Assembly: GCA_003246895.1 (NCBI GenBank)
Contig: QKCL01000036.1
Span: 1-64,000, forward strand
DNA: 64,000 nt
Reading direction: 5' to 3'
Origin: Spirochaetota bacterium
GTDB lineage: Bacteria; Spirochaetota; UBA4802; UBA5550
Every line of letters begins with the position of its first letter. The stretch's first letter is position 1. A program made the position numbers and the translations under genes. Below the pieces are notes generated by a model. It saw nothing but the letters and a program-made list of their open reading frames with translations, had not been told where the DNA came from and made no database searches. This document shows positions 1-64,000 of the stretch, in pieces.

Positions 1-457
1 CTTTTTCAACTGCCCATTTACCAACTTTGTCAGCAAATCCTGTTCTGAATAGAGCCTCTCCCATCATGAACATGAAAAGGAATATCAGTGTCCATTGGTT
101 GGCAAAGTCTTTAAATGCTACTGCCGGCTTTAGTATACCAAGAACAACAAGTGAAATTGGTACAAACATGGCTGTTGCAACCAGAGGAATTATCTCTGTA
201 AGGAAAAGAACAAAAGCAACTGCAATAACTCCTATTGACATGTAAGCTTTTTTCTCATCCACCTTTTTTTTAGGTGCTGCGGCTTCTTTTGTGTCAGCCT
301 TTTTTGCTTCAACTTTTGCAGCATCTTTTTTTGCTACATCTTTTTTCGCATCTTCTGCAGCATAAGCCTTAGTAGAAAAAGAATCTACTGAGGTGATAGT
401 GGCCATGCCACCAAATGCCAAAAACAGAGTGAGAAATAAAATCCCAAACTTTTTCAT
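1..457 (-). CDS. SLC13/DASS-type anion permease, 5' part only
   Basis: This gene runs off the left edge, so only the first 152 codons are visible. The start ATG at 457 follows a strong AGGAGG ribosome site about 9 bases upstream. The product begins with a signal-peptide-like segment (MKKFGILFLTLFLAFGG), then a lysine/alanine-rich stretch of about 35 residues with repeated AKK/EAKK words. A first membrane segment rich in V, A, L and F then leads into text typical of the SLC13/ArsB-NhaD ion-transporter superfamily (TEIIPL, ALFRTGFADKVGKW). Members move dicarboxylates, sulfate or other anions with sodium. A cleavable leader plus charged linker ahead of the permease is unusual. Substrate cannot be read from this fragment. 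Confidence 0.7.
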   Translation of the reverse strand, partial: MKKFGILFLTLFLAFGGMATITSVDSFSTKAYAAEDAKKDVAKKDAAKVEAKKADTKEAAAPKKKVDEKKAYMSIGVIAVAFVLFLTEIIPLVATAMFVPISLVVLGILKPAVAFKDFANQWTLIFLFMFMMGEALFRTGFADKVGKWAVEK

Positions 458-504
458 TAGAGCGAACCTCCTGTTAAATTTTTTTATTTATTACACGGGA
501 TGAA

Positions 505-517
505 ATTACCGCATAAC
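505..517 (-). repeat. 13-bp word, left copy of an inverted pair
   Basis: ATTACCGCATAAC on the plus strand, about 50 bases upstream of the permease start. Its exact reverse complement is at 692-704. The GTTATGCG core also occurs in both arms of the palindrome at 15964-15999. A regulator half-site is possible; this is inference. Confidence 0.4.
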
Positions 518-691
518 TTACAATTTAACGATGCGGAAATTTTAGCATATAAAATTTCACATTGTACCAAGGATAGCGAAGATAAACCATTTGTCAATAG
601 GTTCCGGTTTATGACCGACTTTTTTTTCCATTTTAGGTCAAATTTGCAGATCTGATTCATTTATCTGGCTGTTTGGCGTCATACTACAACT

Positions 692-704
692 GTTATGCGG
701 TAAT
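692..704 (+). repeat. 13-bp word, right copy of an inverted pair
   Basis: GTTATGCGGTAAT, exact reverse complement of 505-517. The match does not extend beyond 13 bases, so this does not look like the ends of a mobile element. Confidence 0.4.
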
Positions 705-986
705 AATACTATTTATGGAGTTTGGGAAAGTTTCAGGATCTGGTGTTTTATACAAAAAAACAGTTAAAACTGGCGCCGAAGCAGCCGGATGTATCCGTTA
801 TATGGTTAGGTGATGGTCTAAAAACTGACAATACTGTGACTTTTCGCGGTGAATTGTTTCATTCAGAAAGCAGAATATAGAATGGAATATGGAAAAAATT
901 CAGGTAATAGGCATGTATGCAGGGGTGAGTGCTGCGGAACGTTCCCGCTGTCAGTTAAAGTGATACCGAAGTGGGCGTTTTATTCA

Positions 987-1009
987 GCCGGGAACAGTAG
1001 ATGCCCGGC
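987..1009 (-). terminator. Hairpin downstream of serC
   Basis: GCCGGG at 987-992 pairs with CCCGGC at 1004-1009 across an 11-base loop, about 22 bases past the serC stop in the direction of transcription. No clear uridine run follows on the minus strand, so it is a weak terminator candidate. Confidence 0.3.
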
Positions 1010-1031
1010 CTCTTGCTACGGAATATTCCTG

Positions 1032-2114
1032 TTATTTGTTATGCGATTCAAATTCATTCATGAATTTAACCAGTTTTCTGACACCTTCAATGGGCATTGC
1101 ATTGTAGATGCTTGCTCTCATGCCTCCCACACTTTTGTGGCCGTTCAGAGAGGATAATCCGTTCTGTGTCGCTTCTGAAACAAATTTTTTGTCAAGATCA
1201 GCAGATCCTGTGGAAAATGTCACATTCATTATTGATCTGTATTTTTTTACTGCATGGCCCTTGAAAAGTGCTGAGTTATCAATGCAGCTGTAGAGAAGTT
1301 CAGCCTTATCTCTGTTCAGTTTCTCCATGGCTTCAACTCCTCCCAGATCCCTAAGCCACTGGAATACAAGACCTGCCATGTAGATTGAATATGTTGAGGG
1401 GGTATTGAAGAGCGATCCGTTTTCAATATGGGTTCTGTAATCGAGCATGGTTGGAATTCCGTCTGGGATTCTGTCAACCAGAGAGTTTTTTAAAATAACT
1501 ATTGTGACACCAGCGGGGCCGATGTTTTTCTGTGCACCTGCAAAAATTATATCGTAATCTGTGACTTTTATTTTTTCGGAGAGTATGGATGAAGACATGT
1601 CTGCAACAAGAGGAACTTTTATATTTGAAGGTATCTCAACGTATTTTGTCCCGTATATTGTGTTGTTATGGCAGATGTGAATGTAGTCAGCGTCGTCATT
1701 GAAGTCAATTCCGGAAATTTCAGGAATGTAGGAGAAAACTGTGTCTTCAGAACTGGCAACTTTACGGAATGATCCGAGTTTTTCCAGCTCCTTCATTGCT
1801 TTGTCTGTCCATGTGCCTGTGTGTATAATATCGCATGTCCTGTTTATTGTCATGAAATTCATCGGTATCATGGAGAACTGAAGGGAAGCTCCCCCCTGAA
1901 GAAAAAGAACATGGTAATTGTCAGGTATGCCCATGAGAAAACGGAGATCCTCTTCAGCCCTGTCTATGATATCCTGAAAATGGGATGATCTGTGGCTCAT
2001 CTCCATGACAGACATTCCTGAGTCCCTGTATTCAAAGAGCTCCTCAGAAGCCTTTTTTAGAACCTCTTCAGGAAGCACTGCCGGGCCGGCTGAAAAATTG
2101 TATACTCTGGACAT
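1032..2114 (-). CDS. serC: Phosphoserine aminotransferase
   Basis: Converts 3-phosphohydroxypyruvate plus glutamate to phosphoserine, the second step of serine synthesis; the same family also acts in pyridoxal phosphate synthesis. The 360-residue product has normal family length and starts with the typical NFSAGPAVLP motif. Other family text includes MSHRS near 39-43, FLQGGAS near 71-77, and FAGAQKNIGPAG around 191-202, where Lys196 is the expected PLP-binding lysine. The ATG at 2114 is preceded by GAGGTAAC. It is transcribed away from the DUF1015 gene at 2323; those two families often neighbour each other in bacteria. Neither serA nor serB is visible nearby. Confidence 0.95.
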   Translation of the reverse strand: MSRVYNFSAGPAVLPEEVLKKASEELFEYRDSGMSVMEMSHRSSHFQDIIDRAEEDLRFLMGIPDNYHVLFLQGGASLQFSMIPMNFMTINRTCDIIHTGTWTDKAMKELEKLGSFRKVASSEDTVFSYIPEISGIDFNDDADYIHICHNNTIYGTKYVEIPSNIKVPLVADMSSSILSEKIKVTDYDIIFAGAQKNIGPAGVTIVILKNSLVDRIPDGIPTMLDYRTHIENGSLFNTPSTYSIYMAGLVFQWLRDLGGVEAMEKLNRDKAELLYSCIDNSALFKGHAVKKYRSIMNVTFSTGSADLDKKFVSEATQNGLSSLNGHKSVGGMRASIYNAMPIEGVRKLVKFMNEFESHNK

Positions 2115-2322
2115 GATGTTACCTCATTAGTATGTGTTTTAAGAGATATCCGGAATCTACATGTGTGCCGGTATTAACTTTAAAACTAATCATATAAACA
2201 TTTCATATAGTCTTCCGGTCAGTGCGGGTGTCAAGCTTTAATGGATTAATTTATACTTGAAATAAAATTCACTGCATATTTACTGACTCCATTAAAATAA
2301 TTTACCGGAGAATTTGGCTGAT

Positions 2323-3555
2323 ATGGCAAAAATTAAACCGTTCATGGCACTCAGACCCGACAGCAGGTTTTCGAAAGATGTGGCTGAGCTGCCCTACGAT
2401 GTTGTTTCATATGAAGAAGTGATGGATATAGCCGGGGATAACCCTCTGAGTTTCTACCATATTACCAGACCCGAAATGGATCTGGACAGTTCAGTTGATC
2501 CGTATTCAGAGGAAGTCTATAAAAAGGGGAGAGAGAACCTTGACCGGTTCAGGTCTGACGGGACACTCATTCAGGATGAAAAATCCTGTTACTATCTCTA
2601 CACACAGATAATGGACGGCAGGCCCCAGACAGGGATCGTTGTTGCCGTGAGCGTTGATGACTATATCGGGAACGTAATAAAAAAACATGAACTTACCCGC
2701 GAGGATAAGGAGAATGACAGAACCAGACACCTGGATATACTGAATGCTAATACGGGCCCGGTTTTTATGATATATCGTGAATCCGATGAGAAGAAGTCCC
2801 TCATGACAAAAGCCATGGAGGCATCACCGGTATTTGACTTTACAGCACGTGACGGTATCAGGCACATAGGCAGGGTAATTGAAGATCCTGAACTCATAGA
2901 AAAAATTACAGACTCCTTCAGGGATGATGAACTCTATATTGCTGACGGTCACCACAGGGCGGCTTCAGCTGCAAGGGTTGGGGTTCTCAGAAGGGAGAGC
3001 AACAGTGCATATACCGGAGAGGAGGAATTCAATTCATTTCTTACTGTCATGTTCCCTCATGATCAGCTCAAGATTCTTTCATATAACAGGGTAGTGCGTG
3101 ACCTTAACGGCATGTCAGCGGATGATTTTATGAAGACCCTTGAAAAGAATTTCAGTGTTGTCCGGAACGGCAGAAAAATACCTGAACAGGTTCACGACTT
3201 TTCCATGTATATTGGAGGAGAGTGGTACACTGTGAGTCCGAAATTTGAAATACCTTCAGACCCGGTTGAGGGGCTTGATGTTACGATAATTCAGAAGAAT
3301 CTGCTTGACCCTGTCCTCGGAATTGCAGATCCGAGAAAGGACAAGAGAATCGATTTTGTGGGCGGAATAAGGGGAACTTCAGAACTTGAGAAACTTGTTG
3401 ATTCCGGAAAGTACGCCGTTGCATTCTATATGTTCCCTACCGGTGTAGGCCAGCTCATAGATGTTTCGGATTCCGGCAAGATAATGCCGCCTAAATCAAC
3501 ATGGTTTGAGCCCAAACTCAGGAGTGGACTTTTTGTTCACCTTCTTGATGATTAG
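2323..3555 (+). CDS. DUF1015 family protein, possibly serine-linked
   Basis: A 410-residue protein of the DUF1015 family (PF06245), full length. The N-terminus MAKIKPFMALRP and the conserved blocks near 121-137 (KHELT...DRTRHL) and 207-212 (ADGHHR) mark the family. I chose ATG 2323 because it begins exactly at the family N-terminus; an in-frame TTG at 2314 is the alternative, and the GGAG at 2307-2310 fits neither start perfectly. The function is not established to my knowledge. The DGHHR block resembles the DGxxR motif of ParB/Srx-fold phosphotransferases such as ADP-dependent serine kinase, and the gene is divergent from serC, so a role in serine/phosphoserine metabolism is a reasonable guess only. 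A good terminator follows. Confidence 0.85.
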   Translation: MAKIKPFMALRPDSRFSKDVAELPYDVVSYEEVMDIAGDNPLSFYHITRPEMDLDSSVDPYSEEVYKKGRENLDRFRSDGTLIQDEKSCYYLYTQIMDGRPQTGIVVAVSVDDYIGNVIKKHELTREDKENDRTRHLDILNANTGPVFMIYRESDEKKSLMTKAMEASPVFDFTARDGIRHIGRVIEDPELIEKITDSFRDDELYIADGHHRAASAARVGVLRRESNSAYTGEEEFNSFLTVMFPHDQLKILSYNRVVRDLNGMSADDFMKTLEKNFSVVRNGRKIPEQVHDFSMYIGGEWYTVSPKFEIPSDPVEGLDVTIIQKNLLDPVLGIADPRKDKRIDFVGGIRGTSELEKLVDSGKYAVAFYMFPTGVGQLIDVSDSGKIMPPKSTWFEPKLRSGLFVHLLDD

Positions 3556-3586
3556 GATATAACTTATATATAATAGTAATAGTATT

Positions 3587-3613
3587 AGGCTGCCCTTAAT
3601 GGCAGCCTTTTTT
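3587..3613 (+). terminator. Rho-independent terminator after the DUF1015 gene
   Basis: AGGCTGCC at 3587-3594 pairs perfectly with GGCAGCCT at 3601-3608 across a 6-base loop, and a run of T follows immediately. It lies 32 bases past the stop codon. Confidence 0.85.
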
Positions 3614-3674
3614 ATTTCTTGAGATGGTATTTATACCTCATTTGTCTGAAATTTCAGTAATGATAAACCTGATA

Positions 3675-4652
3675 TTATTTCTTCCATCTTGACTCTTTCC
3701 ATTCCGCATGTTTTTCCCTGTCAAGAAAAGTCCACGCTATGATGCGGCTGACTTTGTTTCCCTGTGACATGTTTATTGTTTTTACATCCCGGGCCTTTAC
3801 TTTTTTGAGTGTTTTATAGAGGCCTGTAAGAGTATTCTTCCTGGAAACAAGGGATGTGAACCAGAGGCACTGGCCGGCAAAGAACTGGCTTTCCTTTACC
3901 ATGCTGCTGACAAATGATTCCTCTCCTCCCGGGTAGCAGAGCTCATTGGGCTGGCCGCCGAAATTCAGGACCGGTGTATCTGTTCTCGCAAGTTTCAGGT
4001 TTTCCCGTTTGCGCATGGTTCCGGCAGCTGCATTTTCAAGTGAAGCGTGAAATGGAGGGTTGCACATTGTCACATCGAAAAGGTCATCCTTCCCGATTAC
4101 TCCCCGGAAAAAGTGACGGGAGTTCTTCTGGATCTCCACCTTCACAAGCTCTTTCAGTGAAGTGTTGTTATTTATTATATTTTTTGATGAACTGATTGAT
4201 ATGGGGTCAATATCAGTGCCGGTAAAGCGCCAGCCGTATGTCATGCTTCCGATTATCGGGTAAATACAGTTTGCACCCACGCCTATATCAAGCACAGAGA
4301 CGCAGTTCCCTTCTGGAACAATTCCGTCATTGGATCGGCTCAAAAGGTCTGCAATATTGTGTATATAGTCAGCCCTTCCCGGAACAGGGGGGCATAAATA
4401 ATTATCCGGAATATCCCACCAGTCAATATTGTAAAATTTTTTCAGGATCGCCCTGTTGAGCATTTTTACAGCTTCGGGATCGGCAAAATTTATTGAGTCA
4501 TTTCCGAATCGGTTGGCGGAGACAAATGGTTTGAGTTCCGGAGTGACTTCTATGAGTTCTTCAAAGTTGTAGCGGAAGCGGTGAAGATTTCTCGGGTGAA
4601 GCCCCGATTTTGACTTTTCTGTTTTTTCAGCTGCTTCAGTTTCTTTTTTCAT
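3675..4652 (-). CDS. rlmF: 23S rRNA adenine-1618 N6-methyltransferase
   Basis: 325 residues, matching the RlmF/YbiN family (related to eukaryotic METTL16) along its length. Features: the basic N-terminal block KSGLHPRNLHRFRYNFEELI, the SAM-binding region VLDIGVGANCIYPIIG, and the catalytic motif NPPF in TMCNPPFHAS, which defines amino-group adenine methyltransferases. It transfers a methyl group from SAM to A1618 of 23S rRNA. The first 15 residues (K/E/T-rich) look like a short added tail. The ATG at 4652 has GGAG 11 bases upstream. It converges with the DUF1015 gene and appears monocistronic. Confidence 0.92.
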   Translation of the reverse strand: MKKETEAAEKTEKSKSGLHPRNLHRFRYNFEELIEVTPELKPFVSANRFGNDSINFADPEAVKMLNRAILKKFYNIDWWDIPDNYLCPPVPGRADYIHNIADLLSRSNDGIVPEGNCVSVLDIGVGANCIYPIIGSMTYGWRFTGTDIDPISISSSKNIINNNTSLKELVKVEIQKNSRHFFRGVIGKDDLFDVTMCNPPFHASLENAAAGTMRKRENLKLARTDTPVLNFGGQPNELCYPGGEESFVSSMVKESQFFAGQCLWFTSLVSRKNTLTGLYKTLKKVKARDVKTINMSQGNKVSRIIAWTFLDREKHAEWKESRWKK

Positions 4653-5010
4653 TATACTTTTGTCTCCTGCATGACCGATTTATATCTGCCATGGAAAATG
4701 CTGTTTCTAAATATTTTTATGCCATAAAACATATGCTATCCCGAAAAGACAGCATATTTTATGTGCCGGATACAGTGAAGGGTTTATTTGTGTTAAAGGG
4801 CATCAATGGCTTATTTAACATTCACTGATTCAATATCCACCGCATCCACCCGGCGGTACACAGGGGCCGGTATCCTGCATTGTCTGCATGGTGTTTTAAT
4901 CAATATATGTTTTCGTCTCCATAGTTTCCATGAAAAATATTACTGAAAGATCAGAAGGATTTATTGAATGGGGATCAGGTATTATTTATCCTTATGTAAC
5001 AGGATTAGCT
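4653..5010. other. Divergent intergenic region
   Basis: About 360 bases between rlmF (leftward) and the barrel gene (rightward). An inverted repeat ATATGCT (4731-4737)/AGCATAT (4751-4757) with a short T-run on its right could be a weak plus-strand terminator. I see no gene and no clear near-consensus promoter. An in-frame ATG at 4930 would extend the next gene but lacks a ribosome site and would put the signal peptide at an internal position. Confidence 0.4.
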
Positions 5011-5961
5011 ATGAAGCTAAAAAAATATATAATAATACTGAATATGGTATGGGCTGTTCTCATGCCGCTGCATCAGGCGGGAGCAGTTGTGTATCCTGAC
5101 CGTGGAATTCTCCTTAATCCTCTTCAGACAACAAGGCAGACCGATGATTGCGGTCTTTTCACTATGACAGGTGGCTGGGGTGAAATTGATAAAAAGATGG
5201 CTGAGAATACTGATGACCAGCATAACTGGAGTGTAAAACTTGGAGCTGCACTTGAGCTTTTCAGATACCGGAACAGTTTCAGTTTCACAGCTTCAAGTGA
5301 TATCGAACTTGTGGCAAATGACCAGAGTGAAATGAAGTTCAATCCAAGGTCCTTCTTCTGGCAGGAATCTTTCATGGGATCATTTTCAGGGGGCCCAATT
5401 TATTATCAGACAGGTTATGTTCACAGGTGCAAGCATGATATAGACAATATAGAAGTTCAGGATAAAACCGGTGAAAAAAGGCAGGCCGTCTTTATCTACG
5501 ACAGTATATTTCTGCGTGTCATAACAAAAGAATTCAGAATTTTAAATTCTGTAAATTTCCCTTTCGTTTCCAGATTTTATATAAGGGATGATTATTTTGT
5601 CCTCAGGGATGACTCGCGAATATATGAATACCCGGCAGATGAAAAGTACAGCATAGAAAACCTCATAAATACCGTTCAGGCTGGAGTAAACATCGATATA
5701 ATCAGGGCAAAAAACTTCGATATCTACACGCGCCTGCAATATAAGATATCTTTTTTTTCTGAAAATGTGAATGGTGATAGTGCCGGTTACAGAAATGATT
5801 ATTTTGCGGAGTGCGGTATAAGGCTCAAGGGGGAGCAAGGGGTAATGCAGTTTTTCCTGAATTATGAGTATATTGATTATACCATGATCAATCCATTTAA
5901 TGAAAAGACCAGGGTTCTCTATTTCGGAATACGAACAGGAGACAGGCGCATGTATAATTGA
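5011..5961 (+). CDS. Predicted outer-membrane beta-barrel protein, DUF1207-like
   Basis: A 316-residue protein of unknown function. Starting at ATG 5011 gives a clean signal peptide (MKLKKYIIILNMVWAVLMPLHQAGA) behind an AGGATT ribosome-site-like sequence. The mature part has alternating hydrophobic and polar residues and many aromatic ends typical of beta strands. The region around YYQTGYVHRCKHDID recalls the Y-R-H-x-SSHLGDE-like stretch of DUF1207 proteins, and the C-terminus (RVLYFGIRTGDRRMYN) looks like a last barrel strand. Membership of DUF1207 is tentative. It stands alone between rlmF and the antiporter gene. An envelope channel or structural protein is the likely role, but I cannot name a substrate. 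Confidence 0.6.
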   Translation: MKLKKYIIILNMVWAVLMPLHQAGAVVYPDRGILLNPLQTTRQTDDCGLFTMTGGWGEIDKKMAENTDDQHNWSVKLGAALELFRYRNSFSFTASSDIELVANDQSEMKFNPRSFFWQESFMGSFSGGPIYYQTGYVHRCKHDIDNIEVQDKTGEKRQAVFIYDSIFLRVITKEFRILNSVNFPFVSRFYIRDDYFVLRDDSRIYEYPADEKYSIENLINTVQAGVNIDIIRAKNFDIYTRLQYKISFFSENVNGDSAGYRNDYFAECGIRLKGEQGVMQFFLNYEYIDYTMINPFNEKTRVLYFGIRTGDRRMYN

Positions 5962-6072
5962 TGCAGGGATCTTGAGTCAGTTTCCGGAATTGAAGACACT
6001 TTTTTGAATTTTTCCGCATTGGGTCAATATCTTCTATATTAAGGATATGTTTTTGTTTATAATGGGGGGAGA

Positions 6073-8166
6073 ATGACCCATCGAATGATGATGCTTGTCA
6101 TCCAGTTCGGCATAATCATATTTTTTGCCAGACTGGCAGGGATGGCTTTTTCAAAGGCAAAACTGCCCGGAGTACTTGGAGAACTCTTTGCGGGCATGCT
6201 TCTTGGGGCATATGCCCTGGGTCAGTTTCCTGTCCCCGGATTTCCCCATGGACTCTTTCCCCTGCATAATGGAGAGCCGGTTTCTCCGGAACTGTATGGA
6301 CTGGCAACTATTGCATCCATAGTGCTGCTTTTTAATGTGGGGCTTGAAACAGACCTGAAAATGCTGTTTCGCTACTTTTTTGCCGGCACGCTTGTTGGAG
6401 TCGGCGGGGTTATTGCATCTGTTGTTTCGGGTGTTTTTACGGGATTCTGGTTTTCGGGATTACTGGGAATGTCGCCGGTATCGGTTTTTGACCCTGTATG
6501 TCTTTTTTTAGGAATATCTTCAGCTGCAACATCTGTGGGCATTACGGCACGGATATTATCTGAAAAACGAAAACTGGATTCTCCTGAGGGCGTCACCATT
6601 TTGTCCGCCGCAGTTATCGATGATGTCATTGGAATAATACTGCTGGCTGTTGTGAGCGGAATGGTAGCTTCAACCCATGGTAAAAACGGCACACTGGACT
6701 GGGCACATATCGGACTCATCGGCATAAAAGCCGTCTCTGTGTGGCTGGCGGCAATGGTTGCCGGCATCTGGGCTGCCAGAAAAATTGCATTTCTTCTGAA
6801 AATGTTCGGGGGACGTACAAGTATTGCTGTAATGGCCTTTGGACTGGCATTGATACTGTCGGGACTGTTTGAGGAAGCAGGACTTGCAATGATTATCGGC
6901 GCCTATGTAATGGGGTTGTCATTGTCACGGTCTGACATTGTCCATGTGATCAGGGAACGAATGCACGCTATATACGTACTGCTGGTGCCTGTGTTTTTTT
7001 TCGTCACAGGCATGTTTATTAATATGAAGGCTGTTGCTGATCTTCAGGTGCTGCTGTTTGCTGGAATTTATACTGCCGTGGCATTTTCGGCAAAAGTCTT
7101 GGGCTGCGGATTGCCGGCTTTGGCAGCAAAATTCAATTTAATCGGTGCTTCACGAGTAGGGCTGGGCATGGTGCCGCGTGGAGAGGTTGGTCTTATTATT
7201 GCAACACTTGGTATGGCTGCCGGTATTCTCAACGACAGGCTCTTCGCGGCAGTCATTATCATGCTGGTGGTCAATACTGTTGTGGCGCCTTTGGGACTGG
7301 TAAAACTTTTTGAGAATGAAAGATCCGGTGTTGCAGACAGTGTCGGGGAACGGAGTGATACCACCGAGCTTCGCTTTAATTTCAGCACTTATGCGCTGGT
7401 GGAACTGTTTCTGGCAAAACTGACCGAAGTATTTGATGAAGACGGTTTTTTTACACATTTGCTCAGTCATGGAGATCAGCTTTATCAGGCGCGAAAAGAA
7501 AACCAGGTTATAGAATATCAAAGAACAGGAAATACTGCCAGGGTTGTGTTTAGAGAGGAAAATATTCCTCTTGTTCATGCGGCGGTTCTGGACGCGGTGG
7601 CGTCGGTGGAGCTGGCGGTGAAGGAATTAAAAAGTCCGCTGTGCGATACGGAACTGCATCAGACGCTGACTACGGAAGCACATAGTCCGGGATATACCGG
7701 TACCCATGCCATAGCGCAGGTGCTTAAACCACACATGGTTAAAACCGGTCTGCATGGAACATCAAAAAGTGAAGTTCTTCGCGAATTGCTGATGTTTCTT
7801 TGTGACTCAGGCCAGCTGCCGCGGCGTAATTTTGATGAGGTGCTTGACGAGATTCTGACCCGGGAAGGGGTCATGTCCACGGGGTTTGCCGGAGGGCTGG
7901 CCATACCACATGCCAGGGTGAACAGCATCGACAGTCTGATATCCGTTGTCGGAATATATCCACATGGTATCGATTTTGACGCAATGGACGGGAATCTATC
8001 ATATGTGTTTGTGCTGGTTCTGTCACCGGAATCACACCCGACCCCTCATCTTGAATTCATCGCGGAAGTGGCTGGAGTTTTTCAGCGTTATGGCCTTGAA
8101 CAGTTTTTAGGGGCAAGGGATTCAGACGCAGTTTATGAAATGCTGATGAATAAATCGAATAGGTGA
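6073..8166 (+). CDS. CPA2 cation/proton antiporter fused to a PTS EIIA domain
   Basis: A 697-residue fusion. Residues about 1-410 form the Na+/H+ exchanger domain of the CPA2 (KefB/GerN-like) type, with some 12 membrane segments and the motif LPGVLGELFAGMLLG in the first helices. A connecting region (about 420-540) is less conserved. Residues about 545-695 are a fructose/mannitol-type EIIA domain (PTS_EIIA_2); His613 in GLAIPHARV is the expected phosphorylated histidine. This suggests ion exchange controlled by phosphoenolpyruvate-dependent phosphorylation. No HPr or enzyme I is in the window. The start ATG 6073 closely follows a GGGGGAG run; ATG 6085 is an alternative. Arginine codons of the CGN type are more frequent here than in most neighbours. 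Confidence 0.88.
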   Translation: MTHRMMMLVIQFGIIIFFARLAGMAFSKAKLPGVLGELFAGMLLGAYALGQFPVPGFPHGLFPLHNGEPVSPELYGLATIASIVLLFNVGLETDLKMLFRYFFAGTLVGVGGVIASVVSGVFTGFWFSGLLGMSPVSVFDPVCLFLGISSAATSVGITARILSEKRKLDSPEGVTILSAAVIDDVIGIILLAVVSGMVASTHGKNGTLDWAHIGLIGIKAVSVWLAAMVAGIWAARKIAFLLKMFGGRTSIAVMAFGLALILSGLFEEAGLAMIIGAYVMGLSLSRSDIVHVIRERMHAIYVLLVPVFFFVTGMFINMKAVADLQVLLFAGIYTAVAFSAKVLGCGLPALAAKFNLIGASRVGLGMVPRGEVGLIIATLGMAAGILNDRLFAAVIIMLVVNTVVAPLGLVKLFENERSGVADSVGERSDTTELRFNFSTYALVELFLAKLTEVFDEDGFFTHLLSHGDQLYQARKENQVIEYQRTGNTARVVFREENIPLVHAAVLDAVASVELAVKELKSPLCDTELHQTLTTEAHSPGYTGTHAIAQVLKPHMVKTGLHGTSKSEVLRELLMFLCDSGQLPRRNFDEVLDEILTREGVMSTGFAGGLAIPHARVNSIDSLISVVGIYPHGIDFDAMDGNLSYVFVLVLSPESHPTPHLEFIAEVAGVFQRYGLEQFLGARDSDAVYEMLMNKSNR

Positions 8167-8301
8167 ATGATAAAATTTGAAAAAAGATGAAGATAACAGT
8201 ATGTTCCTTGTGTCCAGCAGTAAACAGGGTTATCCCCGGGTGTAGTATTAACAGCCAGGGGAGGATTTTTATAATTATGCTGTGTCTGAAAGAGGCATGA
8301 C

Positions 8302-8853
8302 GTGAGTGAATATCCATGTAAATTCCTGGTGTTTTTTTTAAGAAAAAGGCCTGCTCTATTGTACACCCTGGCTGCAGTGGTTGTTTTAATTATGGATTAC
8401 CTCACTGGACGAATTATCCGTTTTCCAATTGCATATGCATTGCCCGTTGTAATAGCAGCATGGATTGGCTCAAAATATGCTTCATACTGTTTGGCCGTGA
8501 TACTGCCGTTATCCAGGGTTCTGTTTCATTTTTTATGGCACGAAACGGATCTGCTTCCTGTCGCAGTACTTAATGCAATGATTGCAGTTTTGGCTCTGCT
8601 TTTATATGCCTATCTTGTTCAACGGGTTTCACGGCAAAAAAAATTGTTAAGTAAAAGGGTCAATCTGCTGGAGGGAATCTTGCCGGTATGCGCGTCACGT
8701 AAGCGTATTCGTACCGAAAAGGGGAACTATGAGCAGATTGAAAAATACATTGCTGAACACACTGGAGTATCTTTTAGCCACGGGTTATGTCCGGAATGTT
8801 TCAAAAAACTTTATCCTGAATATTATAAGGATGATGACAGCACTCAATCTTAA
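8302..8853 (+). CDS. Membrane protein with Cys-containing sensory-type C-terminal tail
   Basis: 183 residues starting at GTG 8302, with AGAGG seven bases upstream. About four hydrophobic segments (residues roughly 15-110) resemble small membrane modules of signalling proteins. Residues about 125-180 match a tail common at the end of PAS, receiver and membrane sensor proteins: LPVCAS..KRIR, then YIAEHTGVSFSHGLCPEC and KKLYPEYY. In the usual form the first block reads CASCKKIR and gives a CxxC; here the second cysteine is Arg (CASRKRIR), so only one of the two cysteine pairs is intact. Its stop overlaps the stop of the convergent GGDEF gene by four bases. Function unknown; no output domain is present. 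Confidence 0.7.
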   Translation: MSEYPCKFLVFFLRKRPALLYTLAAVVVLIMDYLTGRIIRFPIAYALPVVIAAWIGSKYASYCLAVILPLSRVLFHFLWHETDLLPVAVLNAMIAVLALLLYAYLVQRVSRQKKLLSKRVNLLEGILPVCASRKRIRTEKGNYEQIEKYIAEHTGVSFSHGLCPECFKKLYPEYYKDDDSTQS

Positions 8854-9794
8854 AAAGTATAGACCTGAATGCTGTCTCCCACTCCGCATGCTCCTTCAGC
8901 TGCGAATTCAGATCTTCTTATGAAGGATTCCAGAATAAGGTCGTTCATTGCATCATCGTGGTGTTCTTTTCCCTTTCCAATGTTAATGTCATCGGGATCG
9001 AGTTCAGAAATGCCTATTGAAACGCAGGGTTCAATTATTTTATTGGCGATATTGAATTTTTCAGAGGAGAGCTTTTTCATTATTCTTCCGGCTACTACCT
9101 GTGAATCGTTACTTGTAGTGTTCGGAAGGTATATGAGGAACTTCTCAGGTTCAAATCTGCCAAGCACATCGTATGGGCGTATGGATTTTTCAAGCCTCCT
9201 GCTGAATTCATAGAGGAAACTGTCTGTTGCGTGATTTCCGCGGTTAAGTTCAATCTCCTTCAGATTCTGTATGTTTACCATTATTGCGGAAGTAATTTCA
9301 TTTTTCCTGGAAGCACGTCCCATTTCCTTTATTATTTCATCGAGAAGTGATCTTCTGTTCAGAATTGAAGTTACAGCATCTTCCCTTGTGGATTTTATAA
9401 GTTTTCTTTTGGTATTTACAAGATCGGTTCTCAGTTTCAGGTTTTTCTGGACAATGTCAAGTCTCAGGGACAATATATCCTCTGTAAATGGAACCAGAAT
9501 AAAGTCATCTGCTCCGGAGTGCAGTGCTTCAGCCATGCCTTCAAGTTCATCACCTGTACCTATTGCAATTATATAAACGTACCCCTTTCTGCTTCTCTGA
9601 CTTCTTATGGAATCACAAATTTTGGCTGAACCTGTATCCTGCCAGTTTATTATGACACACTGGGGTTCATGCTCCTTTATGGTTTTTACTGCGGTACTGT
9701 TCTCCGCGGAAACTGTTTCAAGTCTGGTTTTTTCAGAAAGGTCATTGATTAGTTTCTGGATTGTTTTAGTTGGATTTACAAGACAAACTTTCAT
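8850..9794 (-). CDS. Receiver-GGDEF protein with degenerate active sites
   Basis: 314 residues: a receiver-like domain (about 1-115), a coiled linker and a GGDEF-like domain (about 130-310). The phospho-acceptor Asp is Asn50 (IINWQD), the conserved Lys is Val101 (DDFILVPF), and the N-terminal acidic pair is replaced (LVNPTK). The GGDEF signature is EPEKF at 215-219 and the metal-binding DID region is VNIQ, so diguanylate cyclase activity is unlikely. An RxxD I-site (Arg206-Asp209) sits exactly five residues before the signature position, as in active enzymes, so c-di-GMP may still be bound. ATG 9794 follows a GGGGGAT ribosome site. Most likely a signal-binding effector rather than an enzyme. 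Confidence 0.85.
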   Translation of the reverse strand: MKVCLVNPTKTIQKLINDLSEKTRLETVSAENSTAVKTIKEHEPQCVIINWQDTGSAKICDSIRSQRSRKGYVYIIAIGTGDELEGMAEALHSGADDFILVPFTEDILSLRLDIVQKNLKLRTDLVNTKRKLIKSTREDAVTSILNRRSLLDEIIKEMGRASRKNEITSAIMVNIQNLKEIELNRGNHATDSFLYEFSRRLEKSIRPYDVLGRFEPEKFLIYLPNTTSNDSQVVAGRIMKKLSSEKFNIANKIIEPCVSIGISELDPDDINIGKGKEHHDDAMNDLILESFIRRSEFAAEGACGVGDSIQVYTF

Positions 9795-9868
9795 TCTATC
9801 CCCCCGCGGAGTTTTGGTTTAAAATAAAAAATTTATCGTAATTATACAGAATGTCAATAATTTTAAGT

Positions 9869-12310
9869 TTATTTTATCTCAATAAAGTAGGGTACAATAT
9901 AACCGCCTCGTTCTGAAGCCCGGACTGTATCTCCTGTCTGTTTAATCTTCTTTAATATTTCAAGCCCCCCCTTTCCTGCATTGAGCCCGAAAAGTCCAGT
10001 CATCGACGGGAATGAATGTTTAGCCGGGGAGTGCACTACGGCAAAGTTTTCGTCAATGCCTGCTTTGATTCTGGCAAATTCAATTGCTGCCAGTATGCCT
10101 CCATTGCTGTCAGTGAGACCATTTTTTATGGACTGGTCTCCGGTAAATACTCTTCCCTGTGCAAGGGAATCTATATTCTCCTTTTTAATTTTTCTTCCCT
10201 CCATTGCAATAGATATGAATCTCCTGTATGTGAAATCGACACTTTTCTGAAGAACAGTTTTTTCTTCCGGTGTAAGGTCACGTGATTCGGTAAAAATATC
10301 CGCATATGGGCTGAGTTTTACAGATTCCTTGTTTATTCCGAGTTTTTTATAAAGGCCCTGGAGGGAGATTTTTCCTGCAATGACCCCTATTGATCCGGTT
10401 ATTGTTCCTGGATTTGTAAATATTTTATCTCCTGTGCATGAAATATAGTATCCGCCCGAAGCCGCTGTGTTTCCGAATGAGAATACCACGGGCTTGCCGT
10501 ATTTTTCCTTCATGATTTTTATTGACCTGAGCATGAAGTCTGAAGCCGCGGCGGAACCTCCTCCTGAATCGACTCTTATGACAACTGCCCCTGAATTGCG
10601 GAAGGCTCTTTCCAGTGCGGAGATGAATGAACTGTCTGTTGTGTTATCTGCTCCCGCATCCCCCTTTCCCCTGAGAATTGTACCGTCAACATGGACAACT
10701 GAAATTACAGGAACCGGGCCCCATATCCCTTCGATTCCGCCGGATTTTCTGTATTCTGAAAACTTTTCAATGCTGTTGTCAGGAGAGAACTTTTTCTTCA
10801 GTTCATCAAAGTATCCTATTCCGTCTATGAATCCCAGTTTCTGTGCACTCTGTGGAGTGAGGAAGCCTGAGTTGAAGGCTTCTTCTATCGTTTTCATGGG
10901 AATTTTTCTGTCTGTACATATCTGTTTTGTAAACCTGCTGTTAAGGTCAGTGAGGATGCTCTCCAGGTTTTCTCTAAGCTCCGGAGACATGGTTTTTCGT
11001 GTAAATGTTTCATTGAAGGATTTGTATTTACCGTACCGGACCGATTCAAATCTGATTCCTGTTTTATCAAGAAGTTCCCTTATGAAGTAGAGCTGTGCGC
11101 TGAGTCCGCTGATGGAGAAACCAGTTCCCGGTGCAATATATATTTTGTCCGCAGCGCAGGCTATGTAGTATTCCCTGTTTCCGGCACTGTTCATCTGGGC
11201 ATAAATCTTTTTCCCTGATCTTCTGAATTTTGCCATGGCCGCACGCATCTCCTCGATCTGTGCCATGCCTGCTTCGGCGTTGTCTATTTCAAGGAAGATA
11301 GATCCAACCGAGTTATCGTCAGACATGCTCAGGATTGCGCTCAATACCTCCTGGAAGTTCATGCTTCTTCCGGAAAAAAGTGATGATGCAGTGTTTTCTT
11401 TTATCTGGCCGTCAATTTTCAGAACAATGTCCCTTTTATTTATGGCTCTGCTTAATGTACTATCTCTCCGTTCTGAGGTGACTGCAAAATATGCGCCGTG
11501 CTGCTTTTTAATGTTTCTGTCTGATGAGCTGTGAATGTAACCGGGAACAAATGTTCCGCCGTTCCATGAAAGGTCAAGGGGAATCTCTGCCGACAGGGTG
11601 TAATATCCGTTGTTCCCGGCGCTGCCTCTCACTGTTATGCCGGGAGGTGTGTTTAATTCCAGTGTCATGGAATAGTCTGAGTCCGAGTACTTAGATTCTG
11701 AAAATTTATCCAGAGCTCCCGTGAGTGTGAGCCACCTGAACGGTCTCAGAGATACTGAATAGTTTTCATAATATCCGGTTTCAGGTCCTGTTCCGCCTAT
11801 ATAAATGTCCCTCAGGGAATAACCAAGGGAGAGGTATTTTACAGGCCTGTATAAAAATCCTACGTTATATAATTTCTGTTTTATTTCCCCGTCATCAGTT
11901 CTGATGTAGGTAAAACCGGCTCCTGCACCGATAGTGTTTTTCAGCAGGAAGGCCTTGTTTATATGGTAGAGGTCACCCCTCTCCTCCATGAACGAACCGG
12001 ATGTGTAATTGAAGAGATAGCTGTATTTTCCATAGATAAGGTTAAGGCCGAAAATGTTGAGGGAAAAGAAATGGTTGAGATTTTCTGTGCCCTCTGCGCC
12101 GGTGTAAGCGTATGCAAGTATGGGGGAGATTTCCTCTTCCGAGAATACCGGGTTTACAAGGCCTGCAAGGGGGTGCATGCTGTATGAAGAATTTTCAGTC
12201 CCCGGAGGTGCTGCAAAGATGTTTACTGTGTCATGGGCCATGAGATTTGCGGATTGGAAAACTGTCCATATCAGAATGGGCAGAAGGAAAGTACGTTTCA
12301 TCTTTGTCAT
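9869..12310 (-). CDS. sppA: SppA-type protease with N-terminal beta-barrel-like domain
   Basis: 813 residues. After a signal peptide, residues about 30-280 are rich in short alternating strands with aromatic ends (FLYRPVKYLSLGYSLRDIYIGG) and look like an outer-membrane barrel. Residues about 290-800 are a two-half SppA like the long E. coli enzyme: Lys430 in RYGKYKSFNETF fits the general base and Ser618 in GNTAASGGYY the nucleophile. SppA degrades signal-peptide remnants and other membrane peptides. The barrel moves the enzyme to, or across, the outer membrane if it folds as predicted. The start overlaps the tmk stop (ATGA); ATG 12301 has the better-spaced AGAGG site. It is the last gene of the sua5-EI24-tmk-sppA operon. 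Confidence 0.85.
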   Translation of the reverse strand: MTKMKRTFLLPILIWTVFQSANLMAHDTVNIFAAPPGTENSSYSMHPLAGLVNPVFSEEEISPILAYAYTGAEGTENLNHFFSLNIFGLNLIYGKYSYLFNYTSGSFMEERGDLYHINKAFLLKNTIGAGAGFTYIRTDDGEIKQKLYNVGFLYRPVKYLSLGYSLRDIYIGGTGPETGYYENYSVSLRPFRWLTLTGALDKFSESKYSDSDYSMTLELNTPPGITVRGSAGNNGYYTLSAEIPLDLSWNGGTFVPGYIHSSSDRNIKKQHGAYFAVTSERRDSTLSRAINKRDIVLKIDGQIKENTASSLFSGRSMNFQEVLSAILSMSDDNSVGSIFLEIDNAEAGMAQIEEMRAAMAKFRRSGKKIYAQMNSAGNREYYIACAADKIYIAPGTGFSISGLSAQLYFIRELLDKTGIRFESVRYGKYKSFNETFTRKTMSPELRENLESILTDLNSRFTKQICTDRKIPMKTIEEAFNSGFLTPQSAQKLGFIDGIGYFDELKKKFSPDNSIEKFSEYRKSGGIEGIWGPVPVISVVHVDGTILRGKGDAGADNTTDSSFISALERAFRNSGAVVIRVDSGGGSAAASDFMLRSIKIMKEKYGKPVVFSFGNTAASGGYYISCTGDKIFTNPGTITGSIGVIAGKISLQGLYKKLGINKESVKLSPYADIFTESRDLTPEEKTVLQKSVDFTYRRFISIAMEGRKIKKENIDSLAQGRVFTGDQSIKNGLTDSNGGILAAIEFARIKAGIDENFAVVHSPAKHSFPSMTGLFGLNAGKGGLEILKKIKQTGDTVRASERGGYIVPYFIEIK

Positions 12311-12921
12311 CCTCTGGTTATGTTTCTGTAGTCGTTTATGATTATTTCAGTTATTTCATCCACGGGGAGTGTTCCGTCTATTGTCATGAATGAGCTGTCC
12401 CTTATTTCAAGGAAATTGTTTCTTACCTTCTCAAGAAAATTTTTCTGCTCAAAAATTTCAGCTTTACCGTCTCTGGTGCTGTTGCGTCTGCCTATTCTCT
12501 GCAGGGCGGTGTCCACGGGGATATCTATGAAGTAGACCCTGTCGGGAGAAGGGAAGTTCTCGCTGATGTTCATGAGGAGAATCTCCGCCGGTGAACGGAA
12601 ATCCGGGCTTCCCTGATAGGCGGCATTTGAGAAATAGTACCTGTCCATTACCACCGTGAGATTCTTCTGAAGTGAAGGGGTAATGTTTTTTGCCGCATCA
12701 TCCCTTCTGTCCTCAATGAAGAGGCGGAGAATCTCTTCATTGTCCGGCATTTCATCTAAAGCAAGAATCTGTCTGATTTTTCTGCCTGTTTCCCCGCCTG
12801 TGGGCTCGGAAAGTTTAATAAAGGGCACCCTTTCACCGGCAAGATATCTGGTGAAGAGGCTGCACTGTGTGGATTTCCCCGAGCCGTCTATGCCTTCAAA
12901 TACAATGAAAAACGGTTTCAT
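12307..12921 (-). CDS. tmk: Thymidylate kinase
   Basis: 204 residues, normal length. Phosphorylates dTMP to dTDP with ATP in DNA precursor synthesis. The P-loop is FEGIDGSGKST at 8-18, the DR(Y) motif is VVMDRYYFSN, and the lid region lies near GRRNSTRDGKAEIFE. The start ATG 12921 overlaps the stop of the EI24 gene (ATGA) and the tmk stop overlaps the start of sppA in the same way, so translation is probably coupled across all three. A longer upstream frame exists inside the EI24 gene but adds unrelated sequence before the conserved start of the kinase, so I reject it. Confidence 0.95.
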   Translation of the reverse strand: MKPFFIVFEGIDGSGKSTQCSLFTRYLAGERVPFIKLSEPTGGETGRKIRQILALDEMPDNEEILRLFIEDRRDDAAKNITPSLQKNLTVVMDRYYFSNAAYQGSPDFRSPAEILLMNISENFPSPDRVYFIDIPVDTALQRIGRRNSTRDGKAEIFEQKNFLEKVRNNFLEIRDSSFMTIDGTLPVDEITEIIINDYRNITRG

Positions 12922-13742
12922 CGCTCTGCCAGTGCGGGTTTGATATCCCTTGTGAATGTTAGTGCCGCACCGATTGTTCCTGAGTTGAATCCCAGGAATC
13001 CCACAACCGGTATGAGTGACAGTATGAAGAATGCTCCGCCGTTTCCGGCAACTGAGAGTTTGTGCCTCCAGCATATTCTGAACTTCTCACCGAAGGTGTA
13101 TCTTCTTCTTTCCAGGGGATAGTCATAGAACTGGAAACCGTAGAAGAAGCATGTGAGAAAGAAGTTAACAGCTATATATATAAAGGATCCTACTACGGGT
13201 ATGAGGTTGAGCAGTACAAGAAATACATTGACTATTATGAGAAATATGATGAGTTTCAGCACGTTTTTCAGGGCTCTTACTATGTCAGCTGTCATTGCAG
13301 ATACAGAGAAGGGTTCATCGAAACTTTCACCTCCTTCAAGAACCTCAACCTTTTCTGACAGAAAATCGAGAAATGGTGAAATGATGATGCCGCCCACTAT
13401 GGAGTAAATGTAAACTGTTATAAAGGCGAGTAAGGCCATGAAGAGCGGTTTTATGACATACGATATAAAGCCTGAAACAAGCCATGAACCTACTTTCATG
13501 TACCATGCATCTCCTGCAACAAAATGCTGCAGCCACTGCTCCATCCATGGTAAAATTCCAGTGTATGCGAAGTATAATATTGCTGCAAGTACGGCAATAT
13601 TTAGAAAGAACGGTATCACATAATATTTTATTACGCCATTGTGATTCATGACAAAGCCGAAGGATTTAAAGACATCGGCAAATCCGTTAATGAGGGAATT
13701 TTTTCCCTTGCCCTTTACTACGAGATTTTTAGTTGCTGTCAT
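12918..13742 (-). CDS. EI24/CysZ-like membrane protein
   Basis: 274 residues with about five to six membrane segments, matching the EI24 domain family (PF07264, formerly DUF540). Family hallmarks include the repeated NLIPVVGSF and SLIPVVGFLGF loops and GGIIISPFLDFLSEKVE. E. coli CysZ of this family takes up sulfate; others have no proven role. No sulfate-assimilation gene is adjacent, so a CysZ function is not supported by context beyond membership. The ATG 13742 has GGAG upstream. It sits 57 bases after sua5 and overlaps tmk by four bases. Confidence 0.85.
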   Translation of the reverse strand: MTATKNLVVKGKGKNSLINGFADVFKSFGFVMNHNGVIKYYVIPFFLNIAVLAAILYFAYTGILPWMEQWLQHFVAGDAWYMKVGSWLVSGFISYVIKPLFMALLAFITVYIYSIVGGIIISPFLDFLSEKVEVLEGGESFDEPFSVSAMTADIVRALKNVLKLIIFLIIVNVFLVLLNLIPVVGSFIYIAVNFFLTCFFYGFQFYDYPLERRRYTFGEKFRICWRHKLSVAGNGGAFFILSLIPVVGFLGFNSGTIGAALTFTRDIKPALAER

Positions 13743-13799
13743 TTAATACTCCCTGTATTGTTTTTTGCCTCCACCGTATCACGGCAGAGGAGGCAGTTG

Positions 13800-14765
13800 T
13801 TATGCCTGACTGTGTTTTTTTGATGCTTTTCCAAGCCTGTCCATGATCGCCCTGCCAAGGCCGGTACATGGAACCTCTTCGCATATTATTTCATCTATAT
13901 CCATTGTGTCAAGTTCATGGAGCATGGAGAAAAGGTTTGCCGCAGCCTCTTCAAGATTTCCGTCAGGAGAGAGGACCCTGCAGTTTTCTGATCGGCACGG
14001 TGATTCTCCGTTTTTAAAAAAAAGATATCCCTTTTTTTCAGAAACTGATTCTATTCTGTCAATGATCCTCAAGGGTTTCCCGGGCGAGTAATGGAAGGGG
14101 AGCTGCCCCGGCGCTTCGGTATTTCCAGAATCATGGTTTGTAATGATTTTTGCATGTGTAAAGGATTCGATCTCCTCTACAGAAATTCCTCCGGGTCTCA
14201 GCAGGATGATGCTGTCTCCCTCAACTTTTACTATTGTGGACTCAACTCCCACTGCCGTTGATCCGCCGTCCAGTATCATGTCTATTCTGCCGCCAAGCTG
14301 GGTTTCAACGTGTTTCGCGTCTGTTGGGCTCAGGCAGCTGAACCTGTTCGCGCTCGGCGCGGCAATGGGCTTTCCGGAATATCTGATCAGTTTGAGCGCA
14401 GTCTCATGGTCCGGCATTCTTATGGCCACTGTTTCAAGGCCAGAAGTTATTATATCAGGGACAATTCCGCTTTTGGGAAGCACCAGTGTAAGAGGCCCGG
14501 GCCAGTACTTTTTCATGAGTTTCTCTGCAAGGGGGGAGATCTCTCCGGCGAGTTCCCTGACCATGGAAATTTCAGCCACATGAACGATTAGGGGGTCAAA
14601 GAAGGGCCTCTCCTTGGCTTCAAATATTTTTGCAGCAGCAATTGGGTTCAGGGCGTCAGCGCCGAGTCCGTAAACTGTTTCAGTGGGGAACGAAACGAGC
14701 CCGCCGGACTTTATGATCTGTGCAGCCTTTCTTATATTGTCATCTGTTGCCATGAGTGTAGTCAT
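13800..14765 (-). CDS. sua5: Threonylcarbamoyl-AMP synthase (Sua5/YrdC with C-terminal Sua5 domain)
   Basis: 321 residues. Makes threonylcarbamoyl-AMP from threonine, bicarbonate and ATP, the first step of the t6A37 modification of ANN-decoding tRNAs. The YrdC domain occupies about 8-190 with GGLVSFPTETVYGLGADA and KERPFFDPLIVHV; SPTDAKHVETQLGGRIDMILDGG follows. Residues about 200-320 form the Sua5 extension with the HYSPGKPLRI motif, so this is the longer Sua5 form rather than the short TsaC. ATG 14765 follows GGTGA. It heads the operon sua5-EI24-tmk-sppA. Confidence 0.93.
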   Translation of the reverse strand: MTTLMATDDNIRKAAQIIKSGGLVSFPTETVYGLGADALNPIAAAKIFEAKERPFFDPLIVHVAEISMVRELAGEISPLAEKLMKKYWPGPLTLVLPKSGIVPDIITSGLETVAIRMPDHETALKLIRYSGKPIAAPSANRFSCLSPTDAKHVETQLGGRIDMILDGGSTAVGVESTIVKVEGDSIILLRPGGISVEEIESFTHAKIITNHDSGNTEAPGQLPFHYSPGKPLRIIDRIESVSEKKGYLFFKNGESPCRSENCRVLSPDGNLEEAAANLFSMLHELDTMDIDEIICEEVPCTGLGRAIMDRLGKASKKHSQA

Positions 14766-14848
14766 AAATCACCGTATTGTAAATATATGGTAATACTTCA
14801 TTTATTTTCCCAGCAGTCAATTTTTTTTCTTCCAGCCGGGAAGTCTGT

Positions 14849-15712
14849 CTATCTGAATGTCATGTCTCCTGTAATATATATATCCCCCGATACAATTGCA
14901 TCGTCATGATTATCTATTGTCACATAAATTTTTCCTGTTCGACCCTGTCTGTTCCCTTGTAGAATTGTTGTATTGCTGTTTACCGCTATGCGTCCGTGTT
15001 TTAGTAAAAATGCACCTGCAGGGCCGGCGGCGCTTCCTGTTGCAATATCTTCGACAAGTCCTGAGTTGTCCCATGTCCTTGCAGTGAGCCTTTCCGTATC
15101 AAGCACATATACAAATTTTGCCCCGTGCCTTTGAAGTCTCTCTTCAAAATTACCAACGGTTATGCCTGCGGATTCTATTCCGCTTTTTACAGGCACAATG
15201 AGGTATGGCAGGCCCGTAGTGACAACTTCACATGGAAGATTTGACATGTCATCCTGATGGAGGTTAAGGCAGGAGAGTATCTCCTCTGTTTCGGCCGTAT
15301 CCAGTGTTTTTATAAACTTAGCCTTGCCCTGATTCATGGATGCACTGAAATAATCATCTTTTCTGCATGTCCGGACTTTAAAAATCCCTGAATCAAGTTC
15401 TATGTGCCAGGTTTCACTATTAGTCTTTCCGTATCTGTCGTGGAGTACTGCCCCAAGGCCGAGAACGGGATGACCTGCAAAGGGGAGTTCCTCTTCAACT
15501 GTGAATATACGGGCCCTGACATGGTTATTTTCCGGAATACCCATGAGAAAGATAGATTCAAAATGCCTCAGTTCATTTGTGAGAAGAAGCATCTCATCCG
15601 ATGTCAGTTCATGAAAATCAGAAAAAACAGAAAGGCTGTTCCCGTTGATTTTTTCCGGTGCAAAAACGTCAGCCAGTGTTACTTTTATTCCCGATATTTT
15701 GCTGTTGTTCAT
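14849..15712 (-). CDS. PhzF family isomerase/epimerase-like protein
   Basis: 287 residues, normal for the PhzF family (diaminopimelate-epimerase fold in two halves). Glu52 in RHFESIFL occupies the catalytic glutamate position. The motifs LPFAGHPVLG (about 75-84) and DIATGSAAGPAGAFL (in the second half) are family hallmarks. PhzF proper isomerises an anthranilate derivative in phenazine synthesis, but no phenazine gene is here, and most members act on unknown small metabolites. ATG 15712 has AAGGGA upstream. It is divergent from the proVWX operon, separated by a 560-base region. Confidence 0.9.
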   Translation of the reverse strand: MNNSKISGIKVTLADVFAPEKINGNSLSVFSDFHELTSDEMLLLTNELRHFESIFLMGIPENNHVRARIFTVEEELPFAGHPVLGLGAVLHDRYGKTNSETWHIELDSGIFKVRTCRKDDYFSASMNQGKAKFIKTLDTAETEEILSCLNLHQDDMSNLPCEVVTTGLPYLIVPVKSGIESAGITVGNFEERLQRHGAKFVYVLDTERLTARTWDNSGLVEDIATGSAAGPAGAFLLKHGRIAVNSNTTILQGNRQGRTGKIYVTIDNHDDAIVSGDIYITGDMTFR

Positions 15713-15926
15713 ATGAGTCCCTTGAATTATAATTAAAGAGTTAATAATGAACTGCCCTGCATAAATGTCATTAAGTTTTACATTATCAGTTATGCATGAA
15801 AAATTTTTTTGAATTTTTTTATTTTTTTATGACCCGGGAATGCTCCCTGTATTTGCGATTAGATACAATTACTGCTGTTTTCGGGTAATTATGGCAATAT
15901 GGAAAAACCTAATGGCCTTAGAGGGC

Positions 15927-15961
15927 CCCTGATGGACTCTGAGGGGTCGAGAGCCTTTTTT
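15927..15961 (+). terminator. Terminator-like hairpin in the phzF-proV region
   Basis: CCCCT at 15927-15931 pairs with AGGGG at 15942-15946, and outer GGC/GCC pairing is possible around 15914 and 15952. It is followed by a run of seven or more T up to 15962. No gene ends here on the plus strand, so it would end a small transcript from an unseen promoter, or it is fortuitous. Confidence 0.4.
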
Positions 15962-15963
15962 TG

Positions 15964-15999
15964 CACCATAACGCATAACAAGTGTTATGCGTTATGGTG
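15964..15999. promoter_or_regulatory. Perfect 17+17 bp palindrome, candidate operator
   Basis: CACCATAACGCATAACA at 15964-15980 is followed after two bases (AG) by its exact reverse complement at 15983-15999. A 2-base loop is too tight for an RNA hairpin at full pairing, and no T-run follows, so a protein-binding site is more likely than a terminator. It ends eight bases before the -35 element of the proVWX promoter, a position suited to an activator or repressor responding to osmotic stress (inference). Confidence 0.6.
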
Positions 16000-16007
16000 T
16001 TTATCCC

Positions 16008-16035
16008 TTGACAATACTGGTGTAATGGTTATAAA
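16008..16035 (+). promoter_or_regulatory. Near-consensus sigma-70 promoter for proVWX
   Basis: TTGACA at 16008-16013 and TATAAA at 16030-16035 with a 16-base spacer. Expected transcription start is near 16042, giving a leader of about 230 bases before proV. Confidence 0.65.
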
Positions 16036-16273
16036 AAAGATAGATGAAGTTTTATAAGGGGATTTCTGAAGAACATTGAAAGGATTCTCCCTTGTGGGTG
16101 CAGGCAGTATAACATGAAAATAATTCTAAATGCCGCTTCAATGGTCACTCATGAGTTTACTTTAAAAATTTCGTTCTTATTTTGTAGAGTTCCTGCGTCC
16201 TAAGAGTGTTCTTTATTTTTTCAAAAGCTTATAAAACTTTATCCTGATTAACTGAATATAAAAACAGAGGATT

Positions 16274-17503
16274 ATGATAAAGCTTAAAATTCAAAATCTA
16301 TACAAGATCTTCGGCCCCCATCCGCAGCGGGCCATGAAAATGATTAATTCCGGGAAGAGCAAGAAGGAAATTCTTGATAAGACCGGATGTGCCGTAGGTG
16401 TAGCCGGGGTTTCATTTGAGGTTAATGAAGGAGAGATCCTTGTCATCATGGGACTTTCCGGCAGCGGCAAGTCCACACTTGTGAGATGCATAAACCGGCT
16501 CTTTGAACCTACCTCGGGTAAAATAACCGTCGATAACGATGAAATAACATCCATGGATAAAAAGAGTCTCAGAGAGGTTCGCAGAAATAAATTTGCAATG
16601 GTCTTCCAGCGGTTCGCACTTCTTCCGCACAGAACAGTACTTGAAAATGTTTTCTTCGGCCTGGAAATACAGTCTGCTGACAAAGACGACATGAAGCAAA
16701 GATCCATGGAGGCACTTGATCTCGTGGGGTTAAAGGGATGGGAGGATTACTATCCCGCACAGCTTTCCGGCGGCATGCAGCAGAGAGTAGGCCTTGCCAG
16801 GGCTCTTGCTGTTGAGCCGGATATTCTTCTTATGGATGAAGCCTTCAGTGCCCTGGATCCTCTTATTCGTTCAGACCTGCAGGATGAACTTCTTTCCCTT
16901 CAGAGCCGCGTACAGAAAACAATAATTTTCATTACCCATGACCTGGATGAGGCACTTAAGATAGGAGACAGAATTGTCCTTATGAAAGACGGGAAGGTCG
17001 TTCAGATAGGGACACCTGAAGAGATACTGCTTAATCCTGAAACAGAATATGTTGAGCGGTTTGTTGAAAATGTCAATATGACACGAATACTTACTGCAAA
17101 GGATGTAATGGTCAGGCCTGTTAAGGTTACTCACCCCAAGGACGGTCCCCGTTCTGCACTTCGTGCAATGAAGGAGAAGGGGAGTTCAAGCTGCTGCGTA
17201 CAGGACAGAAACAGAAAATTTCTTGGAATCGTCAGATCTGAACAGGCGAGGAAACTTGTTGATGAAGGCTGCACCAGCCTTGAGTCAGTAATCGAGCCAT
17301 ATGAAAAGAACAAGGTCTCTCCCGATACTCCGCTTCAGGAAATTCTGCCTATCATTATTGACGCATCCTATCCTGTTGCCGTAGTGGATGAAAGCAATGT
17401 ACTGCTTGGTGTAATTGTAACTGGTTCTGTTCTCGCCGGGCTCGTGGAAGGCGGGGTTGACAGCAATGCACATGCAACAGACTGGAATAACGGGGGAGTG
17501 TAA
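16274..17503 (+). CDS. proV: Glycine betaine/proline ABC importer ATPase
   Basis: 409 residues of the ProV/OpuAA type. Residues about 1-270 are the ATPase: the characteristic insertion KMINSGKSKKEILDKTG before the first strand, Walker A GLSGSGKST, Q-loop in FQRFALLPH, signature LSGGMQQRVGLARAL, and Walker B LLMDEAFSALDP. Residues about 275-395 form a pair of CBS domains, which in OpuA sense ionic strength or nucleotides and gate transport. The start ATG 16274 follows AGAGGA. ProW begins four bases after the stop and proX follows, so the three form one operon for uptake of compatible solutes. Confidence 0.95.
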   Translation: MIKLKIQNLYKIFGPHPQRAMKMINSGKSKKEILDKTGCAVGVAGVSFEVNEGEILVIMGLSGSGKSTLVRCINRLFEPTSGKITVDNDEITSMDKKSLREVRRNKFAMVFQRFALLPHRTVLENVFFGLEIQSADKDDMKQRSMEALDLVGLKGWEDYYPAQLSGGMQQRVGLARALAVEPDILLMDEAFSALDPLIRSDLQDELLSLQSRVQKTIIFITHDLDEALKIGDRIVLMKDGKVVQIGTPEEILLNPETEYVERFVENVNMTRILTAKDVMVRPVKVTHPKDGPRSALRAMKEKGSSSCCVQDRNRKFLGIVRSEQARKLVDEGCTSLESVIEPYEKNKVSPDTPLQEILPIIIDASYPVAVVDESNVLLGVIVTGSVLAGLVEGGVDSNAHATDWNNGGV

Positions 17504-17507
17504 CTGA

Positions 17508-18410
17508 ATGCTTAATATATTAAATAATTTCATTCCAATCTTGAATTCATCTTCTGATACAGGCATGGGCGTCCCGAAAGTTCCTCTTGGGGATTTGATA
17601 GAAAGTATAATAAACTATCTTACAGATAATTTTTCATCTGTAACAAAATCTGTCTCAGTCGTAATGAGAAGCGGAATAGAATCACTTAACTCTGTCATAG
17701 ATATGGTTCATCCTGTCCTGTTTATTATAGTTGTTACGCTTCTTGTACTCTATATTTCCAGGAAAAGAATTGCACTGTTTACGGCAATTGGTCTCCTCTT
17801 TATATGGAATCTGGGGCTCTGGTATGAAACAACAAATACCCTGACCCTTGTAATCATATCAACATTGCTGTCACTTATTGTGGGTGTTCCACTCGGTATC
17901 GCGGCAGCGCTTAACAAAAGATTTAACAGAATTATTGTGCCTGTCCTGGATTTTATGCAGACCATGCCTGCCTTTGTCTATCTAATTCCGGCCATACCCT
18001 TTTTCGGACTTGGAGCAGTTTCAGCTGTTTTTACAACTGTAATATTTGCAATGCCTCCTACAATAAGGCTTACATGTCTCGGCATAGAACAGGTTCCCGT
18101 TGAATTGACAGAGGCTGCTGAATCATTTGGAGCCACAGGGGCCCAGACTCTGTTGAAGGTGCAGCTGCCTGTTGCAATGCCCACAGTAATGGCCGGAATA
18201 AATCAGACGATCATGCTGTCGCTTTCCATGGTTGTCATTGCAGCGATGATTGGTGCCGGCGGGCTTGGGGCTGAAGTCTGGAAGGCTATACAGAGACTGA
18301 AACCGGGCATGGGCTTTGAAGCGGGTATTGCAGTTGTTATCCTGGCCATAATACTGGACAGGATAACAAAAAATATAAGTTTCAGAAAGAACGAAAAAAA
18401 TAAATTCTAA
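17508..18410 (+). CDS. proW: Glycine betaine/proline ABC importer permease
   Basis: 300 residues. The N-terminal about 60 residues are amphipathic and precede six to seven membrane segments. The ABC-permease EAA loop reads EAAESFGATGAQTLLKVQLP, and MQTMPAFVYLIPAIPFFG is typical of ProW/OpuAB. It forms the channel of the importer with ProV and receives substrate from ProX. It starts four bases after proV and ends ten bases before proX. Confidence 0.95.
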   Translation: MLNILNNFIPILNSSSDTGMGVPKVPLGDLIESIINYLTDNFSSVTKSVSVVMRSGIESLNSVIDMVHPVLFIIVVTLLVLYISRKRIALFTAIGLLFIWNLGLWYETTNTLTLVIISTLLSLIVGVPLGIAAALNKRFNRIIVPVLDFMQTMPAFVYLIPAIPFFGLGAVSAVFTTVIFAMPPTIRLTCLGIEQVPVELTEAAESFGATGAQTLLKVQLPVAMPTVMAGINQTIMLSLSMVVIAAMIGAGGLGAEVWKAIQRLKPGMGFEAGIAVVILAIILDRITKNISFRKNEKNKF

Positions 18411-18420
18411 GGAGAAGATT

Positions 18421-19290
18421 ATGCTCATAAGGATATTTAAAATATTTTCTGTGCTTTTGATTTCGTCTTTTTTCCTCTTTTCATGCGGGAAAAATGAAGC
18501 GGATAAAAGTTCAAAGGGAAAGATAACTCTTGCATATGTTGAGTGGTCATCAGAGGTGGCAAGTACAAATGTTGTAAAGGCTGTACTGCAGGAGAAGCTG
18601 GGTTATACGGTTGACATGAAGGCAGTTACTGCGCCGGCCATGTGGCAGGCTGTTGCAACGGGTGATGCCGATGCACTGGTTGCGGCATGGCTGCCTACCA
18701 CACACGGAAGTTATCTCAAAAAAGTTGAAAAGGATGTTGATGTGCTCGGTAAAAACCTCATCGGCACAAGGATAGGACTCGTCGTTCCTGAATATGTGAC
18801 TATTTCATCCGTTGCCGAACTTGAGGCAAATGCTGAAAAGTTCAATAAGGAAATTGTCGGTATAGATCCCGGGGCAGGGCTCATGAGTGCGACAGAAAAG
18901 GCAATGAAAGTATACGGTATCAGGTCCATGAAACTTGTTGCCGGAAGCGGAGCCACAATGACAGCAGCTCTGTCTTCAGCCTGTAAGAACAAGGAATGGA
19001 TTGTCGTTACCGGATGGACTCCTCACTGGAAATTTGCCAGAATGCAGCTGAAGTACCTGAAAGACCCGAAAAATGTATTCGGCAGGGAGGAGTATATAAG
19101 CACAATAGCCAGAAAGGGCCTTGAAAAGGATTACCCGGACGTATATGCGTTTCTCAAAAAATTCAGATGGACTCCTGCCGATATGCAGAAGGTCATGGTA
19201 TGGAACAGGGAAGAGGGAGCAGATCCATATAAAAATGCAGTAAGGTGGATCAGGGAAAATCAATCCAGAGTAAGTTCATGGTTAAAATGA
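18421..19290 (+). CDS. proX: Glycine betaine-type substrate-binding lipoprotein
   Basis: 289 residues with a lipoprotein signal (lipobox-like FLFSC, Cys22 expected to be lipidated). The mature protein is of the OpuAC/ProX family: WSSEVASTN near the start, APAMWQAVATGDADALVAAWLP and VTGWTPHWKFARM supply tryptophans of the sort that form the aromatic cage around quaternary ammonium groups. It delivers betaine or related osmolytes to ProVW. ATG 18421 follows AAGGAGAAG. A strong terminator lies 22 bases after the stop. Confidence 0.93.
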   Translation: MLIRIFKIFSVLLISSFFLFSCGKNEADKSSKGKITLAYVEWSSEVASTNVVKAVLQEKLGYTVDMKAVTAPAMWQAVATGDADALVAAWLPTTHGSYLKKVEKDVDVLGKNLIGTRIGLVVPEYVTISSVAELEANAEKFNKEIVGIDPGAGLMSATEKAMKVYGIRSMKLVAGSGATMTAALSSACKNKEWIVVTGWTPHWKFARMQLKYLKDPKNVFGREEYISTIARKGLEKDYPDVYAFLKKFRWTPADMQKVMVWNREEGADPYKNAVRWIRENQSRVSSWLK

Positions 19291-19312
19291 CCTTCGTTTC
19301 ATAAAATCCCCT

Positions 19313-19348
19313 GCGCGGGCTGTGTAATGCAGCCCGCGCTTCTTTATT
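19313..19348 (+). terminator. Rho-independent terminator of proVWX
   Basis: GCGCGGGCTG at 19313-19322 pairs perfectly with CAGCCCGCGC at 19330-19339 across a 7-base loop, followed by TTCTTTATT. Confidence 0.85.
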
Positions 19349-19520
19349 CATACCTGTTTATACGTGATGAATGATCTCCTCCACAGAAGCGCCTTTTTAT
19401 GATAAAAATCATTAATCAAACTCTCATCATCCGGCGGATTTCCATGCAATATATTTATTTTAAATATTGCCGTAGTATCAATATTTATGTACTCTCTGAA
19501 CATAACTGCGGAGGTGGTAT

Positions 19521-20459
19521 ATGCTGTCCAGGAGAGAATTTATCAAAGCCGGTGCGGAAAAATTAGCAGGGTTACTTGCCTTTTCGGCCTTGTTCCCCTT
19601 TGGGAAACTCTTTGCTGATTCAAGATATCCGGACCTTGTGGCTATGAAAGGGGGCAAGGGGCCGGATGAACTGTTCAGAAAGGGTATTGAATACCTTGGC
19701 GGGATAAAAAGCTTTGTGAGCAGAGGTCAGAGTGTACTTGTGAAACCAAATATTGGATGGGACAGAACTCCTGCATACGGGGCAAATACAAGTCCGTCAC
19801 TTGTGGCCGAGATAGTGCGCCAGTGCAGAAAGGCAGGTGCAGCGCGTGTTTTTGTAATGGATCATACATGTGATCCATGGAAGAGCTGCTACAGAAACAG
19901 CGGCATAGAGGATGCTGTGAAAAGTTCCGGAGGGGAGATGGTGCCCGGGAACTCAATGTCATATTATAAAAATGTCTCTGTCAAAAACGGCAGATCCCTG
20001 AAGGATGTTCTTGTTCATAAGGTCTATGCCGATTCAGATGTAATAATCAATGTACCAGTACTGAAGCACCATTCATCTACAGGTATGACTGCGTCCATGA
20101 AGAATCTCATGGGAGTTGTCTGGGACAGGTATGCGTGGCACAGGGAGAACCTTCATCAGTGTATTGCCGATTTCGCGGGGTTCAGGCCGCCTGACCTGAC
20201 GGTCATAGATGCCTACAATGTCATGACGAGGAACGGTCCCAGAGGATACAGCAGGTCCGATTCCATTAATTACAGGTATCTGTTTATTTCAAAAGATCAG
20301 GTTGCTGCCGATTCTGCCGGAGCAATGGTTCTGTCAAAGACCAGCCCTGGAATAAAAAAACCTGATGATATTGAATACATAGCTCTGGCAGGGAAAGCGG
20401 GACTTGGGAAAAGCTCTATGAAATCAATGAAAATCGCAAGGGTAAGTGTGCAGTCATGA
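19521..20459 (+). CDS. Tat-exported DUF362 protein
   Basis: 312 residues of the DUF362 family (PF04015). It starts at ATG 19521 behind a strong GGAGGTGG site and begins with a twin-arginine signal (SRREFIKAG) followed by a hydrophobic stretch, so it is exported folded. Family text includes VLVKPNIGWD near 71-80, VFVMDHTCD, DVIINVPVLKHH and MTASMKNLMGVVWDR. DUF362 members are usually tied to Fe-S or redox proteins; the biochemical role is not established. It has no ferredoxin domain of its own here, but its stop overlaps the start of a polyferredoxin gene (ATGA), so the two products very likely work together at the membrane. Confidence 0.88.
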   Translation: MLSRREFIKAGAEKLAGLLAFSALFPFGKLFADSRYPDLVAMKGGKGPDELFRKGIEYLGGIKSFVSRGQSVLVKPNIGWDRTPAYGANTSPSLVAEIVRQCRKAGAARVFVMDHTCDPWKSCYRNSGIEDAVKSSGGEMVPGNSMSYYKNVSVKNGRSLKDVLVHKVYADSDVIINVPVLKHHSSTGMTASMKNLMGVVWDRYAWHRENLHQCIADFAGFRPPDLTVIDAYNVMTRNGPRGYSRSDSINYRYLFISKDQVAADSAGAMVLSKTSPGIKKPDDIEYIALAGKAGLGKSSMKSMKIARVSVQS

Positions 20460-22024
20460 AGCTGAAAAGGTTCAGGCAGATAACGGCCGTGACGGTAGTT
20501 TTTTTGTTCTCAATAATCTTTTTTGATATCTACGGTCTTGTTCCGCATGGAGTGCAGAGGGTTTTGACGTCTTTTCAGTTTATTCCATCATTGCTTTTCA
20601 CGTTTGCATATGGGGTAACACTGGTGTCAGCAGGTTTCATCGTGGTATTTCTGCTGACCCTTTTGTCCGGGAGAAGCTACTGCTCATTTTTGTGTCCTCT
20701 GGGTATAATTCAGGATCTCTCATCCCGTATTTTTAAAAGAAAAAAATACATCTTCATGAAGGAGATGAGGGCAGTGCGCTACACAATCCTTGCGGTGACT
20801 GCGGCTGTTACTGCGGTCTGGGGATCTCTCCTGCTGGTCTGGCTTGACCCCTACAGCCTCTTCGGCAGGTTCATGGGAAACTTTCTCAACAAGTTTATCC
20901 TTGCCCTGAATAATGCAGCAGCTGAATTTCTTCTGAACCACAACATTTTTTCACTCTACTCTGTAAACGGGTCACCGGGGACTGTTTTTTCAGTTATTGT
21001 TTCGGCTGTACCGGTATTCCTGATTATTATAGTGGCCTCAAGGTATGGAAGACTTTACTGCAATACAGTCTGCCCTGTGGGGACGTTTTTAGGTATTGTG
21101 AGCCGGTTTTCGGTTGTTAAAATAGGAATCAATTCTGATACATGCCTGCACTGCGGGATCTGTGACAGGTCCTGTAAAAGCTCCTGCATAGACAGCGCTG
21201 AAGGGCTTGTTGACTTTACACGGTGTGTCTCATGTTTTAACTGTGTATCCATGTGCCCAAACGGAAGCATATCCTTTGAAAGGAGATACGGGAAAGCAGA
21301 ATCCCTGAATGATTCCAATAGAAAATCATCTCCTTCTGAAAAAGGGGCCATCTCGAGATTTTCATTTATTACCGGAATGCTCGTTATGCCGCCCTGGATT
21401 TCGGCGCTGGCAGTTGAAAATAAAAAACTCTTTATGTCTGATGGATCGAAACTTGTCAAGTTCACAAGAAAGACTGTTTCATCTCCGCCGGGATCAGTGG
21501 AAAGGGATAGATTCAATGAACTCTGCACTTCCTGTTCACTGTGCATTACAAAATGTCCAACCAGAGTACTTCAGCCTGCTGTCATGCACTACGGCATGCG
21601 TGGAATCATGCAGCCCTATATGGATTATTCCGCAGGGTACTGCAATTATGACTGTACCCTCTGCGGCAGTGTCTGCCCCACGGGGGCCATTAAAAAACTC
21701 TCTGTGGAGAAGAAACGGGTTACGTCAATCGGGAAAGTAATTTTTATAAAGGAGAACTGCATAACATTCCAGCAGGAAACAGTATGCGGAGCATGTTCGG
21801 AACACTGCCCCACAAAGGCTGTATACATGGTCCCATACAAAAATGGACTTGTCATTCCGGCAACAGACCGGTCAATATGCATCGGCTGCGGAGCGTGTGA
21901 GAATGTCTGTCCAGTAAGGCCGGTCAAGGCAATTCATGTTGAAGGAGAGCTGAAACACACGGTAGCCCTGAAACCTGCTGAGAAAAAATCAGACCAAAAA
22001 CAGGGGGATGAGTTCCCGTTTTGA
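20456..22024 (+). CDS. NapH/CcoG-like membrane polyferredoxin
   Basis: 522 residues. The N-terminal half has four to five membrane segments with two cysteine motifs of the NapH/NosR type (SYCSFLCPLG near 80 and YCNTVCPVG near 203). Then follow several 4Fe-4S motifs: CLHCGICDRSC, CVSCFNCVSMCP, CTSCSLCITKCP, CNYDCTLCGSVCP, CGACSEHCP and CIGCGACENVCP. It should pass electrons between a membrane quinone or donor and the exported partner; the neighbouring Tat-signal DUF362 protein is the obvious partner. Similar DUF362-polyferredoxin pairs exist in anaerobes, but I know of no proven reaction. Translational coupling by ATGA overlap. Confidence 0.88.
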   Translation: MKLKRFRQITAVTVVFLFSIIFFDIYGLVPHGVQRVLTSFQFIPSLLFTFAYGVTLVSAGFIVVFLLTLLSGRSYCSFLCPLGIIQDLSSRIFKRKKYIFMKEMRAVRYTILAVTAAVTAVWGSLLLVWLDPYSLFGRFMGNFLNKFILALNNAAAEFLLNHNIFSLYSVNGSPGTVFSVIVSAVPVFLIIIVASRYGRLYCNTVCPVGTFLGIVSRFSVVKIGINSDTCLHCGICDRSCKSSCIDSAEGLVDFTRCVSCFNCVSMCPNGSISFERRYGKAESLNDSNRKSSPSEKGAISRFSFITGMLVMPPWISALAVENKKLFMSDGSKLVKFTRKTVSSPPGSVERDRFNELCTSCSLCITKCPTRVLQPAVMHYGMRGIMQPYMDYSAGYCNYDCTLCGSVCPTGAIKKLSVEKKRVTSIGKVIFIKENCITFQQETVCGACSEHCPTKAVYMVPYKNGLVIPATDRSICIGCGACENVCPVRPVKAIHVEGELKHTVALKPAEKKSDQKQGDEFPF

Positions 22025-22052
22025 GAGACATGTCCTTTTGCAGAATTGCGTT

Positions 22053-22643
22053 TTACTGCCTGTAGCGGTAGTGGCCGATTATTTTATAGTCAAAGAGACA
22101 GTCTTCCAGAACCTGTCCATATCCAATATTGTGGACGACCATGAAGTTTCCTGATACGGCTGACCTGCGGTTTACCACAAGGCCGATGTGGGGACGGCCG
22201 TTGCTCAGGGACCAGCAGACTATGTCACCGGGTTTGTAGTCGCTGTTTTTTTCTGTGATTTTTTTTACTGTTCCGAATCTTCTGAAGAAGACCATGAGGT
22301 TGGGTACTCTTCTGTGGTCTATATTTGTGTCCGGTGATTTTCTCCCCCATATGTGGGGATAGAGGCTGAAGTTCCCGGTCATGTCAGCATGAACCAGTTC
22401 CTGAAGATCTATTCCCAGTTTTCTGTAGGCCCTTATTACCACATCTGTGCAGACGCCTCTCCCTCGGGGTACATCTCCGTTGGGGTAGGGAATTCTGTAG
22501 TATGCCGGATCATATGTGACTTTGTCTTTTGTGAGTGACAGGGCCGCGTCGGAAAGGCTCTTGTGTGTGTTCCCCTGGCAAAATGATGCTGAGAGAACAA
22601 TTGATATCAGCACCGCGGAAAATGTAAGTTTATATCTTTTCAT
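22053..22643 (-). CDS. DUF1287 secreted protein (NlpC/P60-like fold)
   Basis: 196 residues with a signal peptide (to about residue 24). The mature part matches DUF1287 (PF06940): RIPYPNGDVPRGRGVCTDVVIRAYRKLGIDLQ, where the cysteine is near residue 65, and GDIVCWSLSNGRPHIGLVV, where His is near 152. This Cys/His arrangement resembles NlpC/P60 and CHAP peptidases, so cell-wall or peptide cleavage in the periplasm is plausible but unproven. The ribosome site is weak. It converges with the polyferredoxin gene, leaving 28 bases between stops. Confidence 0.85.
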   Translation of the reverse strand: MKRYKLTFSAVLISIVLSASFCQGNTHKSLSDAALSLTKDKVTYDPAYYRIPYPNGDVPRGRGVCTDVVIRAYRKLGIDLQELVHADMTGNFSLYPHIWGRKSPDTNIDHRRVPNLMVFFRRFGTVKKITEKNSDYKPGDIVCWSLSNGRPHIGLVVNRRSAVSGNFMVVHNIGYGQVLEDCLFDYKIIGHYRYRQ

Positions 22644-22878
22644 AATTTTTTATTTTGCTGCCTTGCTCTGCAGATTAATAATATTTTCTTAAATGGATTT
22701 CAAGCAGTTTCTTTTTTTAAGGATGATTATCAGGTAAACCTTTTAAAAGAGTAATGAAATTTTAAAAATGTTATTACTGAAGGCGAAAGTGCAGGATGAT
22801 TTTTTTAAAAAATTTGCAACCTTTTATGCCATTGAGCTGTTGTAAAAATATTATATACAGTTAAATCAGGAGAAAATC

Positions 22879-23235
22879 ATGCAGTTACAGATTGAACAGT
22901 TCAAGAGTATTTTACAGGAGTCAGCCTCCACCATGGAGACATATTTCAAAAATCTTATTTCAAAAGATTATACATTGAGGCTCATTGAGAATATCAGGGA
23001 ATACAGCCTGAGTGTGAAAAAAAGCATAACAGAGCAGTATAACAGTCTTAATGACGAAATAAGGGAGTCTCTCCTTAACAAGTACAATGAAATAGTATCT
23101 ATCTTTGATGAAATGACTAAAATGGCAATTGAACAGGCAAATCTAAATCACAGGCTTCTTTCACTTTCAAATGATGTATTTTATAATGATGTGCTCTATC
23201 TTCATCCGGACAAGGAAAAGGAAGGTATACTGTAA
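22879..23235 (+). CDS. Small helical protein of unknown function
   Basis: 118 residues, not recognised. The sequence is almost entirely predicted helix with heptad-like spacing of I/L/V (LRLIENIREYSLSVKKSI, LLNKYNEIVSIFDEMTKMAI), no signal peptide and no cysteine. A weak likeness to FlgN/FliT-type helical chaperones is only in general form. ATG 22879 follows AGGAGAAA, and a good terminator follows the stop, so it is a real single-gene unit. No neighbour explains it. Confidence 0.6.
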   Translation: MQLQIEQFKSILQESASTMETYFKNLISKDYTLRLIENIREYSLSVKKSITEQYNSLNDEIRESLLNKYNEIVSIFDEMTKMAIEQANLNHRLLSLSNDVFYNDVLYLHPDKEKEGIL

Positions 23236-23243
23236 TAATTGAA

Positions 23244-23274
23244 AGGCTGTCCTGAAAACGGGCGGCCTTTTTTT
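23244..23274 (+). terminator. Rho-independent terminator
   Basis: AGGCTGTCC at 23244-23252 pairs with GGGCGGCCT at 23260-23268 (two G-T wobbles) over a 7-base loop, then seven T. Confidence 0.75.
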
Positions 23275-23411
23275 GTGTTGTTTTTTTATTTTTTCACAAT
23301 GATGCAATATAAACTGCTTTGCCCTTACCTCTTTTTTCAGTAAATTAAACAAATGAGTTTCTATAATCAGAAAAGCAAAAATTATCAAAAGACATTGCAA
23401 TATCAGGGAAG

Positions 23412-23897
23412 ATGATGGCTGGATTTTGTTCCTGGTGTAAACGTGAGCTGTCTTATGACTCCCATGATGCAGATATTTCTCAGTATTATATCTGCAGTGA
23501 CTGCAGGAGGGCTGCTGAGTCAGGGTTTGATATCCCGATTCTGGATTATATTAATGCAATGGAACTTCCTGTACTTGTGATTAATGAGGATGGTACTGTT
23601 AAAACCGCAAATTTCAGCGCATTGTCAGTACTGGAAAAGTCCCATGGAGAAATTGAAAACAGAAAGGGGGGAGAGGTTTTCAGATGCAGGTATTCTGATC
23701 TTCCAGGCGGATGCGGAGGTACAGTTCACTGTGTGGATTGTACCATAAGGATGCTTGTGATGGATACGTTCAGCACTGGAAACGGGCATTTTGAAACCAC
23801 TGCTTCGCTGGAATCGGGCCATGGCGTTATATCTTTTAAAGTATCAACTGTGAAATCCGGCAGTTTTGTTCTGTTGAGAATTGATAAAATAATATAG
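23412..23897 (+). CDS. Zinc-ribbon plus PAS domain protein
   Basis: 161 residues. A zinc-ribbon-like N-terminus has Cys6/Cys9 and Cys28/Cys31 (CSWC and CSDC). A PAS domain follows from about residue 45 (LPVLVINEDGTVKTANFSAL) and carries four more cysteines at 92, 101, 107 and 110 in the pattern GEVFRC...GGCGGTVHCVDCTIR. This cysteine-bearing PAS type recurs in sensor proteins and may hold a metal or Fe-S cluster or act as a redox switch (inference). No output domain is fused, so it would act through a partner. ATG 23412 or ATG 23415 may be used. Confidence 0.75.
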   Translation: MMAGFCSWCKRELSYDSHDADISQYYICSDCRRAAESGFDIPILDYINAMELPVLVINEDGTVKTANFSALSVLEKSHGEIENRKGGEVFRCRYSDLPGGCGGTVHCVDCTIRMLVMDTFSTGNGHFETTASLESGHGVISFKVSTVKSGSFVLLRIDKII

Positions 23898-24203
23898 AAT
23901 GCTTTGCAAAAGTCTGATTTCTGACAGGATCACCGGCTCTGTGGAATAATGCCTGAAGAGCCTTTTTCTGTTTTTGGTTCAGTTAATTTTAAAGAATGGC
24001 CATGGCTTTCGTTATTTTACCGTGTATATTGTATAATAAAATACAATATTTATAGAAGAAAGTTTATTTATAACCGGTTTTATCACCACCGCTTGACTCT
24101 ATGTATAGAATTATTTTTACGGAAAAAATTTTTTTTCATTTGATTTTCCGGGAAAATAGTTATATTTGAATTAAATTTTTAATAAAAATCAGGGGTGAAA
24201 TTT
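23898..24203. other. AT-rich intergenic region with palindromic -10
   Basis: About 300 bases, very AT-rich. A perfect inverted repeat ATATTGTAT (24026-24034)/ATACAATAT (24041-24049) contains an exact TATAAT at 24032-24037, which could be a promoter -10 with overlapping operator; no good -35 lies at the right distance. I see no gene. Confidence 0.4.
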
Positions 24204-24707
24204 ATGAAAAAGAAGGTTTTATTATCTGCCATTTTAATTGCGGCAGTAATGCTTCCTGTATTCGGCTGGGAGCAGATGAAAAGATGGAACTGGACACAGA
24301 ACAGAATTAGTTTTCAAACTCCAGTATCCATGAAAATTACAAAGAATACAGGAACAGAGTTTGTAGGTGCATGGAAAGCTATGGGCTTTTCAATTAAGCC
24401 TTTCCAGGACAAAAATCTGAATGCTTCACAGGTTGCGTTTCAGGGCTATTTGAGAAATACTGCAACACTTGATAAAAATGTTACACGTAAAACTAATGTA
24501 AGTTTAGGCCAGGGACTAAAGGGCTATGCAATTTTTGGAAAGGGCATGCAGAAAGGCCGTGTTGTAAAATTTGTTTATCTTGGACTGATCGATCCGAATT
24601 CTCCGCATAACTATGCAGTTAACTGGGTTTGGTACAGCTCTCCTCAAGCAGACGCTCTTTATGATAACGTAAGTTATGAAATGGCCAAGTCCTTCAAAAA
24701 AATCTGA
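24204..24707 (+). CDS. Secreted protein of unknown function
   Basis: 167 residues starting at ATG 24204, six bases after AGGGGTG; an in-frame GTG at 24195 lies inside the ribosome site, so I reject it. A clear Sec signal peptide (MKKKVLLSAILIAAVMLPVFG) is followed by a small soluble domain rich in W, N and K, with text such as KAMGFSIKPFQDKNLNASQ and VKFVYLGLIDPNSPHNYAVNW. I do not recognise a family. It ends in a strong terminator and stands alone. A periplasmic or surface location is likely. Confidence 0.65.
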   Translation: MKKKVLLSAILIAAVMLPVFGWEQMKRWNWTQNRISFQTPVSMKITKNTGTEFVGAWKAMGFSIKPFQDKNLNASQVAFQGYLRNTATLDKNVTRKTNVSLGQGLKGYAIFGKGMQKGRVVKFVYLGLIDPNSPHNYAVNWVWYSSPQADALYDNVSYEMAKSFKKI

Positions 24708-24715
24708 TTTTATTC

Positions 24716-24740
24716 AGACCCCGCTGACAGCGGGGTCTTT
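24716..24740 (+). terminator. Rho-independent terminator
   Basis: GACCCCGCT at 24717-24725 pairs perfectly with AGCGGGGTC at 24729-24737 over a GAC loop, followed by TTT. Confidence 0.8.
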
Positions 24741-24773
24741 GCTTTATTTTACTTTCTCCTTTTTTTTCTTTTC

Positions 24774-24804
24774 TTGACATTCCTTTTCTGCTCTCCATTA
24801 TAAT
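24774..24804 (+). promoter_or_regulatory. Promoter for the EamA transporter gene
   Basis: TTGACA at 24774-24779 and TATAAT at 24799-24804; both hexamers are exact but the 19-base spacer is longer than ideal. The start codon is 53 bases downstream. Confidence 0.5.
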
Positions 24805-24856
24805 CATGCGGAACCGGTCTTTCTGTTCTGACATGTAGTCTTTTGAGGTAACCGGA

Positions 24857-25780
24857 TTGATATATGTAAAGCTGCTGCTTACGGCGATTTTCTGGGGAGG
24901 AACATTCGTTGCAGGCAGACTCCTTTCAGATAATGTTCATCCGCTCGGTGCTGCTCTCCTGCGATTTGTCATTTCAACTTTTATTCTTCTTGCTGTGCTT
25001 TTAAGGGTTGAAGGAAAACTTGTTTCTCTCAATCTCAAAGAGTCTTTCATTATTATTCTTCTGGGGCTTACGGGAGTTTTTTCCTATAACTTTCTGTTCT
25101 TCTCGGGTCTCAGACATATTGAAGCAGGGAAGGCTGCACTTATAATCGCCAACAATCCGGTTTTTATAAGCCTGATTTCAGTTGCTGTTTTCCGGGAGAG
25201 TTTCAGTTTTTTCAAGGCCCTTGGGATAGTTCTTTCGGTGACAGGTGCAATGGTCGTTATATCCGATGGTTCTGTTCTGGGCGGTAATGGAATAGCTGTC
25301 GGAGAGGGGGAGGTCATGATTTTCGGCTGTGTAGTGAGCTGGGTCCTCTATTCCATAGTGGGCAAGATTGCCATGAGGAGTCTGTCACCGCTTGTTTCAG
25401 TGACATATTCGTCTCTGAGCGGAATGGTTTTTCTTCTGGCAGCTTCATTTTTTTATATGGATTTTACTGAGGTGTCTGCATATACGCTCTCTGACTGGTT
25501 CAGTATATCATATCTTGCTGTTTTCGGAACAGTCATCGGTTTCTTCTGGTACTATCAGGGGATTGAAAAGATTGGAGCCATGAAGGCCGGGGTATTCATT
25601 AACTTTGTTCCTGTCAGCGCCATTCTGATCTCCTGGATCGCTGCAGGTGAGTCTGTTACAGTATATCTGCTTCTTGGAGGTGGAATGGTAATTGCCGGTG
25701 TGTGTTTTACCAATTTTATGGATAACATACTGCAGAAAGTCAAAAAGACTTCAGATCTCCTGCCTGACATGATGGAATGA
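24857..25780 (+). CDS. EamA/DMT-family transporter
   Basis: 307 residues with ten hydrophobic segments in two EamA repeats (about 5-140 and 150-290). Motifs typical of the family are LLTAIFWGGTFVAGR at the start, AALLRFVIST, and ALGIVLSVTGAMVVI at the end of the first repeat. Members export or import amino acids and other small metabolites; substrate cannot be assigned. The start is TTG 24857, seven bases after GAGGT; the nearby ATG at 24864 is out of frame. It has its own promoter. Confidence 0.88.
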   Translation: MIYVKLLLTAIFWGGTFVAGRLLSDNVHPLGAALLRFVISTFILLAVLLRVEGKLVSLNLKESFIIILLGLTGVFSYNFLFFSGLRHIEAGKAALIIANNPVFISLISVAVFRESFSFFKALGIVLSVTGAMVVISDGSVLGGNGIAVGEGEVMIFGCVVSWVLYSIVGKIAMRSLSPLVSVTYSSLSGMVFLLAASFFYMDFTEVSAYTLSDWFSISYLAVFGTVIGFFWYYQGIEKIGAMKAGVFINFVPVSAILISWIAAGESVTVYLLLGGGMVIAGVCFTNFMDNILQKVKKTSDLLPDMME

Positions 25781-25797
25781 GTGTTTTTAAATAACCC

Positions 25798-25826
25798 TTG
25801 ACTTGGTACTGTTGCCATCATTTATT
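25798..25826 (+). promoter_or_regulatory. Candidate promoter of the lectin-transglutaminase gene
   Basis: TTGACT at 25798-25803 and TTTATT at 25821-25826 with a 17-base spacer. It begins 18 bases after the stop of the EamA gene. Confidence 0.35.
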
Positions 25827-25866
25827 TTCGTAATATACAAAAGTTATTCAAGAGGGGTTGTCTGTT

Positions 25867-27807
25867 ATGTGTTCAAAAATAAGGTCTGTCTCTGTTATTG
25901 TATTTATGCTCTTTTTTTTCATTTTTTATGGAAATTCCGGATTGTTGGCATATGATAATCCACCCGGAGACTCATTTTATTATATAAAATCAGTTCAATC
26001 AGGAAATATTAACAGGGGATACTGGGATCAGCCCGGCCGCCAGATCAGATTCAGACAGGGAGTTAATGTTGCTGTTCACTCAAAAGACGGAGGCCGGGAC
26101 CAGATCTTCAGGTTTCTCAATGCCGGGAATGGATGGTATTATATATATTCAGGCAACGGGGGATTTCTTGATATAGCAGACGGCAGGAACGGCAATGGAG
26201 TGAATGTGCGGATCTGGTCAGGGAACCGCAGTGCTGCACAGAAATTCCGTTTCAGATATCTTGGAAATGGCAGATGGAAAATCCTGACAGCATGGAATCG
26301 GGTTCTGTGTCTTGATAATCGAAGTGACAGGAATGGTGCCAATGTCCACACCTGGGACGACCATAACGGTTCCTGGACTGAATGGACTTTTGTAAACAGC
26401 GCAACAGGGAAAGTATATGTACCGGCAGAGAAGGCTGATCTGAAGCTGAGTGCCTTTGTTTATAACAGCTCTGGAAAAAAGCAGACAAACCCCGGAGTAA
26501 CCAGAATTGAAGTATGGTATATGGACCGCAGTGACAGGAGAGAGCCCTACAAAAAAAAGACTGAAATATTAACTGACGAAACCGGAAAATTTCAGCTTCC
26601 TGAGTCCCTGAAAAAAGAGAAATCACTTTTTCTGCTTTCCGTGAGAGAGGGGTTGTCTTCGGCATATGCCGTTATCTATCCTTCAAACGGCAAAACTGAG
26701 CTGCCCGGTTTCAATGCAGGCAGGCATGATGACTCGGGTCATGTACTGGTTGACACCCTTTACAGGGGAAAACAGTATTATCATGAAGAGAATGGATATT
26801 TTTACCGTGACGGCGGCATTGTGACACGCCGGTTCGATTTTTTCTTTCCTGAAATTGACAGAATTAATATGAAAGACAGCAATGTAAATAAGCTCTTAAT
26901 AGCCCTGGGCGGAAATTCAAAAGTATCAGGTGACAATGATATTGCTTTGAAGCTGCAATCGGTTCTTCAATTTTTTAAAAAGAGCACGAGAAGTTCAATG
27001 AACGCAAAAGATATTGAGGCAAAAAAAGCAGCTGACTATATGTTTAGAAACTGCCGTAAAAATACTTCAGCACCGGTAGTGAGGTGGCCGTCTTTTCAGG
27101 AGATGGCAGATACCTATTCAAAATTCGGGTTCATTCCCGTGGGGAACTGTACTGCAAATTCCCAGGTGGCGGCTACCCTGCTCTATGTGACAGGTCTGCC
27201 TTCGGACAGATTTTTTGTGTCAAAATTTCATTATGACATGAGCTGGTATGTGGAGCACTGGGTCCTTGCAGTCAATATCGGCGGAAGATGGCATTCAATA
27301 GATCCTCAGCATAAAAATGTCATTAACATAAAGTCAGCAGATGATTTTAAAAAGCCTTTGTGGGAGAGATATATTTCGAAAACTTATGATTTTAAAAAAC
27401 CGTTCGAAGCCTGGGTTCTTCCAGGTTCTTCAATAAATGCCGTTCCATATGTCGGAGATCCCGATGACCTGAAAAAAATATTAAAACTGGCGGATGAACC
27501 TGTGTTCTTTAAAAGGAACAGCTCCTTTTCCTTTTCATCCGGAGGATTGGTATTTAGAACCAACGGAACTGCAACGGTTAAAAAAGTCGAGGGCAACACC
27601 GTAACCCTTGATGTTAAATCTGTCACACAGACAGACGGCCCAAAGGGTGAGATAACCAAAAACAGCAGATATGATCTGGTGGTGACAGTAAAAGACGGTG
27701 TCTACAGTACAGGTACAGGATATGTGCATTCCGGAAAGGTCAGTACCGATGGAAAAACGCTGAGTTTAAGCGGAGAGCAGAGCAGTATTACATTCAAGGT
27801 AAATTAG
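25867..27807 (+). CDS. Secreted ricin-type lectin and transglutaminase-like protein
   Basis: 646 residues from ATG 25867, nine bases after GAGGGG (an in-frame TTG at 25858 abuts that site). After a signal peptide, residues about 35-180 form a ricin-B-type beta-trefoil with three similar blocks (FLDIADGRNGNGVNVRIW, LCLDNRSDRNGANVHTWDD). Residues about 190-300 look like a beta-sandwich. Residues about 400-500 are transglutaminase-like, with the triad Cys428 (VGNCTANSQ), His464 (YVEHWVLAV) and Asp479 (WHSIDPQ). The remaining roughly 120 residues are beta-rich. It probably binds a glycan and cleaves or cross-links protein or peptidoglycan peptides outside the cell. A DUF3820 gene follows closely. 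Confidence 0.8.
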   Translation: MCSKIRSVSVIVFMLFFFIFYGNSGLLAYDNPPGDSFYYIKSVQSGNINRGYWDQPGRQIRFRQGVNVAVHSKDGGRDQIFRFLNAGNGWYYIYSGNGGFLDIADGRNGNGVNVRIWSGNRSAAQKFRFRYLGNGRWKILTAWNRVLCLDNRSDRNGANVHTWDDHNGSWTEWTFVNSATGKVYVPAEKADLKLSAFVYNSSGKKQTNPGVTRIEVWYMDRSDRREPYKKKTEILTDETGKFQLPESLKKEKSLFLLSVREGLSSAYAVIYPSNGKTELPGFNAGRHDDSGHVLVDTLYRGKQYYHEENGYFYRDGGIVTRRFDFFFPEIDRINMKDSNVNKLLIALGGNSKVSGDNDIALKLQSVLQFFKKSTRSSMNAKDIEAKKAADYMFRNCRKNTSAPVVRWPSFQEMADTYSKFGFIPVGNCTANSQVAATLLYVTGLPSDRFFVSKFHYDMSWYVEHWVLAVNIGGRWHSIDPQHKNVINIKSADDFKKPLWERYISKTYDFKKPFEAWVLPGSSINAVPYVGDPDDLKKILKLADEPVFFKRNSSFSFSSGGLVFRTNGTATVKKVEGNTVTLDVKSVTQTDGPKGEITKNSRYDLVVTVKDGVYSTGTGYVHSGKVSTDGKTLSLSGEQSSITFKVN

Positions 27808-27815
27808 GCTGTGAT

Positions 27816-28040
27816 ATGAGCATGGATCAGATTTTTAACAGGGAGTATCTGCTGAAATTTTCCCGTACAAAAATGCCCTATGGAAAGTATGAAGGCAGAC
27901 TTCTTATAGATCTGCCTGAACCCTATGTAGTCTGGCTGAGGAACAAGGGCTTCCCGCCCGGAGAACTTGGTGTAATGCTCTCGATTCTTTATGAAATAAA
28001 GGCAAACGGACTTGAGTACCTCTTTGACAAACTCAGGTGA
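27816..28040 (+). CDS. DUF3820 family small protein
   Basis: 74 residues, full length for DUF3820 (PF12843). The core text MPYGKYEGRLLIDLPEPYVVWL followed by FPPGELGVMLSILYEIKANGLEYL is diagnostic. The family is widespread and small, with no proven role; it is sometimes labelled a putative quorum-sensing-regulated virulence factor. It starts eight bases after the previous stop, so it is probably co-transcribed with the lectin-transglutaminase gene. Confidence 0.88.
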   Translation: MSMDQIFNREYLLKFSRTKMPYGKYEGRLLIDLPEPYVVWLRNKGFPPGELGVMLSILYEIKANGLEYLFDKLR

Positions 28041-28087
28041 CCAAATAACTTATTATCTTTATTTTTTCAGATATCCCATAATAAATC

Positions 28088-28116
28088 TTGACGATACTGT
28101 TATATGAATAGACAAT
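28088..28116 (+). promoter_or_regulatory. Candidate promoter of the ClC gene
   Basis: TTGACG at 28088-28093 and GACAAT at 28111-28116, 17-base spacer; the -10 is only a partial match. Confidence 0.3.
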
Positions 28117-28177
28117 TTAACAGTCATCTTAAGGCTTCAGTAATATTTCGCTGTTTACATAAATCAAAGGTAATAGA

Positions 28178-29965
28178 TTGAAACTGTCAGGATTCATTGT
28201 AAGAGCATTTAAACGTAATTATATCGAATCAGATATTTTCAGATATATCCTTCATATTTTTATGTCCATACTGCTGGGTTTTCTTGCCGGATTCGGGGCG
28301 ATTTTTTTCCACTTCATGCTGTCGAGCATGAAAAATATTTTTGAAGGTAATTATACTCCAAATCTCCTTAATTTAAGTGAATACTATATCATCGTCATAC
28401 CGGTTATAGGCGGATTGATAACTTCTTTAATGACATATCTGTTCCCCGCGATTTCAAGGGAAAGGGGGGTTATTAGTGTAATCAAGTCCATAATTCTCAG
28501 AAAGGCCTATATTCCATTAAAGGAGACGGTGTTTCATCTTGTTGCGCCGATTATTTCAATCGGTACAGGTGCTCCTCTGGGGCCAGAGGGGCCGGTTGCC
28601 AAAATAGGAAGCGGTATAGGTTCCTTCTTTTCACAGGTATTTAAGCTGAGCAGAAATGACATGATAATGTACACAACTGCCGGTGCAGGTGCCGCAATAT
28701 CTGCGGTCTTCAATGCACCCATCGCGGGTGTTTTCTTCGGTATTGAGGTTATTTTACTGAATGATCTTAAAAACAGGGCTCTCAGTGCACTCATTATATC
28801 ATCAGTGGTTGCTGATATTCTTTCCAGGGCATTCCTGGGAGATGAGAAAATTTTTATTATTCCGAAATACATGGTGGGTGATGTTTATTCATATCCCTAT
28901 TATTTCTGTCTTGCCATACTGTGCGGGGTAACCGCTCTTTTATATTTTAAACTTTCAGATGTATTTGCCCTGTTCATTAATGAGAAGCTGAAAGTAACTA
29001 ACCCATTTGCCAGACTTATTCCTGTGACGTTTATTTTCGGCATTACACTTCTGGTTTTCCCTGAACTTTACGGTATAGGCTATGAGAACATAAACTCTGT
29101 TTTGAACGGCAGGCTTGAATACTCAACTGCAGCAGCGCTTCTGGGACTCAAGATATTTTTTCTTGCCCTTTTTATTCAGGCAGGAGCCTATGGAGGTACT
29201 TTTGCCCCCTCTCTGGCAATCGGAGCCTTTGCCGGATTTGTTTTCTCCTCATCGATGAATTATCTTTTTTCCGCAGGGCTGGATACTACTGCCTTTGCTC
29301 TTGTCGGCATGGGAGGTGTCCTTGCGGGAATGAATTCGATTCCACTGACATCTGTTCTGCTGGTTTTTGAGATTACAAACGACTACAAGTTCATTCTTCC
29401 GCTGATGTTTGCTTCAATAATTTCCTATCTTGTTGTGATTTACAGGAAAAGGGGTAACCTTTATGCAATAGCTCTTCTTGAAGATAACATTGATGTTTCA
29501 AGAAGGGGGGAGATGGACATTCTGGGAAAGGTCAGGGTTCAGAGTATTCTGCGCAAGGATATGGATATTGTTGATTACCGTATGCCCTTTGATAAACTTC
29601 TGCAGATCCTTATTAATGCGAAGTACGGGGATGTATATGTCGTGGACGAAAAGGGGAAATTTAAAGGTGCAATTACCCTGAAGGATGTGAGGCAGACAAT
29701 GATGGATAATGACATGGTCGGGCTTCTCATAGCAGATGACCTGACAGTCAATGTTCCTGTTGTTCGGGAGAATGACCCTCTCTCCTTTGCCATACAGAAA
29801 CTGGAGCAGCTTGACATAGAAAATATTCCTGTCATTTCAAAGGATCTGAAGGGTAAATTCAAGGGTATAATAACCTACAGAGATATTCTTCATAAATATA
29901 ATGTCATGCTTGAGGAGTTTGAAAGCGCTGAGGGGCTCGTAGGCGGTTTTTGCGGCAGGAGATAG
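28178..29965 (+). CDS. ClC-family chloride channel/transporter with CBS pair
   Basis: 595 residues. Residues about 20-425 form the ClC membrane domain: GTGAPLGPEGP holds the gating glutamate (Glu137), FNAPIAGVFFGIEV follows, and GGTFAPSLAIGAFAG is the C-terminal filter motif. The position of the internal proton glutamate of E. coli ClcA is Val191 here, as in many channel-type members. The first filter loop reads RERGVISV in place of GSGIP. Residues about 450-580 hold two CBS domains, likely nucleotide-sensing. The start is TTG 28178 behind AAAGGTAA; the first in-frame ATG would cut off part of the first helix. Physiological ion cannot be fixed from sequence. Confidence 0.88.
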   Translation: MKLSGFIVRAFKRNYIESDIFRYILHIFMSILLGFLAGFGAIFFHFMLSSMKNIFEGNYTPNLLNLSEYYIIVIPVIGGLITSLMTYLFPAISRERGVISVIKSIILRKAYIPLKETVFHLVAPIISIGTGAPLGPEGPVAKIGSGIGSFFSQVFKLSRNDMIMYTTAGAGAAISAVFNAPIAGVFFGIEVILLNDLKNRALSALIISSVVADILSRAFLGDEKIFIIPKYMVGDVYSYPYYFCLAILCGVTALLYFKLSDVFALFINEKLKVTNPFARLIPVTFIFGITLLVFPELYGIGYENINSVLNGRLEYSTAAALLGLKIFFLALFIQAGAYGGTFAPSLAIGAFAGFVFSSSMNYLFSAGLDTTAFALVGMGGVLAGMNSIPLTSVLLVFEITNDYKFILPLMFASIISYLVVIYRKRGNLYAIALLEDNIDVSRRGEMDILGKVRVQSILRKDMDIVDYRMPFDKLLQILINAKYGDVYVVDEKGKFKGAITLKDVRQTMMDNDMVGLLIADDLTVNVPVVRENDPLSFAIQKLEQLDIENIPVISKDLKGKFKGIITYRDILHKYNVMLEEFESAEGLVGGFCGRR

Positions 29966-30476
29966 CTGTAGCGTTACATGTATAACAGGCCGTTTGGCCG
30001 TTTTCCAGACTTTCTGTTTTTAGGAACTTCATGGACTTTTGTGAAAAAATCCTGATCATGTGCTCTTCATGCTGCAGTCTTTTGTGTTCCTGGGAGAATT
30101 AAGTATTAGCAGATTGATATTGACGGTCTGTCTGATTCGCAGTTTTTATGACCGGCTGCGCAAATATTCCTATACTAAATCTCATAAAGGGGCTTAAAAT
30201 TTACAGCACCGGAAAATTTGCGGTCATGAATTTTATCCTTAAAAGTTCAATCTGAAATATAATCTAATCGGTGACGGTATTGCTATCCTTACTGACGTTC
30301 GGTGTTTATGAATGTCTTTTACCTGAATTTTGTGAATCCGGTTTCAGGTAAAATTGTTTTTTAAGTCTCTATAAGGGTGGAGGAGAGTATCCTGCTGAAA
30401 TGGCGGAGAAAGTTCCCAGAGCAGTGTTTTAAAAAAAGAGCAATAACTGAAAGAGTACGGGTAAAGGGGCAGCGAT
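29966..30476. other. Intergenic region with a terminator
   Basis: About 510 bases with no gene. It holds a clear hairpin terminator at 30317-30362, far from the ClC stop, and a purine-rich stretch at 30370-30470 before the PhnA-like gene. A transcript ending at 30362 could be a long ClC tail or a separate small RNA. Confidence 0.45.
30317..30362 (+). terminator. Rho-independent terminator
   Basis: TTTTACCTGAA at 30317-30327 pairs perfectly with TTCAGGTAAAA at 30343-30353 across a 15-base loop, followed by TTG and six T. Confidence 0.6.
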
Positions 30477-30878
30477 ATGGCAAAAGGATATGATATAAAC
30501 AAAAAAAGACAGGAGGAGCTGGCAGGGCTCGGGAAAACGCTTACCAGAAGGTCCGGCTCCAGATGTGAGCTCTGTGATGCGTCCGGTGTTCCTCTTTATA
30601 TTCTGGAGGTTCCGCCGTCTTCAGTAGAACCTGAGGCCCAATGGGCCATTTTTGTCTGCAGTGTATGTATGGAGCAGATAATTGACTTTAAAAAAATGGA
30701 AGCTGAGCACTGGCGTTCTCTGGGGGAAAAGATATGGAGCGATGTGTTCCCTGTAAAGATAATGTCCCATCGAATACTCAGAAAACTTGCCTGTGATCAC
30801 CACTGGGTTTCAGATATACTTGAGAATGCCTATCTTGATGATGAGGAGGAGAATACTGTGTCCTCTTTTCCTTTATAG
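30477..30878 (+). CDS. PhnA-like zinc-ribbon protein, short form
   Basis: 133 residues. The block LTRRSGSRCELCDASG, then ILEVPP and FVCSVCMEQI, matches the N-terminal zinc-ribbon part of proteins annotated as PhnA-domain proteins; CxxC pairs are at about 31/34 and 62/65. The middle part (EAEHWRSLGEKIWSDVFPVKIMSHRIL) also fits. The usual C-terminal PhnA domain is missing and the protein ends in an acidic tail. The family has no proven role in phosphonate use. ATG 30477 follows a GGGGCAG purine stretch. The next gene begins 40 bases later. Confidence 0.78.
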   Translation: MAKGYDINKKRQEELAGLGKTLTRRSGSRCELCDASGVPLYILEVPPSSVEPEAQWAIFVCSVCMEQIIDFKKMEAEHWRSLGEKIWSDVFPVKIMSHRILRKLACDHHWVSDILENAYLDDEEENTVSSFPL

Positions 30879-30918
30879 GTTAACCGGATCCGGATCAGGG
30901 TATTTTAAGGGGTATTAT

Positions 30919-31596
30919 ATGAATTTAAACCAAATATACGACTATATAGAGAGAATAGGATGTCTGACTTTTTCCACACAGGGGTCAGACGGGTTTGTCC
31001 ATTCCAGAATTGCACATTTTTTTGCATATGACAATGATGGTTTTTATTTCAGAACAATGTATGTAAAACCATTTTACAGGGAGCTGAAGGAGAGCGGCAG
31101 TGTTACGGTAAGCGGAATATACCCACAGAGCCAGTTGACTGAAAAAAATTACTCCCATGAGCCTGAGTTTTCTCAGGGGTATACTTTCAGAATGTACGGA
31201 AATGCAAGAGAATTGACTGCAGATGAAGTAAAAGAGAAGTATGCTTCCAGTGAAAAATTTAAAACTGCCGTATATGACATGAAAAAATATCCTGCAACAA
31301 GATGCTTTCTCCTGTACAGAGGGAAAGGTGAAATTTATGATTATGATTTTGAAAAAAAATTCAGAAGTCATAAGATACTGAGAAAGCGGTTTTCATTCGG
31401 AGGCCTCTCTCACAATGATCCGGGGATGAGGATAAACGGAAACTGCATTGCCTGCGGAAGATGCTACGATATATGTACATTTGATGCAGTCAGAATCGGC
31501 AATCCGTTTTCAATAACAGGAGAGAGATGTGAAGAATGCGGTTCCTGCTATGAGACATGTCCGAGGAATGCCGTAGAACTTCCCCGTGATCTCTAA
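30919..31596 (+). CDS. PNPOx-like flavin domain fused to 2[4Fe-4S] ferredoxin
   Basis: 225 residues from ATG 30919, with AAGGGG seven bases upstream; a longer frame starts inside the previous gene and adds unrelated text, so I reject it. Residues about 1-135 match the pyridoxamine-phosphate-oxidase-like split-barrel (FMN- or F420-binding type): YIERIGCLTFSTQGSDGFVHSRIAHFF. Residues about 170-225 form a two-cluster ferredoxin (CIACGRCYDIC and CEECGSCYETCP). The protein probably transfers electrons between a ferredoxin-type donor and a flavin-bound substrate. The substrate is unknown. Confidence 0.85.
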   Translation: MNLNQIYDYIERIGCLTFSTQGSDGFVHSRIAHFFAYDNDGFYFRTMYVKPFYRELKESGSVTVSGIYPQSQLTEKNYSHEPEFSQGYTFRMYGNARELTADEVKEKYASSEKFKTAVYDMKKYPATRCFLLYRGKGEIYDYDFEKKFRSHKILRKRFSFGGLSHNDPGMRINGNCIACGRCYDICTFDAVRIGNPFSITGERCEECGSCYETCPRNAVELPRDL

Positions 31597-31655
31597 TGCC
31601 GTCTGTATTGATTGTTTACAGCTGCTGCGGGGCTTCAAAAAAACAAAAGGTTTAG

Positions 31656-33461
31656 CTATTTTTCACTGATCTTTGAGACAGGAAATTTAAGTGTGCATAA
31701 CGTGCCGTTGATGTTTTTAATCTCAAACTCTCCGCCAAGCTGTTTTGTCATGACATTAACAATTGTCAGCCCGAAGCCGCTGAGATCTTTTTTCACGGTA
31801 CTATCCGGAATGCCTCTGCCATTATCTTTTATCTGTATAATTGCAAAATTATTGTTTTTTTGAATGAAAATTTCAATTTTACCCTGTGTTATATCTTCGA
31901 AGGCGTATTTCATTATGTTTGTAATAAGCTCCTCAATAATAACTCCAAGTGGGAAAAGAGATTTTGTGGTGACTTTAAAACTTTTCCCTCCAATTGAAAA
32001 TGAAATTTTATCGTATTCAGTGAAAATTGAAATTACCGATTCGCATATTTTCCTGATGTAATCCCCTATTTCAAGGTTTATGTAGTTTCCCGTTCGCAGA
32101 AGGCTGTCATAAAGTACATGTATGCAGTTTATGCGTCCCTGTGCGTCTTTCAGAATGGATTTTGATTTTTCGTCGTTTATGCTGTTTGCCTGGAGTGAAA
32201 TGAGGGATGCGATTGCCGCCAGATTGTTTTTGATTCTGTGATGTGCTGTTTTGAGAAGCACTTCTTTCTCTTCAATCTGAACCTTCAGTTTCTCCTCTGC
32301 ATCCTTGCGTCGGGAGATATCCCTTGCTATACTTAATATTGAGTGTACTCCGTTGTAGTAAGTGAGACTGCTGTAAATTTCAACGGGGATTACTTTTCCG
32401 TTCTTAAGAGAATGGAATGTTTCAAATATCTGCACTTTCTCTTCCGGAAGGTATTTTATGAGATTAAGTATTTCTTTTTTTGTAAAGTTTTTATCTATCT
32501 CCGATATATTGTGCCCAATGAATTCCTCTCTTGTCATGCCGGTTACTTCCGGCACCATATTATTTATATCGATTATATTTCCGTCAAAATCCAGTATCCA
32601 GATGGTTTCACTCATTCCGTTGATTAAATTTCTGTAGTTCTCTTCACTTCTTTCAAGCGCAATCTGTGATTTTCTGGAGTCAGTGGTATCGGTTATGAAA
32701 CCATGAAACAGTATGTTGTTTTTATCATGTATGGTGGGTGAGAAATTGCATTTAAGATATATTTCACTATTCCCGGGATGCTTGTAGACAAGATGTATCT
32801 TGACCGGAGTCATGTTTTCCATGGACTGGAGCAGTGATTCATCAAGGACTTTGAGGTTGTCTGAATCTATTCTTCCAAAAAACAGGGATGAATCCCGTTT
32901 AAGTTCTTCAAAGGTAAATCCGAAAAAATGTTCTGTCTGTGGGCTGGTATAATAAAATTCCTTATAACCGTAGGGGTTCACAAGTATGGAGCAGAGAACT
33001 CCCGGTACTGATTTTGCCATGTTCTCAAAGCGTATTTTTTCGCTTTCAAGGGCAGTTTCGCTCTCCTTCCTTTTTATCTTTTCATTGTAAAGTCTGAAGG
33101 CCATTGAAATTGAAGCCAGAAGCACAGTTTCATTGCAACCTTTAACGACATATCCGTATGAAGTAATTCCTTCAGTTTTTTCAACAAATTCCAGTTCAGT
33201 ATGGGATGATAAAAAAATTATGGGTATATGCCTCTCCGACAGAATAATCTGTGCAGCCTGGGTTCCGTCCATGCCGGATCCCAGATCTATATCCATGAGA
33301 ATAATGCTGATATCATCAGTCGACCGGAAAGTTTCGATTGCTTCTTCACCGGAACCAGCAATAATCACATTAAAACCATGGCCGGTTAGTGTATTTTTCT
33401 CCTCCAATGCAATAATCTGTTCATCTTCAACGAGAAGAATTGTTTTTTCCCCGGTTTTCAT
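31656..33461 (-). CDS. Receiver-PAS-PAS-HisKA_2 hybrid histidine kinase
   Basis: 601 residues: receiver domain at about 1-120 with acceptor Asp in IILMDIDLGSGMDG; a PAS domain at about 145-265; a second at about 275-390 (IWILDFDGNIIDINNMVPEVTGMTREEFIG); then a HisKA_2-type dimerisation domain with the phospho-histidine block LLKTAHHRIKNNLAAIASL; then the HATPase with EELITNIMKYAF and DNGRGIP. The receiver is at the N-terminus rather than the C-terminus, an arrangement frequent in spirochaetes. No membrane segment, so it senses an internal signal. ATG 33461 follows AGGA. No dedicated response regulator is adjacent. Confidence 0.9.
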   Translation of the reverse strand: MKTGEKTILLVEDEQIIALEEKNTLTGHGFNVIIAGSGEEAIETFRSTDDISIILMDIDLGSGMDGTQAAQIILSERHIPIIFLSSHTELEFVEKTEGITSYGYVVKGCNETVLLASISMAFRLYNEKIKRKESETALESEKIRFENMAKSVPGVLCSILVNPYGYKEFYYTSPQTEHFFGFTFEELKRDSSLFFGRIDSDNLKVLDESLLQSMENMTPVKIHLVYKHPGNSEIYLKCNFSPTIHDKNNILFHGFITDTTDSRKSQIALERSEENYRNLINGMSETIWILDFDGNIIDINNMVPEVTGMTREEFIGHNISEIDKNFTKKEILNLIKYLPEEKVQIFETFHSLKNGKVIPVEIYSSLTYYNGVHSILSIARDISRRKDAEEKLKVQIEEKEVLLKTAHHRIKNNLAAIASLISLQANSINDEKSKSILKDAQGRINCIHVLYDSLLRTGNYINLEIGDYIRKICESVISIFTEYDKISFSIGGKSFKVTTKSLFPLGVIIEELITNIMKYAFEDITQGKIEIFIQKNNNFAIIQIKDNGRGIPDSTVKKDLSGFGLTIVNVMTKQLGGEFEIKNINGTLCTLKFPVSKISEK

Positions 33462-33780
33462 TCGTTCCTGCAGATATAAAATTTTGAGGAAGCAGTTGGC
33501 CTTCCTGATATCTCTTTAAAAGATGTTTAACCCTGGTAAAAATTTTTTCAAGCAATAAAAAATTTGCAGATAACTCAAAAATGCTTTACTGGAGCATCCG
33601 GAGTGTTAAATTTGTATCATGTTACTTCAGGAATGTCAGATTTGCAGGTTTCACAGAGGGCATAACGGTGAATCTGTCAGGTGTTCATATTATGCCAATG
33701 AAATTACATACAGGAACATTGTTCCCTGTAAGGTAAGAGAGGATGACTTTGTCCTGGACTGTCCTCTTCTTCCCGTTGGG
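33462..33780. other. Intergenic region between kinase and mnmA
   Basis: About 320 bases, with no gene visible. It includes the leader of the kinase (a 6-bp hairpin AGGAAG/CTTCCT at 33487-33506) and the 3' end of mnmA. I see no strong terminator or promoter. Confidence 0.35.
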
Positions 33781-34848
33781 TCATCTTTCGATAGTTGACC
33801 CCTGGAAGGGGATACTTTCCTTTATCCATCCCCCGCCGAGTACATCCATATCCCCGTCGTAGAAGACTGCAGCCTGGCCGGGAGAAACCTGCGTAATGGG
33901 TTCGTCAAAAATTACTCTTACCCTGTTTCCGTCCATTACCTCTACTATCGAAGGTTTTGCACTGTGTGTTGACCTGATTTTTGTGTAAACGCGAATGCCG
34001 TTTAGATTTTCAGCTTTCTGGAGGATTATTTCTTCTGCTATGAGTCCCTTCCTGTTTAGATGTTCCTTTGTTCCGACTATGACACGGTTCTGATCCGGTA
34101 CAATATCTACCACATAAAGCGGCTCTGAATATGAAATGCCAAGCCCTCTTCTCTGTCCGATTGTGTACCTGTATATTCCATCATGTTTTTTGAAAAAAGT
34201 TCCGTCTGTACCGACAATGTCACCATGTTCTGGGGGAGATAGTTTTGTATTTTTACTTATAAATGTTTTGTAGTCATTGTCCGGAATAAAACATATTTCC
34301 TGGCTTTCTGATGCTGATGCAGAGGGGAGATAATTCTCCATTGCAACTTTTCGTATTTCTTCCTTTGTCATTTCTCCCAGAGGGAAAAGGATTCTTTTCA
34401 ACTGATCCTGTTCGAGGAAAAAAAGGAAATATGACTGATCCTTTTTTTTATCTGCTCCTGAAGAGATAAAATGCCTTCCGTTTTGTTCCTTTATCATGGC
34501 ATAATGACCGGTGGCGAGTTTTTCACAGCCCAGATCTGTTGCATATTCAAGAAGAGCTCCGAATTTGATAAAACGGTTGCATCTGATGCAGGGACTGGGG
34601 GTTCTGCCGGAAAGATATTCACTGCAGAACTGATTGATTACCTCATTTCGGAATGTACCGGTAAGGTCGATTGCATGATGTTCAATCCCGAGACTGTCTG
34701 CGGTTATTTTTGCTTTTTCAAGAACCTGTACGCCTTCATCGCCGAACATCTGTGCTGTAATGCCTATTACTTCATATCCCTGTTTTTTAAGTAAAAATGC
34801 CGCTGTGGTTGAGTCGACACCGCCGCTCATTGCCATTGCTATCCTCAT
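33781..34848 (-). CDS. mnmA: tRNA-specific 2-thiouridylase
   Basis: 355 residues. Thiolates U34 of tRNA-Lys, -Glu and -Gln using ATP and a persulfide sulfur. The PP-loop AMSGGVDSTTAA is at 5-16. The catalytic cysteines lie in RTPSPCIRCNRF (about 100-105) and SQEICFIPDNDY (about 195). The C-terminal half contains YTIGQRRGLGI and the beta-barrel domain ending VFYDGDMDVLGGGWI. ATG 34848 follows AAGGACA. It is 72 bases downstream of cysK and behind the Rrf2 gene, which fits control by sulfur or Fe-S status. The usual sulfur donor IscS is not in the cluster. Confidence 0.95.
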   Translation of the reverse strand: MRIAMAMSGGVDSTTAAFLLKKQGYEVIGITAQMFGDEGVQVLEKAKITADSLGIEHHAIDLTGTFRNEVINQFCSEYLSGRTPSPCIRCNRFIKFGALLEYATDLGCEKLATGHYAMIKEQNGRHFISSGADKKKDQSYFLFFLEQDQLKRILFPLGEMTKEEIRKVAMENYLPSASASESQEICFIPDNDYKTFISKNTKLSPPEHGDIVGTDGTFFKKHDGIYRYTIGQRRGLGISYSEPLYVVDIVPDQNRVIVGTKEHLNRKGLIAEEIILQKAENLNGIRVYTKIRSTHSAKPSIVEVMDGNRVRVIFDEPITQVSPGQAAVFYDGDMDVLGGGWIKESIPFQGSTIER

Positions 34849-34920
34849 GGGAATGTCCTTTTTAATCTGTTATGATATACCGGTGATTTTTGTGCCGGCT
34901 TAAATTTGCACCTATCCTGT

Positions 34921-35847
34921 TTATTCTTCAAAGAGCCATGTGGACAGGTATCTTTCCCCTGAATCCGGCAAAAGCACAGCAACTGTTTTCCCTCTGTTTT
35001 CCTCTCTTGCGGCGATTTCAAGTGCTGCCGTGAGGGCCGCACCGGCAGATATACCAACGAGGATGCCTTCCCTGCGCGCAATATCTCTTGCAGTTTTTCC
35101 AGCATCGTCACTTTCAATTTTTATTATTTCATCAATAATTTCCCTGTTTAAAACCGAGGGGATGAAACCTGCACCAATACCCTGGATTTTATGGGGGCCC
35201 GGTTTTCCTCCGGAAAGTACAGGGGAATCTGCAGGTTCAACCGCAACAATCTTTATATCCGGATTCTTTGATTTTAAGATTTCACCAATGCCTGTTATGG
35301 TTCCGCCTGTACCTACTCCTGCGACAAAAAAGTCAATGTCTCCGCCGGCATCGTTCCATATTTCCAGTGCGGTTGTTCTTCTGTGTGCTTCAGGATTTGA
35401 GGAATTTTCAAACTGTTGAGGCATAAATGAACCAGGAGTATACCTATTTATCTCTTCAGCCTTTTTGATCGCTCCAGGCATTCCTTCGGAACCAGGTGTG
35501 AGTACAATTTCAGCTCCAAGAGCCCTGAGCAGGCTTCTTCTCTCCACGCTCATCGTGTCGGGCATTGTCAGTATGAGTTTATAACCTCTGGCAGCGGCAA
35601 TAAAGGCAAGACCAATTCCAGTATTTCCGCTTGTAGGTTCAATAATGGTTGCTCCCGGCTTCAGGAGACCTTTATTCTCTGCATCATCTATCATTGATTT
35701 TGCAATTCTGTCTTTCACTGAACTCATGGGGTTAAATGATTCAACTTTTGCGATTACTCTGGCATTGAGTCCTTCTGTGAGTCTTTGAAGTTCAATGAGC
35801 GGTGTGTTTCCGATTGCTTCTGTTATGTTGTTTAGTATTCCTGCCAT
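34921..35847 (-). CDS. cysK: Cysteine synthase (O-acetylserine sulfhydrylase)
   Basis: 308 residues from ATG 35847, which follows GGAGAAA; a longer frame to 35895 lacks support. It makes cysteine from O-acetylserine and sulfide with PLP. Lys45 in SSVKDRIAKSM binds PLP, PTSGNTGIG (71-79) binds the substrate carboxylate, and the PLP-phosphate loop reads GVGTGGTITG. The C-terminus (VAVLLPDSGERYLST) is typical of CysK. It lies 19 bases downstream of the Rrf2 regulator, with mnmA after it, so all three are probably one transcript. Confidence 0.94.
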   Translation of the reverse strand: MAGILNNITEAIGNTPLIELQRLTEGLNARVIAKVESFNPMSSVKDRIAKSMIDDAENKGLLKPGATIIEPTSGNTGIGLAFIAAARGYKLILTMPDTMSVERRSLLRALGAEIVLTPGSEGMPGAIKKAEEINRYTPGSFMPQQFENSSNPEAHRRTTALEIWNDAGGDIDFFVAGVGTGGTITGIGEILKSKNPDIKIVAVEPADSPVLSGGKPGPHKIQGIGAGFIPSVLNREIIDEIIKIESDDAGKTARDIARREGILVGISAGAALTAALEIAAREENRGKTVAVLLPDSGERYLSTWLFEE

Positions 35848-35866
35848 GGTTTTCTCCTTCAGATTA

Positions 35867-36313
35867 TTAAATATAATACATTGAGCCATTCTCATTTTCT
35901 TTGAATTTCATGTGCTCTTCTTTGAGTCTGCTCAGGGTCCAGTCTGAAAGGTATTTTCTGATTTCTCCATTAAGACCTGTCCATATAAGCTGTGCCGCAC
36001 ACATTCCGCTAACCGGGCATTCAGAGCCCGCTGACAGGCATTCAGTTATAAGTTCTCCCGGGTTAAAGGCTGTTACAATATCCAGGGCTGTTATTTCAGA
36101 AGCTGGCCTTGAAAGTATGTAGCCGCTTTTTTTCCCTTTTGAATTTGCAATGAGACCCGCGATTTTCAGTGACATTATTATCTGGTCCAGGTATTTGGCT
36201 GAGATGTTCTGCCTTGATGCAATGACCTTCTGGAATACCCCCTCTCCTTCAGGTGCAAGGGCGATCTCGATCATTGTCCTGATTCCATATCGGGTTTTTG
36301 TGTTTATTTTCAT
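35867..36313 (-). CDS. Rrf2/IscR-like Fe-S transcription regulator
   Basis: 148 residues of the Rrf2 family. The winged helix is at the N-terminus (MKINTKTRYGIRTMIEIA, then ISAKYLDQIIMSLKIAGLI and SKGKKSGYIL). Three cysteines at 92, 99 and 105 match in position the [2Fe-2S] ligands of IscR (92, 98, 104), with one extra residue in the first gap, so an Fe-S cluster is likely. CymR-type Rrf2 proteins lack these cysteines. The gene heads Rrf2-cysK-mnmA. A 14-bp perfect palindrome overlaps its ribosome site, suggesting autorepression. The start ATG 36313 uses the AGGATA within that palindrome. Confidence 0.9.
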   Translation of the reverse strand: MKINTKTRYGIRTMIEIALAPEGEGVFQKVIASRQNISAKYLDQIIMSLKIAGLIANSKGKKSGYILSRPASEITALDIVTAFNPGELITECLSAGSECPVSGMCAAQLIWTGLNGEIRKYLSDWTLSRLKEEHMKFKENENGSMYYI

Positions 36314-36320
36314 TATTATT

Positions 36321-36334
36321 TATCCTATAGGATA
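36321..36334. promoter_or_regulatory. Palindromic operator of the Rrf2-cysK-mnmA operon
   Basis: TATCCTATAGGATA is a perfect 14-bp palindrome eight bases upstream of the Rrf2 start and contains the AGGATA ribosome site. A TTGACA lies at 36361-36356 on the minus strand, about 22 bases further upstream, so the palindrome sits around the -10/+1 region. Bound regulator would block both transcription and its own translation start (inference). Confidence 0.55.
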
Positions 36335-36355
36335 GGTGGTGTAAATAGCGGGAAT

Positions 36356-36361
36356 TGTCAA
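36356..36361 (-). promoter_or_regulatory. -35 element of the Rrf2 operon promoter
   Basis: Exact TTGACA on the minus strand. The -10 hexamer at 17-18 bases spacing (CACCTA or ACCTAT) is poor, as is common in promoters needing or blocked by a regulator. Confidence 0.4.
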
Positions 36362-36538
36362 CATGTATTGTAGTATAACCGAATTTTTTCTTTAATTGCA
36401 AAGCCTTAACTCTACTGATTGTTTTATGATTTTTTCAGGATCAGTTTTATGAGAAACAATAATTCTGGAACCTATTTGCTGATGATCAACTTTTGGAAGC
36501 TGTATATGGGAAGAGTTAACTTGCACAAGACTGCATAT

Positions 36539-36567
36539 CGGTATCCTTGTTGTGGTCAAGGATACCG
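36539..36567. terminator. Perfect 11-bp hairpin between the repeat gene and the Rrf2 operon
   Basis: CGGTATCCTTG at 36539-36549 and CAAGGATACCG at 36557-36567 are exact complements with a 7-base loop, 30 bases past the stop of the repeat-protein gene. No T-run follows on the minus strand; on the plus strand a TGTTTTTA occurs 7 bases on. It may end the repeat-gene transcript or protect its 3' end. Confidence 0.4.
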
Positions 36568-36596
36568 AGTGCCTGTTTTTATGGGGGTTCTTTGTT

Positions 36597-37034
36597 TCAG
36601 CTTAGAATCTCCCCTGAATCCAGACGTTTTGCTTTGTTTACCCTTTCCCTGTCGCTTTCAGAATTTTCCTCTTTTCTGCGTGTCTTTACAAGGTCATCCC
36701 TTTCCGGGTTTTCGTCAGGGACTTTAAATTTTTCTGTTACCAGCTTTTCTCTAAGTGACGGCTCCCCGGCCATTTTTCTGCGGTCCCTTACAAGATCTTC
36801 TCTCTCAGTGGGAACAGGTGTGTTTAATCGCGTATCCCTTATGAATTCCTCTTTTTCAATTTCCATTTCTTCGTTGACCCTGTACGTTTCGACAAGAGTA
36901 TCACTGTTTTCAAGTTCATTAGCCTCTTTTCTGCGTGTGAGAACAAGTCTTGTTCTCAGCCGTTCTGCATTATCTCTGGGGGAGAAGCCCCTGAAGGTTT
37001 TGTTCAGATTTGTTTTTTTTCCAGGTGGCAGCAT
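36597..37034 (-). CDS. Highly charged protein of seven 17-residue repeats
   Basis: 145 residues with no recognised domain, no signal peptide and no cysteine. From residue 29 to the end it is built of consecutive 17-residue units without gaps: 29-45, 46-62, 63-79, 80-96, 97-113, 114-130 and a partial unit 131-145. The pattern is x-L-V-x-x-R-R-K followed by a variable part ending in D/E (DLVRDRRKMAGEPSLRE, DLVKTRRKEENSESDRE). The rest is rich in K, R, E and D, so disorder or an extended helical form is likely. ATG 37034 follows a perfect GGAGG six bases upstream, which is why I prefer this strand over the opposite frame at 36547-37065. Function unknown. Confidence 0.7.
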   Translation of the reverse strand: MLPPGKKTNLNKTFRGFSPRDNAERLRTRLVLTRRKEANELENSDTLVETYRVNEEMEIEKEEFIRDTRLNTPVPTEREDLVRDRRKMAGEPSLREKLVTEKFKVPDENPERDDLVKTRRKEENSESDRERVNKAKRLDSGEILS

Positions 37035-37150
37035 ATTAACCTCCTTAAATAAAGATAATAACTGAAAGTAATATACTGAAATTTATGGGGATTGTCAAAA
37101 AAGAAGAGTATTGGAGCATAAAGGTATGAAATCCGGGGTGTCTGGTGAAT

Positions 37151-39055
37151 TTATACCCTTTCTTCGTAGAGGTCAACCGGGAATGTGAAGCTGAAATATA
37201 TTCCGTTTCTGTTTTCCATTGTTATTGTTCCTGACATCTGCTCTTCACCGATACTGAAGATGAGGTCAAGCCCGAGAGAGTTCTGGTTTCTGAAATCAAA
37301 ATTTTCAGGGACACCGATGCCATTATCCCGGTATGTAAAATTCAGCACATTGTCCTTGACTGCGGAAAGAGTTATTTCTATTTCCCCGGACATGTCATCT
37401 GGAAAAGCATATTTAAGTGAATTTGTCAGCAGTTCGTTTATTATGAGCCCGAAGGGAATTGCAGTGTCAAGAAGCAGCCGGCAGTCCTCAATATTCAGTT
37501 CGGTTTTAATCTTTTCACTGTTCTCAGGGCCGAATCCCCGCATGATGAGGGATGTTAGTTCGTTAATATATTCAAGAATGGAAATTCTTGAAAGATCGTT
37601 GGTGCTGTAAAGCATCTGATGAACCAGTGAAATCGCCTGGATCCTCTGATCTGTAATATTAACCAGATACTGGATGTCCTTATTGTTTTCAAACTTGTCA
37701 CCCTGAAGCACAAGCATTCCACGGATTATCTGCATTGTGTTTTTAGTTCTGTGGTAAAGCTCGCGGATAAGCGTGTTTTTTTCATCCAGCAGTTTTGTCA
37801 GGTTCATCTCGCTTTCATGGAGTTCATTGTTTGTTGCTACAAGTTCTTCATTGAGAACTTCAAATTCTTCATTCTGGCTTGATAATTCCCTGTTTTGATT
37901 TTCTATCTCCCGTTCATACTCTTTTCTCTGTGTAATATCCCTAATGATATACTGTATCGCATTTTTTGAGTCCACATGTATCTTTGTAGCTGATATTTCA
38001 ATTATAAGGTCAGGCCATTTGCCGTTTTTGACTGATAATTCTTCTATCCTGTTGTCTCCGGCTATGATACTGTCAATCACAGTTTTATCGTATTTTTTTA
38101 TTCGTAGGAAATCCGATGCCGATTTCTGGAAGAGATCATTGCGTGATACCCTGAAAAGCTGTTCAAATGCGCTGTTGCATTTTATGGCCCTGTCCTGATT
38201 CCAGTCAACCCACACTATAGCTTCGTGTGTGTTTTCAAAGATGTAGGAAAACTGCTCTTCTCTGTCGGTGAGTTTTAAACTGAATTGATGTATTTTGCTG
38301 ATGTTGCCGTTCTGGATTCTGGTTCCCAGAATAAGACTTACGGCACCCAGAATCCAGATGATGACATTTATTGAAATAGCCGTGGCACTTTGGTCATGGA
38401 TTTTTTTTCTGTATGTTTCCCATGGAACAGATACAGAAATTGCGCCTCTTATGGAGCCTATCTTGTTGTTCTGGTATCCATGACATTTTATACAGCTGGA
38501 TTCGGTATACATCGCATGTATGTATAAAAAGAATGTCTGGTTGTTTTTTTCAAGCAGGTGGTATTTCTCTACTGTTTTGCCGTTTTGAAATTCCTCCAGT
38601 GCTTTTTTCTCCCATTCATCAGGGGCATTTAATGGATTTATAGGTTTCAGGCTTGTAATGTGCCCCTTGATCCTGTATCTATCATGTGAAAAATTATGAA
38701 CAAGCCTGGTCATGTAGGCCGGGTTTACAAGTGTTAACTTTCGGCCGCCTGGTGTTGTAATATTTTTTTCTTTAACATTTATAAGATATGGGTTTGGCTT
38801 TATTTTATCACTTACAGGAAGATACATTCCTCCCTGGCTTGAAAGCCATCTCCTGTAAAGATAATCCTTTTCAAGATGTGTGGTGGCTATCTCTTTTACT
38901 GTTTCAAATTCGGATTTGTATATGAAATATATATCGGAAACCGTGAATGCAGTGAGCAGGACTGTCCAGAGCAGAATTGAGGTCCAGAAATATCTTTTTA
39001 TAAATATACGGCTTTTGGTATATTTGGAATTTATCTCTTTGATGTTGTTTCCCAT
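37151..39055 (-). CDS. Membrane histidine kinase with c-type heme (DUF3365) sensor
   Basis: 634 residues from ATG 39055; a TTG 20 codons earlier would extend it without a ribosome site. One membrane helix (about 20-42) leads into a periplasmic DUF3365/Tll0287-like domain with a covalent heme motif CIKCH at 188-192. A second helix (about 228-248) follows, then a PAS domain (about 265-385), a coiled coil of repeated NEE/NEL words, a HisKA_2 domain with phospho-histidine in LIRELYHRTKNTMQIIRGM, and an HATPase (INELLTNSLKYAF, DNGIGVP). A redox, gas or small-ligand signal sensed through heme is the likely input. Heme attachment would need cytochrome c maturation proteins, not seen here. Confidence 0.88.
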   Translation of the reverse strand: MGNNIKEINSKYTKSRIFIKRYFWTSILLWTVLLTAFTVSDIYFIYKSEFETVKEIATTHLEKDYLYRRWLSSQGGMYLPVSDKIKPNPYLINVKEKNITTPGGRKLTLVNPAYMTRLVHNFSHDRYRIKGHITSLKPINPLNAPDEWEKKALEEFQNGKTVEKYHLLEKNNQTFFLYIHAMYTESSCIKCHGYQNNKIGSIRGAISVSVPWETYRKKIHDQSATAISINVIIWILGAVSLILGTRIQNGNISKIHQFSLKLTDREEQFSYIFENTHEAIVWVDWNQDRAIKCNSAFEQLFRVSRNDLFQKSASDFLRIKKYDKTVIDSIIAGDNRIEELSVKNGKWPDLIIEISATKIHVDSKNAIQYIIRDITQRKEYEREIENQNRELSSQNEEFEVLNEELVATNNELHESEMNLTKLLDEKNTLIRELYHRTKNTMQIIRGMLVLQGDKFENNKDIQYLVNITDQRIQAISLVHQMLYSTNDLSRISILEYINELTSLIMRGFGPENSEKIKTELNIEDCRLLLDTAIPFGLIINELLTNSLKYAFPDDMSGEIEITLSAVKDNVLNFTYRDNGIGVPENFDFRNQNSLGLDLIFSIGEEQMSGTITMENRNGIYFSFTFPVDLYEERV

Positions 39056-39149
39056 TGATTTTCTCTGTCTTCTGAGAATATATCCTATTTTAACGCAAAT
39101 AGCCAGTTGAGACAAAAAAAATTAGTATTTTCGAAATCATGATTTCTGT

Positions 39150-39178
39150 TTGACTTCATCTTGCTGCTGGGCAATGAT
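39150..39178 (+). promoter_or_regulatory. Candidate promoter of the cyclic-nucleotide-binding gene
   Basis: TTGACT at 39150-39155 and AATGAT at 39173-39178, spacer 17 bases; the start codon is 46 bases downstream. Confidence 0.4.
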
Positions 39179-39224
39179 ATGTTATTGTTACTGAAAATAT
39201 AGTGGGATCAAGGGCACGCCTTTT

Positions 39225-39647
39225 ATGGAAATAACAAAGCTTATACAGAGATTAATGGATTCAAATGATTTTTTTGACAGATTCGACAAGGAAGAGATCG
39301 AGGAATTCCTGAAAGGTTGCAGTGCAAAAACCTTTGAAGATGGGGAATCCATTTATAATGAAGGAGCCAAGGGAAGTACATTCTTTATTGTCATATCCGG
39401 TTCGATTGTGGTATCAAAAAAAGGCCGGAGAATAGATATTGTCAGGGATGGTGAATGTCTGGGAGAGATGGGAGCCATTGCAAGTCTTCCTCGTTCGGCG
39501 AATGCCGAGGCCATCGGTACAGTGATAATGCTTGAGATAGACACCAATCTGATAAATGTCATGTCTGCCAAAATACAGGCAAAACTCTATAAGAATATTG
39601 CTCTCCTCGTATCCCAGAGGCTCAGAAAAAGGCTCGGCCACGTTTAG
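39225..39647 (+). CDS. Stand-alone cyclic-nucleotide-binding domain protein
   Basis: 140 residues, essentially one Crp/cNMP-binding domain (about 15-130): GCSAKTFEDGESIYNEGAKGSTFFIVISGSI, then the phosphate-binding cassette GECLGEMGAIASLPRSANAEA, in which Glu and Arg positions for cyclic nucleotide contact are kept. There is no DNA-binding or enzymatic domain, so it must act through a partner. The terminator that follows is perfectly symmetric and also serves hppA from the other side. Confidence 0.88.
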   Translation: MEITKLIQRLMDSNDFFDRFDKEEIEEFLKGCSAKTFEDGESIYNEGAKGSTFFIVISGSIVVSKKGRRIDIVRDGECLGEMGAIASLPRSANAEAIGTVIMLEIDTNLINVMSAKIQAKLYKNIALLVSQRLRKRLGHV

Positions 39648-39670
39648 AGGAATTTATCCTGATTAAAAAA

Positions 39671-39698
39671 GAAAAAGCGTGGAAGACCACGCTTTTTC
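39671..39698. terminator. Bidirectional terminator
   Basis: GAAAAAGCGTGG at 39671-39682 and CCACGCTTTTTC at 39687-39698 are exact complements over a 4-base loop. A-run on the left and T-run on the right give uridine tracts on both strands, so it ends both the CNBD gene and hppA. Confidence 0.85.
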
Positions 39699-39734
39699 TG
39701 TATATTTTGACATTTGTGTTTGTTTCTGTTTTGA

Positions 39735-41804
39735 TTACAGACCCCAGAAGCTCTTAAGCATTGGAGCTATAACAAGAGACACAACAGCCATGAGTTTTAT
39801 TAGAATGTTCAGTGAAGGTCCTGCAGTATCCTTGAAAGGGTCACCAACTGTATCTCCAACAACTGCTGCTTTATGGGAATCAGAACCTTTTCCGCCTGCT
39901 ACTCCTCCCTCAATCATTTTCTTTGCATTGTCCCATGCTCCGCCTGAGTTAGCCATGAAAATGGCAAGAACAACGCCTGAAACTGTAACACCGATAAGTG
40001 TACCCGCAAGCATTTCAACGCCCACGATGAATCCGATGGCAATTGGTGTCAGTGCGGCAAGAAGACCAGGAGCTATCATTTTTTTGAGAGATGATGATGT
40101 AGAAATATCAACACATTTCTTATAATCGGGCTCTACTTCATTTTTAAGAATACCCGGGTTTTCCCTGAACTGCCTTCTTACTTCCTCAATCATTGAGAAT
40201 GCTGCTTCTCCAACAGCAGTCATTGCCATTGATGAGAAGAGATATGGCAGACATCCGCCCACAAGTACTCCAGTAAGGGCATAAACGTTCATGAGGTCTA
40301 TTGTTTCAAGGCCAACAGATTTTGTGAACGCAGAGAACAGGATGATGGCTGTAAGTGCAGCTGAACCTATGGCAAAGCCCTTTCCTATTGCTGCAGTTGT
40401 ATTTCCAACAGCGTCAAGTTTATCTGTGATTTCCCTTACTTCGTGGGGAAATTCTGACATTTCAGCAAGACCGCCTGCATTATCGGCGATTGGGCCGTAA
40501 GCATCTACTGCAAGCTGAACACCCAGTGTCATTAGCATACCAAGTGCAGATATACCGACACCGTAAAGGCCTGTCATTGTGTTACTCGCGATCATTACCG
40601 CTCCGATAATTATAATTGGAGGGAAACATGATGTCATCCCCACTCCCATACCTGTAATAAGTGTAGTCGCAGGGCCAGTTTCGCATGCTTTAACAATTTT
40701 CATTACAGGTTTTGTCCCTGTTCCTGTGTAGTATTCTGTAAGAATACCTATAAGAGTTCCGGCGATCATACCCATAACTGCAGGTACAAAAACACTGTAT
40801 TCGTTAAATCCGGAAAATTTACCGTTTCCGAAGAAATAATAGCTGAGGCCGAATGTAAAAATTGCAGCCAGTACAGCAGCTCCCATTGTACCCTTGTTAA
40901 GTGCAAGGCTTGGAGACTGTCCCTCTTTTACTCTTACGATAAAGATACCCATGAATGCGGCAAGGATTCCCACTGCAGCGAGAATTAACGGGAATAGTGC
41001 TAGTATAATTTTGAGGTCATCACTTCCTGCAAAGGCAATACCAAGAATCATACTACCTACGATAGAACCTACATAAGACTCGAAAAGGTCCGCTCCCATA
41101 CCGGCAACGTCACCAACGTTGTCACCAACATTATCTGCGATTGTAGCAGGGTTTCTAGGGTCGTCTTCGGGAATTCCGGCTTCAACCTTACCTACAAGGT
41201 CAGCTCCTACGTCTGCAGCTTTGGTAAAGATACCACCGCCGACACGGGCAAAAAGTGCGATTGAACTTGCCCCGAGGCTGAAACCTGAAATTACAGGAAA
41301 TACCACAGTGGAGAGTTCAGTAACTCCTGAGCCATAGAACTGGATTCCTATTGCAAGAAGCATTCCGATACCCAGTACAGCAAGACCTACAACGCTCATA
41401 CCCATTACACTTCCTCCAATAAAGGAAACTTTCAGGGCATGGCTGATGCCTTTTGTAGCAGCCTGTGTAGTTCTTGAGTTTGCGGCTGTTGCAACTTTCA
41501 TTCCTATGAAGCCGGCAAGTGCAGATGTAAGCGCTCCGCAGGTAAATGAAGCTGCCTGAAATTTTAACATTCCGTTATTTGCAACTGCAAGGAAAACCGC
41601 AGCAATCACAACGAATGGAATCAGAACCTTGTACTCTCTCATAAGGAAAGCCATTGCACCGTCTGCAACATAACCGCTGATACGTTTAAGTTCTTCGTTT
41701 TCAACGGGCTGCTTGAAAATCCAGGCGGATCTGAGGGCAGCATAGCCCAGTGCGAGTAAGCTTCCTGCCGCCAGAGCAGCAAGGCAAATAGTGAATATAC
41801 TCAT
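39735..41804 (-). CDS. hppA: Membrane-bound K+-dependent pyrophosphatase (ion pump)
   Basis: 689 residues with about 16 membrane segments. It hydrolyses pyrophosphate and pumps H+ and/or Na+. The active-site signature [21 protein letters not shown] and the C-terminal [22 protein letters not shown] block are intact. The segment [18 protein letters not shown] carries Ala and Gly at the positions that are Lys and Thr in K+-independent enzymes, so it should be K+-dependent. Many K+-dependent members pump Na+; I cannot decide between ions here. The ATG 41804 has AGAGGA upstream. It is a single-gene unit ending in a shared terminator. Confidence 0.95.
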
Positions 41805-41832
41805 TTTTATCCTCTTTTTTTCAGTTATATAT

Positions 41833-41862
41833 AGTATACCAGTTTTTATAAACTGTTTTTAA
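41833..41862 (-). promoter_or_regulatory. Candidate promoter of hppA
   Basis: On the minus strand TTAAAA at 41862-41857 and TATACT at 41838-41833, spacer 18 bases; start codon about 28 bases downstream. Confidence 0.35.
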
Positions 41863-42069
41863 GGCAAATGAGAGACAAATAAATTTATACAGATAGGGTG
41901 AATTTTACATAATTCAGTGGCATCTTATTTCCCCTTTTATATAATGCAAGTTTTTTATAATTCACGTGTTCGATATTGTAATTTTTTCTTGATGGCTGAT
42001 TATTCATGAATTTAACTCTTGAAATGGCCCCGGCACTGAAAGAAAATAAGTTTTTTGGGAGGAGAATAA

Positions 42070-42657
42070 TTGACTCTGGTTCTGGCAAATGAATTCTGCA
42101 GTTATGAAGAGGAGATCAGGAAAAGCCGTTTTCTGGTAAGAGCCATGTATGCAGAGTCCTCTGACGATGCAGTGAACCTGATTGAAAAATACCGTGATCC
42201 CGCGGCCACCCATAACTGCTGGGCATTTGTATCCGGAAACTGCAAAAGATGCTCTGACGACGGAGAACCATCCGGTACCGCAGGGAGGCCCATTCTTTCT
42301 GCAATTGAGTATTCAGGCATCGATCATGTGGCAGTACTTGTGACCAGATATTTCGGCGGAATAAAGCTGGGGGCCGGAGGGCTCATCAGGGCCTATTCCG
42401 GTGTTGCCTCAAGGTGCCTGGGAGAGGCTGATATAGAGGAGATAGTGGAATATTCACTGGTAAAGGTCATGCTGAAATTTGAGTATACAGGAAGGTTTTA
42501 CTCCATACTCAAGAGGTTTGGTGCACTAAAGACTGATGAGATTTTTAGTGACGAAGGTGTTGAAATTGTAGTGAAGATAAAAAAAGATGATCTGCCCCGT
42601 TTTGAAATGAATGTGAGGGATGATTTTTCGGATTCTGCAGAATTTGATCTGCTCTAG
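42070..42657 (+). CDS. YigZ/IMPACT family protein (UPF0029)
   Basis: 195 residues, normal for the family. The N-terminal IMPACT domain contains KSRFLVRA, AATHNCWAF, the block DDGEPSGTAGRPIL and VTRYFGGIKLGAGGLIRAYS. The C-terminal part is the DUF1949 ferredoxin-like domain. The family is linked to translation and stress control, but no bacterial reaction is established. The start is TTG 42070, five bases after a strong GGGAGGAG; there is no in-frame ATG near it. The next gene starts ten bases after the stop. Confidence 0.9.
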   Translation: MTLVLANEFCSYEEEIRKSRFLVRAMYAESSDDAVNLIEKYRDPAATHNCWAFVSGNCKRCSDDGEPSGTAGRPILSAIEYSGIDHVAVLVTRYFGGIKLGAGGLIRAYSGVASRCLGEADIEEIVEYSLVKVMLKFEYTGRFYSILKRFGALKTDEIFSDEGVEIVVKIKKDDLPRFEMNVRDDFSDSAEFDLL

Positions 42658-42667
42658 GGAGTTTTTC

Positions 42668-45337
42668 ATGTCAAGAATTACCGGTTTGTTTATAATGCTC
42701 TGCGCACTTTGTATATTGAAACCCCATTTAAAGGCCGGGCCTGTGGGGATAAGCAGTTATGCAGTCTCGGCCCGTTCTACCGGGAAGGCCGGGACAGGAG
42801 TCTCCGGAACAGGGAGTGTGTATTCTTTCCTGAATCCTGCGGCTCTCTCGTCCATTGAGAGATATATGCTCACTGTCAATTACGGGTCACTGGACTCGGA
42901 TTTTTATTACCCTGTTGGGTCACTTTTTATTCCCACATCATGGGGTGTTTTCGGGATTTCATTTTCAAGGCTGGATGTGGCGGATGATGAGTCTGAAACG
43001 GTGAATTCTGTTTCATTTGCAATGGGGAAAAATATTACAGATAATCTTTCATTTGGAATAGGGGTTGATGGAGCCTTGAGTTCCCTTGACAGCTATTTCG
43101 GAATAAGAACTGGAGTGCGCTATTCGCTTCCTCTTTCATCAGGGCGGCGGGGTTTTGTAATTCTGAATCCGGCCATCGGAATATCGGGCTCAGCAGGTTA
43201 TTCAGAGAATGGCGACCTTGACTACACATCAGTGACCGCAGGGTACAGTTTTATATTTTATAGGCAGGATGATCTAACCGTGGCCCTGGATAATGACATA
43301 TCCTGGTTCAGGGGGGGGGAGATTGTACCTGTGAAGATCGGCCTTGAATTCGGTTTGGGACGGTTTTTTGACCTGAGAACAGGAATAGTACTGCCCCAGG
43401 GAGATGACTACATTTCCTATACCGGCGGATTTTCAGCGGGCTATAAGGGGGAGAGAGGCGGAATATCCTTTGATTATTCACTCTCTTATTCGAAAAAAAG
43501 ACATGTTGATCATTACGTGGGGCTTACTGTGGAGTATGGCAGTCTCGACAGGGATGGACCATTGACACGAATAAATACAGACCGTTCTTTCATTTCGCCA
43601 AACGAAGACGGAATACAGGATTATATGGTATTTTCAACTGAGGTAAGGGACCAGAGTCCCGTAAAGGGCTGGAAGCTCGAAATTGTCAATGGTTCCGGGG
43701 AAACCGTAAAGAAATTTCATATAAGTGACAGGGATATAGACGAGGGCATGTCTCCTTCAATTTTTATAAGGAGAGTTTTCAGCACCCGTGAATCCATTGT
43801 GGTTCCGGAAAAGATAATGTGGGACGGAAAGGACAGCCGCGGGGAAAAGGTTCCTGATGGCAAATACTCCTACCATTTTTTTGCATGGGACCTGAGGGAT
43901 AATATCGCACCGGTCCGTTCCGGTTTTATTTTCGTGGATACCAAAGGCCCGTCTGTTGAGCTTGCAGAAAAGAGAGCCATTTTTTCGCCCAACGGAGACG
44001 GAAACCGGGATATCCTGAAGATCCGTCAGAAAGTTGATACCGCACCCGAGGATCAGTGGACAGGTGCCGTGAAAGATGAAACCGGAAAAGTTGTAAAAAC
44101 CTGGGTCTGGGCCGGAACTGATGTGCCTGATTATATGGTCTGGGACGGAAAAAATGATTCCGGCAAGGAGCTGGCTGATGGTCTCTACAGCTACGAAATT
44201 CAGTGTACAGATAAAGCCGGGAACAGGACGTCTGCGGTGATGAAGGAGATTGTCCTTGTCCGGGCAATGGAAACAGTGGATGTTACAGCTTCCGAAGAAT
44301 TCGTTTCCTACGGAAAAATAAATGATTCAAAACCGGTGAGATTTTTTACTGAAGTTTCAGGCCGTGAAGGAATAGAGAAGTGGGAGTTTGTTATATATGA
44401 AGGTAAGGACAAGCCTGTCCGGACCATTGCAGGGTCCGGAGATGTGCCGCCTGTCATATCATGGAACGGACTTGATGAAAAAAACAGAAAACTCGATGAC
44501 GGTGAATACGGCTACCGGCTCAGGGTATGGTATGCAAGCGGGAATAATCCCGGATCTTTTCTGAAGAGGCTTCCCGTTGACAGCACTGCCCCTGAGTTGA
44601 CCCTGAAGCATGATCCGTCTCTTTTTTCTCCTGATGATGACGGTGAAAATGATTATCTCAATATTTACATGTCAGGGAGAGATAAATTCGGAATAGAAAA
44701 ATGGGAACTAAAGATAATCAGTGAAAACGGGGTGCTTTTTAAAACCTTCACAGGGAAAGGCTCTCCCCCATCGATGCTCAAATGGGACGGAGTAGGCGAC
44801 AACAGGGAACTAGTGGAGTCGGCATCCGATTATATTATGGAATTTACTGCTGTGGATTTTTCCGGTAACAAAACTGATACTGTCAGCGACAGATTATCTG
44901 TCGATGTTCTGGTCGTTGTCACAGAGAGGGGACTTAAAATGCGCATAAGCAATATTGAGTTTCCCTTCGGGTCATCAAGAATAAGGAAACGGGGTATCGG
45001 AATACTTGACCGTGTGTATTCAATTCTTGAAAAATACGGGTCATATAATGTAGTAATAGAAGGGCATACTGACGATGTGGGTAAGGAAACCTATAATATA
45101 AAACTTTCCGAGGCCCGGGCTCTTTCTGTTAAAAAGTATCTGGAGTACAAAGGCACAGCAACATCCAGGCTTACATACAGGGGGCTGGGGGAAAGCATGC
45201 CATTTTATCCTAATACTTCCGAGGAAAACCGGCGCAGAAACAGGCGTGTCGAATTTATTCTTGTGAAGGGAAAGGGGGATGATGAAAACCAGCAGGATGT
45301 TGAAAGTACCAGAAAACTGAAAGGGGAATCCCTGTGA
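42668..45337 (+). CDS. Large outer-membrane protein: barrel, FlgD-like Ig repeats, OmpA domain
   Basis: 889 residues from ATG 42668 (AGGGAG upstream). After a signal peptide, residues about 20-300 resemble a PorV/FadL-like barrel beginning ISSYAVSARSTGKAGTGVSGTG. Then come four Ig-like modules of the FlgD/CHU_C kind; three begin with a calcium-loop-like motif (ISPNEDGIQDYMVF, FSPNGDGNRDILKI, FSPDDDGENDYLNI) and several contain VWDGKNDSGKELADGLYSYEI-type text. Residues about 760-870 form an OmpA C-terminal domain (VVIEGHTDDVG, LSEARALSVKKYL, NRRVEF) that binds peptidoglycan. It probably tethers the outer membrane to the wall and displays or assembles surface structures. Confidence 0.85.
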   Translation: MSRITGLFIMLCALCILKPHLKAGPVGISSYAVSARSTGKAGTGVSGTGSVYSFLNPAALSSIERYMLTVNYGSLDSDFYYPVGSLFIPTSWGVFGISFSRLDVADDESETVNSVSFAMGKNITDNLSFGIGVDGALSSLDSYFGIRTGVRYSLPLSSGRRGFVILNPAIGISGSAGYSENGDLDYTSVTAGYSFIFYRQDDLTVALDNDISWFRGGEIVPVKIGLEFGLGRFFDLRTGIVLPQGDDYISYTGGFSAGYKGERGGISFDYSLSYSKKRHVDHYVGLTVEYGSLDRDGPLTRINTDRSFISPNEDGIQDYMVFSTEVRDQSPVKGWKLEIVNGSGETVKKFHISDRDIDEGMSPSIFIRRVFSTRESIVVPEKIMWDGKDSRGEKVPDGKYSYHFFAWDLRDNIAPVRSGFIFVDTKGPSVELAEKRAIFSPNGDGNRDILKIRQKVDTAPEDQWTGAVKDETGKVVKTWVWAGTDVPDYMVWDGKNDSGKELADGLYSYEIQCTDKAGNRTSAVMKEIVLVRAMETVDVTASEEFVSYGKINDSKPVRFFTEVSGREGIEKWEFVIYEGKDKPVRTIAGSGDVPPVISWNGLDEKNRKLDDGEYGYRLRVWYASGNNPGSFLKRLPVDSTAPELTLKHDPSLFSPDDDGENDYLNIYMSGRDKFGIEKWELKIISENGVLFKTFTGKGSPPSMLKWDGVGDNRELVESASDYIMEFTAVDFSGNKTDTVSDRLSVDVLVVVTERGLKMRISNIEFPFGSSRIRKRGIGILDRVYSILEKYGSYNVVIEGHTDDVGKETYNIKLSEARALSVKKYLEYKGTATSRLTYRGLGESMPFYPNTSEENRRRNRRVEFILVKGKGDDENQQDVESTRKLKGESL

Positions 45338-45466
45338 TGTTTGTGTCCCTTTTTTGCCATGGACCCAAAAGTTCGCGGTGCATTAAAAAGTAATTGAGTT
45401 TTACAGCCTTCACTGTAGATGTGAAACCCGGCTGTTAACAGAGAAAATAAAAAGTGGTGAGATATT

Positions 45467-45910
45467 ATGAATTTATTAAAGGAGCTGATGTTTGACATTG
45501 GTGCCTGGTTTGCCGGGCTTATCAGGAGACTGCTTGACTGGTTCCTGGGGCTTGCGATTTTCAACAAGCTCATCGTTATAAATTTTTCAGTTGCATTTCT
45601 GGCCATAGTAATGCCTGTTGCAAAGTATTATATTTTTGAATCTTGGTTTGTCATAAACAATCCCGTTGCAGTATACCTTATAGGAATTGTCTTTGTTATG
45701 ATCGCCACGATTTATCTGCCCAACCTGTATGGGTATATTATCAGAATGGTACTTAATTTCTGGTATCTTGCATGGATACTATTTCTGCTGGCAAGCGGAG
45801 GAATTTCTCATGCTCCATATGAACTGACCACAGGATTCTATTTTAATATCGCAGCACCGGTTCTGTTTATGGTTTTTTCTTCTCTTCAGTTCTTCCTGAA
45901 AGAGAGATAA
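45467..45910 (+). CDS. Small membrane protein of unknown function
   Basis: 147 residues with about four membrane segments (roughly 35-55, 65-85, 95-110, 122-142) after an amphipathic N-terminus (LIRRLLDWFLGLAIF). I do not recognise a family. It has GGTGAG upstream of ATG 45467 and lies 66 bases before htpG, with which it may share a transcript. No charged or catalytic motif stands out. Confidence 0.65.
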   Translation: MNLLKELMFDIGAWFAGLIRRLLDWFLGLAIFNKLIVINFSVAFLAIVMPVAKYYIFESWFVINNPVAVYLIGIVFVMIATIYLPNLYGYIIRMVLNFWYLAWILFLLASGGISHAPYELTTGFYFNIAAPVLFMVFSSLQFFLKER

Positions 45911-45976
45911 TTGGATAAAAGCAATTAAACCCGTTTCCGGGTATTTTATAAAATATTTTTTGAAGGAGAATAGTTA

Positions 45977-47851
45977 ATGAGTAAAAAACAGTTTCAGACA
46001 GAGGTTAATCAGTTATTACATCTTATTATTCATTCACTGTACTCACATAAGGAGATTTTCCTTAGAGAGCTTGTGTCAAACTCATCTGATGCCCTTGACA
46101 AACTCAAGTTTCTGACGCTTACAGATGAAAGCTACAAGGGTGTTGATTTTGATCCCAGAGTCGATATCGAATTTGATGAAAAGGAAAGGATACTCACTGT
46201 ATCGGATTCCGGAATAGGCATGAATGAAACAGATCTTGAAGAAAACCTTGGAACAATAGCCAAATCCGGAACAAAGAGTTTTCTCAACAGCCTCACCGGT
46301 GATGCAAAGAAGGATTCAAACCTTATCGGCCAGTTCGGTGTGGGGTTTTATTCAGCATTTATGGTAGCTGATAAAATTGAAGTTACTACAAAGAAAGCAG
46401 GCGAAAACGAAGCCTGGAAGTGGACCAGTGACGGGAAGGGCGAGTTTGAAATCGAGCCTGCGGAGCGTGATGGCCACGGAACAACAATAAAGATGTATCT
46501 CAATGAAGAGGGTCATGAGTACACAAACAGATGGTCAGTGGAAAGCATAATCAAGAAGTATTCAAATCATGTTTCCTTTCCAATATACCTTCACTATGAA
46601 GCAGTTAACATGGAAGGAGAGGGTGATGACAAGAAAGAGGTCAGGGAAAACAGAATAGAACAGATAAATGCAGCTTCTGCCATATGGAAACAGTCCAAAA
46701 ATGACCTCAAGGAAGAGGATTACCTGGAATTTTACAGGCAGATTGCACATGAAGTTGATGAACCTCTTCATTATATACACACAAATGCAGAAGGCACACT
46801 TGACTATTCCACTCTTTTCTATATACCCGGAAAGGCGCCCTTTGACATGTTCCGTGCTGATTACAGGCCAGGTGTCAAGCTCTATGTGAAAAGGGTATTT
46901 ATTACAGATGATGAAAAGGAACTTCTCCCAAGTTATCTGAGATTTGTAAAGGGTGTTATTGATTCCGAGGATCTGCCGCTCAATGTGAGCCGTGAAATAC
47001 TGCAGCAGAACAGGGTCATGGCGAAGATCAAATCCTCTTCCGTGAAGAAGATACTGGGTGAACTTGAAACACTTAAAAACAAGGAACGTGAAAAATATAA
47101 CTCCTTCTGGAAGGAGTTCGGTATCCCGGTAAAAGAGGGACTCTATCAGGACTTTGAAAACAGGGAGAAACTCCTTGAGCTTGTCATGTACAAGTCTTCA
47201 AAGGCTGAAGGGTATACAACTCTGGCCGAGTATGTTGAGAGAATGGGCGAGGGGCAGAATGCCATATATTATGTAACAGGGGAGAAGGAGAGTGTTCTCC
47301 GGAATTCACCTCTTCTTGAAATGTACAGAAAAAAGGATGTGGAAGTCCTTATCCTCGATGATGAAATTGATGAGATAGTAGTAAGCGGAATTCCAAAATA
47401 CAAGGATTATGACCTTAAATCTGTGAACAGGTCAGATGCCGCAGAGGATCTGAAATCTGAAGATGACAAGGAAAGGGAAAAAAATGTGGAGCCCCTTGTT
47501 AAGAAGATAAAAGAGAAACTCGGTGACAGGGTAAAAGACGTTGTGGCCAGTACAAGGCTCAGCGATTCACCTTCATGTATCGTTGCTGATGAAAATGATC
47601 CCACAGTGAAGATGCATAATCTAATGAAGGCCATGGGGCAGGGAGCCAATATCCCGGATTTTAAACCTATCCTGGAGATAAACCCTGACCATGAAATAGT
47701 AAAGAAGCTGGAAGGTTCATCTGATGATTCACTCCTTGAGGATGTGAGTAATCTGCTTCTGGAGCAGGCCATGCTTGTTGAAGGCGTGGAAATAAAAGAT
47801 CCCACTGAGTTTGTCGGAAGACTGAACAGGGTAATGGCAAAGGCCATATGA
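45977..47851 (+). CDS. htpG: HtpG (Hsp90 family chaperone)
   Basis: 624 residues, full length. N-terminal GHKL ATPase motifs: LRELVSNSSDALDKL, DSGIGM, GTIAKSGTKSF, IGQFGVGFYSAFMVAD. The middle domain carries the conserved catalytic arginine region LNVSREILQQNR, and the C-terminal dimerisation domain is present. ATG 45977 has GAAGGAGAA upstream. It helps fold client proteins under heat and other stress. A perfect hairpin separates it from smpB. Confidence 0.96.
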   Translation: MSKKQFQTEVNQLLHLIIHSLYSHKEIFLRELVSNSSDALDKLKFLTLTDESYKGVDFDPRVDIEFDEKERILTVSDSGIGMNETDLEENLGTIAKSGTKSFLNSLTGDAKKDSNLIGQFGVGFYSAFMVADKIEVTTKKAGENEAWKWTSDGKGEFEIEPAERDGHGTTIKMYLNEEGHEYTNRWSVESIIKKYSNHVSFPIYLHYEAVNMEGEGDDKKEVRENRIEQINAASAIWKQSKNDLKEEDYLEFYRQIAHEVDEPLHYIHTNAEGTLDYSTLFYIPGKAPFDMFRADYRPGVKLYVKRVFITDDEKELLPSYLRFVKGVIDSEDLPLNVSREILQQNRVMAKIKSSSVKKILGELETLKNKEREKYNSFWKEFGIPVKEGLYQDFENREKLLELVMYKSSKAEGYTTLAEYVERMGEGQNAIYYVTGEKESVLRNSPLLEMYRKKDVEVLILDDEIDEIVVSGIPKYKDYDLKSVNRSDAAEDLKSEDDKEREKNVEPLVKKIKEKLGDRVKDVVASTRLSDSPSCIVADENDPTVKMHNLMKAMGQGANIPDFKPILEINPDHEIVKKLEGSSDDSLLEDVSNLLLEQAMLVEGVEIKDPTEFVGRLNRVMAKAI

Positions 47852-47858
47852 TAATGTT

Positions 47859-47881
47859 CCGGCCATGGAAACCATGGCCGG
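47859..47881 (+). other. Intercistronic hairpin between htpG and smpB
   Basis: CCGGCCATGG at 47859-47868 and CCATGGCCGG at 47872-47881 are exact complements over an AAA loop. It starts seven bases after the htpG stop and ends just before the smpB ribosome site. There is no T-run, so it is more likely an mRNA-stability or partial-attenuation element than a full terminator. Confidence 0.5.
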
Positions 47882-47899
47882 GAATAAAGGAATTCAATC

Positions 47900-48358
47900 A
47901 TGTCTGATGAAATAATTGAGATAATAAAAAACAAGAAGGCCAGGTTTAACTACGAAATACTGGAAGTATTTGAAGCGGGTATTGTACTGAAGGGAACAGA
48001 GGTAAAATCAGTCAGACAGAAAAGGGTAAGTATTCAGGAGTCCTATGCAAAGGTGGTAAACGGTGAGGTTTTCATAGTCGGCCTTAATATCTCTGTATAC
48101 GAAATGGGTAACAGATTTAATCATGAACCGCAGAGGGACAGGAAACTTCTCCTTCATAAGCATGAAATAAAGAGACTTATCGGAAAACTCAAGGAGAAAG
48201 GATATACACTGGTACCTATCAGGATGTACATAAAAAAGGGTAAGGTGAAAATTGAACTGGGCCTTGGGCGTGGAAAAAATGTCTATGACAAGAGAAAAAC
48301 CATCCAGGACCGTGACATGAAGAGGGATATGCAGAGGGATCTGAAAAAGTATACCTGA
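47900..48358 (+). CDS. smpB: SsrA-binding protein SmpB
   Basis: 152 residues, normal length. Binds tmRNA and takes it to stalled ribosomes in trans-translation. Family text: KARFNYEILEVFEAGIVLKGTEVKSVRQ, ESYAKVVNGEVFIVG, NHEPQRDRKLLLHKHEI, GLGRGKNVYDKR and a basic helical tail. The tmRNA gene (ssrA) is not found in this window. AAAGGA precedes ATG 47900, and a terminator follows the stop. Confidence 0.96.
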   Translation: MSDEIIEIIKNKKARFNYEILEVFEAGIVLKGTEVKSVRQKRVSIQESYAKVVNGEVFIVGLNISVYEMGNRFNHEPQRDRKLLLHKHEIKRLIGKLKEKGYTLVPIRMYIKKGKVKIELGLGRGKNVYDKRKTIQDRDMKRDMQRDLKKYT

Positions 48359-48430
48359 TAAATATATACAGGCATAAGCCTGATATTTTACATATCTTTG
48401 TGAAAGGATGTGTGAACAGTGAAATTGAAT

Positions 48431-48456
48431 AAAGCGGTAGGGATACCGCTTTTTTT
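48431..48456 (+). terminator. Rho-independent terminator of smpB
   Basis: AAAGCGGTA at 48431-48439 pairs with TACCGCTTT at 48444-48452 over a 4-base loop, and the T-run continues to 48456. Confidence 0.8.
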
Positions 48457-48516
48457 ATGAGTTCTTCTGGAAATACTTTTGATTCATGTCTATATATGAC
48501 GCTGTATGAAACGGAT

Positions 48517-48882
48517 TTATTTAAAGATCCAAACCAGTGACAGTGCAGCAACAGCAACTGTCAGGATCAGGAGAAGGCTGTTTCTTACCTTTATTCTTTC
48601 GTCATCAACCATGTATCTGTAGTTCTGTAGTCTGTACTTGAAGTCCAGTAGTTGATTTATCATTTTCTTTAATGTTATTCTGGAAAGTCTTTCCTTGAGA
48701 CCTGTAAATGTGGATTGCCTGTCTTCGTGGCCTAAATCAAATTTGCCTTCCCTGTAGAGAACCTTTGAGTCTGGGTCCACAATTTCCGTATAACCGCAGG
48801 TACATCTGATTTTGATTTTCCCGCGGTCAATTGGAAATCGGAGTGCTTTGCCGCACTCCGGACAGTTTTTGATATATTTCAT
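48517..48882 (-). CDS. Zinc-ribbon protein with C-terminal membrane anchor
   Basis: 121 residues, family not recognised. An N-terminal zinc ribbon has NCPECGK at 6-12 and IRCTCGY at about 25-31 (CxxC pairs). A basic helical middle (LKERLSRITLKKMINQLL) leads to one C-terminal hydrophobic helix (LLLILTVAVAALSLVWIF), giving a tail-anchored layout with the ribbon in the cytoplasm. It begins 12 bases after the HDOD gene, so it belongs to the cheD-HDOD transcript. Role unknown. Confidence 0.7.
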   Translation of the reverse strand: MKYIKNCPECGKALRFPIDRGKIKIRCTCGYTEIVDPDSKVLYREGKFDLGHEDRQSTFTGLKERLSRITLKKMINQLLDFKYRLQNYRYMVDDERIKVRNSLLLILTVAVAALSLVWIFK

Positions 48883-48894
48883 TGTGCTTCTTTA

Positions 48895-49755
48895 TCAGGC
48901 TATTTCTCTGACCTGTTTTATCATTTCAGGTATACGGTTGAATACTGCTTCAAGCTCTTCATTGGATATTCCCACTGTTTCAAGTGCCTTGTCGCTTATC
49001 TGGTGGTATAGACCATCGGCTCCGACACCTATTCCTGCCATGAGGCTCAGAACATTGGCTATATGTACTAATGAGACTTCCATCCTGTATTTTTCAGGGG
49101 CATTTTCAGGATCCGAGTAGTAGGTTACAATGGCCCTTAGAACTTCTGGGAAATTCCATTTTTCCAGAATCTTGGCGCTTATCTCCTGATGACTGTATCC
49201 CATAATGAGTCTTTCGGCCTCGTTGAATGTCCTGTTGTTTGTGGTAACCTCTTTCAGTATATCTTTGAAAGTGTTCTGAACATATATTGCCAGAATTGTT
49301 TTTCCCACATTGTGAATTATTCCTCCGGTAAAGACTGTGTCCGCAATGTCCTTTCTTTTTATATTCATGGCCAGACATTTGGATACTATTCCCACCAGAA
49401 GCCCCTGTTTCCAGAGCTCCCCCTTCGCAAGGTCATATCCTATTACAAATTTATCGAGAACCGGTTTTGTGGCAACGACCATTACGATATTTGTTACTTC
49501 TTTTATTCCGAGGGTAACAATTGCCCTGTCTATTGAAGTAATCTCCTTGCCTTTGCTGAAGTAAGCTGAGTTGCATAGTTTCAGGATGTTGGTGGTCATG
49601 GCCTGGTCCTTGGATATCTCCTCTCCCACAGCCTTGAAGGAGACTTCAGGATCATTTACCATGTTCAGTACTTTGCTTGCCACCTCCGGAATGGTTGGAA
49701 GTGCTGCTATGTTGTTGATTGTAGCTTCTATTCTTTGTTTTATATGTGCGTGCAT
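48895..49755 (-). CDS. HDOD domain signalling protein
   Basis: 286 residues, one HDOD domain (about 15-210) with an N-terminal ASK-like opening AALPTIPEVASKVLNMVNDPEVSF and the typical block TTNILKLCNSAYFSKGKEITSIDRAIVTLG. HDOD is a degenerate HD-like fold used as a non-enzymatic hub in motility, chemotaxis and second-messenger systems. A C-terminal about 70 residues follow. GGAG seven bases before ATG 49755 supports this start. It is 15 bases downstream of cheD. Confidence 0.9.
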   Translation of the reverse strand: MHAHIKQRIEATINNIAALPTIPEVASKVLNMVNDPEVSFKAVGEEISKDQAMTTNILKLCNSAYFSKGKEITSIDRAIVTLGIKEVTNIVMVVATKPVLDKFVIGYDLAKGELWKQGLLVGIVSKCLAMNIKRKDIADTVFTGGIIHNVGKTILAIYVQNTFKDILKEVTTNNRTFNEAERLIMGYSHQEISAKILEKWNFPEVLRAIVTYYSDPENAPEKYRMEVSLVHIANVLSLMAGIGVGADGLYHQISDKALETVGISNEELEAVFNRIPEMIKQVREIA

Positions 49756-49770
49756 TTCATTTCTCCGGAC

Positions 49771-50271
49771 TTATATCTTGTAATAGTTTTTTTCCTCACC
49801 TGCAGCCTTGACTTTCAGGTGACCATCATTAAGGAAGAAGTCTATGACACGTCCGGCATTGCCTCCAGTATCCTCTTCCAGAAGGGGAATATTAAGTTCT
49901 TCGAGAACTCTTTTAGTTTCAGCTACATTTTTATCTCCAATCTGCCCCAATGAAACATTGGCGCCAAACTTAAACATCGATGCGCCTCCTGCAATCTTGG
50001 CCGAGAGGTTTTCTTTTTTTGCCCCCTCTTTCAGCAGTCTCTGAAGGAGAAAGGGTATCGCTGTATCCGCATATTTTTCAGGTGCCTGGCCTGAAGTGGT
50101 ATCCTTCGGAAGGAGAACATGGGCCAGGCCGCCTATTTTTTTTATTCTGTCATAAATGCATATTCCCACACAGCTTCCAAGGATTGTTCTCAGAACTGTT
50201 GGGTTGCTTCCCAGTTTGACCTGGGCTACGCCGACATTAATAAGTGTTTCGTTCATAATTTCCATTCTCAT
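49771..50271 (-). CDS. cheD: Chemoreceptor glutamine deamidase CheD
   Basis: 166 residues. CheD deamidates specific glutamines of chemoreceptors and interacts with CheC. The catalytic Cys34 is in LGSCVGICIYD and His51 in GGLAHVLLP; the later block AGGASMF and DTGGNAGR are also family text. The exact start is uncertain because none of ATG 50271, 50265 or 50256 has a strong ribosome site. First gene of the cheD-HDOD-zinc-ribbon unit. CheC is not in the window; cheW is 2 kb away. Confidence 0.93.
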   Translation of the reverse strand: MRMEIMNETLINVGVAQVKLGSNPTVLRTILGSCVGICIYDRIKKIGGLAHVLLPKDTTSGQAPEKYADTAIPFLLQRLLKEGAKKENLSAKIAGGASMFKFGANVSLGQIGDKNVAETKRVLEELNIPLLEEDTGGNAGRVIDFFLNDGHLKVKAAGEEKNYYKI

Positions 50272-50383
50272 AAAAGATTTCTTGGTGTTTTTAAATGTTA
50301 ACCCCCTGTTTTGAATTTGTCAAGATTTATAGCAAATAAAATGTTTTTCTTTACAATGGCACAATAGTTGTTATTTTAATTTT

Positions 50384-51340
50384 ATGAAAATTATGAATAA
50401 AAACGGCATCACCGGAATCAATTCTGCGCTTGCTGGTCTTGAGACCCGCGGCAAAGAGTTGTGTCCTGATTCTTTTTATACTGCATCACAGAGGGAATTC
50501 TGGAAGCTCGATTCACCGATTATGGTGCCGGAAATCCCTGTTAAATCCCTTGATTTCGGGCTAGCTTCGGAGTTCGCACCTGAGGTAATTGAGAAACTGG
50601 CATGTTTTCTGAAAGGTCATGAGCTCATGAGGGAGCGCAGGCCTGCAAGTGAAGAGCATTCTCTGCATTTTGCCAAGGCTCTTGTCGGGTATGCTGCTGA
50701 CTATGTGCATGTTGTCAGGCTTGATTTCAGGTTCTCTTCCGGATCAGGGGAAATGCTGACCAGGGGGACGACTGATTATTACCCTGCCTACAAAACAGAC
50801 AGAATCTTCTATAAATCAAGAATCGTTCCGGTTAGAAAGGGGTCTGTGCCGTCTCTCATTGATTCTGTGAGGCTCCATGAATCAGACAGTGTTGAATCTG
50901 ACGGCAGGCTCTTTACCTCTGCAGTATTTGATGAGAGGGAGTCCCGAAGAAGGTCCATGGAATACATGGAGCAATTGGGCAGGCCCTTTTTTGGAATTTC
51001 TCCACGGGTCTATCAGATCCTTTTTCATGATTATTTTACTCTCTGTCTTAATTTGCCGTGTCCCATAAAGAGTAATGTTGAAAAAGCGCTCCGGATCTTT
51101 GATCCGGTTTTTATCTATTTCTGTTATCTGTCCGGGATCGACGGTCTTGATCTGTCACCTGAAGTCGGAGAGAAGTACAGGGAATATTTCTCGGTTGAAG
51201 TTCAGCCGGGTGGTTCCGTTCCGGTTTTTTCAGATGTTTTCATGGAGGAGATGAGAACCTTCTTCGGTGCCTACAGGCTTGTTGTGGATGATGAAATGGC
51301 GCTGGAAGACATTAAAAAGCTGGAGATGAACTTTGACTGA
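50384..51340 (+). CDS. Unknown protein translationally coupled to fdhD
   Basis: 318 residues that I cannot assign. No signal peptide, membrane helix or cysteine motif (four scattered Cys). The middle contains HFAKALVGYAADYVHVVRLDFRF and TDYYPAYKTDRIFYKSRIVPVR; the end is helical with many acidic residues. It overlaps the fdhD start by eight bases, so the two are almost certainly co-translated, which hints at a role in formate dehydrogenase or molybdenum-enzyme maturation (inference from context only). ATG 50384 has no obvious ribosome site; ATG 50393 is an alternative. Confidence 0.7.
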   Translation: MKIMNKNGITGINSALAGLETRGKELCPDSFYTASQREFWKLDSPIMVPEIPVKSLDFGLASEFAPEVIEKLACFLKGHELMRERRPASEEHSLHFAKALVGYAADYVHVVRLDFRFSSGSGEMLTRGTTDYYPAYKTDRIFYKSRIVPVRKGSVPSLIDSVRLHESDSVESDGRLFTSAVFDERESRRRSMEYMEQLGRPFFGISPRVYQILFHDYFTLCLNLPCPIKSNVEKALRIFDPVFIYFCYLSGIDGLDLSPEVGEKYREYFSVEVQPGGSVPVFSDVFMEEMRTFFGAYRLVVDDEMALEDIKKLEMNFD

Positions 51341-52091
51341 CAGAACCAGGCCTCTTTCAATAAAACATTATGATATTCACGGATTCAGAGATTGCTCAGT
51401 TCATCTGCTCAGTGAAAAACCCTTTGAAATCTTTATTAATGGAAGAAAAGCCTATGAAGTCATGGCAACGCCTGGTAATGAAGCAGAAATATCAGCCGGA
51501 CTCCTTTTTTCAGCGGGATATTTGGATGAATCCTTTAATTTTAACGGGCTTGTCCCTGAAAATAGCAGAATCAATTATCATATTCCGGGAATTGATTTCA
51601 ATGAAAAAGTGATTTTTGTTTCCTCTTCCTGCGGCCCGGTAAGTTCCGGAATCACTGAGCCTGGTGATTGCAGTGATGAAGATCATGTGCTGCATGCAGC
51701 AGATATTTTCAATATGAGAACATTGCTTGAAGAGCAGCAGGCACTCTACAGCATTACCGGTGCAAGCCATGGTGTGGCAGCCTTTGATGCAAATTGCAGA
51801 TGTCTGTCTTTTGTGGAAGACATGGGAAGGCATAATGCCCTTGATGGAGTCATCGGAAGTCTCCTCATGAGGAAGATGCTGAATGAGGCATGTTTTTATT
51901 TTACCACGTCAAGACTGAGTGTGGAAATGGCAGGGAAAGTAATAAATGCAGGTGCGCTGCTTGTTGCCGGCGTATCTGCTCCTACTGCCATGGCTGTTGA
52001 AATGTGCAGAAGAAGCAGGGTTTCCGTTGTGGGCAGGCTGAAAGAATCGTCATTTTCTGTTTATGCTGAAGGAGCAGTATGCATTTCCTGA
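51333..52091 (+). CDS. fdhD: Formate dehydrogenase accessory sulfurtransferase FdhD
   Basis: 252 residues. FdhD moves sulfur from IscS to the molybdenum/tungsten cofactor of formate dehydrogenase. Family blocks: ATPGNEAEISAGLLFSAGYL, VEDMGRHNALDGVIG, TTSRLSVEMAGKVINAGA and SAPTAMAVEM. The sulfur-relay loop, usually CGxCG, reads SSSCGPVSSG here: Cys100 is present but the second cysteine is missing. The start is TTG 51333, overlapping the previous gene by eight bases, with GGAGATG upstream. No formate dehydrogenase subunit is in the window. Its stop abuts the stop of the convergent cheW. Confidence 0.9.
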   Translation: MTDRTRPLSIKHYDIHGFRDCSVHLLSEKPFEIFINGRKAYEVMATPGNEAEISAGLLFSAGYLDESFNFNGLVPENSRINYHIPGIDFNEKVIFVSSSCGPVSSGITEPGDCSDEDHVLHAADIFNMRTLLEEQQALYSITGASHGVAAFDANCRCLSFVEDMGRHNALDGVIGSLLMRKMLNEACFYFTTSRLSVEMAGKVINAGALLVAGVSAPTAMAVEMCRRSRVSVVGRLKESSFSVYAEGAVCIS

Positions 52092-52604
52092 TCAGACAGT
52101 TTGAAGTGACTCCTCTTTAATGTCTGCCTCGGAGAGGGTTTCATAGTCTTTTATTGTAAGCATTATATCCGGATTGAGTATTATTATGAGATTGTCATCC
52201 TTGTTTAGAACACCCTTTATGACTTCCCTGTTTATGCTGACATTGAAATTGGGGACTTCCTGCAGTTTCTCAGGAGCACTGATTACATCTGAAACGGAAT
52301 CAACAATTATCCCCACGAGAGAACTGTTGAGTTCAACTATAAGAATAACCGTAAAGGCGTCATATTCCTTTTCAGGGAGATTGAATTTTAGTCTAAGGTC
52401 AACTACTGGTACAACAATACCTCTCAGGTTTATTACACCTTTCATATACTTTTCACTGTTTGGAACGGATGTTATATTTGTCATTCCGACAATTTCTTTT
52501 ATTCTCAATACATCTATGCCGTAGGTCTCATTGTTTATTAAAAAAGTAACAAACTGCTGTGATGATATGGATTCATAGGCGGTTAGGTTTGTATCTGCAG
52601 CCAT
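52092..52604 (-). CDS. cheW: Chemotaxis coupling protein CheW
   Basis: 170 residues from ATG 52604, which follows GGAG; a longer frame to 52637 begins inside the leader. CheW bridges chemoreceptors and CheA. Family text: QFVTFLINNETYGIDVLRIKEI, VPNSEKYMKGVINLRGIVVPVVDLRLKF and GIIVDSVSDVI. The C-terminal extension after about residue 145 is short and acidic. It is alone on its strand and about 1.8 kb from cheD. Confidence 0.94.
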   Translation of the reverse strand: MAADTNLTAYESISSQQFVTFLINNETYGIDVLRIKEIVGMTNITSVPNSEKYMKGVINLRGIVVPVVDLRLKFNLPEKEYDAFTVILIVELNSSLVGIIVDSVSDVISAPEKLQEVPNFNVSINREVIKGVLNKDDNLIIILNPDIMLTIKDYETLSEADIKEESLQTV

Positions 52605-52759
52605 GTCATTCTCCTTTGTCTCTTCCGAGGACAACAAAAAATATATTTTAAGAAATAGTTATTGTATTTGTTTCAAGTTTATCTTATAAAAGAAACCTAA
52701 TCAAATTTTTTTAATCTGAAACGGATTAAAAAGTCAATAATAATAATTGGAGAAAGATA

Positions 52760-53662
52760 ATGAGAATTGCAGTAACCGGGGGGCTTGGTTTTGTGGGCAG
52801 GAGTCTTATCCCCCGTCTCATCAAGGAGGGACATGATGTTACTGTTTTTGATAATTCTGATGAGAGCACTTTTAATTATGAGGGCGCCTGTTATGTCAAA
52901 TCCGACTTGAGGGTTCCCGGGTCATGGCAGAATTTTATATGCAAACAGGATGCCATAATCAATCTTGCAGGTGTAAATATTTTTCAGAGATGGAATGATG
53001 CCCGTAAAAAGGAGATTTACGAGAGCAGGGTTCTGTCCACGTCCAACATTGTATCAGCCCTGGCTCAGGATGATAATCAGTGCAAACTGCTCATAAATGC
53101 ATCTGCAGTTGGATATTACGGCTTCAGAAAGGATGAGGAAATTGATGAGACTGCATCGGGAGGAGATGATTTTCTCTCTTATGTCTGCAAAAACTGGGAA
53201 AATGAGGCTGAAAGGGCAACCGGTTCTGGAGTCCGGGTCATCGTGCTAAGATTCGGTTCTGTGCTTGGAAAGGATGGAGGTGCATTCCCTGAACTTAAAA
53301 GAACATTCAAAAGATTTATGGGAGCTAAACTCGGGTCAGGAAGGCAGTGGTTTCCCTGGATTCATATTGAAGATCTGCTAGGGATTATTTTTATCTCCAT
53401 GCTCAGATCTGATATGTCGGGACCATATAATTGTGTGTCTCCTGAAACCGTTACCAATGCGGAATTTACCAGAACCTTGAGAAAAAATATTGGCCGTATT
53501 TCATTTTTGCCCTTTGTGCCGGGATTTGTCCTGAGAATCGTGCTGGGAGAGTTCGGGTCATATCTTGTTAAGGGACAGAGAGCGGTTCCGGTGAAACTTA
53601 AAGAGCTGGGGTACAGGTTCAGGTATGGAAATCTTGACAGCGCCCTGAATAGTCTGCTCTAA
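52760..53662 (+). CDS. SDR39U1/YfcH-type epimerase (TIGR01777)
   Basis: 300 residues of the atypical short-chain dehydrogenase group. The NAD(P)-binding motif GGLGFVGRSLIPRL is at 7-20, and NLAGVNIFQRWNDARKKEIYESRV, SAVGYYG and WFPWIHIEDL follow, all diagnostic. The natural substrate is not known for this family. The usual TGxxG glycine motif is present and the second active-site block is YYG. ATG 52760 follows GGAGAAAG. It precedes the rpmH operon but a separate promoter lies between. Confidence 0.88.
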   Translation: MRIAVTGGLGFVGRSLIPRLIKEGHDVTVFDNSDESTFNYEGACYVKSDLRVPGSWQNFICKQDAIINLAGVNIFQRWNDARKKEIYESRVLSTSNIVSALAQDDNQCKLLINASAVGYYGFRKDEEIDETASGGDDFLSYVCKNWENEAERATGSGVRVIVLRFGSVLGKDGGAFPELKRTFKRFMGAKLGSGRQWFPWIHIEDLLGIIFISMLRSDMSGPYNCVSPETVTNAEFTRTLRKNIGRISFLPFVPGFVLRIVLGEFGSYLVKGQRAVPVKLKELGYRFRYGNLDSALNSLL

Positions 53663-53694
53663 TTATATATTAGAAGCAAAGCTTAAAATTAATA

Positions 53695-53722
53695 TTGACA
53701 AAATGAGGCATATTTTTACGAT
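53695..53722 (+). promoter_or_regulatory. Promoter of the rpmH operon
   Basis: TTGACA at 53695-53700 and TACGAT at 53717-53722 with a 16-base spacer; the leader to rpmH would be about 135 bases. Confidence 0.55.
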
Positions 53723-53862
53723 ACACCCCTAATCCTTATAAGGGAATTAAAGGATTGATATCTGTATTATGGATAGTCATGCGGATGCAGTTTTAATATT
53801 CCCGATTGTTTAAGAAAATCAAGTACTAAGAATTATATATAAAAGAGTAAGAGGTAACCTAA

Positions 53863-54021
53863 ATGAAAAGAACATTTCAGCCAAGCAAGCTTAAGAGGAA
53901 CAGAAAGCACGGATTCAGAGCGAGAATGAGTTCAGAAGAAGGAAGAAAAGTACTTCAGAGAAGAAGAAGAAAGGGAAGAAGAAAACTTACTGTATCAGAT
54001 GAAAAAAGACTTCCAAAGTAG
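53863..54021 (+). CDS. rpmH: Ribosomal protein bL34
   Basis: 52 residues. Begins [20 protein letters not shown], then [15 protein letters not shown] and [10 protein letters not shown], the standard bL34 sequence with a slightly longer acidic/basic C-terminus. ATG 53863 follows AGAGGTAA. It stands first in rpmH-rnpA-yidD-yidC-jag-mnmE, the order conserved around the replication origin in many bacteria, though dnaA/oriC sequence is not in the window. Confidence 0.97.
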
Positions 54022-54043
54022 GATTTAGCAGTTACAGACGGGT

Positions 54044-54418
54044 GTGAAAAGGATATATTCATTAAAAGGTAAGAAGTCATTTAAAGAAATCTATTCTAAA
54101 GGGAAGAGGAACAGAGGAAGATTTGTTGCCGTTTATGTGCTTACGGCAGAAGCTAGGAAAGATCAGGAAGAAGCCGGGGAAAAATCGGGAAAAAGTGATG
54201 TTAAAATCGGAATTACAGTGGGAAAGAAACTCGGAAAAGCACATTACAGAAATCTTATAAAGCGAAGAATAAGGGCTGTCTGCGGGGAGCTTTTATCATC
54301 CATGCATGGCGGCTCAAGAATTATAATAAATCCCGGTCCTTCAGTGAAGGATGTAACCTTTACCGATCTGAAGGATGATATTCGTTCAGTATTCAGGAAG
54401 GCCGGTTTGATGCAATGA
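54044..54418 (+). CDS. rnpA: Ribonuclease P protein component
   Basis: 124 residues from GTG 54044. Assists RNase P RNA in removing 5' leaders from tRNA precursors. The signature AHYRNLIKRRIRAV (RNR motif) and the N-terminal YSLKGKKSFKEIYSKGKR block are present. A charged insertion (EARKDQEEAGEKSGKSD) separates two strands. The stop overlaps the yidD start (ATGA). RNase P RNA itself (rnpB) was not seen here. Confidence 0.94.
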   Translation: MKRIYSLKGKKSFKEIYSKGKRNRGRFVAVYVLTAEARKDQEEAGEKSGKSDVKIGITVGKKLGKAHYRNLIKRRIRAVCGELLSSMHGGSRIIINPGPSVKDVTFTDLKDDIRSVFRKAGLMQ

Positions 54419-54696
54419 GAATCTATAAAAGAATTATCAGTCAGATATTCCGTATTCCGGGACTTCTGGCTGTTCAGTTAATAAATATATATAAGTGGGT
54501 TATTTCGCCCATGATGCCCAGGGCATGCAGGTATTATCCGACATGCTCTGTTTATTCGGCAGAGGCGATAAAAAGATTTGGAATTATCAGAGGGGGCTTC
54601 CTTTCTGTCAGGAGAATTCTTTCATGTAATCCGCTGGGAAAGGGCGGCATTGATCCTGTTCCCGAAAGTTTCAGTTTTTTTAAAAAAGAAGATTAA
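54415..54696 (+). CDS. yidD: Membrane protein insertion efficiency factor YidD
   Basis: 93 residues. The family core reads KWVISPMMPRACRYYPTCSVYSAEAIKRFG, then RGGFLSVRRILSCNPLGKGGIDPVP, all conserved. It is a small amphipathic inner-membrane-associated protein that aids YidC-dependent insertion. ATG 54415 overlaps the rnpA stop, so the genes are translationally coupled. Confidence 0.95.
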   Translation: MRIYKRIISQIFRIPGLLAVQLINIYKWVISPMMPRACRYYPTCSVYSAEAIKRFGIIRGGFLSVRRILSCNPLGKGGIDPVPESFSFFKKED

Positions 54697-54799
54697 TCTT
54701 ACTTTATCCAGATGTAATATCCTCCACGTGTTGTTTAATTGCACCCGCATTTGAGACGTTCATTTATTGGAAAATTAACTATTTAAGGTAAAAGAAAAA

Positions 54800-56473
54800 A
54801 TGGAAAAGAGAACTCTTTTGGCAATTATACTGACTCTTGGAGTCTGGGTGGGGTGGTTCTGGCTCTATCCTCCAAAACCGGCGCCGGAAAATCAGGATTC
54901 TAAAAAGGTTGTATCACAGGATGAATCCAAAAAGATTAAAGATGTAAAGAATGAACAGGCCGGTTCGGAAAAGAAGTTTTCCGGGAAATACACAAAAATT
55001 TCAGGGAAAATAAAATCAGAGGAAATATCTGTCGATACAAAGAAGTTTCGTTTTGTTTTAAGCAATAAGGGAGCGGTTATCAGGGACGCAAAATATATTG
55101 AACGTGACGATGCGGAACTTATCTTCGACAGTAAACTTTATAACAGCAATGGTTATTTTGATTTTGCAGTTCATTTTTCGGGTGATGAATTTTTTAAGGG
55201 CAATGATCTTCAGGATCTAAACTGGGCAGTTGCGAAAGATGATCCTAAAACTGTGAGATTCTATACAGATGTAAATGTAAAGGGCAATGATCTTCGTATT
55301 GAAAAGGTTTATAAATTTACTGAAAATGGCTATGATTTCAGGGTTGAGTACAGGTTTATAAACCGCGGCAAGGGTGAAATCTCACTTGCAAATGATGAGA
55401 TTATAGTATCTCCCGGGCAGACTCTTGGGCCGAAACTTGATTATACAAACACATACAACATTTTGAAAGGGGTCTATTCTATAGACGGCAGTCATAAACT
55501 TGCGTCAAAGGGCGGAAGTTTCTTCGGAGACAATGGGGAACTTATTGTTGAGCCCGGAAATATTGATTATGCCGGAATAATGAGCAGATATTTTCTCCTG
55601 CTAATGAAACCGGACGGGTTTAGCGGGACAAAGGCCTATTTTGACAACAGAAAAACCAGTGCATTCAGAACAGGTCTGTCTGTTAAAGTCGGCAAACTGG
55701 CAAAGGGATCAGTGACAGTAAAGTCTTTCAAGGTTTATCTTGGAGAAAAGAATAAGGATTTTCTCGGTGCAGTTGATCCAATCCTGAAGGATGCATCAGA
55801 TGTCAGTACACTCATAGAACCGATAAGATATTTTGTAATGTGGGCACTTCTTAAAATATACGGCCTTTTTGGAAATCTGGGATGGGCTCTGGTTGTGTTC
55901 TCTATACTGACCAAGATTGTATTCATGCCGCTCACAAAGAAGTCAACAGAATCAATGAAGAAACTGCAGGAAATCGGGCCTGAGCTGAAAAAACTTCAGG
56001 CGAAGTACAAGGATAAACCTGATGTGCTTCAGAGAGAAACAATGAAAATGTATAAGGAGAACAATGTGAATCCAATGGGAGGGTGCCTTCCAATGATTCT
56101 GCAGATGCCGTTCTTCTTCGGATTATATAGTGCATTGATTAATTCAATACATCTATGGAATGCACCTTTCATGCTGTGGATGAAAGATCTTTCCATGCCT
56201 GACCATGTGGCAACAATAGCAGGTCACAGTATACATGTACTTCCTGTGCTCATGGCCATATCCATGTTTGTTCAGCAGAAACAGACCATGTCTGATGTTG
56301 GAAGCCAGCAGCAGAAAATAATGATGTATATGATGCCGTTTTTAATGCTTCTCATATTCTGGAATATGCCGTCAGGTCTGGTTCTCTACTGGTTCCTCCA
56401 GAACCTTTATCAGATCCTTAATCAGTATGTTGTTAACCATATGGACAACAGAAAACAGAAAGCAGCTGCTTGA
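54800..56473 (+). CDS. yidC: Membrane protein insertase YidC (Oxa1 family)
   Basis: 557 residues in the long Gram-negative form: an N-terminal membrane helix (LLAIILTLGVWVGWFWLYPP), a lysine-rich linker, a large periplasmic P1 domain (about 75-345) and the C-terminal insertase core with five helices. Core text includes NLGWALVVFSILTKIVFMPLT, NVNPMGGCLPMILQMPFFFGLYSAL and the final MPSGLVLYWFLQNLYQILNQY. It inserts and folds inner-membrane proteins with or without SecYEG. The P1 domain supports a diderm cell. Confidence 0.97.
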   Translation: MEKRTLLAIILTLGVWVGWFWLYPPKPAPENQDSKKVVSQDESKKIKDVKNEQAGSEKKFSGKYTKISGKIKSEEISVDTKKFRFVLSNKGAVIRDAKYIERDDAELIFDSKLYNSNGYFDFAVHFSGDEFFKGNDLQDLNWAVAKDDPKTVRFYTDVNVKGNDLRIEKVYKFTENGYDFRVEYRFINRGKGEISLANDEIIVSPGQTLGPKLDYTNTYNILKGVYSIDGSHKLASKGGSFFGDNGELIVEPGNIDYAGIMSRYFLLLMKPDGFSGTKAYFDNRKTSAFRTGLSVKVGKLAKGSVTVKSFKVYLGEKNKDFLGAVDPILKDASDVSTLIEPIRYFVMWALLKIYGLFGNLGWALVVFSILTKIVFMPLTKKSTESMKKLQEIGPELKKLQAKYKDKPDVLQRETMKMYKENNVNPMGGCLPMILQMPFFFGLYSALINSIHLWNAPFMLWMKDLSMPDHVATIAGHSIHVLPVLMAISMFVQQKQTMSDVGSQQQKIMMYMMPFLMLLIFWNMPSGLVLYWFLQNLYQILNQYVVNHMDNRKQKAAA

Positions 56474-56504
56474 TGGTGAATAATGAAAACACAGGAGGCG
56501 CACT

Positions 56505-57158
56505 ATGAAGGTAATAGAAGCAGAAGGAAGAACAGCCGATGATGCAAAAAAGAAGGCTCTTGCCGAGCTTGGCATAAGGGATGCATCGGTTGTCAATATA
56601 GAAGTAATGGACGCAGGTAAAAGCGGAATTTTCGGTTTCGGAGTTTCAAGGCCTGCCAAGGTAAGAATTTACTATAATGAGAATAATGAAGATGTCGGTG
56701 ATAAGGTTAAAGAGCTTCTCACCGGGCTTCTTGAAAAAATGGGAATAGACGGCCAGATACAGGATCTAAAGGAAGGAGAGGCAAAGGTCTATGTAGAACT
56801 TGTGAGCTCCAGCTCGGGACTGATTATCGGGAAAAAGGGCAAGACCCTTGAGGCTCTGCAGTTCATGATAAATCTTATGATAAACAACACCACAGGAAGC
56901 GAGAAGAAGATAATTCTGGATATCGAATCCTACCGCGAGAAGAGGGAAAAGATACTCAGGAAGATGTCCAGGGATCTTGCTCATAAGGTTATACGTTCCG
57001 GAAGACCTCTCACTCTGGAGCCCATGAACCCATTTGAGAGAAGACTCATACACCTTACCCTTCAGAACGACAGAAGGGTAACAACAAAGAGTGAAGGCCA
57101 GGGAATTTACCGCAAGATAAAGATCTCTCCGGCTGGAAAATCATCAGGAAAACGCTGA
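56505..57158 (+). CDS. jag: Jag/KhpB-type RNA-binding protein
   Basis: 217 residues: Jag-N domain at 1-50 (VIEAEGRTADDAKKKALAEL), a KH domain at about 80-150 (SSSGLIIGKKGKTLEALQFMIN) and an R3H domain at about 155-210 (KVIRSGRPLTLEPMNPFERRLIHLTLQ). Binds RNA, in firmicutes together with KhpA, and influences cell division and mRNA fate. Its place right after yidC is the typical one. ATG 56505 follows AGGAGG. mnmE starts two bases after the stop. Confidence 0.95.
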   Translation: MKVIEAEGRTADDAKKKALAELGIRDASVVNIEVMDAGKSGIFGFGVSRPAKVRIYYNENNEDVGDKVKELLTGLLEKMGIDGQIQDLKEGEAKVYVELVSSSSGLIIGKKGKTLEALQFMINLMINNTTGSEKKIILDIESYREKREKILRKMSRDLAHKVIRSGRPLTLEPMNPFERRLIHLTLQNDRRVTTKSEGQGIYRKIKISPAGKSSGKR

Positions 57159-57160
57159 TC

Positions 57161-58516
57161 ATGCTTGAAGATACAATATGTGCACCGGCCACTGCGCCGG
57201 TGAACGCTTCACTTTCGATTATAAGAATAAGCGGTCCCCTTTCAAGGGAAACCGCTTTTTCTGTTTTTTCACGTCCCGGGACGATAAAAGACCGGCATGC
57301 CGCCTACGGATCAATAGTCTATGAAGGGAAAGTGGTTGATGATGTGGTACTTGTTTATTATCAATCACCGGCGAGTTTCACCGGCGAGGAGATGGTTGAA
57401 ATTTTCTGCCATGGCAATCCGCTCATTGTGAGCAGAATAATCAGGGTGCTCTTCAAACTTGGAGTGAGAATGGCCGAACCTGGAGAGTTCTCCAAAAGGG
57501 CCTTTCTTAACGGTAAAATGGACCTGACCGAAGCGGAGGCAATTAATACCCTCATAAATGCAGGAAGCGACTGGGAGATTGACGCTTCAATCAAACAGAT
57601 GCACGGTTCACTGAAAACTGCGATTGACAGTCTCAAGGATGACCTCATTCTGCTTAAGGCTGATATTGAGGCTGGAATTGATTTCACCGATCAGGATATT
57701 GTTTTTATTTCATATGAACAGGCTCTGGAGAAACTGAAGTCTGTACGCCAGGGAATAGAGAGTATTCTCAGGCGATGTTCTGTGGGGGCAAGGGTGTCAC
57801 AGGGTATAAATGTAACCCTTGCAGGCAGGCCCAATGTGGGCAAGTCAAGCCTTCTTAATCTCATACTCAACGAGGAACGGGCAATTGTATCTGATATTGC
57901 CGGAACAACAAGGGATCTGATACGTGAAACTGTACAGATAGGCGGTGTGCGGATTAACCTTACAGATACAGCCGGAATCGGTATTACCGGTGATGAAATT
58001 GAAAGAATGGGAATTGAGAGGAGCAGAAAGAGTATTGCCGAGTCATCTCTTGTGCTTGTTGTTATTGATGCAGTAGCAGGGATAACTGAAGAGGATTCTG
58101 AGATTATAGAAAAGACAGCGGATAAAAAAAGAATTTTTATCCTTAACAAGAAGGATCTTGTGAGTCCCGATGAAATTGAGAAAATTGAAAATTCAAGCGG
58201 CTTCAACTTTGTACATATTTCTGCAAAAAGCGGTGACGGCTTCAGGGAACTGGAGGAGAGGATTGCAGCTGTTATTTCAGCTGAATTTGTGGACTATGAT
58301 AATTCATTCATCGCAGACCAGAGAATACTCGATATTCTTGAAAGATCTGTTGAAACAGCAGTGAGAGTTGAAAGTATTTTTAAGATGGACGAGCCTCCAG
58401 AGATAGCCGCCTTTGAACTCAATGAACTCATTGAGACCCTCTCCGGCATTACAGGAGAAATTTCTCCTGATGATATCCTGGGATCAATATTCTGCAGGTT
58501 CTGTATAGGGAAGTAA
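57161..58516 (+). CDS. mnmE: tRNA modification GTPase MnmE
   Basis: 451 residues. With MnmG it makes the 5-carboxymethylaminomethyl group on U34 of several tRNAs. The N-terminal formyl-THF-binding domain starts DTICAPATAPVNASLSIIRISG. The GTPase domain has Walker A LAGRPNVGKSS near 222, DIAGTTRD, the DTAGI motif and NKKD near 330. It ends in the CIGK motif carrying the essential cysteine. MnmA at 33781-34848 modifies the same wobble uridine. mnmG (gidA) is not in the window. Confidence 0.96.
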   Translation: MLEDTICAPATAPVNASLSIIRISGPLSRETAFSVFSRPGTIKDRHAAYGSIVYEGKVVDDVVLVYYQSPASFTGEEMVEIFCHGNPLIVSRIIRVLFKLGVRMAEPGEFSKRAFLNGKMDLTEAEAINTLINAGSDWEIDASIKQMHGSLKTAIDSLKDDLILLKADIEAGIDFTDQDIVFISYEQALEKLKSVRQGIESILRRCSVGARVSQGINVTLAGRPNVGKSSLLNLILNEERAIVSDIAGTTRDLIRETVQIGGVRINLTDTAGIGITGDEIERMGIERSRKSIAESSLVLVVIDAVAGITEEDSEIIEKTADKKRIFILNKKDLVSPDEIEKIENSSGFNFVHISAKSGDGFRELEERIAAVISAEFVDYDNSFIADQRILDILERSVETAVRVESIFKMDEPPEIAAFELNELIETLSGITGEISPDDILGSIFCRFCIGK

Positions 58517-58542
58517 CAGGAACAGGGAGCGGGAAATGCCCC

Positions 58543-59373
58543 CTATGCCAGCGGTATGAAGATCTCCCTCATTAATGAAAAATCTTTTCTGCTTGTGGCA
58601 ACTATAAAGTTTTTCATTGCATAACGGTTTTCAATTATTTCTCTGTAATCGATTTCTGAACCGTCAATATATCTCACAATGCCGCCTGCTTTTTCTATTA
58701 CCGGTATCGCTCCGGCCCAGTCCCACAGATAGGACTGACCTGCAAATGCCAGAACCCTGTTTCTGACATTATCTGTAACCAGTGCCGCATGAAGCGCTGT
58801 TGAGCCCAGGTTTCTCGCCTTGCCCTGAAAGTTTATATCGATCTTTCCCTTGAGTTCGGATGAGTGGAAGATGTTTGATTCACTATCCAGTTTCATTTCA
58901 GGATCTGTTGCGACAGGTTTTTCATTGAGATATGATGAATCGTTGTCGTTGTAGAAGAAAAGGTCCGATGCAGGAGAATAAACAAAACCGTAAACCGGCT
59001 TGTATCCGTCAAAAATACCAATGGATATGCACCATATGGGAAGCCCCATGCTGAACATCGCTGTTCCGTCAATTGGATCTATGATTACATTTACTCCGTT
59101 TTCATCTGCAGTTACAGAAGACCTGTCAAAATTTTCTTCATAGATGAAGTTGAAGGTTGGATACTTCTTTGCGATATTTTCAACGAGGTAGTTCTGCACC
59201 CAGAGGTCAGCTTCTGTCACAATTGACGAATCCTCTTTCCGCGAAATATCAAGGTCCATGCCCTTCTGCTGGAACTCAAGGGCACGTAGACCCGCATGTT
59301 TGATCAGTTTTTTTAAAAAACCAATATCGTCCTGGTTGAGGATGAATTTTTTGTAATCGTTGCTATTCTCCAA
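58543..59373 (-). CDS. Inositol-monophosphatase family protein
   Basis: 276 residues of the IMPase/FBPase superfamily (Mg2+- and Li+-sensitive sugar phosphatases). Metal-site motifs: DSSIVTEADLWVQ, YEENFD, DPIDGTAMFSMGLP and the C-terminal WDWAGAIPVIEKAGG, all intact. The substrate could be inositol-1-phosphate, 3'-phosphoadenosine 5'-phosphate or another sugar phosphate. The start is TTG 59373, inside the end of livF (11-base overlap), with AAGG upstream; there is no ATG before residue 38. It is the last gene of the liv operon, which is unusual. Confidence 0.88.
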   Translation of the reverse strand: MENSNDYKKFILNQDDIGFLKKLIKHAGLRALEFQQKGMDLDISRKEDSSIVTEADLWVQNYLVENIAKKYPTFNFIYEENFDRSSVTADENGVNVIIDPIDGTAMFSMGLPIWCISIGIFDGYKPVYGFVYSPASDLFFYNDNDSSYLNEKPVATDPEMKLDSESNIFHSSELKGKIDINFQGKARNLGSTALHAALVTDNVRNRVLAFAGQSYLWDWAGAIPVIEKAGGIVRYIDGSEIDYREIIENRYAMKNFIVATSRKDFSLMREIFIPLA

Positions 59374-60112
59374 GATATGCTGCCTTTACTTTAGGGTCTG
59401 AAAGGAGTTTGTCACTGTCATTTTCCAGTATTATTTTTCCGGTCTCGAGTACATACCCCTTATTGGATATACTTAATGCCATTTTTGCATTCTGTTCAAC
59501 AAGAAAAATGGTTACATTCTCCTCTTTGCTGATTTTTACAACAATATCGAAAATATTCTGTATTATAATGGGCGCCAGTCCAAGTGCGGGCTCGTCAAGG
59601 AGGAGAAGTTTCGGTTTGCTCATGAGGGCCCTTGCAATCGAAAGCATCTGCTGCTCTCCGCCGGAAAGTGAACCTGCAAGCTGTTTGCGCCTGTCCCTGA
59701 GAATCGGGAACATTTCGTACTTTTCCTCGATGTTCCTGTTTATGAGATTCTTATCCCTTATAATGAATGCACCCATTTCCAGGTTTTCCAGAACAGTCAT
59801 TTCCGCAAAGATTCCCCTCCCTTCAGGGGCCATTGAAATTCCCTTTGTCATTATGACATCGGGCCGGAGGTTTTTCTTTGATGCCTTTCCGGAACCTGTT
59901 GCGGAGAGTATCTCCTCTCCTGCATATTTTATTGATCCGCCCTTTAGCGGTTCAAGACCCACGATGGCCTTGAGGAGGGTGGACTTTCCTGCGCCGTTTG
60001 CTCCGATCAGGGAAACTATCTCTCCTTCATTAACCGAGAGGCTTACACCTTTAAGTGCTTCTATATTTCCGTAGCTTACATGTATATTGTTTATTTCAAG
60101 TATCTTAGTCAT
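59363..60112 (-). CDS. livF: Branched-chain amino acid ABC importer ATPase LivF
   Basis: 249 residues from ATG 60112, overlapping the end of livG by eight bases; a longer frame to 60136 lies inside livG. Walker A SLIGANGAGKSTLLK, signature LSGGEQQMLSIARALM, Walker B LLLLDEPALGLAP and the H-loop region are present. MAPEGRGIFAEMTVLENL is typical of LivF. It pairs with LivG to power uptake of leucine, isoleucine, valine or related amino acids through LivHM. Confidence 0.93.
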   Translation of the reverse strand: MTKILEINNIHVSYGNIEALKGVSLSVNEGEIVSLIGANGAGKSTLLKAIVGLEPLKGGSIKYAGEEILSATGSGKASKKNLRPDVIMTKGISMAPEGRGIFAEMTVLENLEMGAFIIRDKNLINRNIEEKYEMFPILRDRRKQLAGSLSGGEQQMLSIARALMSKPKLLLLDEPALGLAPIIIQNIFDIVVKISKEENVTIFLVEQNAKMALSISNKGYVLETGKIILENDSDKLLSDPKVKAAYLGE

Positions 60113-60887
60113 CGCTCTTCCCCAGGTATGCTTCAATTACATCCTTGTTGTTCTGTATCTGTCCGGGTGTCCCCTCTGCAATTTTCTGCCCGTAGTTAAG
60201 CACGGTTATTGTATCGCATATGTTCATGACAAGCTTCATGTCATGTTCGATGAGTACAACTGTGACACCCAGGTCGCGTATCTTGCGAATGGTCGCCATT
60301 AGTTCTTCAGTCTCCTGTGGGTTCATTCCTGCCGCGGGTTCATCTAGAAAGAGCAGGTCCGGTTCAGTTGCCAGTGCCCTGGCTATTTCAAGTTCACGCT
60401 GCCTTCCGTAGGGCAGGTTCTTTGCGTATTCGTCCCTGAATGGGAGAAGGTTGAAGAAGTCGAGCCATTTTATGGAATTCTCGTATATGTCCTTCTCCTC
60501 CATTTTAAGATTAACCATGCCAAGTGCAAAATTCACAAGCCGGTTCCGTGACAGCTTCGGGTGGTTGCCTCTGAAGTGCCTTCCGATCATTACATTTTCA
60601 AATACTGTCATTTCCCTGAAAAGGCGTATGTTCTGAAATGTCCTTGCGATTCCGATTCTTGTGATTTTATATGCCGGAAGTTCCGTAATGTCTTCACCCT
60701 TGAAGAACACATTTCCCTTTGTGGGGAAATCCAAGCCTGTAATGTTATTGAAGAGCGTTGTCTTTCCTGCTCCGTTGGGGCCGATGAGGCCTGTGATGGA
60801 GTTCTTCATTACCTCGAAGTTAACATCTGAAACTGCTATTACTCCGCCGAACTCCCGTCTGAGATTTTTTGTATATAATAGCGGCAC
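60105..60887 (-). CDS. livG: Branched-chain amino acid ABC importer ATPase LivG
   Basis: 260 residues from GTG 60887, with GGAGAG upstream inside the end of livM. Walker A GLIGPNGAGKTTLFN, the block GIARTFQNIRLF, signature LPYGRQRELEIARALA and Walker B LLFLDEPAAGMNP are present. Typical LivG C-terminus (FLNYGQKIAEG-like text LNYGQKIAEGTPGQI). Partner of LivF in the same importer. Confidence 0.93.
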   Translation of the reverse strand: MPLLYTKNLRREFGGVIAVSDVNFEVMKNSITGLIGPNGAGKTTLFNNITGLDFPTKGNVFFKGEDITELPAYKITRIGIARTFQNIRLFREMTVFENVMIGRHFRGNHPKLSRNRLVNFALGMVNLKMEEKDIYENSIKWLDFFNLLPFRDEYAKNLPYGRQRELEIARALATEPDLLFLDEPAAGMNPQETEELMATIRKIRDLGVTVVLIEHDMKLVMNICDTITVLNYGQKIAEGTPGQIQNNKDVIEAYLGKSDD

Positions 60888-60888
60888 T

Positions 60889-61809
60889 TTATCTCTCCAT
60901 GTGTAGAATTTCGTCTTTCATCATCTTGCCGTAATTAAGTTTTATACGGCCGATAATCCCCTGGGGCCTGTAAATCATCATGAAAACCAGAATAAATCCG
61001 AAGAGAATCTGGTTCATCTGGGCTGGTATTATATGTGATATTCCAAGAAGCCTTGGAAGTTCCGAGGCTATTACTATCAGTACAGTTCCTATTACAGTTG
61101 CAAAGCTGTTTCCAAGGCCTCCGAGAACGACCATGCAGAGAATCATGATGGACATCATGAAGTCAAATGTGAGGGGAGCAACCGACTGGCTGTATGCTGC
61201 AAAAAAGCTGCCGGCAAGACCTCCGCAGAATGCGCCCGTTGTAAATACTCCGACTTTGTATTTGGCGATATTTATTCCCATGGCAGATGCGGCGATTTCA
61301 TCCTCCCGAATGGCCTCAAGAGCTCTTCCCACTCTGGACCTTATCATAACGCGTATGAGCATGTATGTTGCTGCCAGGAAAAAAAGCAGGAGAAAAAGCC
61401 ATGGCAGTTTTTCCATGGACGTAAACGTGTACCCGAAAAGTGACGGGCCCGGTATCCCGTTTATTCCCATTGGTCCCTTAGTGACGCTGTCCCAGTTGAG
61501 TATTACATTTTTTACGATCTCCCCGAATCCAAGTGTGGCAATTGCCAGATAATCTCCCCTGAGTCTCAGGGTAGGTATTCCTATTAGAATTCCGCATAGG
61601 GCGGCTATGGCGCCGGATGAAAGAAGGGCAAGCCAGAAATCCATGTGGCCCGCTGTCATTAGAACTGCTGTGCTGTAGGCGCCGATGCCCATGAATGCGG
61701 CCTGACAGAGGGAAAGCATCCCTGTGTATCCCACGATGAGGTTCAGTCCCAGTGAGGAAATTGAATATATTATTATGTATATGACTATGAGCAGAATAAA
61801 ATCTAACAT
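60889..61809 (-). CDS. livM: Branched-chain amino acid ABC permease LivM
   Basis: 306 residues, about eight to nine membrane segments. Family text: LGLNLIVGYTGMLSLCQAAFMGIGAYSTAV, LRLRGDYLAIATLGFGEIV, AIREDEIAASAMGIN and GGLGNSFATVIGTVL. The ATG 61809 shares one base with the stop of livH (TAATG), so the two permeases are tightly coupled. Confidence 0.93.
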   Translation of the reverse strand: MLDFILLIVIYIIIYSISSLGLNLIVGYTGMLSLCQAAFMGIGAYSTAVLMTAGHMDFWLALLSSGAIAALCGILIGIPTLRLRGDYLAIATLGFGEIVKNVILNWDSVTKGPMGINGIPGPSLFGYTFTSMEKLPWLFLLLFFLAATYMLIRVMIRSRVGRALEAIREDEIAASAMGINIAKYKVGVFTTGAFCGGLAGSFFAAYSQSVAPLTFDFMMSIMILCMVVLGGLGNSFATVIGTVLIVIASELPRLLGISHIIPAQMNQILFGFILVFMMIYRPQGIIGRIKLNYGKMMKDEILHMER

Positions 61810-62741
61810 TATACTTTCTCCCTTCTGTTCTTGATTAGAAGTCCGCTGGGTTTCACCAGAAGAATTATTATGAGCACGGAGAATGCAATTGTGTCCTTGA
61901 GCCCCTGGGGTATGCCGATTATGACCACACCGAAGGTTTCAAGGAGTCCAAGGAGTATTCCTCCAACCATTGCGCCGGTTATATTGCCTATGCCTCCCAC
62001 TACGGCAGCGATGAAGGCTTTAAGCCCAGCGAGCTGTCCCATGGTGGGGTAGACCTTGAATTCCATGGCAATAAGAATTCCTGCGACAGCTGCAAGTGCT
62101 GACCCTATGGCAAATGTAAGGGATATTATGGAGTTGACGTTAATTCCCATGAGTGCGGCAACAGCCTGATTTTCACTTGTGGCGCGCATTGCCTTTCCAA
62201 GCCTTGATCTATCGACAAACAGTTTCAGTGAAACCATCATTATAAGCCCGACAACAAGAATCATGATCTGATTTGGGGTGATGCTGGCATCTCCGAAGTG
62301 TATTGGTGTGTTGTCAAAGGGGTAGTCGAATTTTTTTGATTTTGTGCCGAACATGAGAGATGCAAGATTCATGAGTATTATGGAAACACCTATGGCGCTC
62401 AGAAGGGGAGCCAGTCTCGGCGCTTTTCTGAGGGGCTTGTAGGCGATTCGTTCGATTGTAATTCCGAGAATTGCACTGATTATCATTGCAAAGAGAAGTG
62501 AAACAGCAAACGCTATGATTACATATGACCCTCCCTTTGTTGGGTCGCAAAGCATGTAGTAGAGAAAGTACCCGGAATATGTTCCGAGCATGAGTATTTC
62601 GCCATGGGCGAAGTTTATAAATTTTAAAATTCCGTATACCATTGTGTATCCAAGGGCTATGAGAGAGTATATTGCCCCGAGGGTGAGTCCATTAATGAGG
62701 TGCTGTATCAATTCATTCGCAGGTATGTTAAATAAATCCAT
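61809..62741 (-). CDS. livH: Branched-chain amino acid ABC permease LivH
   Basis: 310 residues with about eight membrane segments. Typical LivH text: LINGLTLGAIYSLIALGYTMVYGILKFINFAHGEILMLG, RATSENQAVAALMGIN, GLKAFIAAVVGGIGNITGAMVGG. It forms the channel with LivM. A perfect hairpin lies between livK and this gene. Confidence 0.93.
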   Translation of the reverse strand: MDLFNIPANELIQHLINGLTLGAIYSLIALGYTMVYGILKFINFAHGEILMLGTYSGYFLYYMLCDPTKGGSYVIIAFAVSLLFAMIISAILGITIERIAYKPLRKAPRLAPLLSAIGVSIILMNLASLMFGTKSKKFDYPFDNTPIHFGDASITPNQIMILVVGLIMMVSLKLFVDRSRLGKAMRATSENQAVAALMGINVNSIISLTFAIGSALAAVAGILIAMEFKVYPTMGQLAGLKAFIAAVVGGIGNITGAMVGGILLGLLETFGVVIIGIPQGLKDTIAFSVLIIILLVKPSGLLIKNRREKV

Positions 62742-62761
62742 TTTAGTTAGTCCTTAAACAG

Positions 62762-62788
62762 GAAGCCGCAGAACACTTCTGCGGCTTC
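62762..62788 (-). other. Intercistronic hairpin between livK and livH
   Basis: GAAGCCGCAGAA at 62762-62773 and TTCTGCGGCTTC at 62777-62788 are exact complements over a 3-base loop, eight bases after the livK stop. Partial termination or 3'-end protection here would give more binding protein than permease, a common design in ABC importer operons. Confidence 0.6.
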
Positions 62789-62795
62789 ACCTTTA

Positions 62796-63983
62796 TTATT
62801 TAATCTCTACGAGTTTTTCTCCATCGAGTTTAAATGTCTTAATCTGTTTGTATTTTTTGTTTTCAACAGTATAGATTCCGATGTTTGCAACAAGGTCTCC
62901 TTCAGCAGTGAAGGTGATGTTTCCGGAAACTCCGTCATAATCCTTTGTAACTGCAACAGCTTTCTGAATCGCAGCTCTGTCAATGGAAAGTGAGCCGTCA
63001 GACTCTTTTTTTACAGATTTTTTGATGGCTGCAAGGATAAGTTTTGCGCCGTCGTATGCGTTAAGGCTGAATGCATCAGGATTTTCTTTCCATTTGGAGG
63101 AGTATTTTTTCATAAACTCCACTTTCCCTTTGCTTGCCTTTCTTTCAGCCGCATTTGTGTATATTACACCGTTTGCAAGGTCTCCTGCAAGTTCGAATAT
63201 CTGCGGATTTGAGAAACCGTCAGCACTGTATATCTTTACTTTTATTCCAAGCTGTTTCGCCTGCTCAAGTATCTGGGCTATTTCAGCAACATAGTTTGGA
63301 ACATAAAGGGCTTCAGGATTTGTTCCTTTGATTTTTGTAAGCTGTGTCTTGAAGTCTTTGTCTCCCTGAAGCGCTGTTTCAACAGCCACAACAGTACCGC
63401 CGTTTTTTTCAAACTCGGTTTTGAAGTCAAGGGCAAGACCCTGACTGTAGTCATTTTTAACATATAGTATGGCAACTTTTTTTACTTTTTCAACCTGGGC
63501 AAGATATTTGCCGAATACAGTTGACTGCAGTGCATCACTCATTACATCCCTGAAAATGTATTTTCCTTTTCCGGGAAGATCCTTGTGAGTTGATGATGGA
63601 GAGATCATCACTATTTTGGATGCCTCTGCCTTGGGCGCTACTGCAAGTGAACAGGAACTGAAAACAGATCCTACAATTCCGAATACCTTGTCAACACCGG
63701 CAAGTTTTTCGATTGCAGGGTTGGCTTTCTCTACCTTGCCCTCTGTGTCTTCAACAATAAGTTGAATTTTGTGTCCCTCAATACCGCCGGCAGCATTCTG
63801 CTCTTCCACTGCAATTTTAACAGCCTGGCTCATGAGTTTTCCGTAGTTTCCTGCATCACCTGTCATTGGTCCGAGGAAACCGATCTTGATTGTGTCTCCG
63901 GGTTTAAGCTTATCGCCGCTCTTTCCGCAAGAGAATGCAAATAAGAGGGAGACAGACATGATTAGTAGTGTAAAACGCTTCAT
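62796..63983 (-). CDS. livK: Branched-chain amino acid-binding lipoprotein LivK
   Basis: 395 residues. Lipoprotein signal with lipobox-like FAFSC (Cys19), then a type-I periplasmic binding protein of the leucine-binding family: IKIGFLGPMTGDAGNYGKLMSQAVKIAVEEQNAAGGIEGHKI, VFGIVGSVFSSCSLAVAP, and ALYVPNYVAEIAQILEQAKQLG. The ligand could be a branched-chain or other amino acid. ATG 63983 follows AAGGAG. It heads the livKHMGF transcript; the promoter lies beyond the right edge. Confidence 0.93.
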   Translation of the reverse strand: MKRFTLLIMSVSLLFAFSCGKSGDKLKPGDTIKIGFLGPMTGDAGNYGKLMSQAVKIAVEEQNAAGGIEGHKIQLIVEDTEGKVEKANPAIEKLAGVDKVFGIVGSVFSSCSLAVAPKAEASKIVMISPSSTHKDLPGKGKYIFRDVMSDALQSTVFGKYLAQVEKVKKVAILYVKNDYSQGLALDFKTEFEKNGGTVVAVETALQGDKDFKTQLTKIKGTNPEALYVPNYVAEIAQILEQAKQLGIKVKIYSADGFSNPQIFELAGDLANGVIYTNAAERKASKGKVEFMKKYSSKWKENPDAFSLNAYDGAKLILAAIKKSVKKESDGSLSIDRAAIQKAVAVTKDYDGVSGNITFTAEGDLVANIGIYTVENKKYKQIKTFKLDGEKLVEIK

Positions 63984-64000
63984 CTCTTCACTCCTTATTG

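Follow-up and report, generated by a model that had tools for sequence, protein, structure and literature searches.

NarL acts from 7-2-7 inverted repeats that lie just upstream of -35 boxes or abut them (PMC7419079), CosR directly represses proVWX in Vibrio (review PMC7876524), and BusR is a c-di-AMP-dependent repressor of osmolyte uptake with a bipartite operator whose motifs are 22 bp apart (PMC8517857). Here, we analyzed a window (the whole stretch of 64,000 nucleotides) from a Spirochaetota bacterium, in which a perfect palindrome adjoins the likely promoter of a proVWX transporter locus (Table 1). A literature search returned no paper joining proVWX, a palindromic operator and glycine betaine. 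We consider that this palindrome is probably a double-stranded DNA operator of a homodimeric transcription factor controlling proVWX, and we compared its anatomy, its copy number and its setting with those of related loci.

Table 1. Features of the proVWX control region and its flanking genes in the window.
Feature	Position	Strand	Basis
Candidate operator, perfect 17+2+17 palindrome	15964..15999	.	Inverted-repeat search and sequence
-35 hexamer TTGACA, likely proVWX promoter	16008..16013	+	Sequence, promoter scoring
-10 hexamer TATAAA, 16-base spacer	16030..16035	+	Sequence, promoter scoring; start near 16042 inferred
5' leader, possibly structured	16043..16243	+	Ends 16043-16058 and 16228-16243 complementary over 16 nt (94%)
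proV, ATP-binding subunit	16274..17503	+	TIGR01186, 451.4 bits (cut-off 326.6)
proW/choW-like permease	17508..18410	+	PF00528, 92.6 bits; NCBIfam models below cut-off
proX-like substrate-binding protein (OpuAC)	18421..19290	+	PF04069, 255.9 bits; NCBIfam models below cut-off
Divergent PhzF-family gene	14849..15712	-	PF02567, TIGR00654

The palindrome, CACCATAACGCATAACA-AG-TGTTATGCGTTATGGTG, consists of two arms of 17 nt (15964-15980 and 15983-15999) that are 100% complementary and separated by 2 nt, and exactly eight bases (16000-16007) lie between it and TTGACA. An earlier sequence-only reading had claimed both the exact pairing of the arms and the 8-base distance to a TTGACA-16-TATAAA promoter, and the coordinates agree with it exactly. 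The centre reads CATAACG-CATAACA-AG-TGTTATG-CGTTATG, so that four half-sites are arranged in a 7-7-2-7-7 layout, with CATAAC at 15967 and 15974 and GTTATG at 15984 and 15991. Each arm contains a tandem 7-base repeat, CATAAC occurring twice with a 7-base spacing. The CATAAC and GTTATG hexamers are found 117 times in the contig (207,909 bases), and they cluster within 20 bases only at the palindrome. Counted from the inferred start site, the centre of the palindrome is located near -60.5. Regarding the promoter, the intergenic region was shuffled 2000 times, and 32 of the shuffles reached a score of at least 11 out of 12; one promoter scan omitted the proVWX promoter, since that scan accepts nothing but T at the final -10 position. 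The pairing ends of the leader begin where the proV transcript start is predicted, and end pairing of such quality was seen in 3 of 500 shuffles. The fold of the whole leader is unremarkable (z of -1.26, with 23 of 200 shuffles as good); the leader may or may not be structured, and the operator reading does not need it. The assignment of the downstream genes to proVWX, also made in the sequence-only reading, holds for proV, which scores above its model cut-off, but is less secure for the permease and the binding protein. The NCBIfam models for these two fall below their cut-offs and choline models score best; therefore, the transporter substrate may be either betaine or choline.

With loops of up to 10 allowed, no perfect inverted repeat in the window is as long as the palindrome; the runners-up under the same limit are a perfect repeat of 13 and a mismatched one of 15. 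A 15-base inverted repeat with one mismatch is located at 18334-18369, within the end of proW. The longest arms in 15 Markov-simulated sequences of the length of the window were 9-11, and arms of at least 17 (loop 0-10) would be expected 6e-5 times in a window and 0.003 times in the genome. Thus, the length stands far above chance, as had been proposed, and chance is not a credible source of the palindrome. Long perfect palindromes do occur elsewhere in the genome; the contig has five other perfect inverted repeats of at least 14 (22, 16, 16, 14 and 14) in its 207,909 bases. From the contig scan, 12 long inverted repeats were picked by hand (nine perfect and three mismatched, with four perfect 12-base repeats omitted) and placed heuristically, relative to reading frames of at least 100 codons. 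Several of these sit just past gene ends in terminator fashion; the palindrome alone sits between divergent genes, and a purely 5' location is the exception among the 12. A perfect 22+22 palindrome with no loop, CGGCACGGGTAGAGACGCAATG and its complement, is located at G000:C57:85010-85053 (in L175), and within three mismatches its 28-base core occurs nowhere else in its own genome.

To place the palindrome within its genome, the draft assembly (3,566,456 bases in 95 contigs, 95.72% complete) was searched for the half-site and for the full palindrome, as the sequence-only reading had suggested. The only single-arm matches with fewer than three mismatches are the two arms of the palindrome itself, and a second full palindrome within three mismatches is absent. 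The palindrome is therefore single-copy in the draft genome, and dispersal in hundreds of copies is excluded. A dispersed palindromic repeat of the REP or MITE kind is rejected, since the genome holds no second copy of either the arms or the whole, and the palindrome is not a mobile repeat. For the inner 18-mer core, the genome contains 21 sites with up to three mismatches, versus 10 for the reversed control. No other match has fewer than two mismatches, and the lone site with two lies in an attC-like hairpin; these weak core sites could count for or against the operator reading. Two hairpins of about 90 bases that resemble integron attC sites were observed at about 1505-1600 in L121 (G000:C57:80669) and at about 1430-1525 in L122 (G000:C69:19968). 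They carry ACATAACAAA..TTATGCGCTTCACTCGCT...GCGACTTCGCATAAG, and their likeness to attC sites was judged by look. Beyond this genome, the palindrome is absent, within three mismatches, from a set of 59 relatives (58 apart from this genome) and from a sample of 392 genomes of the phylum (391 apart from this one), the two sets partly overlapping. Among viral contigs, for which exact matches only were considered, the 30-mer of the palindrome has no match and the inner 18-mer occurs in seven stretches. When the 121 bases at 15940-16060 were compared with plasmids and phages by similarity, 1 and 6 records, respectively, were returned, with listed E-values of 0.3 and all outside the palindrome.

We then compared the control region with those of other proV loci. 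Two likely ProV orthologues are present in the family, with identities of 64% (G016) and 63% (G004), and both belong to other genera; the next-best match in the relatives set shows 40% identity and comes from another family of the order. For 83 other ABC-ATPase loci (the two family orthologues, the one order-level match and 80 loci from public genomes), the 700 bases preceding each locus were compared, with shorter upstream sequences for L041 (621 bases), L058 (334 bases) and L081 (5 bases). No match with fewer than nine mismatches in 28 was found upstream of these loci, and a CATAAC/GTTATG pair within 20 bases occurs at none of the 83. The footprinting that the sequence-only reading had proposed upstream of proV thus went against it: the palindrome is unconserved at all 83 other loci, the two family orthologues included. 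Aligning the three control regions at the DNA level was mostly uninformative. The palindrome may have originated recently in its lineage, because the nearest orthologues are only 63-64% identical and come from other genera.

The family orthologues have elements of their own. In each, the promoter with the best score has a spacer of 16 bases, as in the window, and both carry an inverted repeat that differs from the palindrome, TCTAATAC[C/T]TTTG[C/G]AGTATTGAC, directly at the -35 box. The two loci agree at 21 of the 23 positions of this block, which occurs once in each orthologue genome; the pattern, which was built from these two orthologues themselves, is absent from the genome of the window within three mismatches. 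Both loci (L010 and L011) have kinase and response-regulator genes upstream of proV. The response regulator of L011 comprises a receiver and a GerE domain by Pfam, and that of L010, which is interrupted by two N, was recognized by eye; from these genes and the block at the -35 box, two-component control of osmolyte uptake is likely at both loci. In the genome of the window, the L011 regulator has no close orthologue (best match 38% identity), and the loci around the two best response-regulator matches have no paired CATAAC/GTTATG half-sites. Inverted repeats above the threshold are present upstream at 14 of the 80 public loci, none with the sequence of the palindrome, and the long ones include L056 (16+16), L040 (14+14) and L055 (13+13), as well as L053 and L108 with one mismatch each. 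Since orthologues and public loci carry other repeats or regulator genes, control of proVWX apparently varies by lineage, and the palindrome seems to be either one local solution to this control or a neutral palindrome.

Because the palindrome is beyond chance, single-copy, positioned between divergent genes and located beside a good promoter, the best reading is still that of an operator placed upstream of the -35 box, as the sequence-only reading had it. In detail, the palindrome has the two-fold symmetry, the length beyond chance and the adjoining promoter expected of an operator, but among the genomes compared it is neither conserved before orthologues nor recurrent in a regulon. A single strong site per genome is also unusual for a regulator, and the presence of further long perfect palindromes in the same contig likewise counts against an operator. 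The perfect symmetry together with the tandem half-sites suggests that two dimers would bind side by side on the four half-sites. From a centre near -60.5, an activator would touch RNA polymerase from upstream. We lean very slightly towards an activator rather than a repressor, because the palindrome lies wholly upstream of the -35 box; a repressor would also suit the near-consensus promoter. No regulator gene was recognized beside proVWX, so the regulator would be encoded elsewhere in the genome. A response of the putative operator to osmolarity or betaine could be proposed from the downstream genes only. A more far-reaching scenario, which we regard as unlikely, is that proVWX of this genus came under the control of a regulator particular to the lineage. 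The two-component system of the ancestor (upstream kinase and GerE regulator, with the -35 repeat), which two other genera keep, would have been lost, and the 7-7-2-7-7 operator would have taken its place, occupied by two dimers of an osmotic regulator that has essentially no other target.

Several other explanations were weighed against a proVWX operator. The palindrome could be the remnant or target of mobile or site-specific recombination, either with a Xer/dif-like core (CGCATAA-6-TTATGCG) or as a solo leftover palindrome. The inverted CGCATAA/TTATGCG arms around six bases do resemble Xer core sites, the palindrome is lineage-specific as far as sampled, and the 22+22 palindrome of the same contig likewise has no second core copy. 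However, perfect symmetry is not usual for Xer sites, the palindrome is single-copy in the genome, and inspection by eye revealed neither a target duplication in the flanks nor a recognizable recombinase gene in the window. A chromosomal dif or terminus site is unlikely on GC skew: each of the 21 ten-kilobase bins of the contig shows positive skew, so that no terminus is seen there, although the contig ends 16 kb to the left of the palindrome. A search with a dif consensus pattern gave 68 matches versus 71 for the reversed control, which is the chance level; the best matches anywhere had two mismatches, and the site in the window is not among the matches. An origin in recombination is thus improbable. 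That the palindrome serves the divergent PhzF-family gene instead of proVWX is very unlikely, since, within the intergenic region that both genes share, it is separated by eight bases from the proV -35 box versus 251 bases from the phzF start.

Two readings rely on the ability of the palindrome to fold. In one, osmotic stress would raise negative supercoiling, and the resulting cruciform would shift promoter activity without a dedicated regulator. The single-strand hairpin is strong (-17.4 kcal/mol with DNA parameters, z of -7.5), and 16-base promoter spacers, the kind found here, are linked to supercoiling sensitivity; yet cruciform extrusion in vivo is slow for short palindromes and does not require tandem half-sites inside the arms. 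A literature search by title gave no paper on a perfect-palindrome cruciform at an osmotic or proU promoter, and we give this topology element very little weight. In the other, the palindrome would act as an RNA hairpin or terminator, either for a short RNA of the + strand or for RNAs that read across the region. Its RNA hairpin is strong (z of -5.07 and -5.46), its right side reads GGTG-TTTATC, and a bulged stem with T7 is seen by eye just before it (15932-15961). Against this, the terminator scan found none, no gene of at least 100 codons runs into it, the flanking genes diverge, and the presumed upstream RNA folds no better than shuffles (z of +0.55). No Rfam family reached its gathering score in the window, so that no known RNA family is assigned; three sub-threshold matches cover the palindrome, with E of 0.024 to 0.97 and 16.6-17.8 bits versus gathering scores of 55-89. 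An intrinsic terminator, with a GC-rich stem and a T run at a gene end, is rejected on the negative scan, the T run and the divergent flanks, and the position between divergent genes, unique among the 12 placed repeats, argues against a gene-end terminator. An RNA role for the palindrome is accordingly most improbable. The bulged stem at 15932-15961, followed by seven T on the + strand, looks terminator-like by eye; it has no gene upstream and is possibly the end of a small RNA.

If the palindrome is an operator of proVWX, it would offer a clean handle for fishing out the osmolyte-uptake regulator in a lineage without one found here, and it would represent a case of rewired control over a conserved transporter. 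The NarL heptamer consensus is TACYYMT. The palindrome resembles sites of the NarL/FixJ type (E. coli NarL) in its inner inverted heptamers, which are 2 bp apart (CATAACA-AG-TGTTATG) and lie upstream of the -35 box; the kinase and response-regulator genes upstream of both family proV orthologues are a further likeness to NarL/FixJ systems. However, CATAACA/TGTTATG does not appear to fit TACYYMT/AKRRGTA, and the palindrome adds flanking heptamers to the 7-2-7 arrangement of NarL to give 7-7-2-7-7. A setting like that of CosR/EctR1, of the MarR family, is present at L044, where a divergent MarR-family gene (by Pfam) lies upstream of proV, and similar proteins were recognized by eye in L042 and L047; these three may be CosR-like. 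In contrast, no MarR gene was recognized beside proVWX in the window, and the L044 protein as a query has no clear orthologue in the genome of the window (best match 29% over 80 residues), which thus offers no candidate for a MarR-type regulator. With BusR, the candidate operator would share osmolyte transport as the target and a multi-part site, but the 22-bp motif distance is particular to BusR. Six TrkA_C matches are present in the genome of the window; the three loci that were read by eye encode TrkA-, channel- and chloride-channel-like proteins, none BusR-like, and the remaining three, judged by frame length, belong to two frames of 470 residues and one of 663, so that no BusR-like regulator is a convincing candidate. 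In summary, the mechanism of the candidate operator would be an ordinary one, and the site would be unusual solely for its length, its perfection and its single occurrence.
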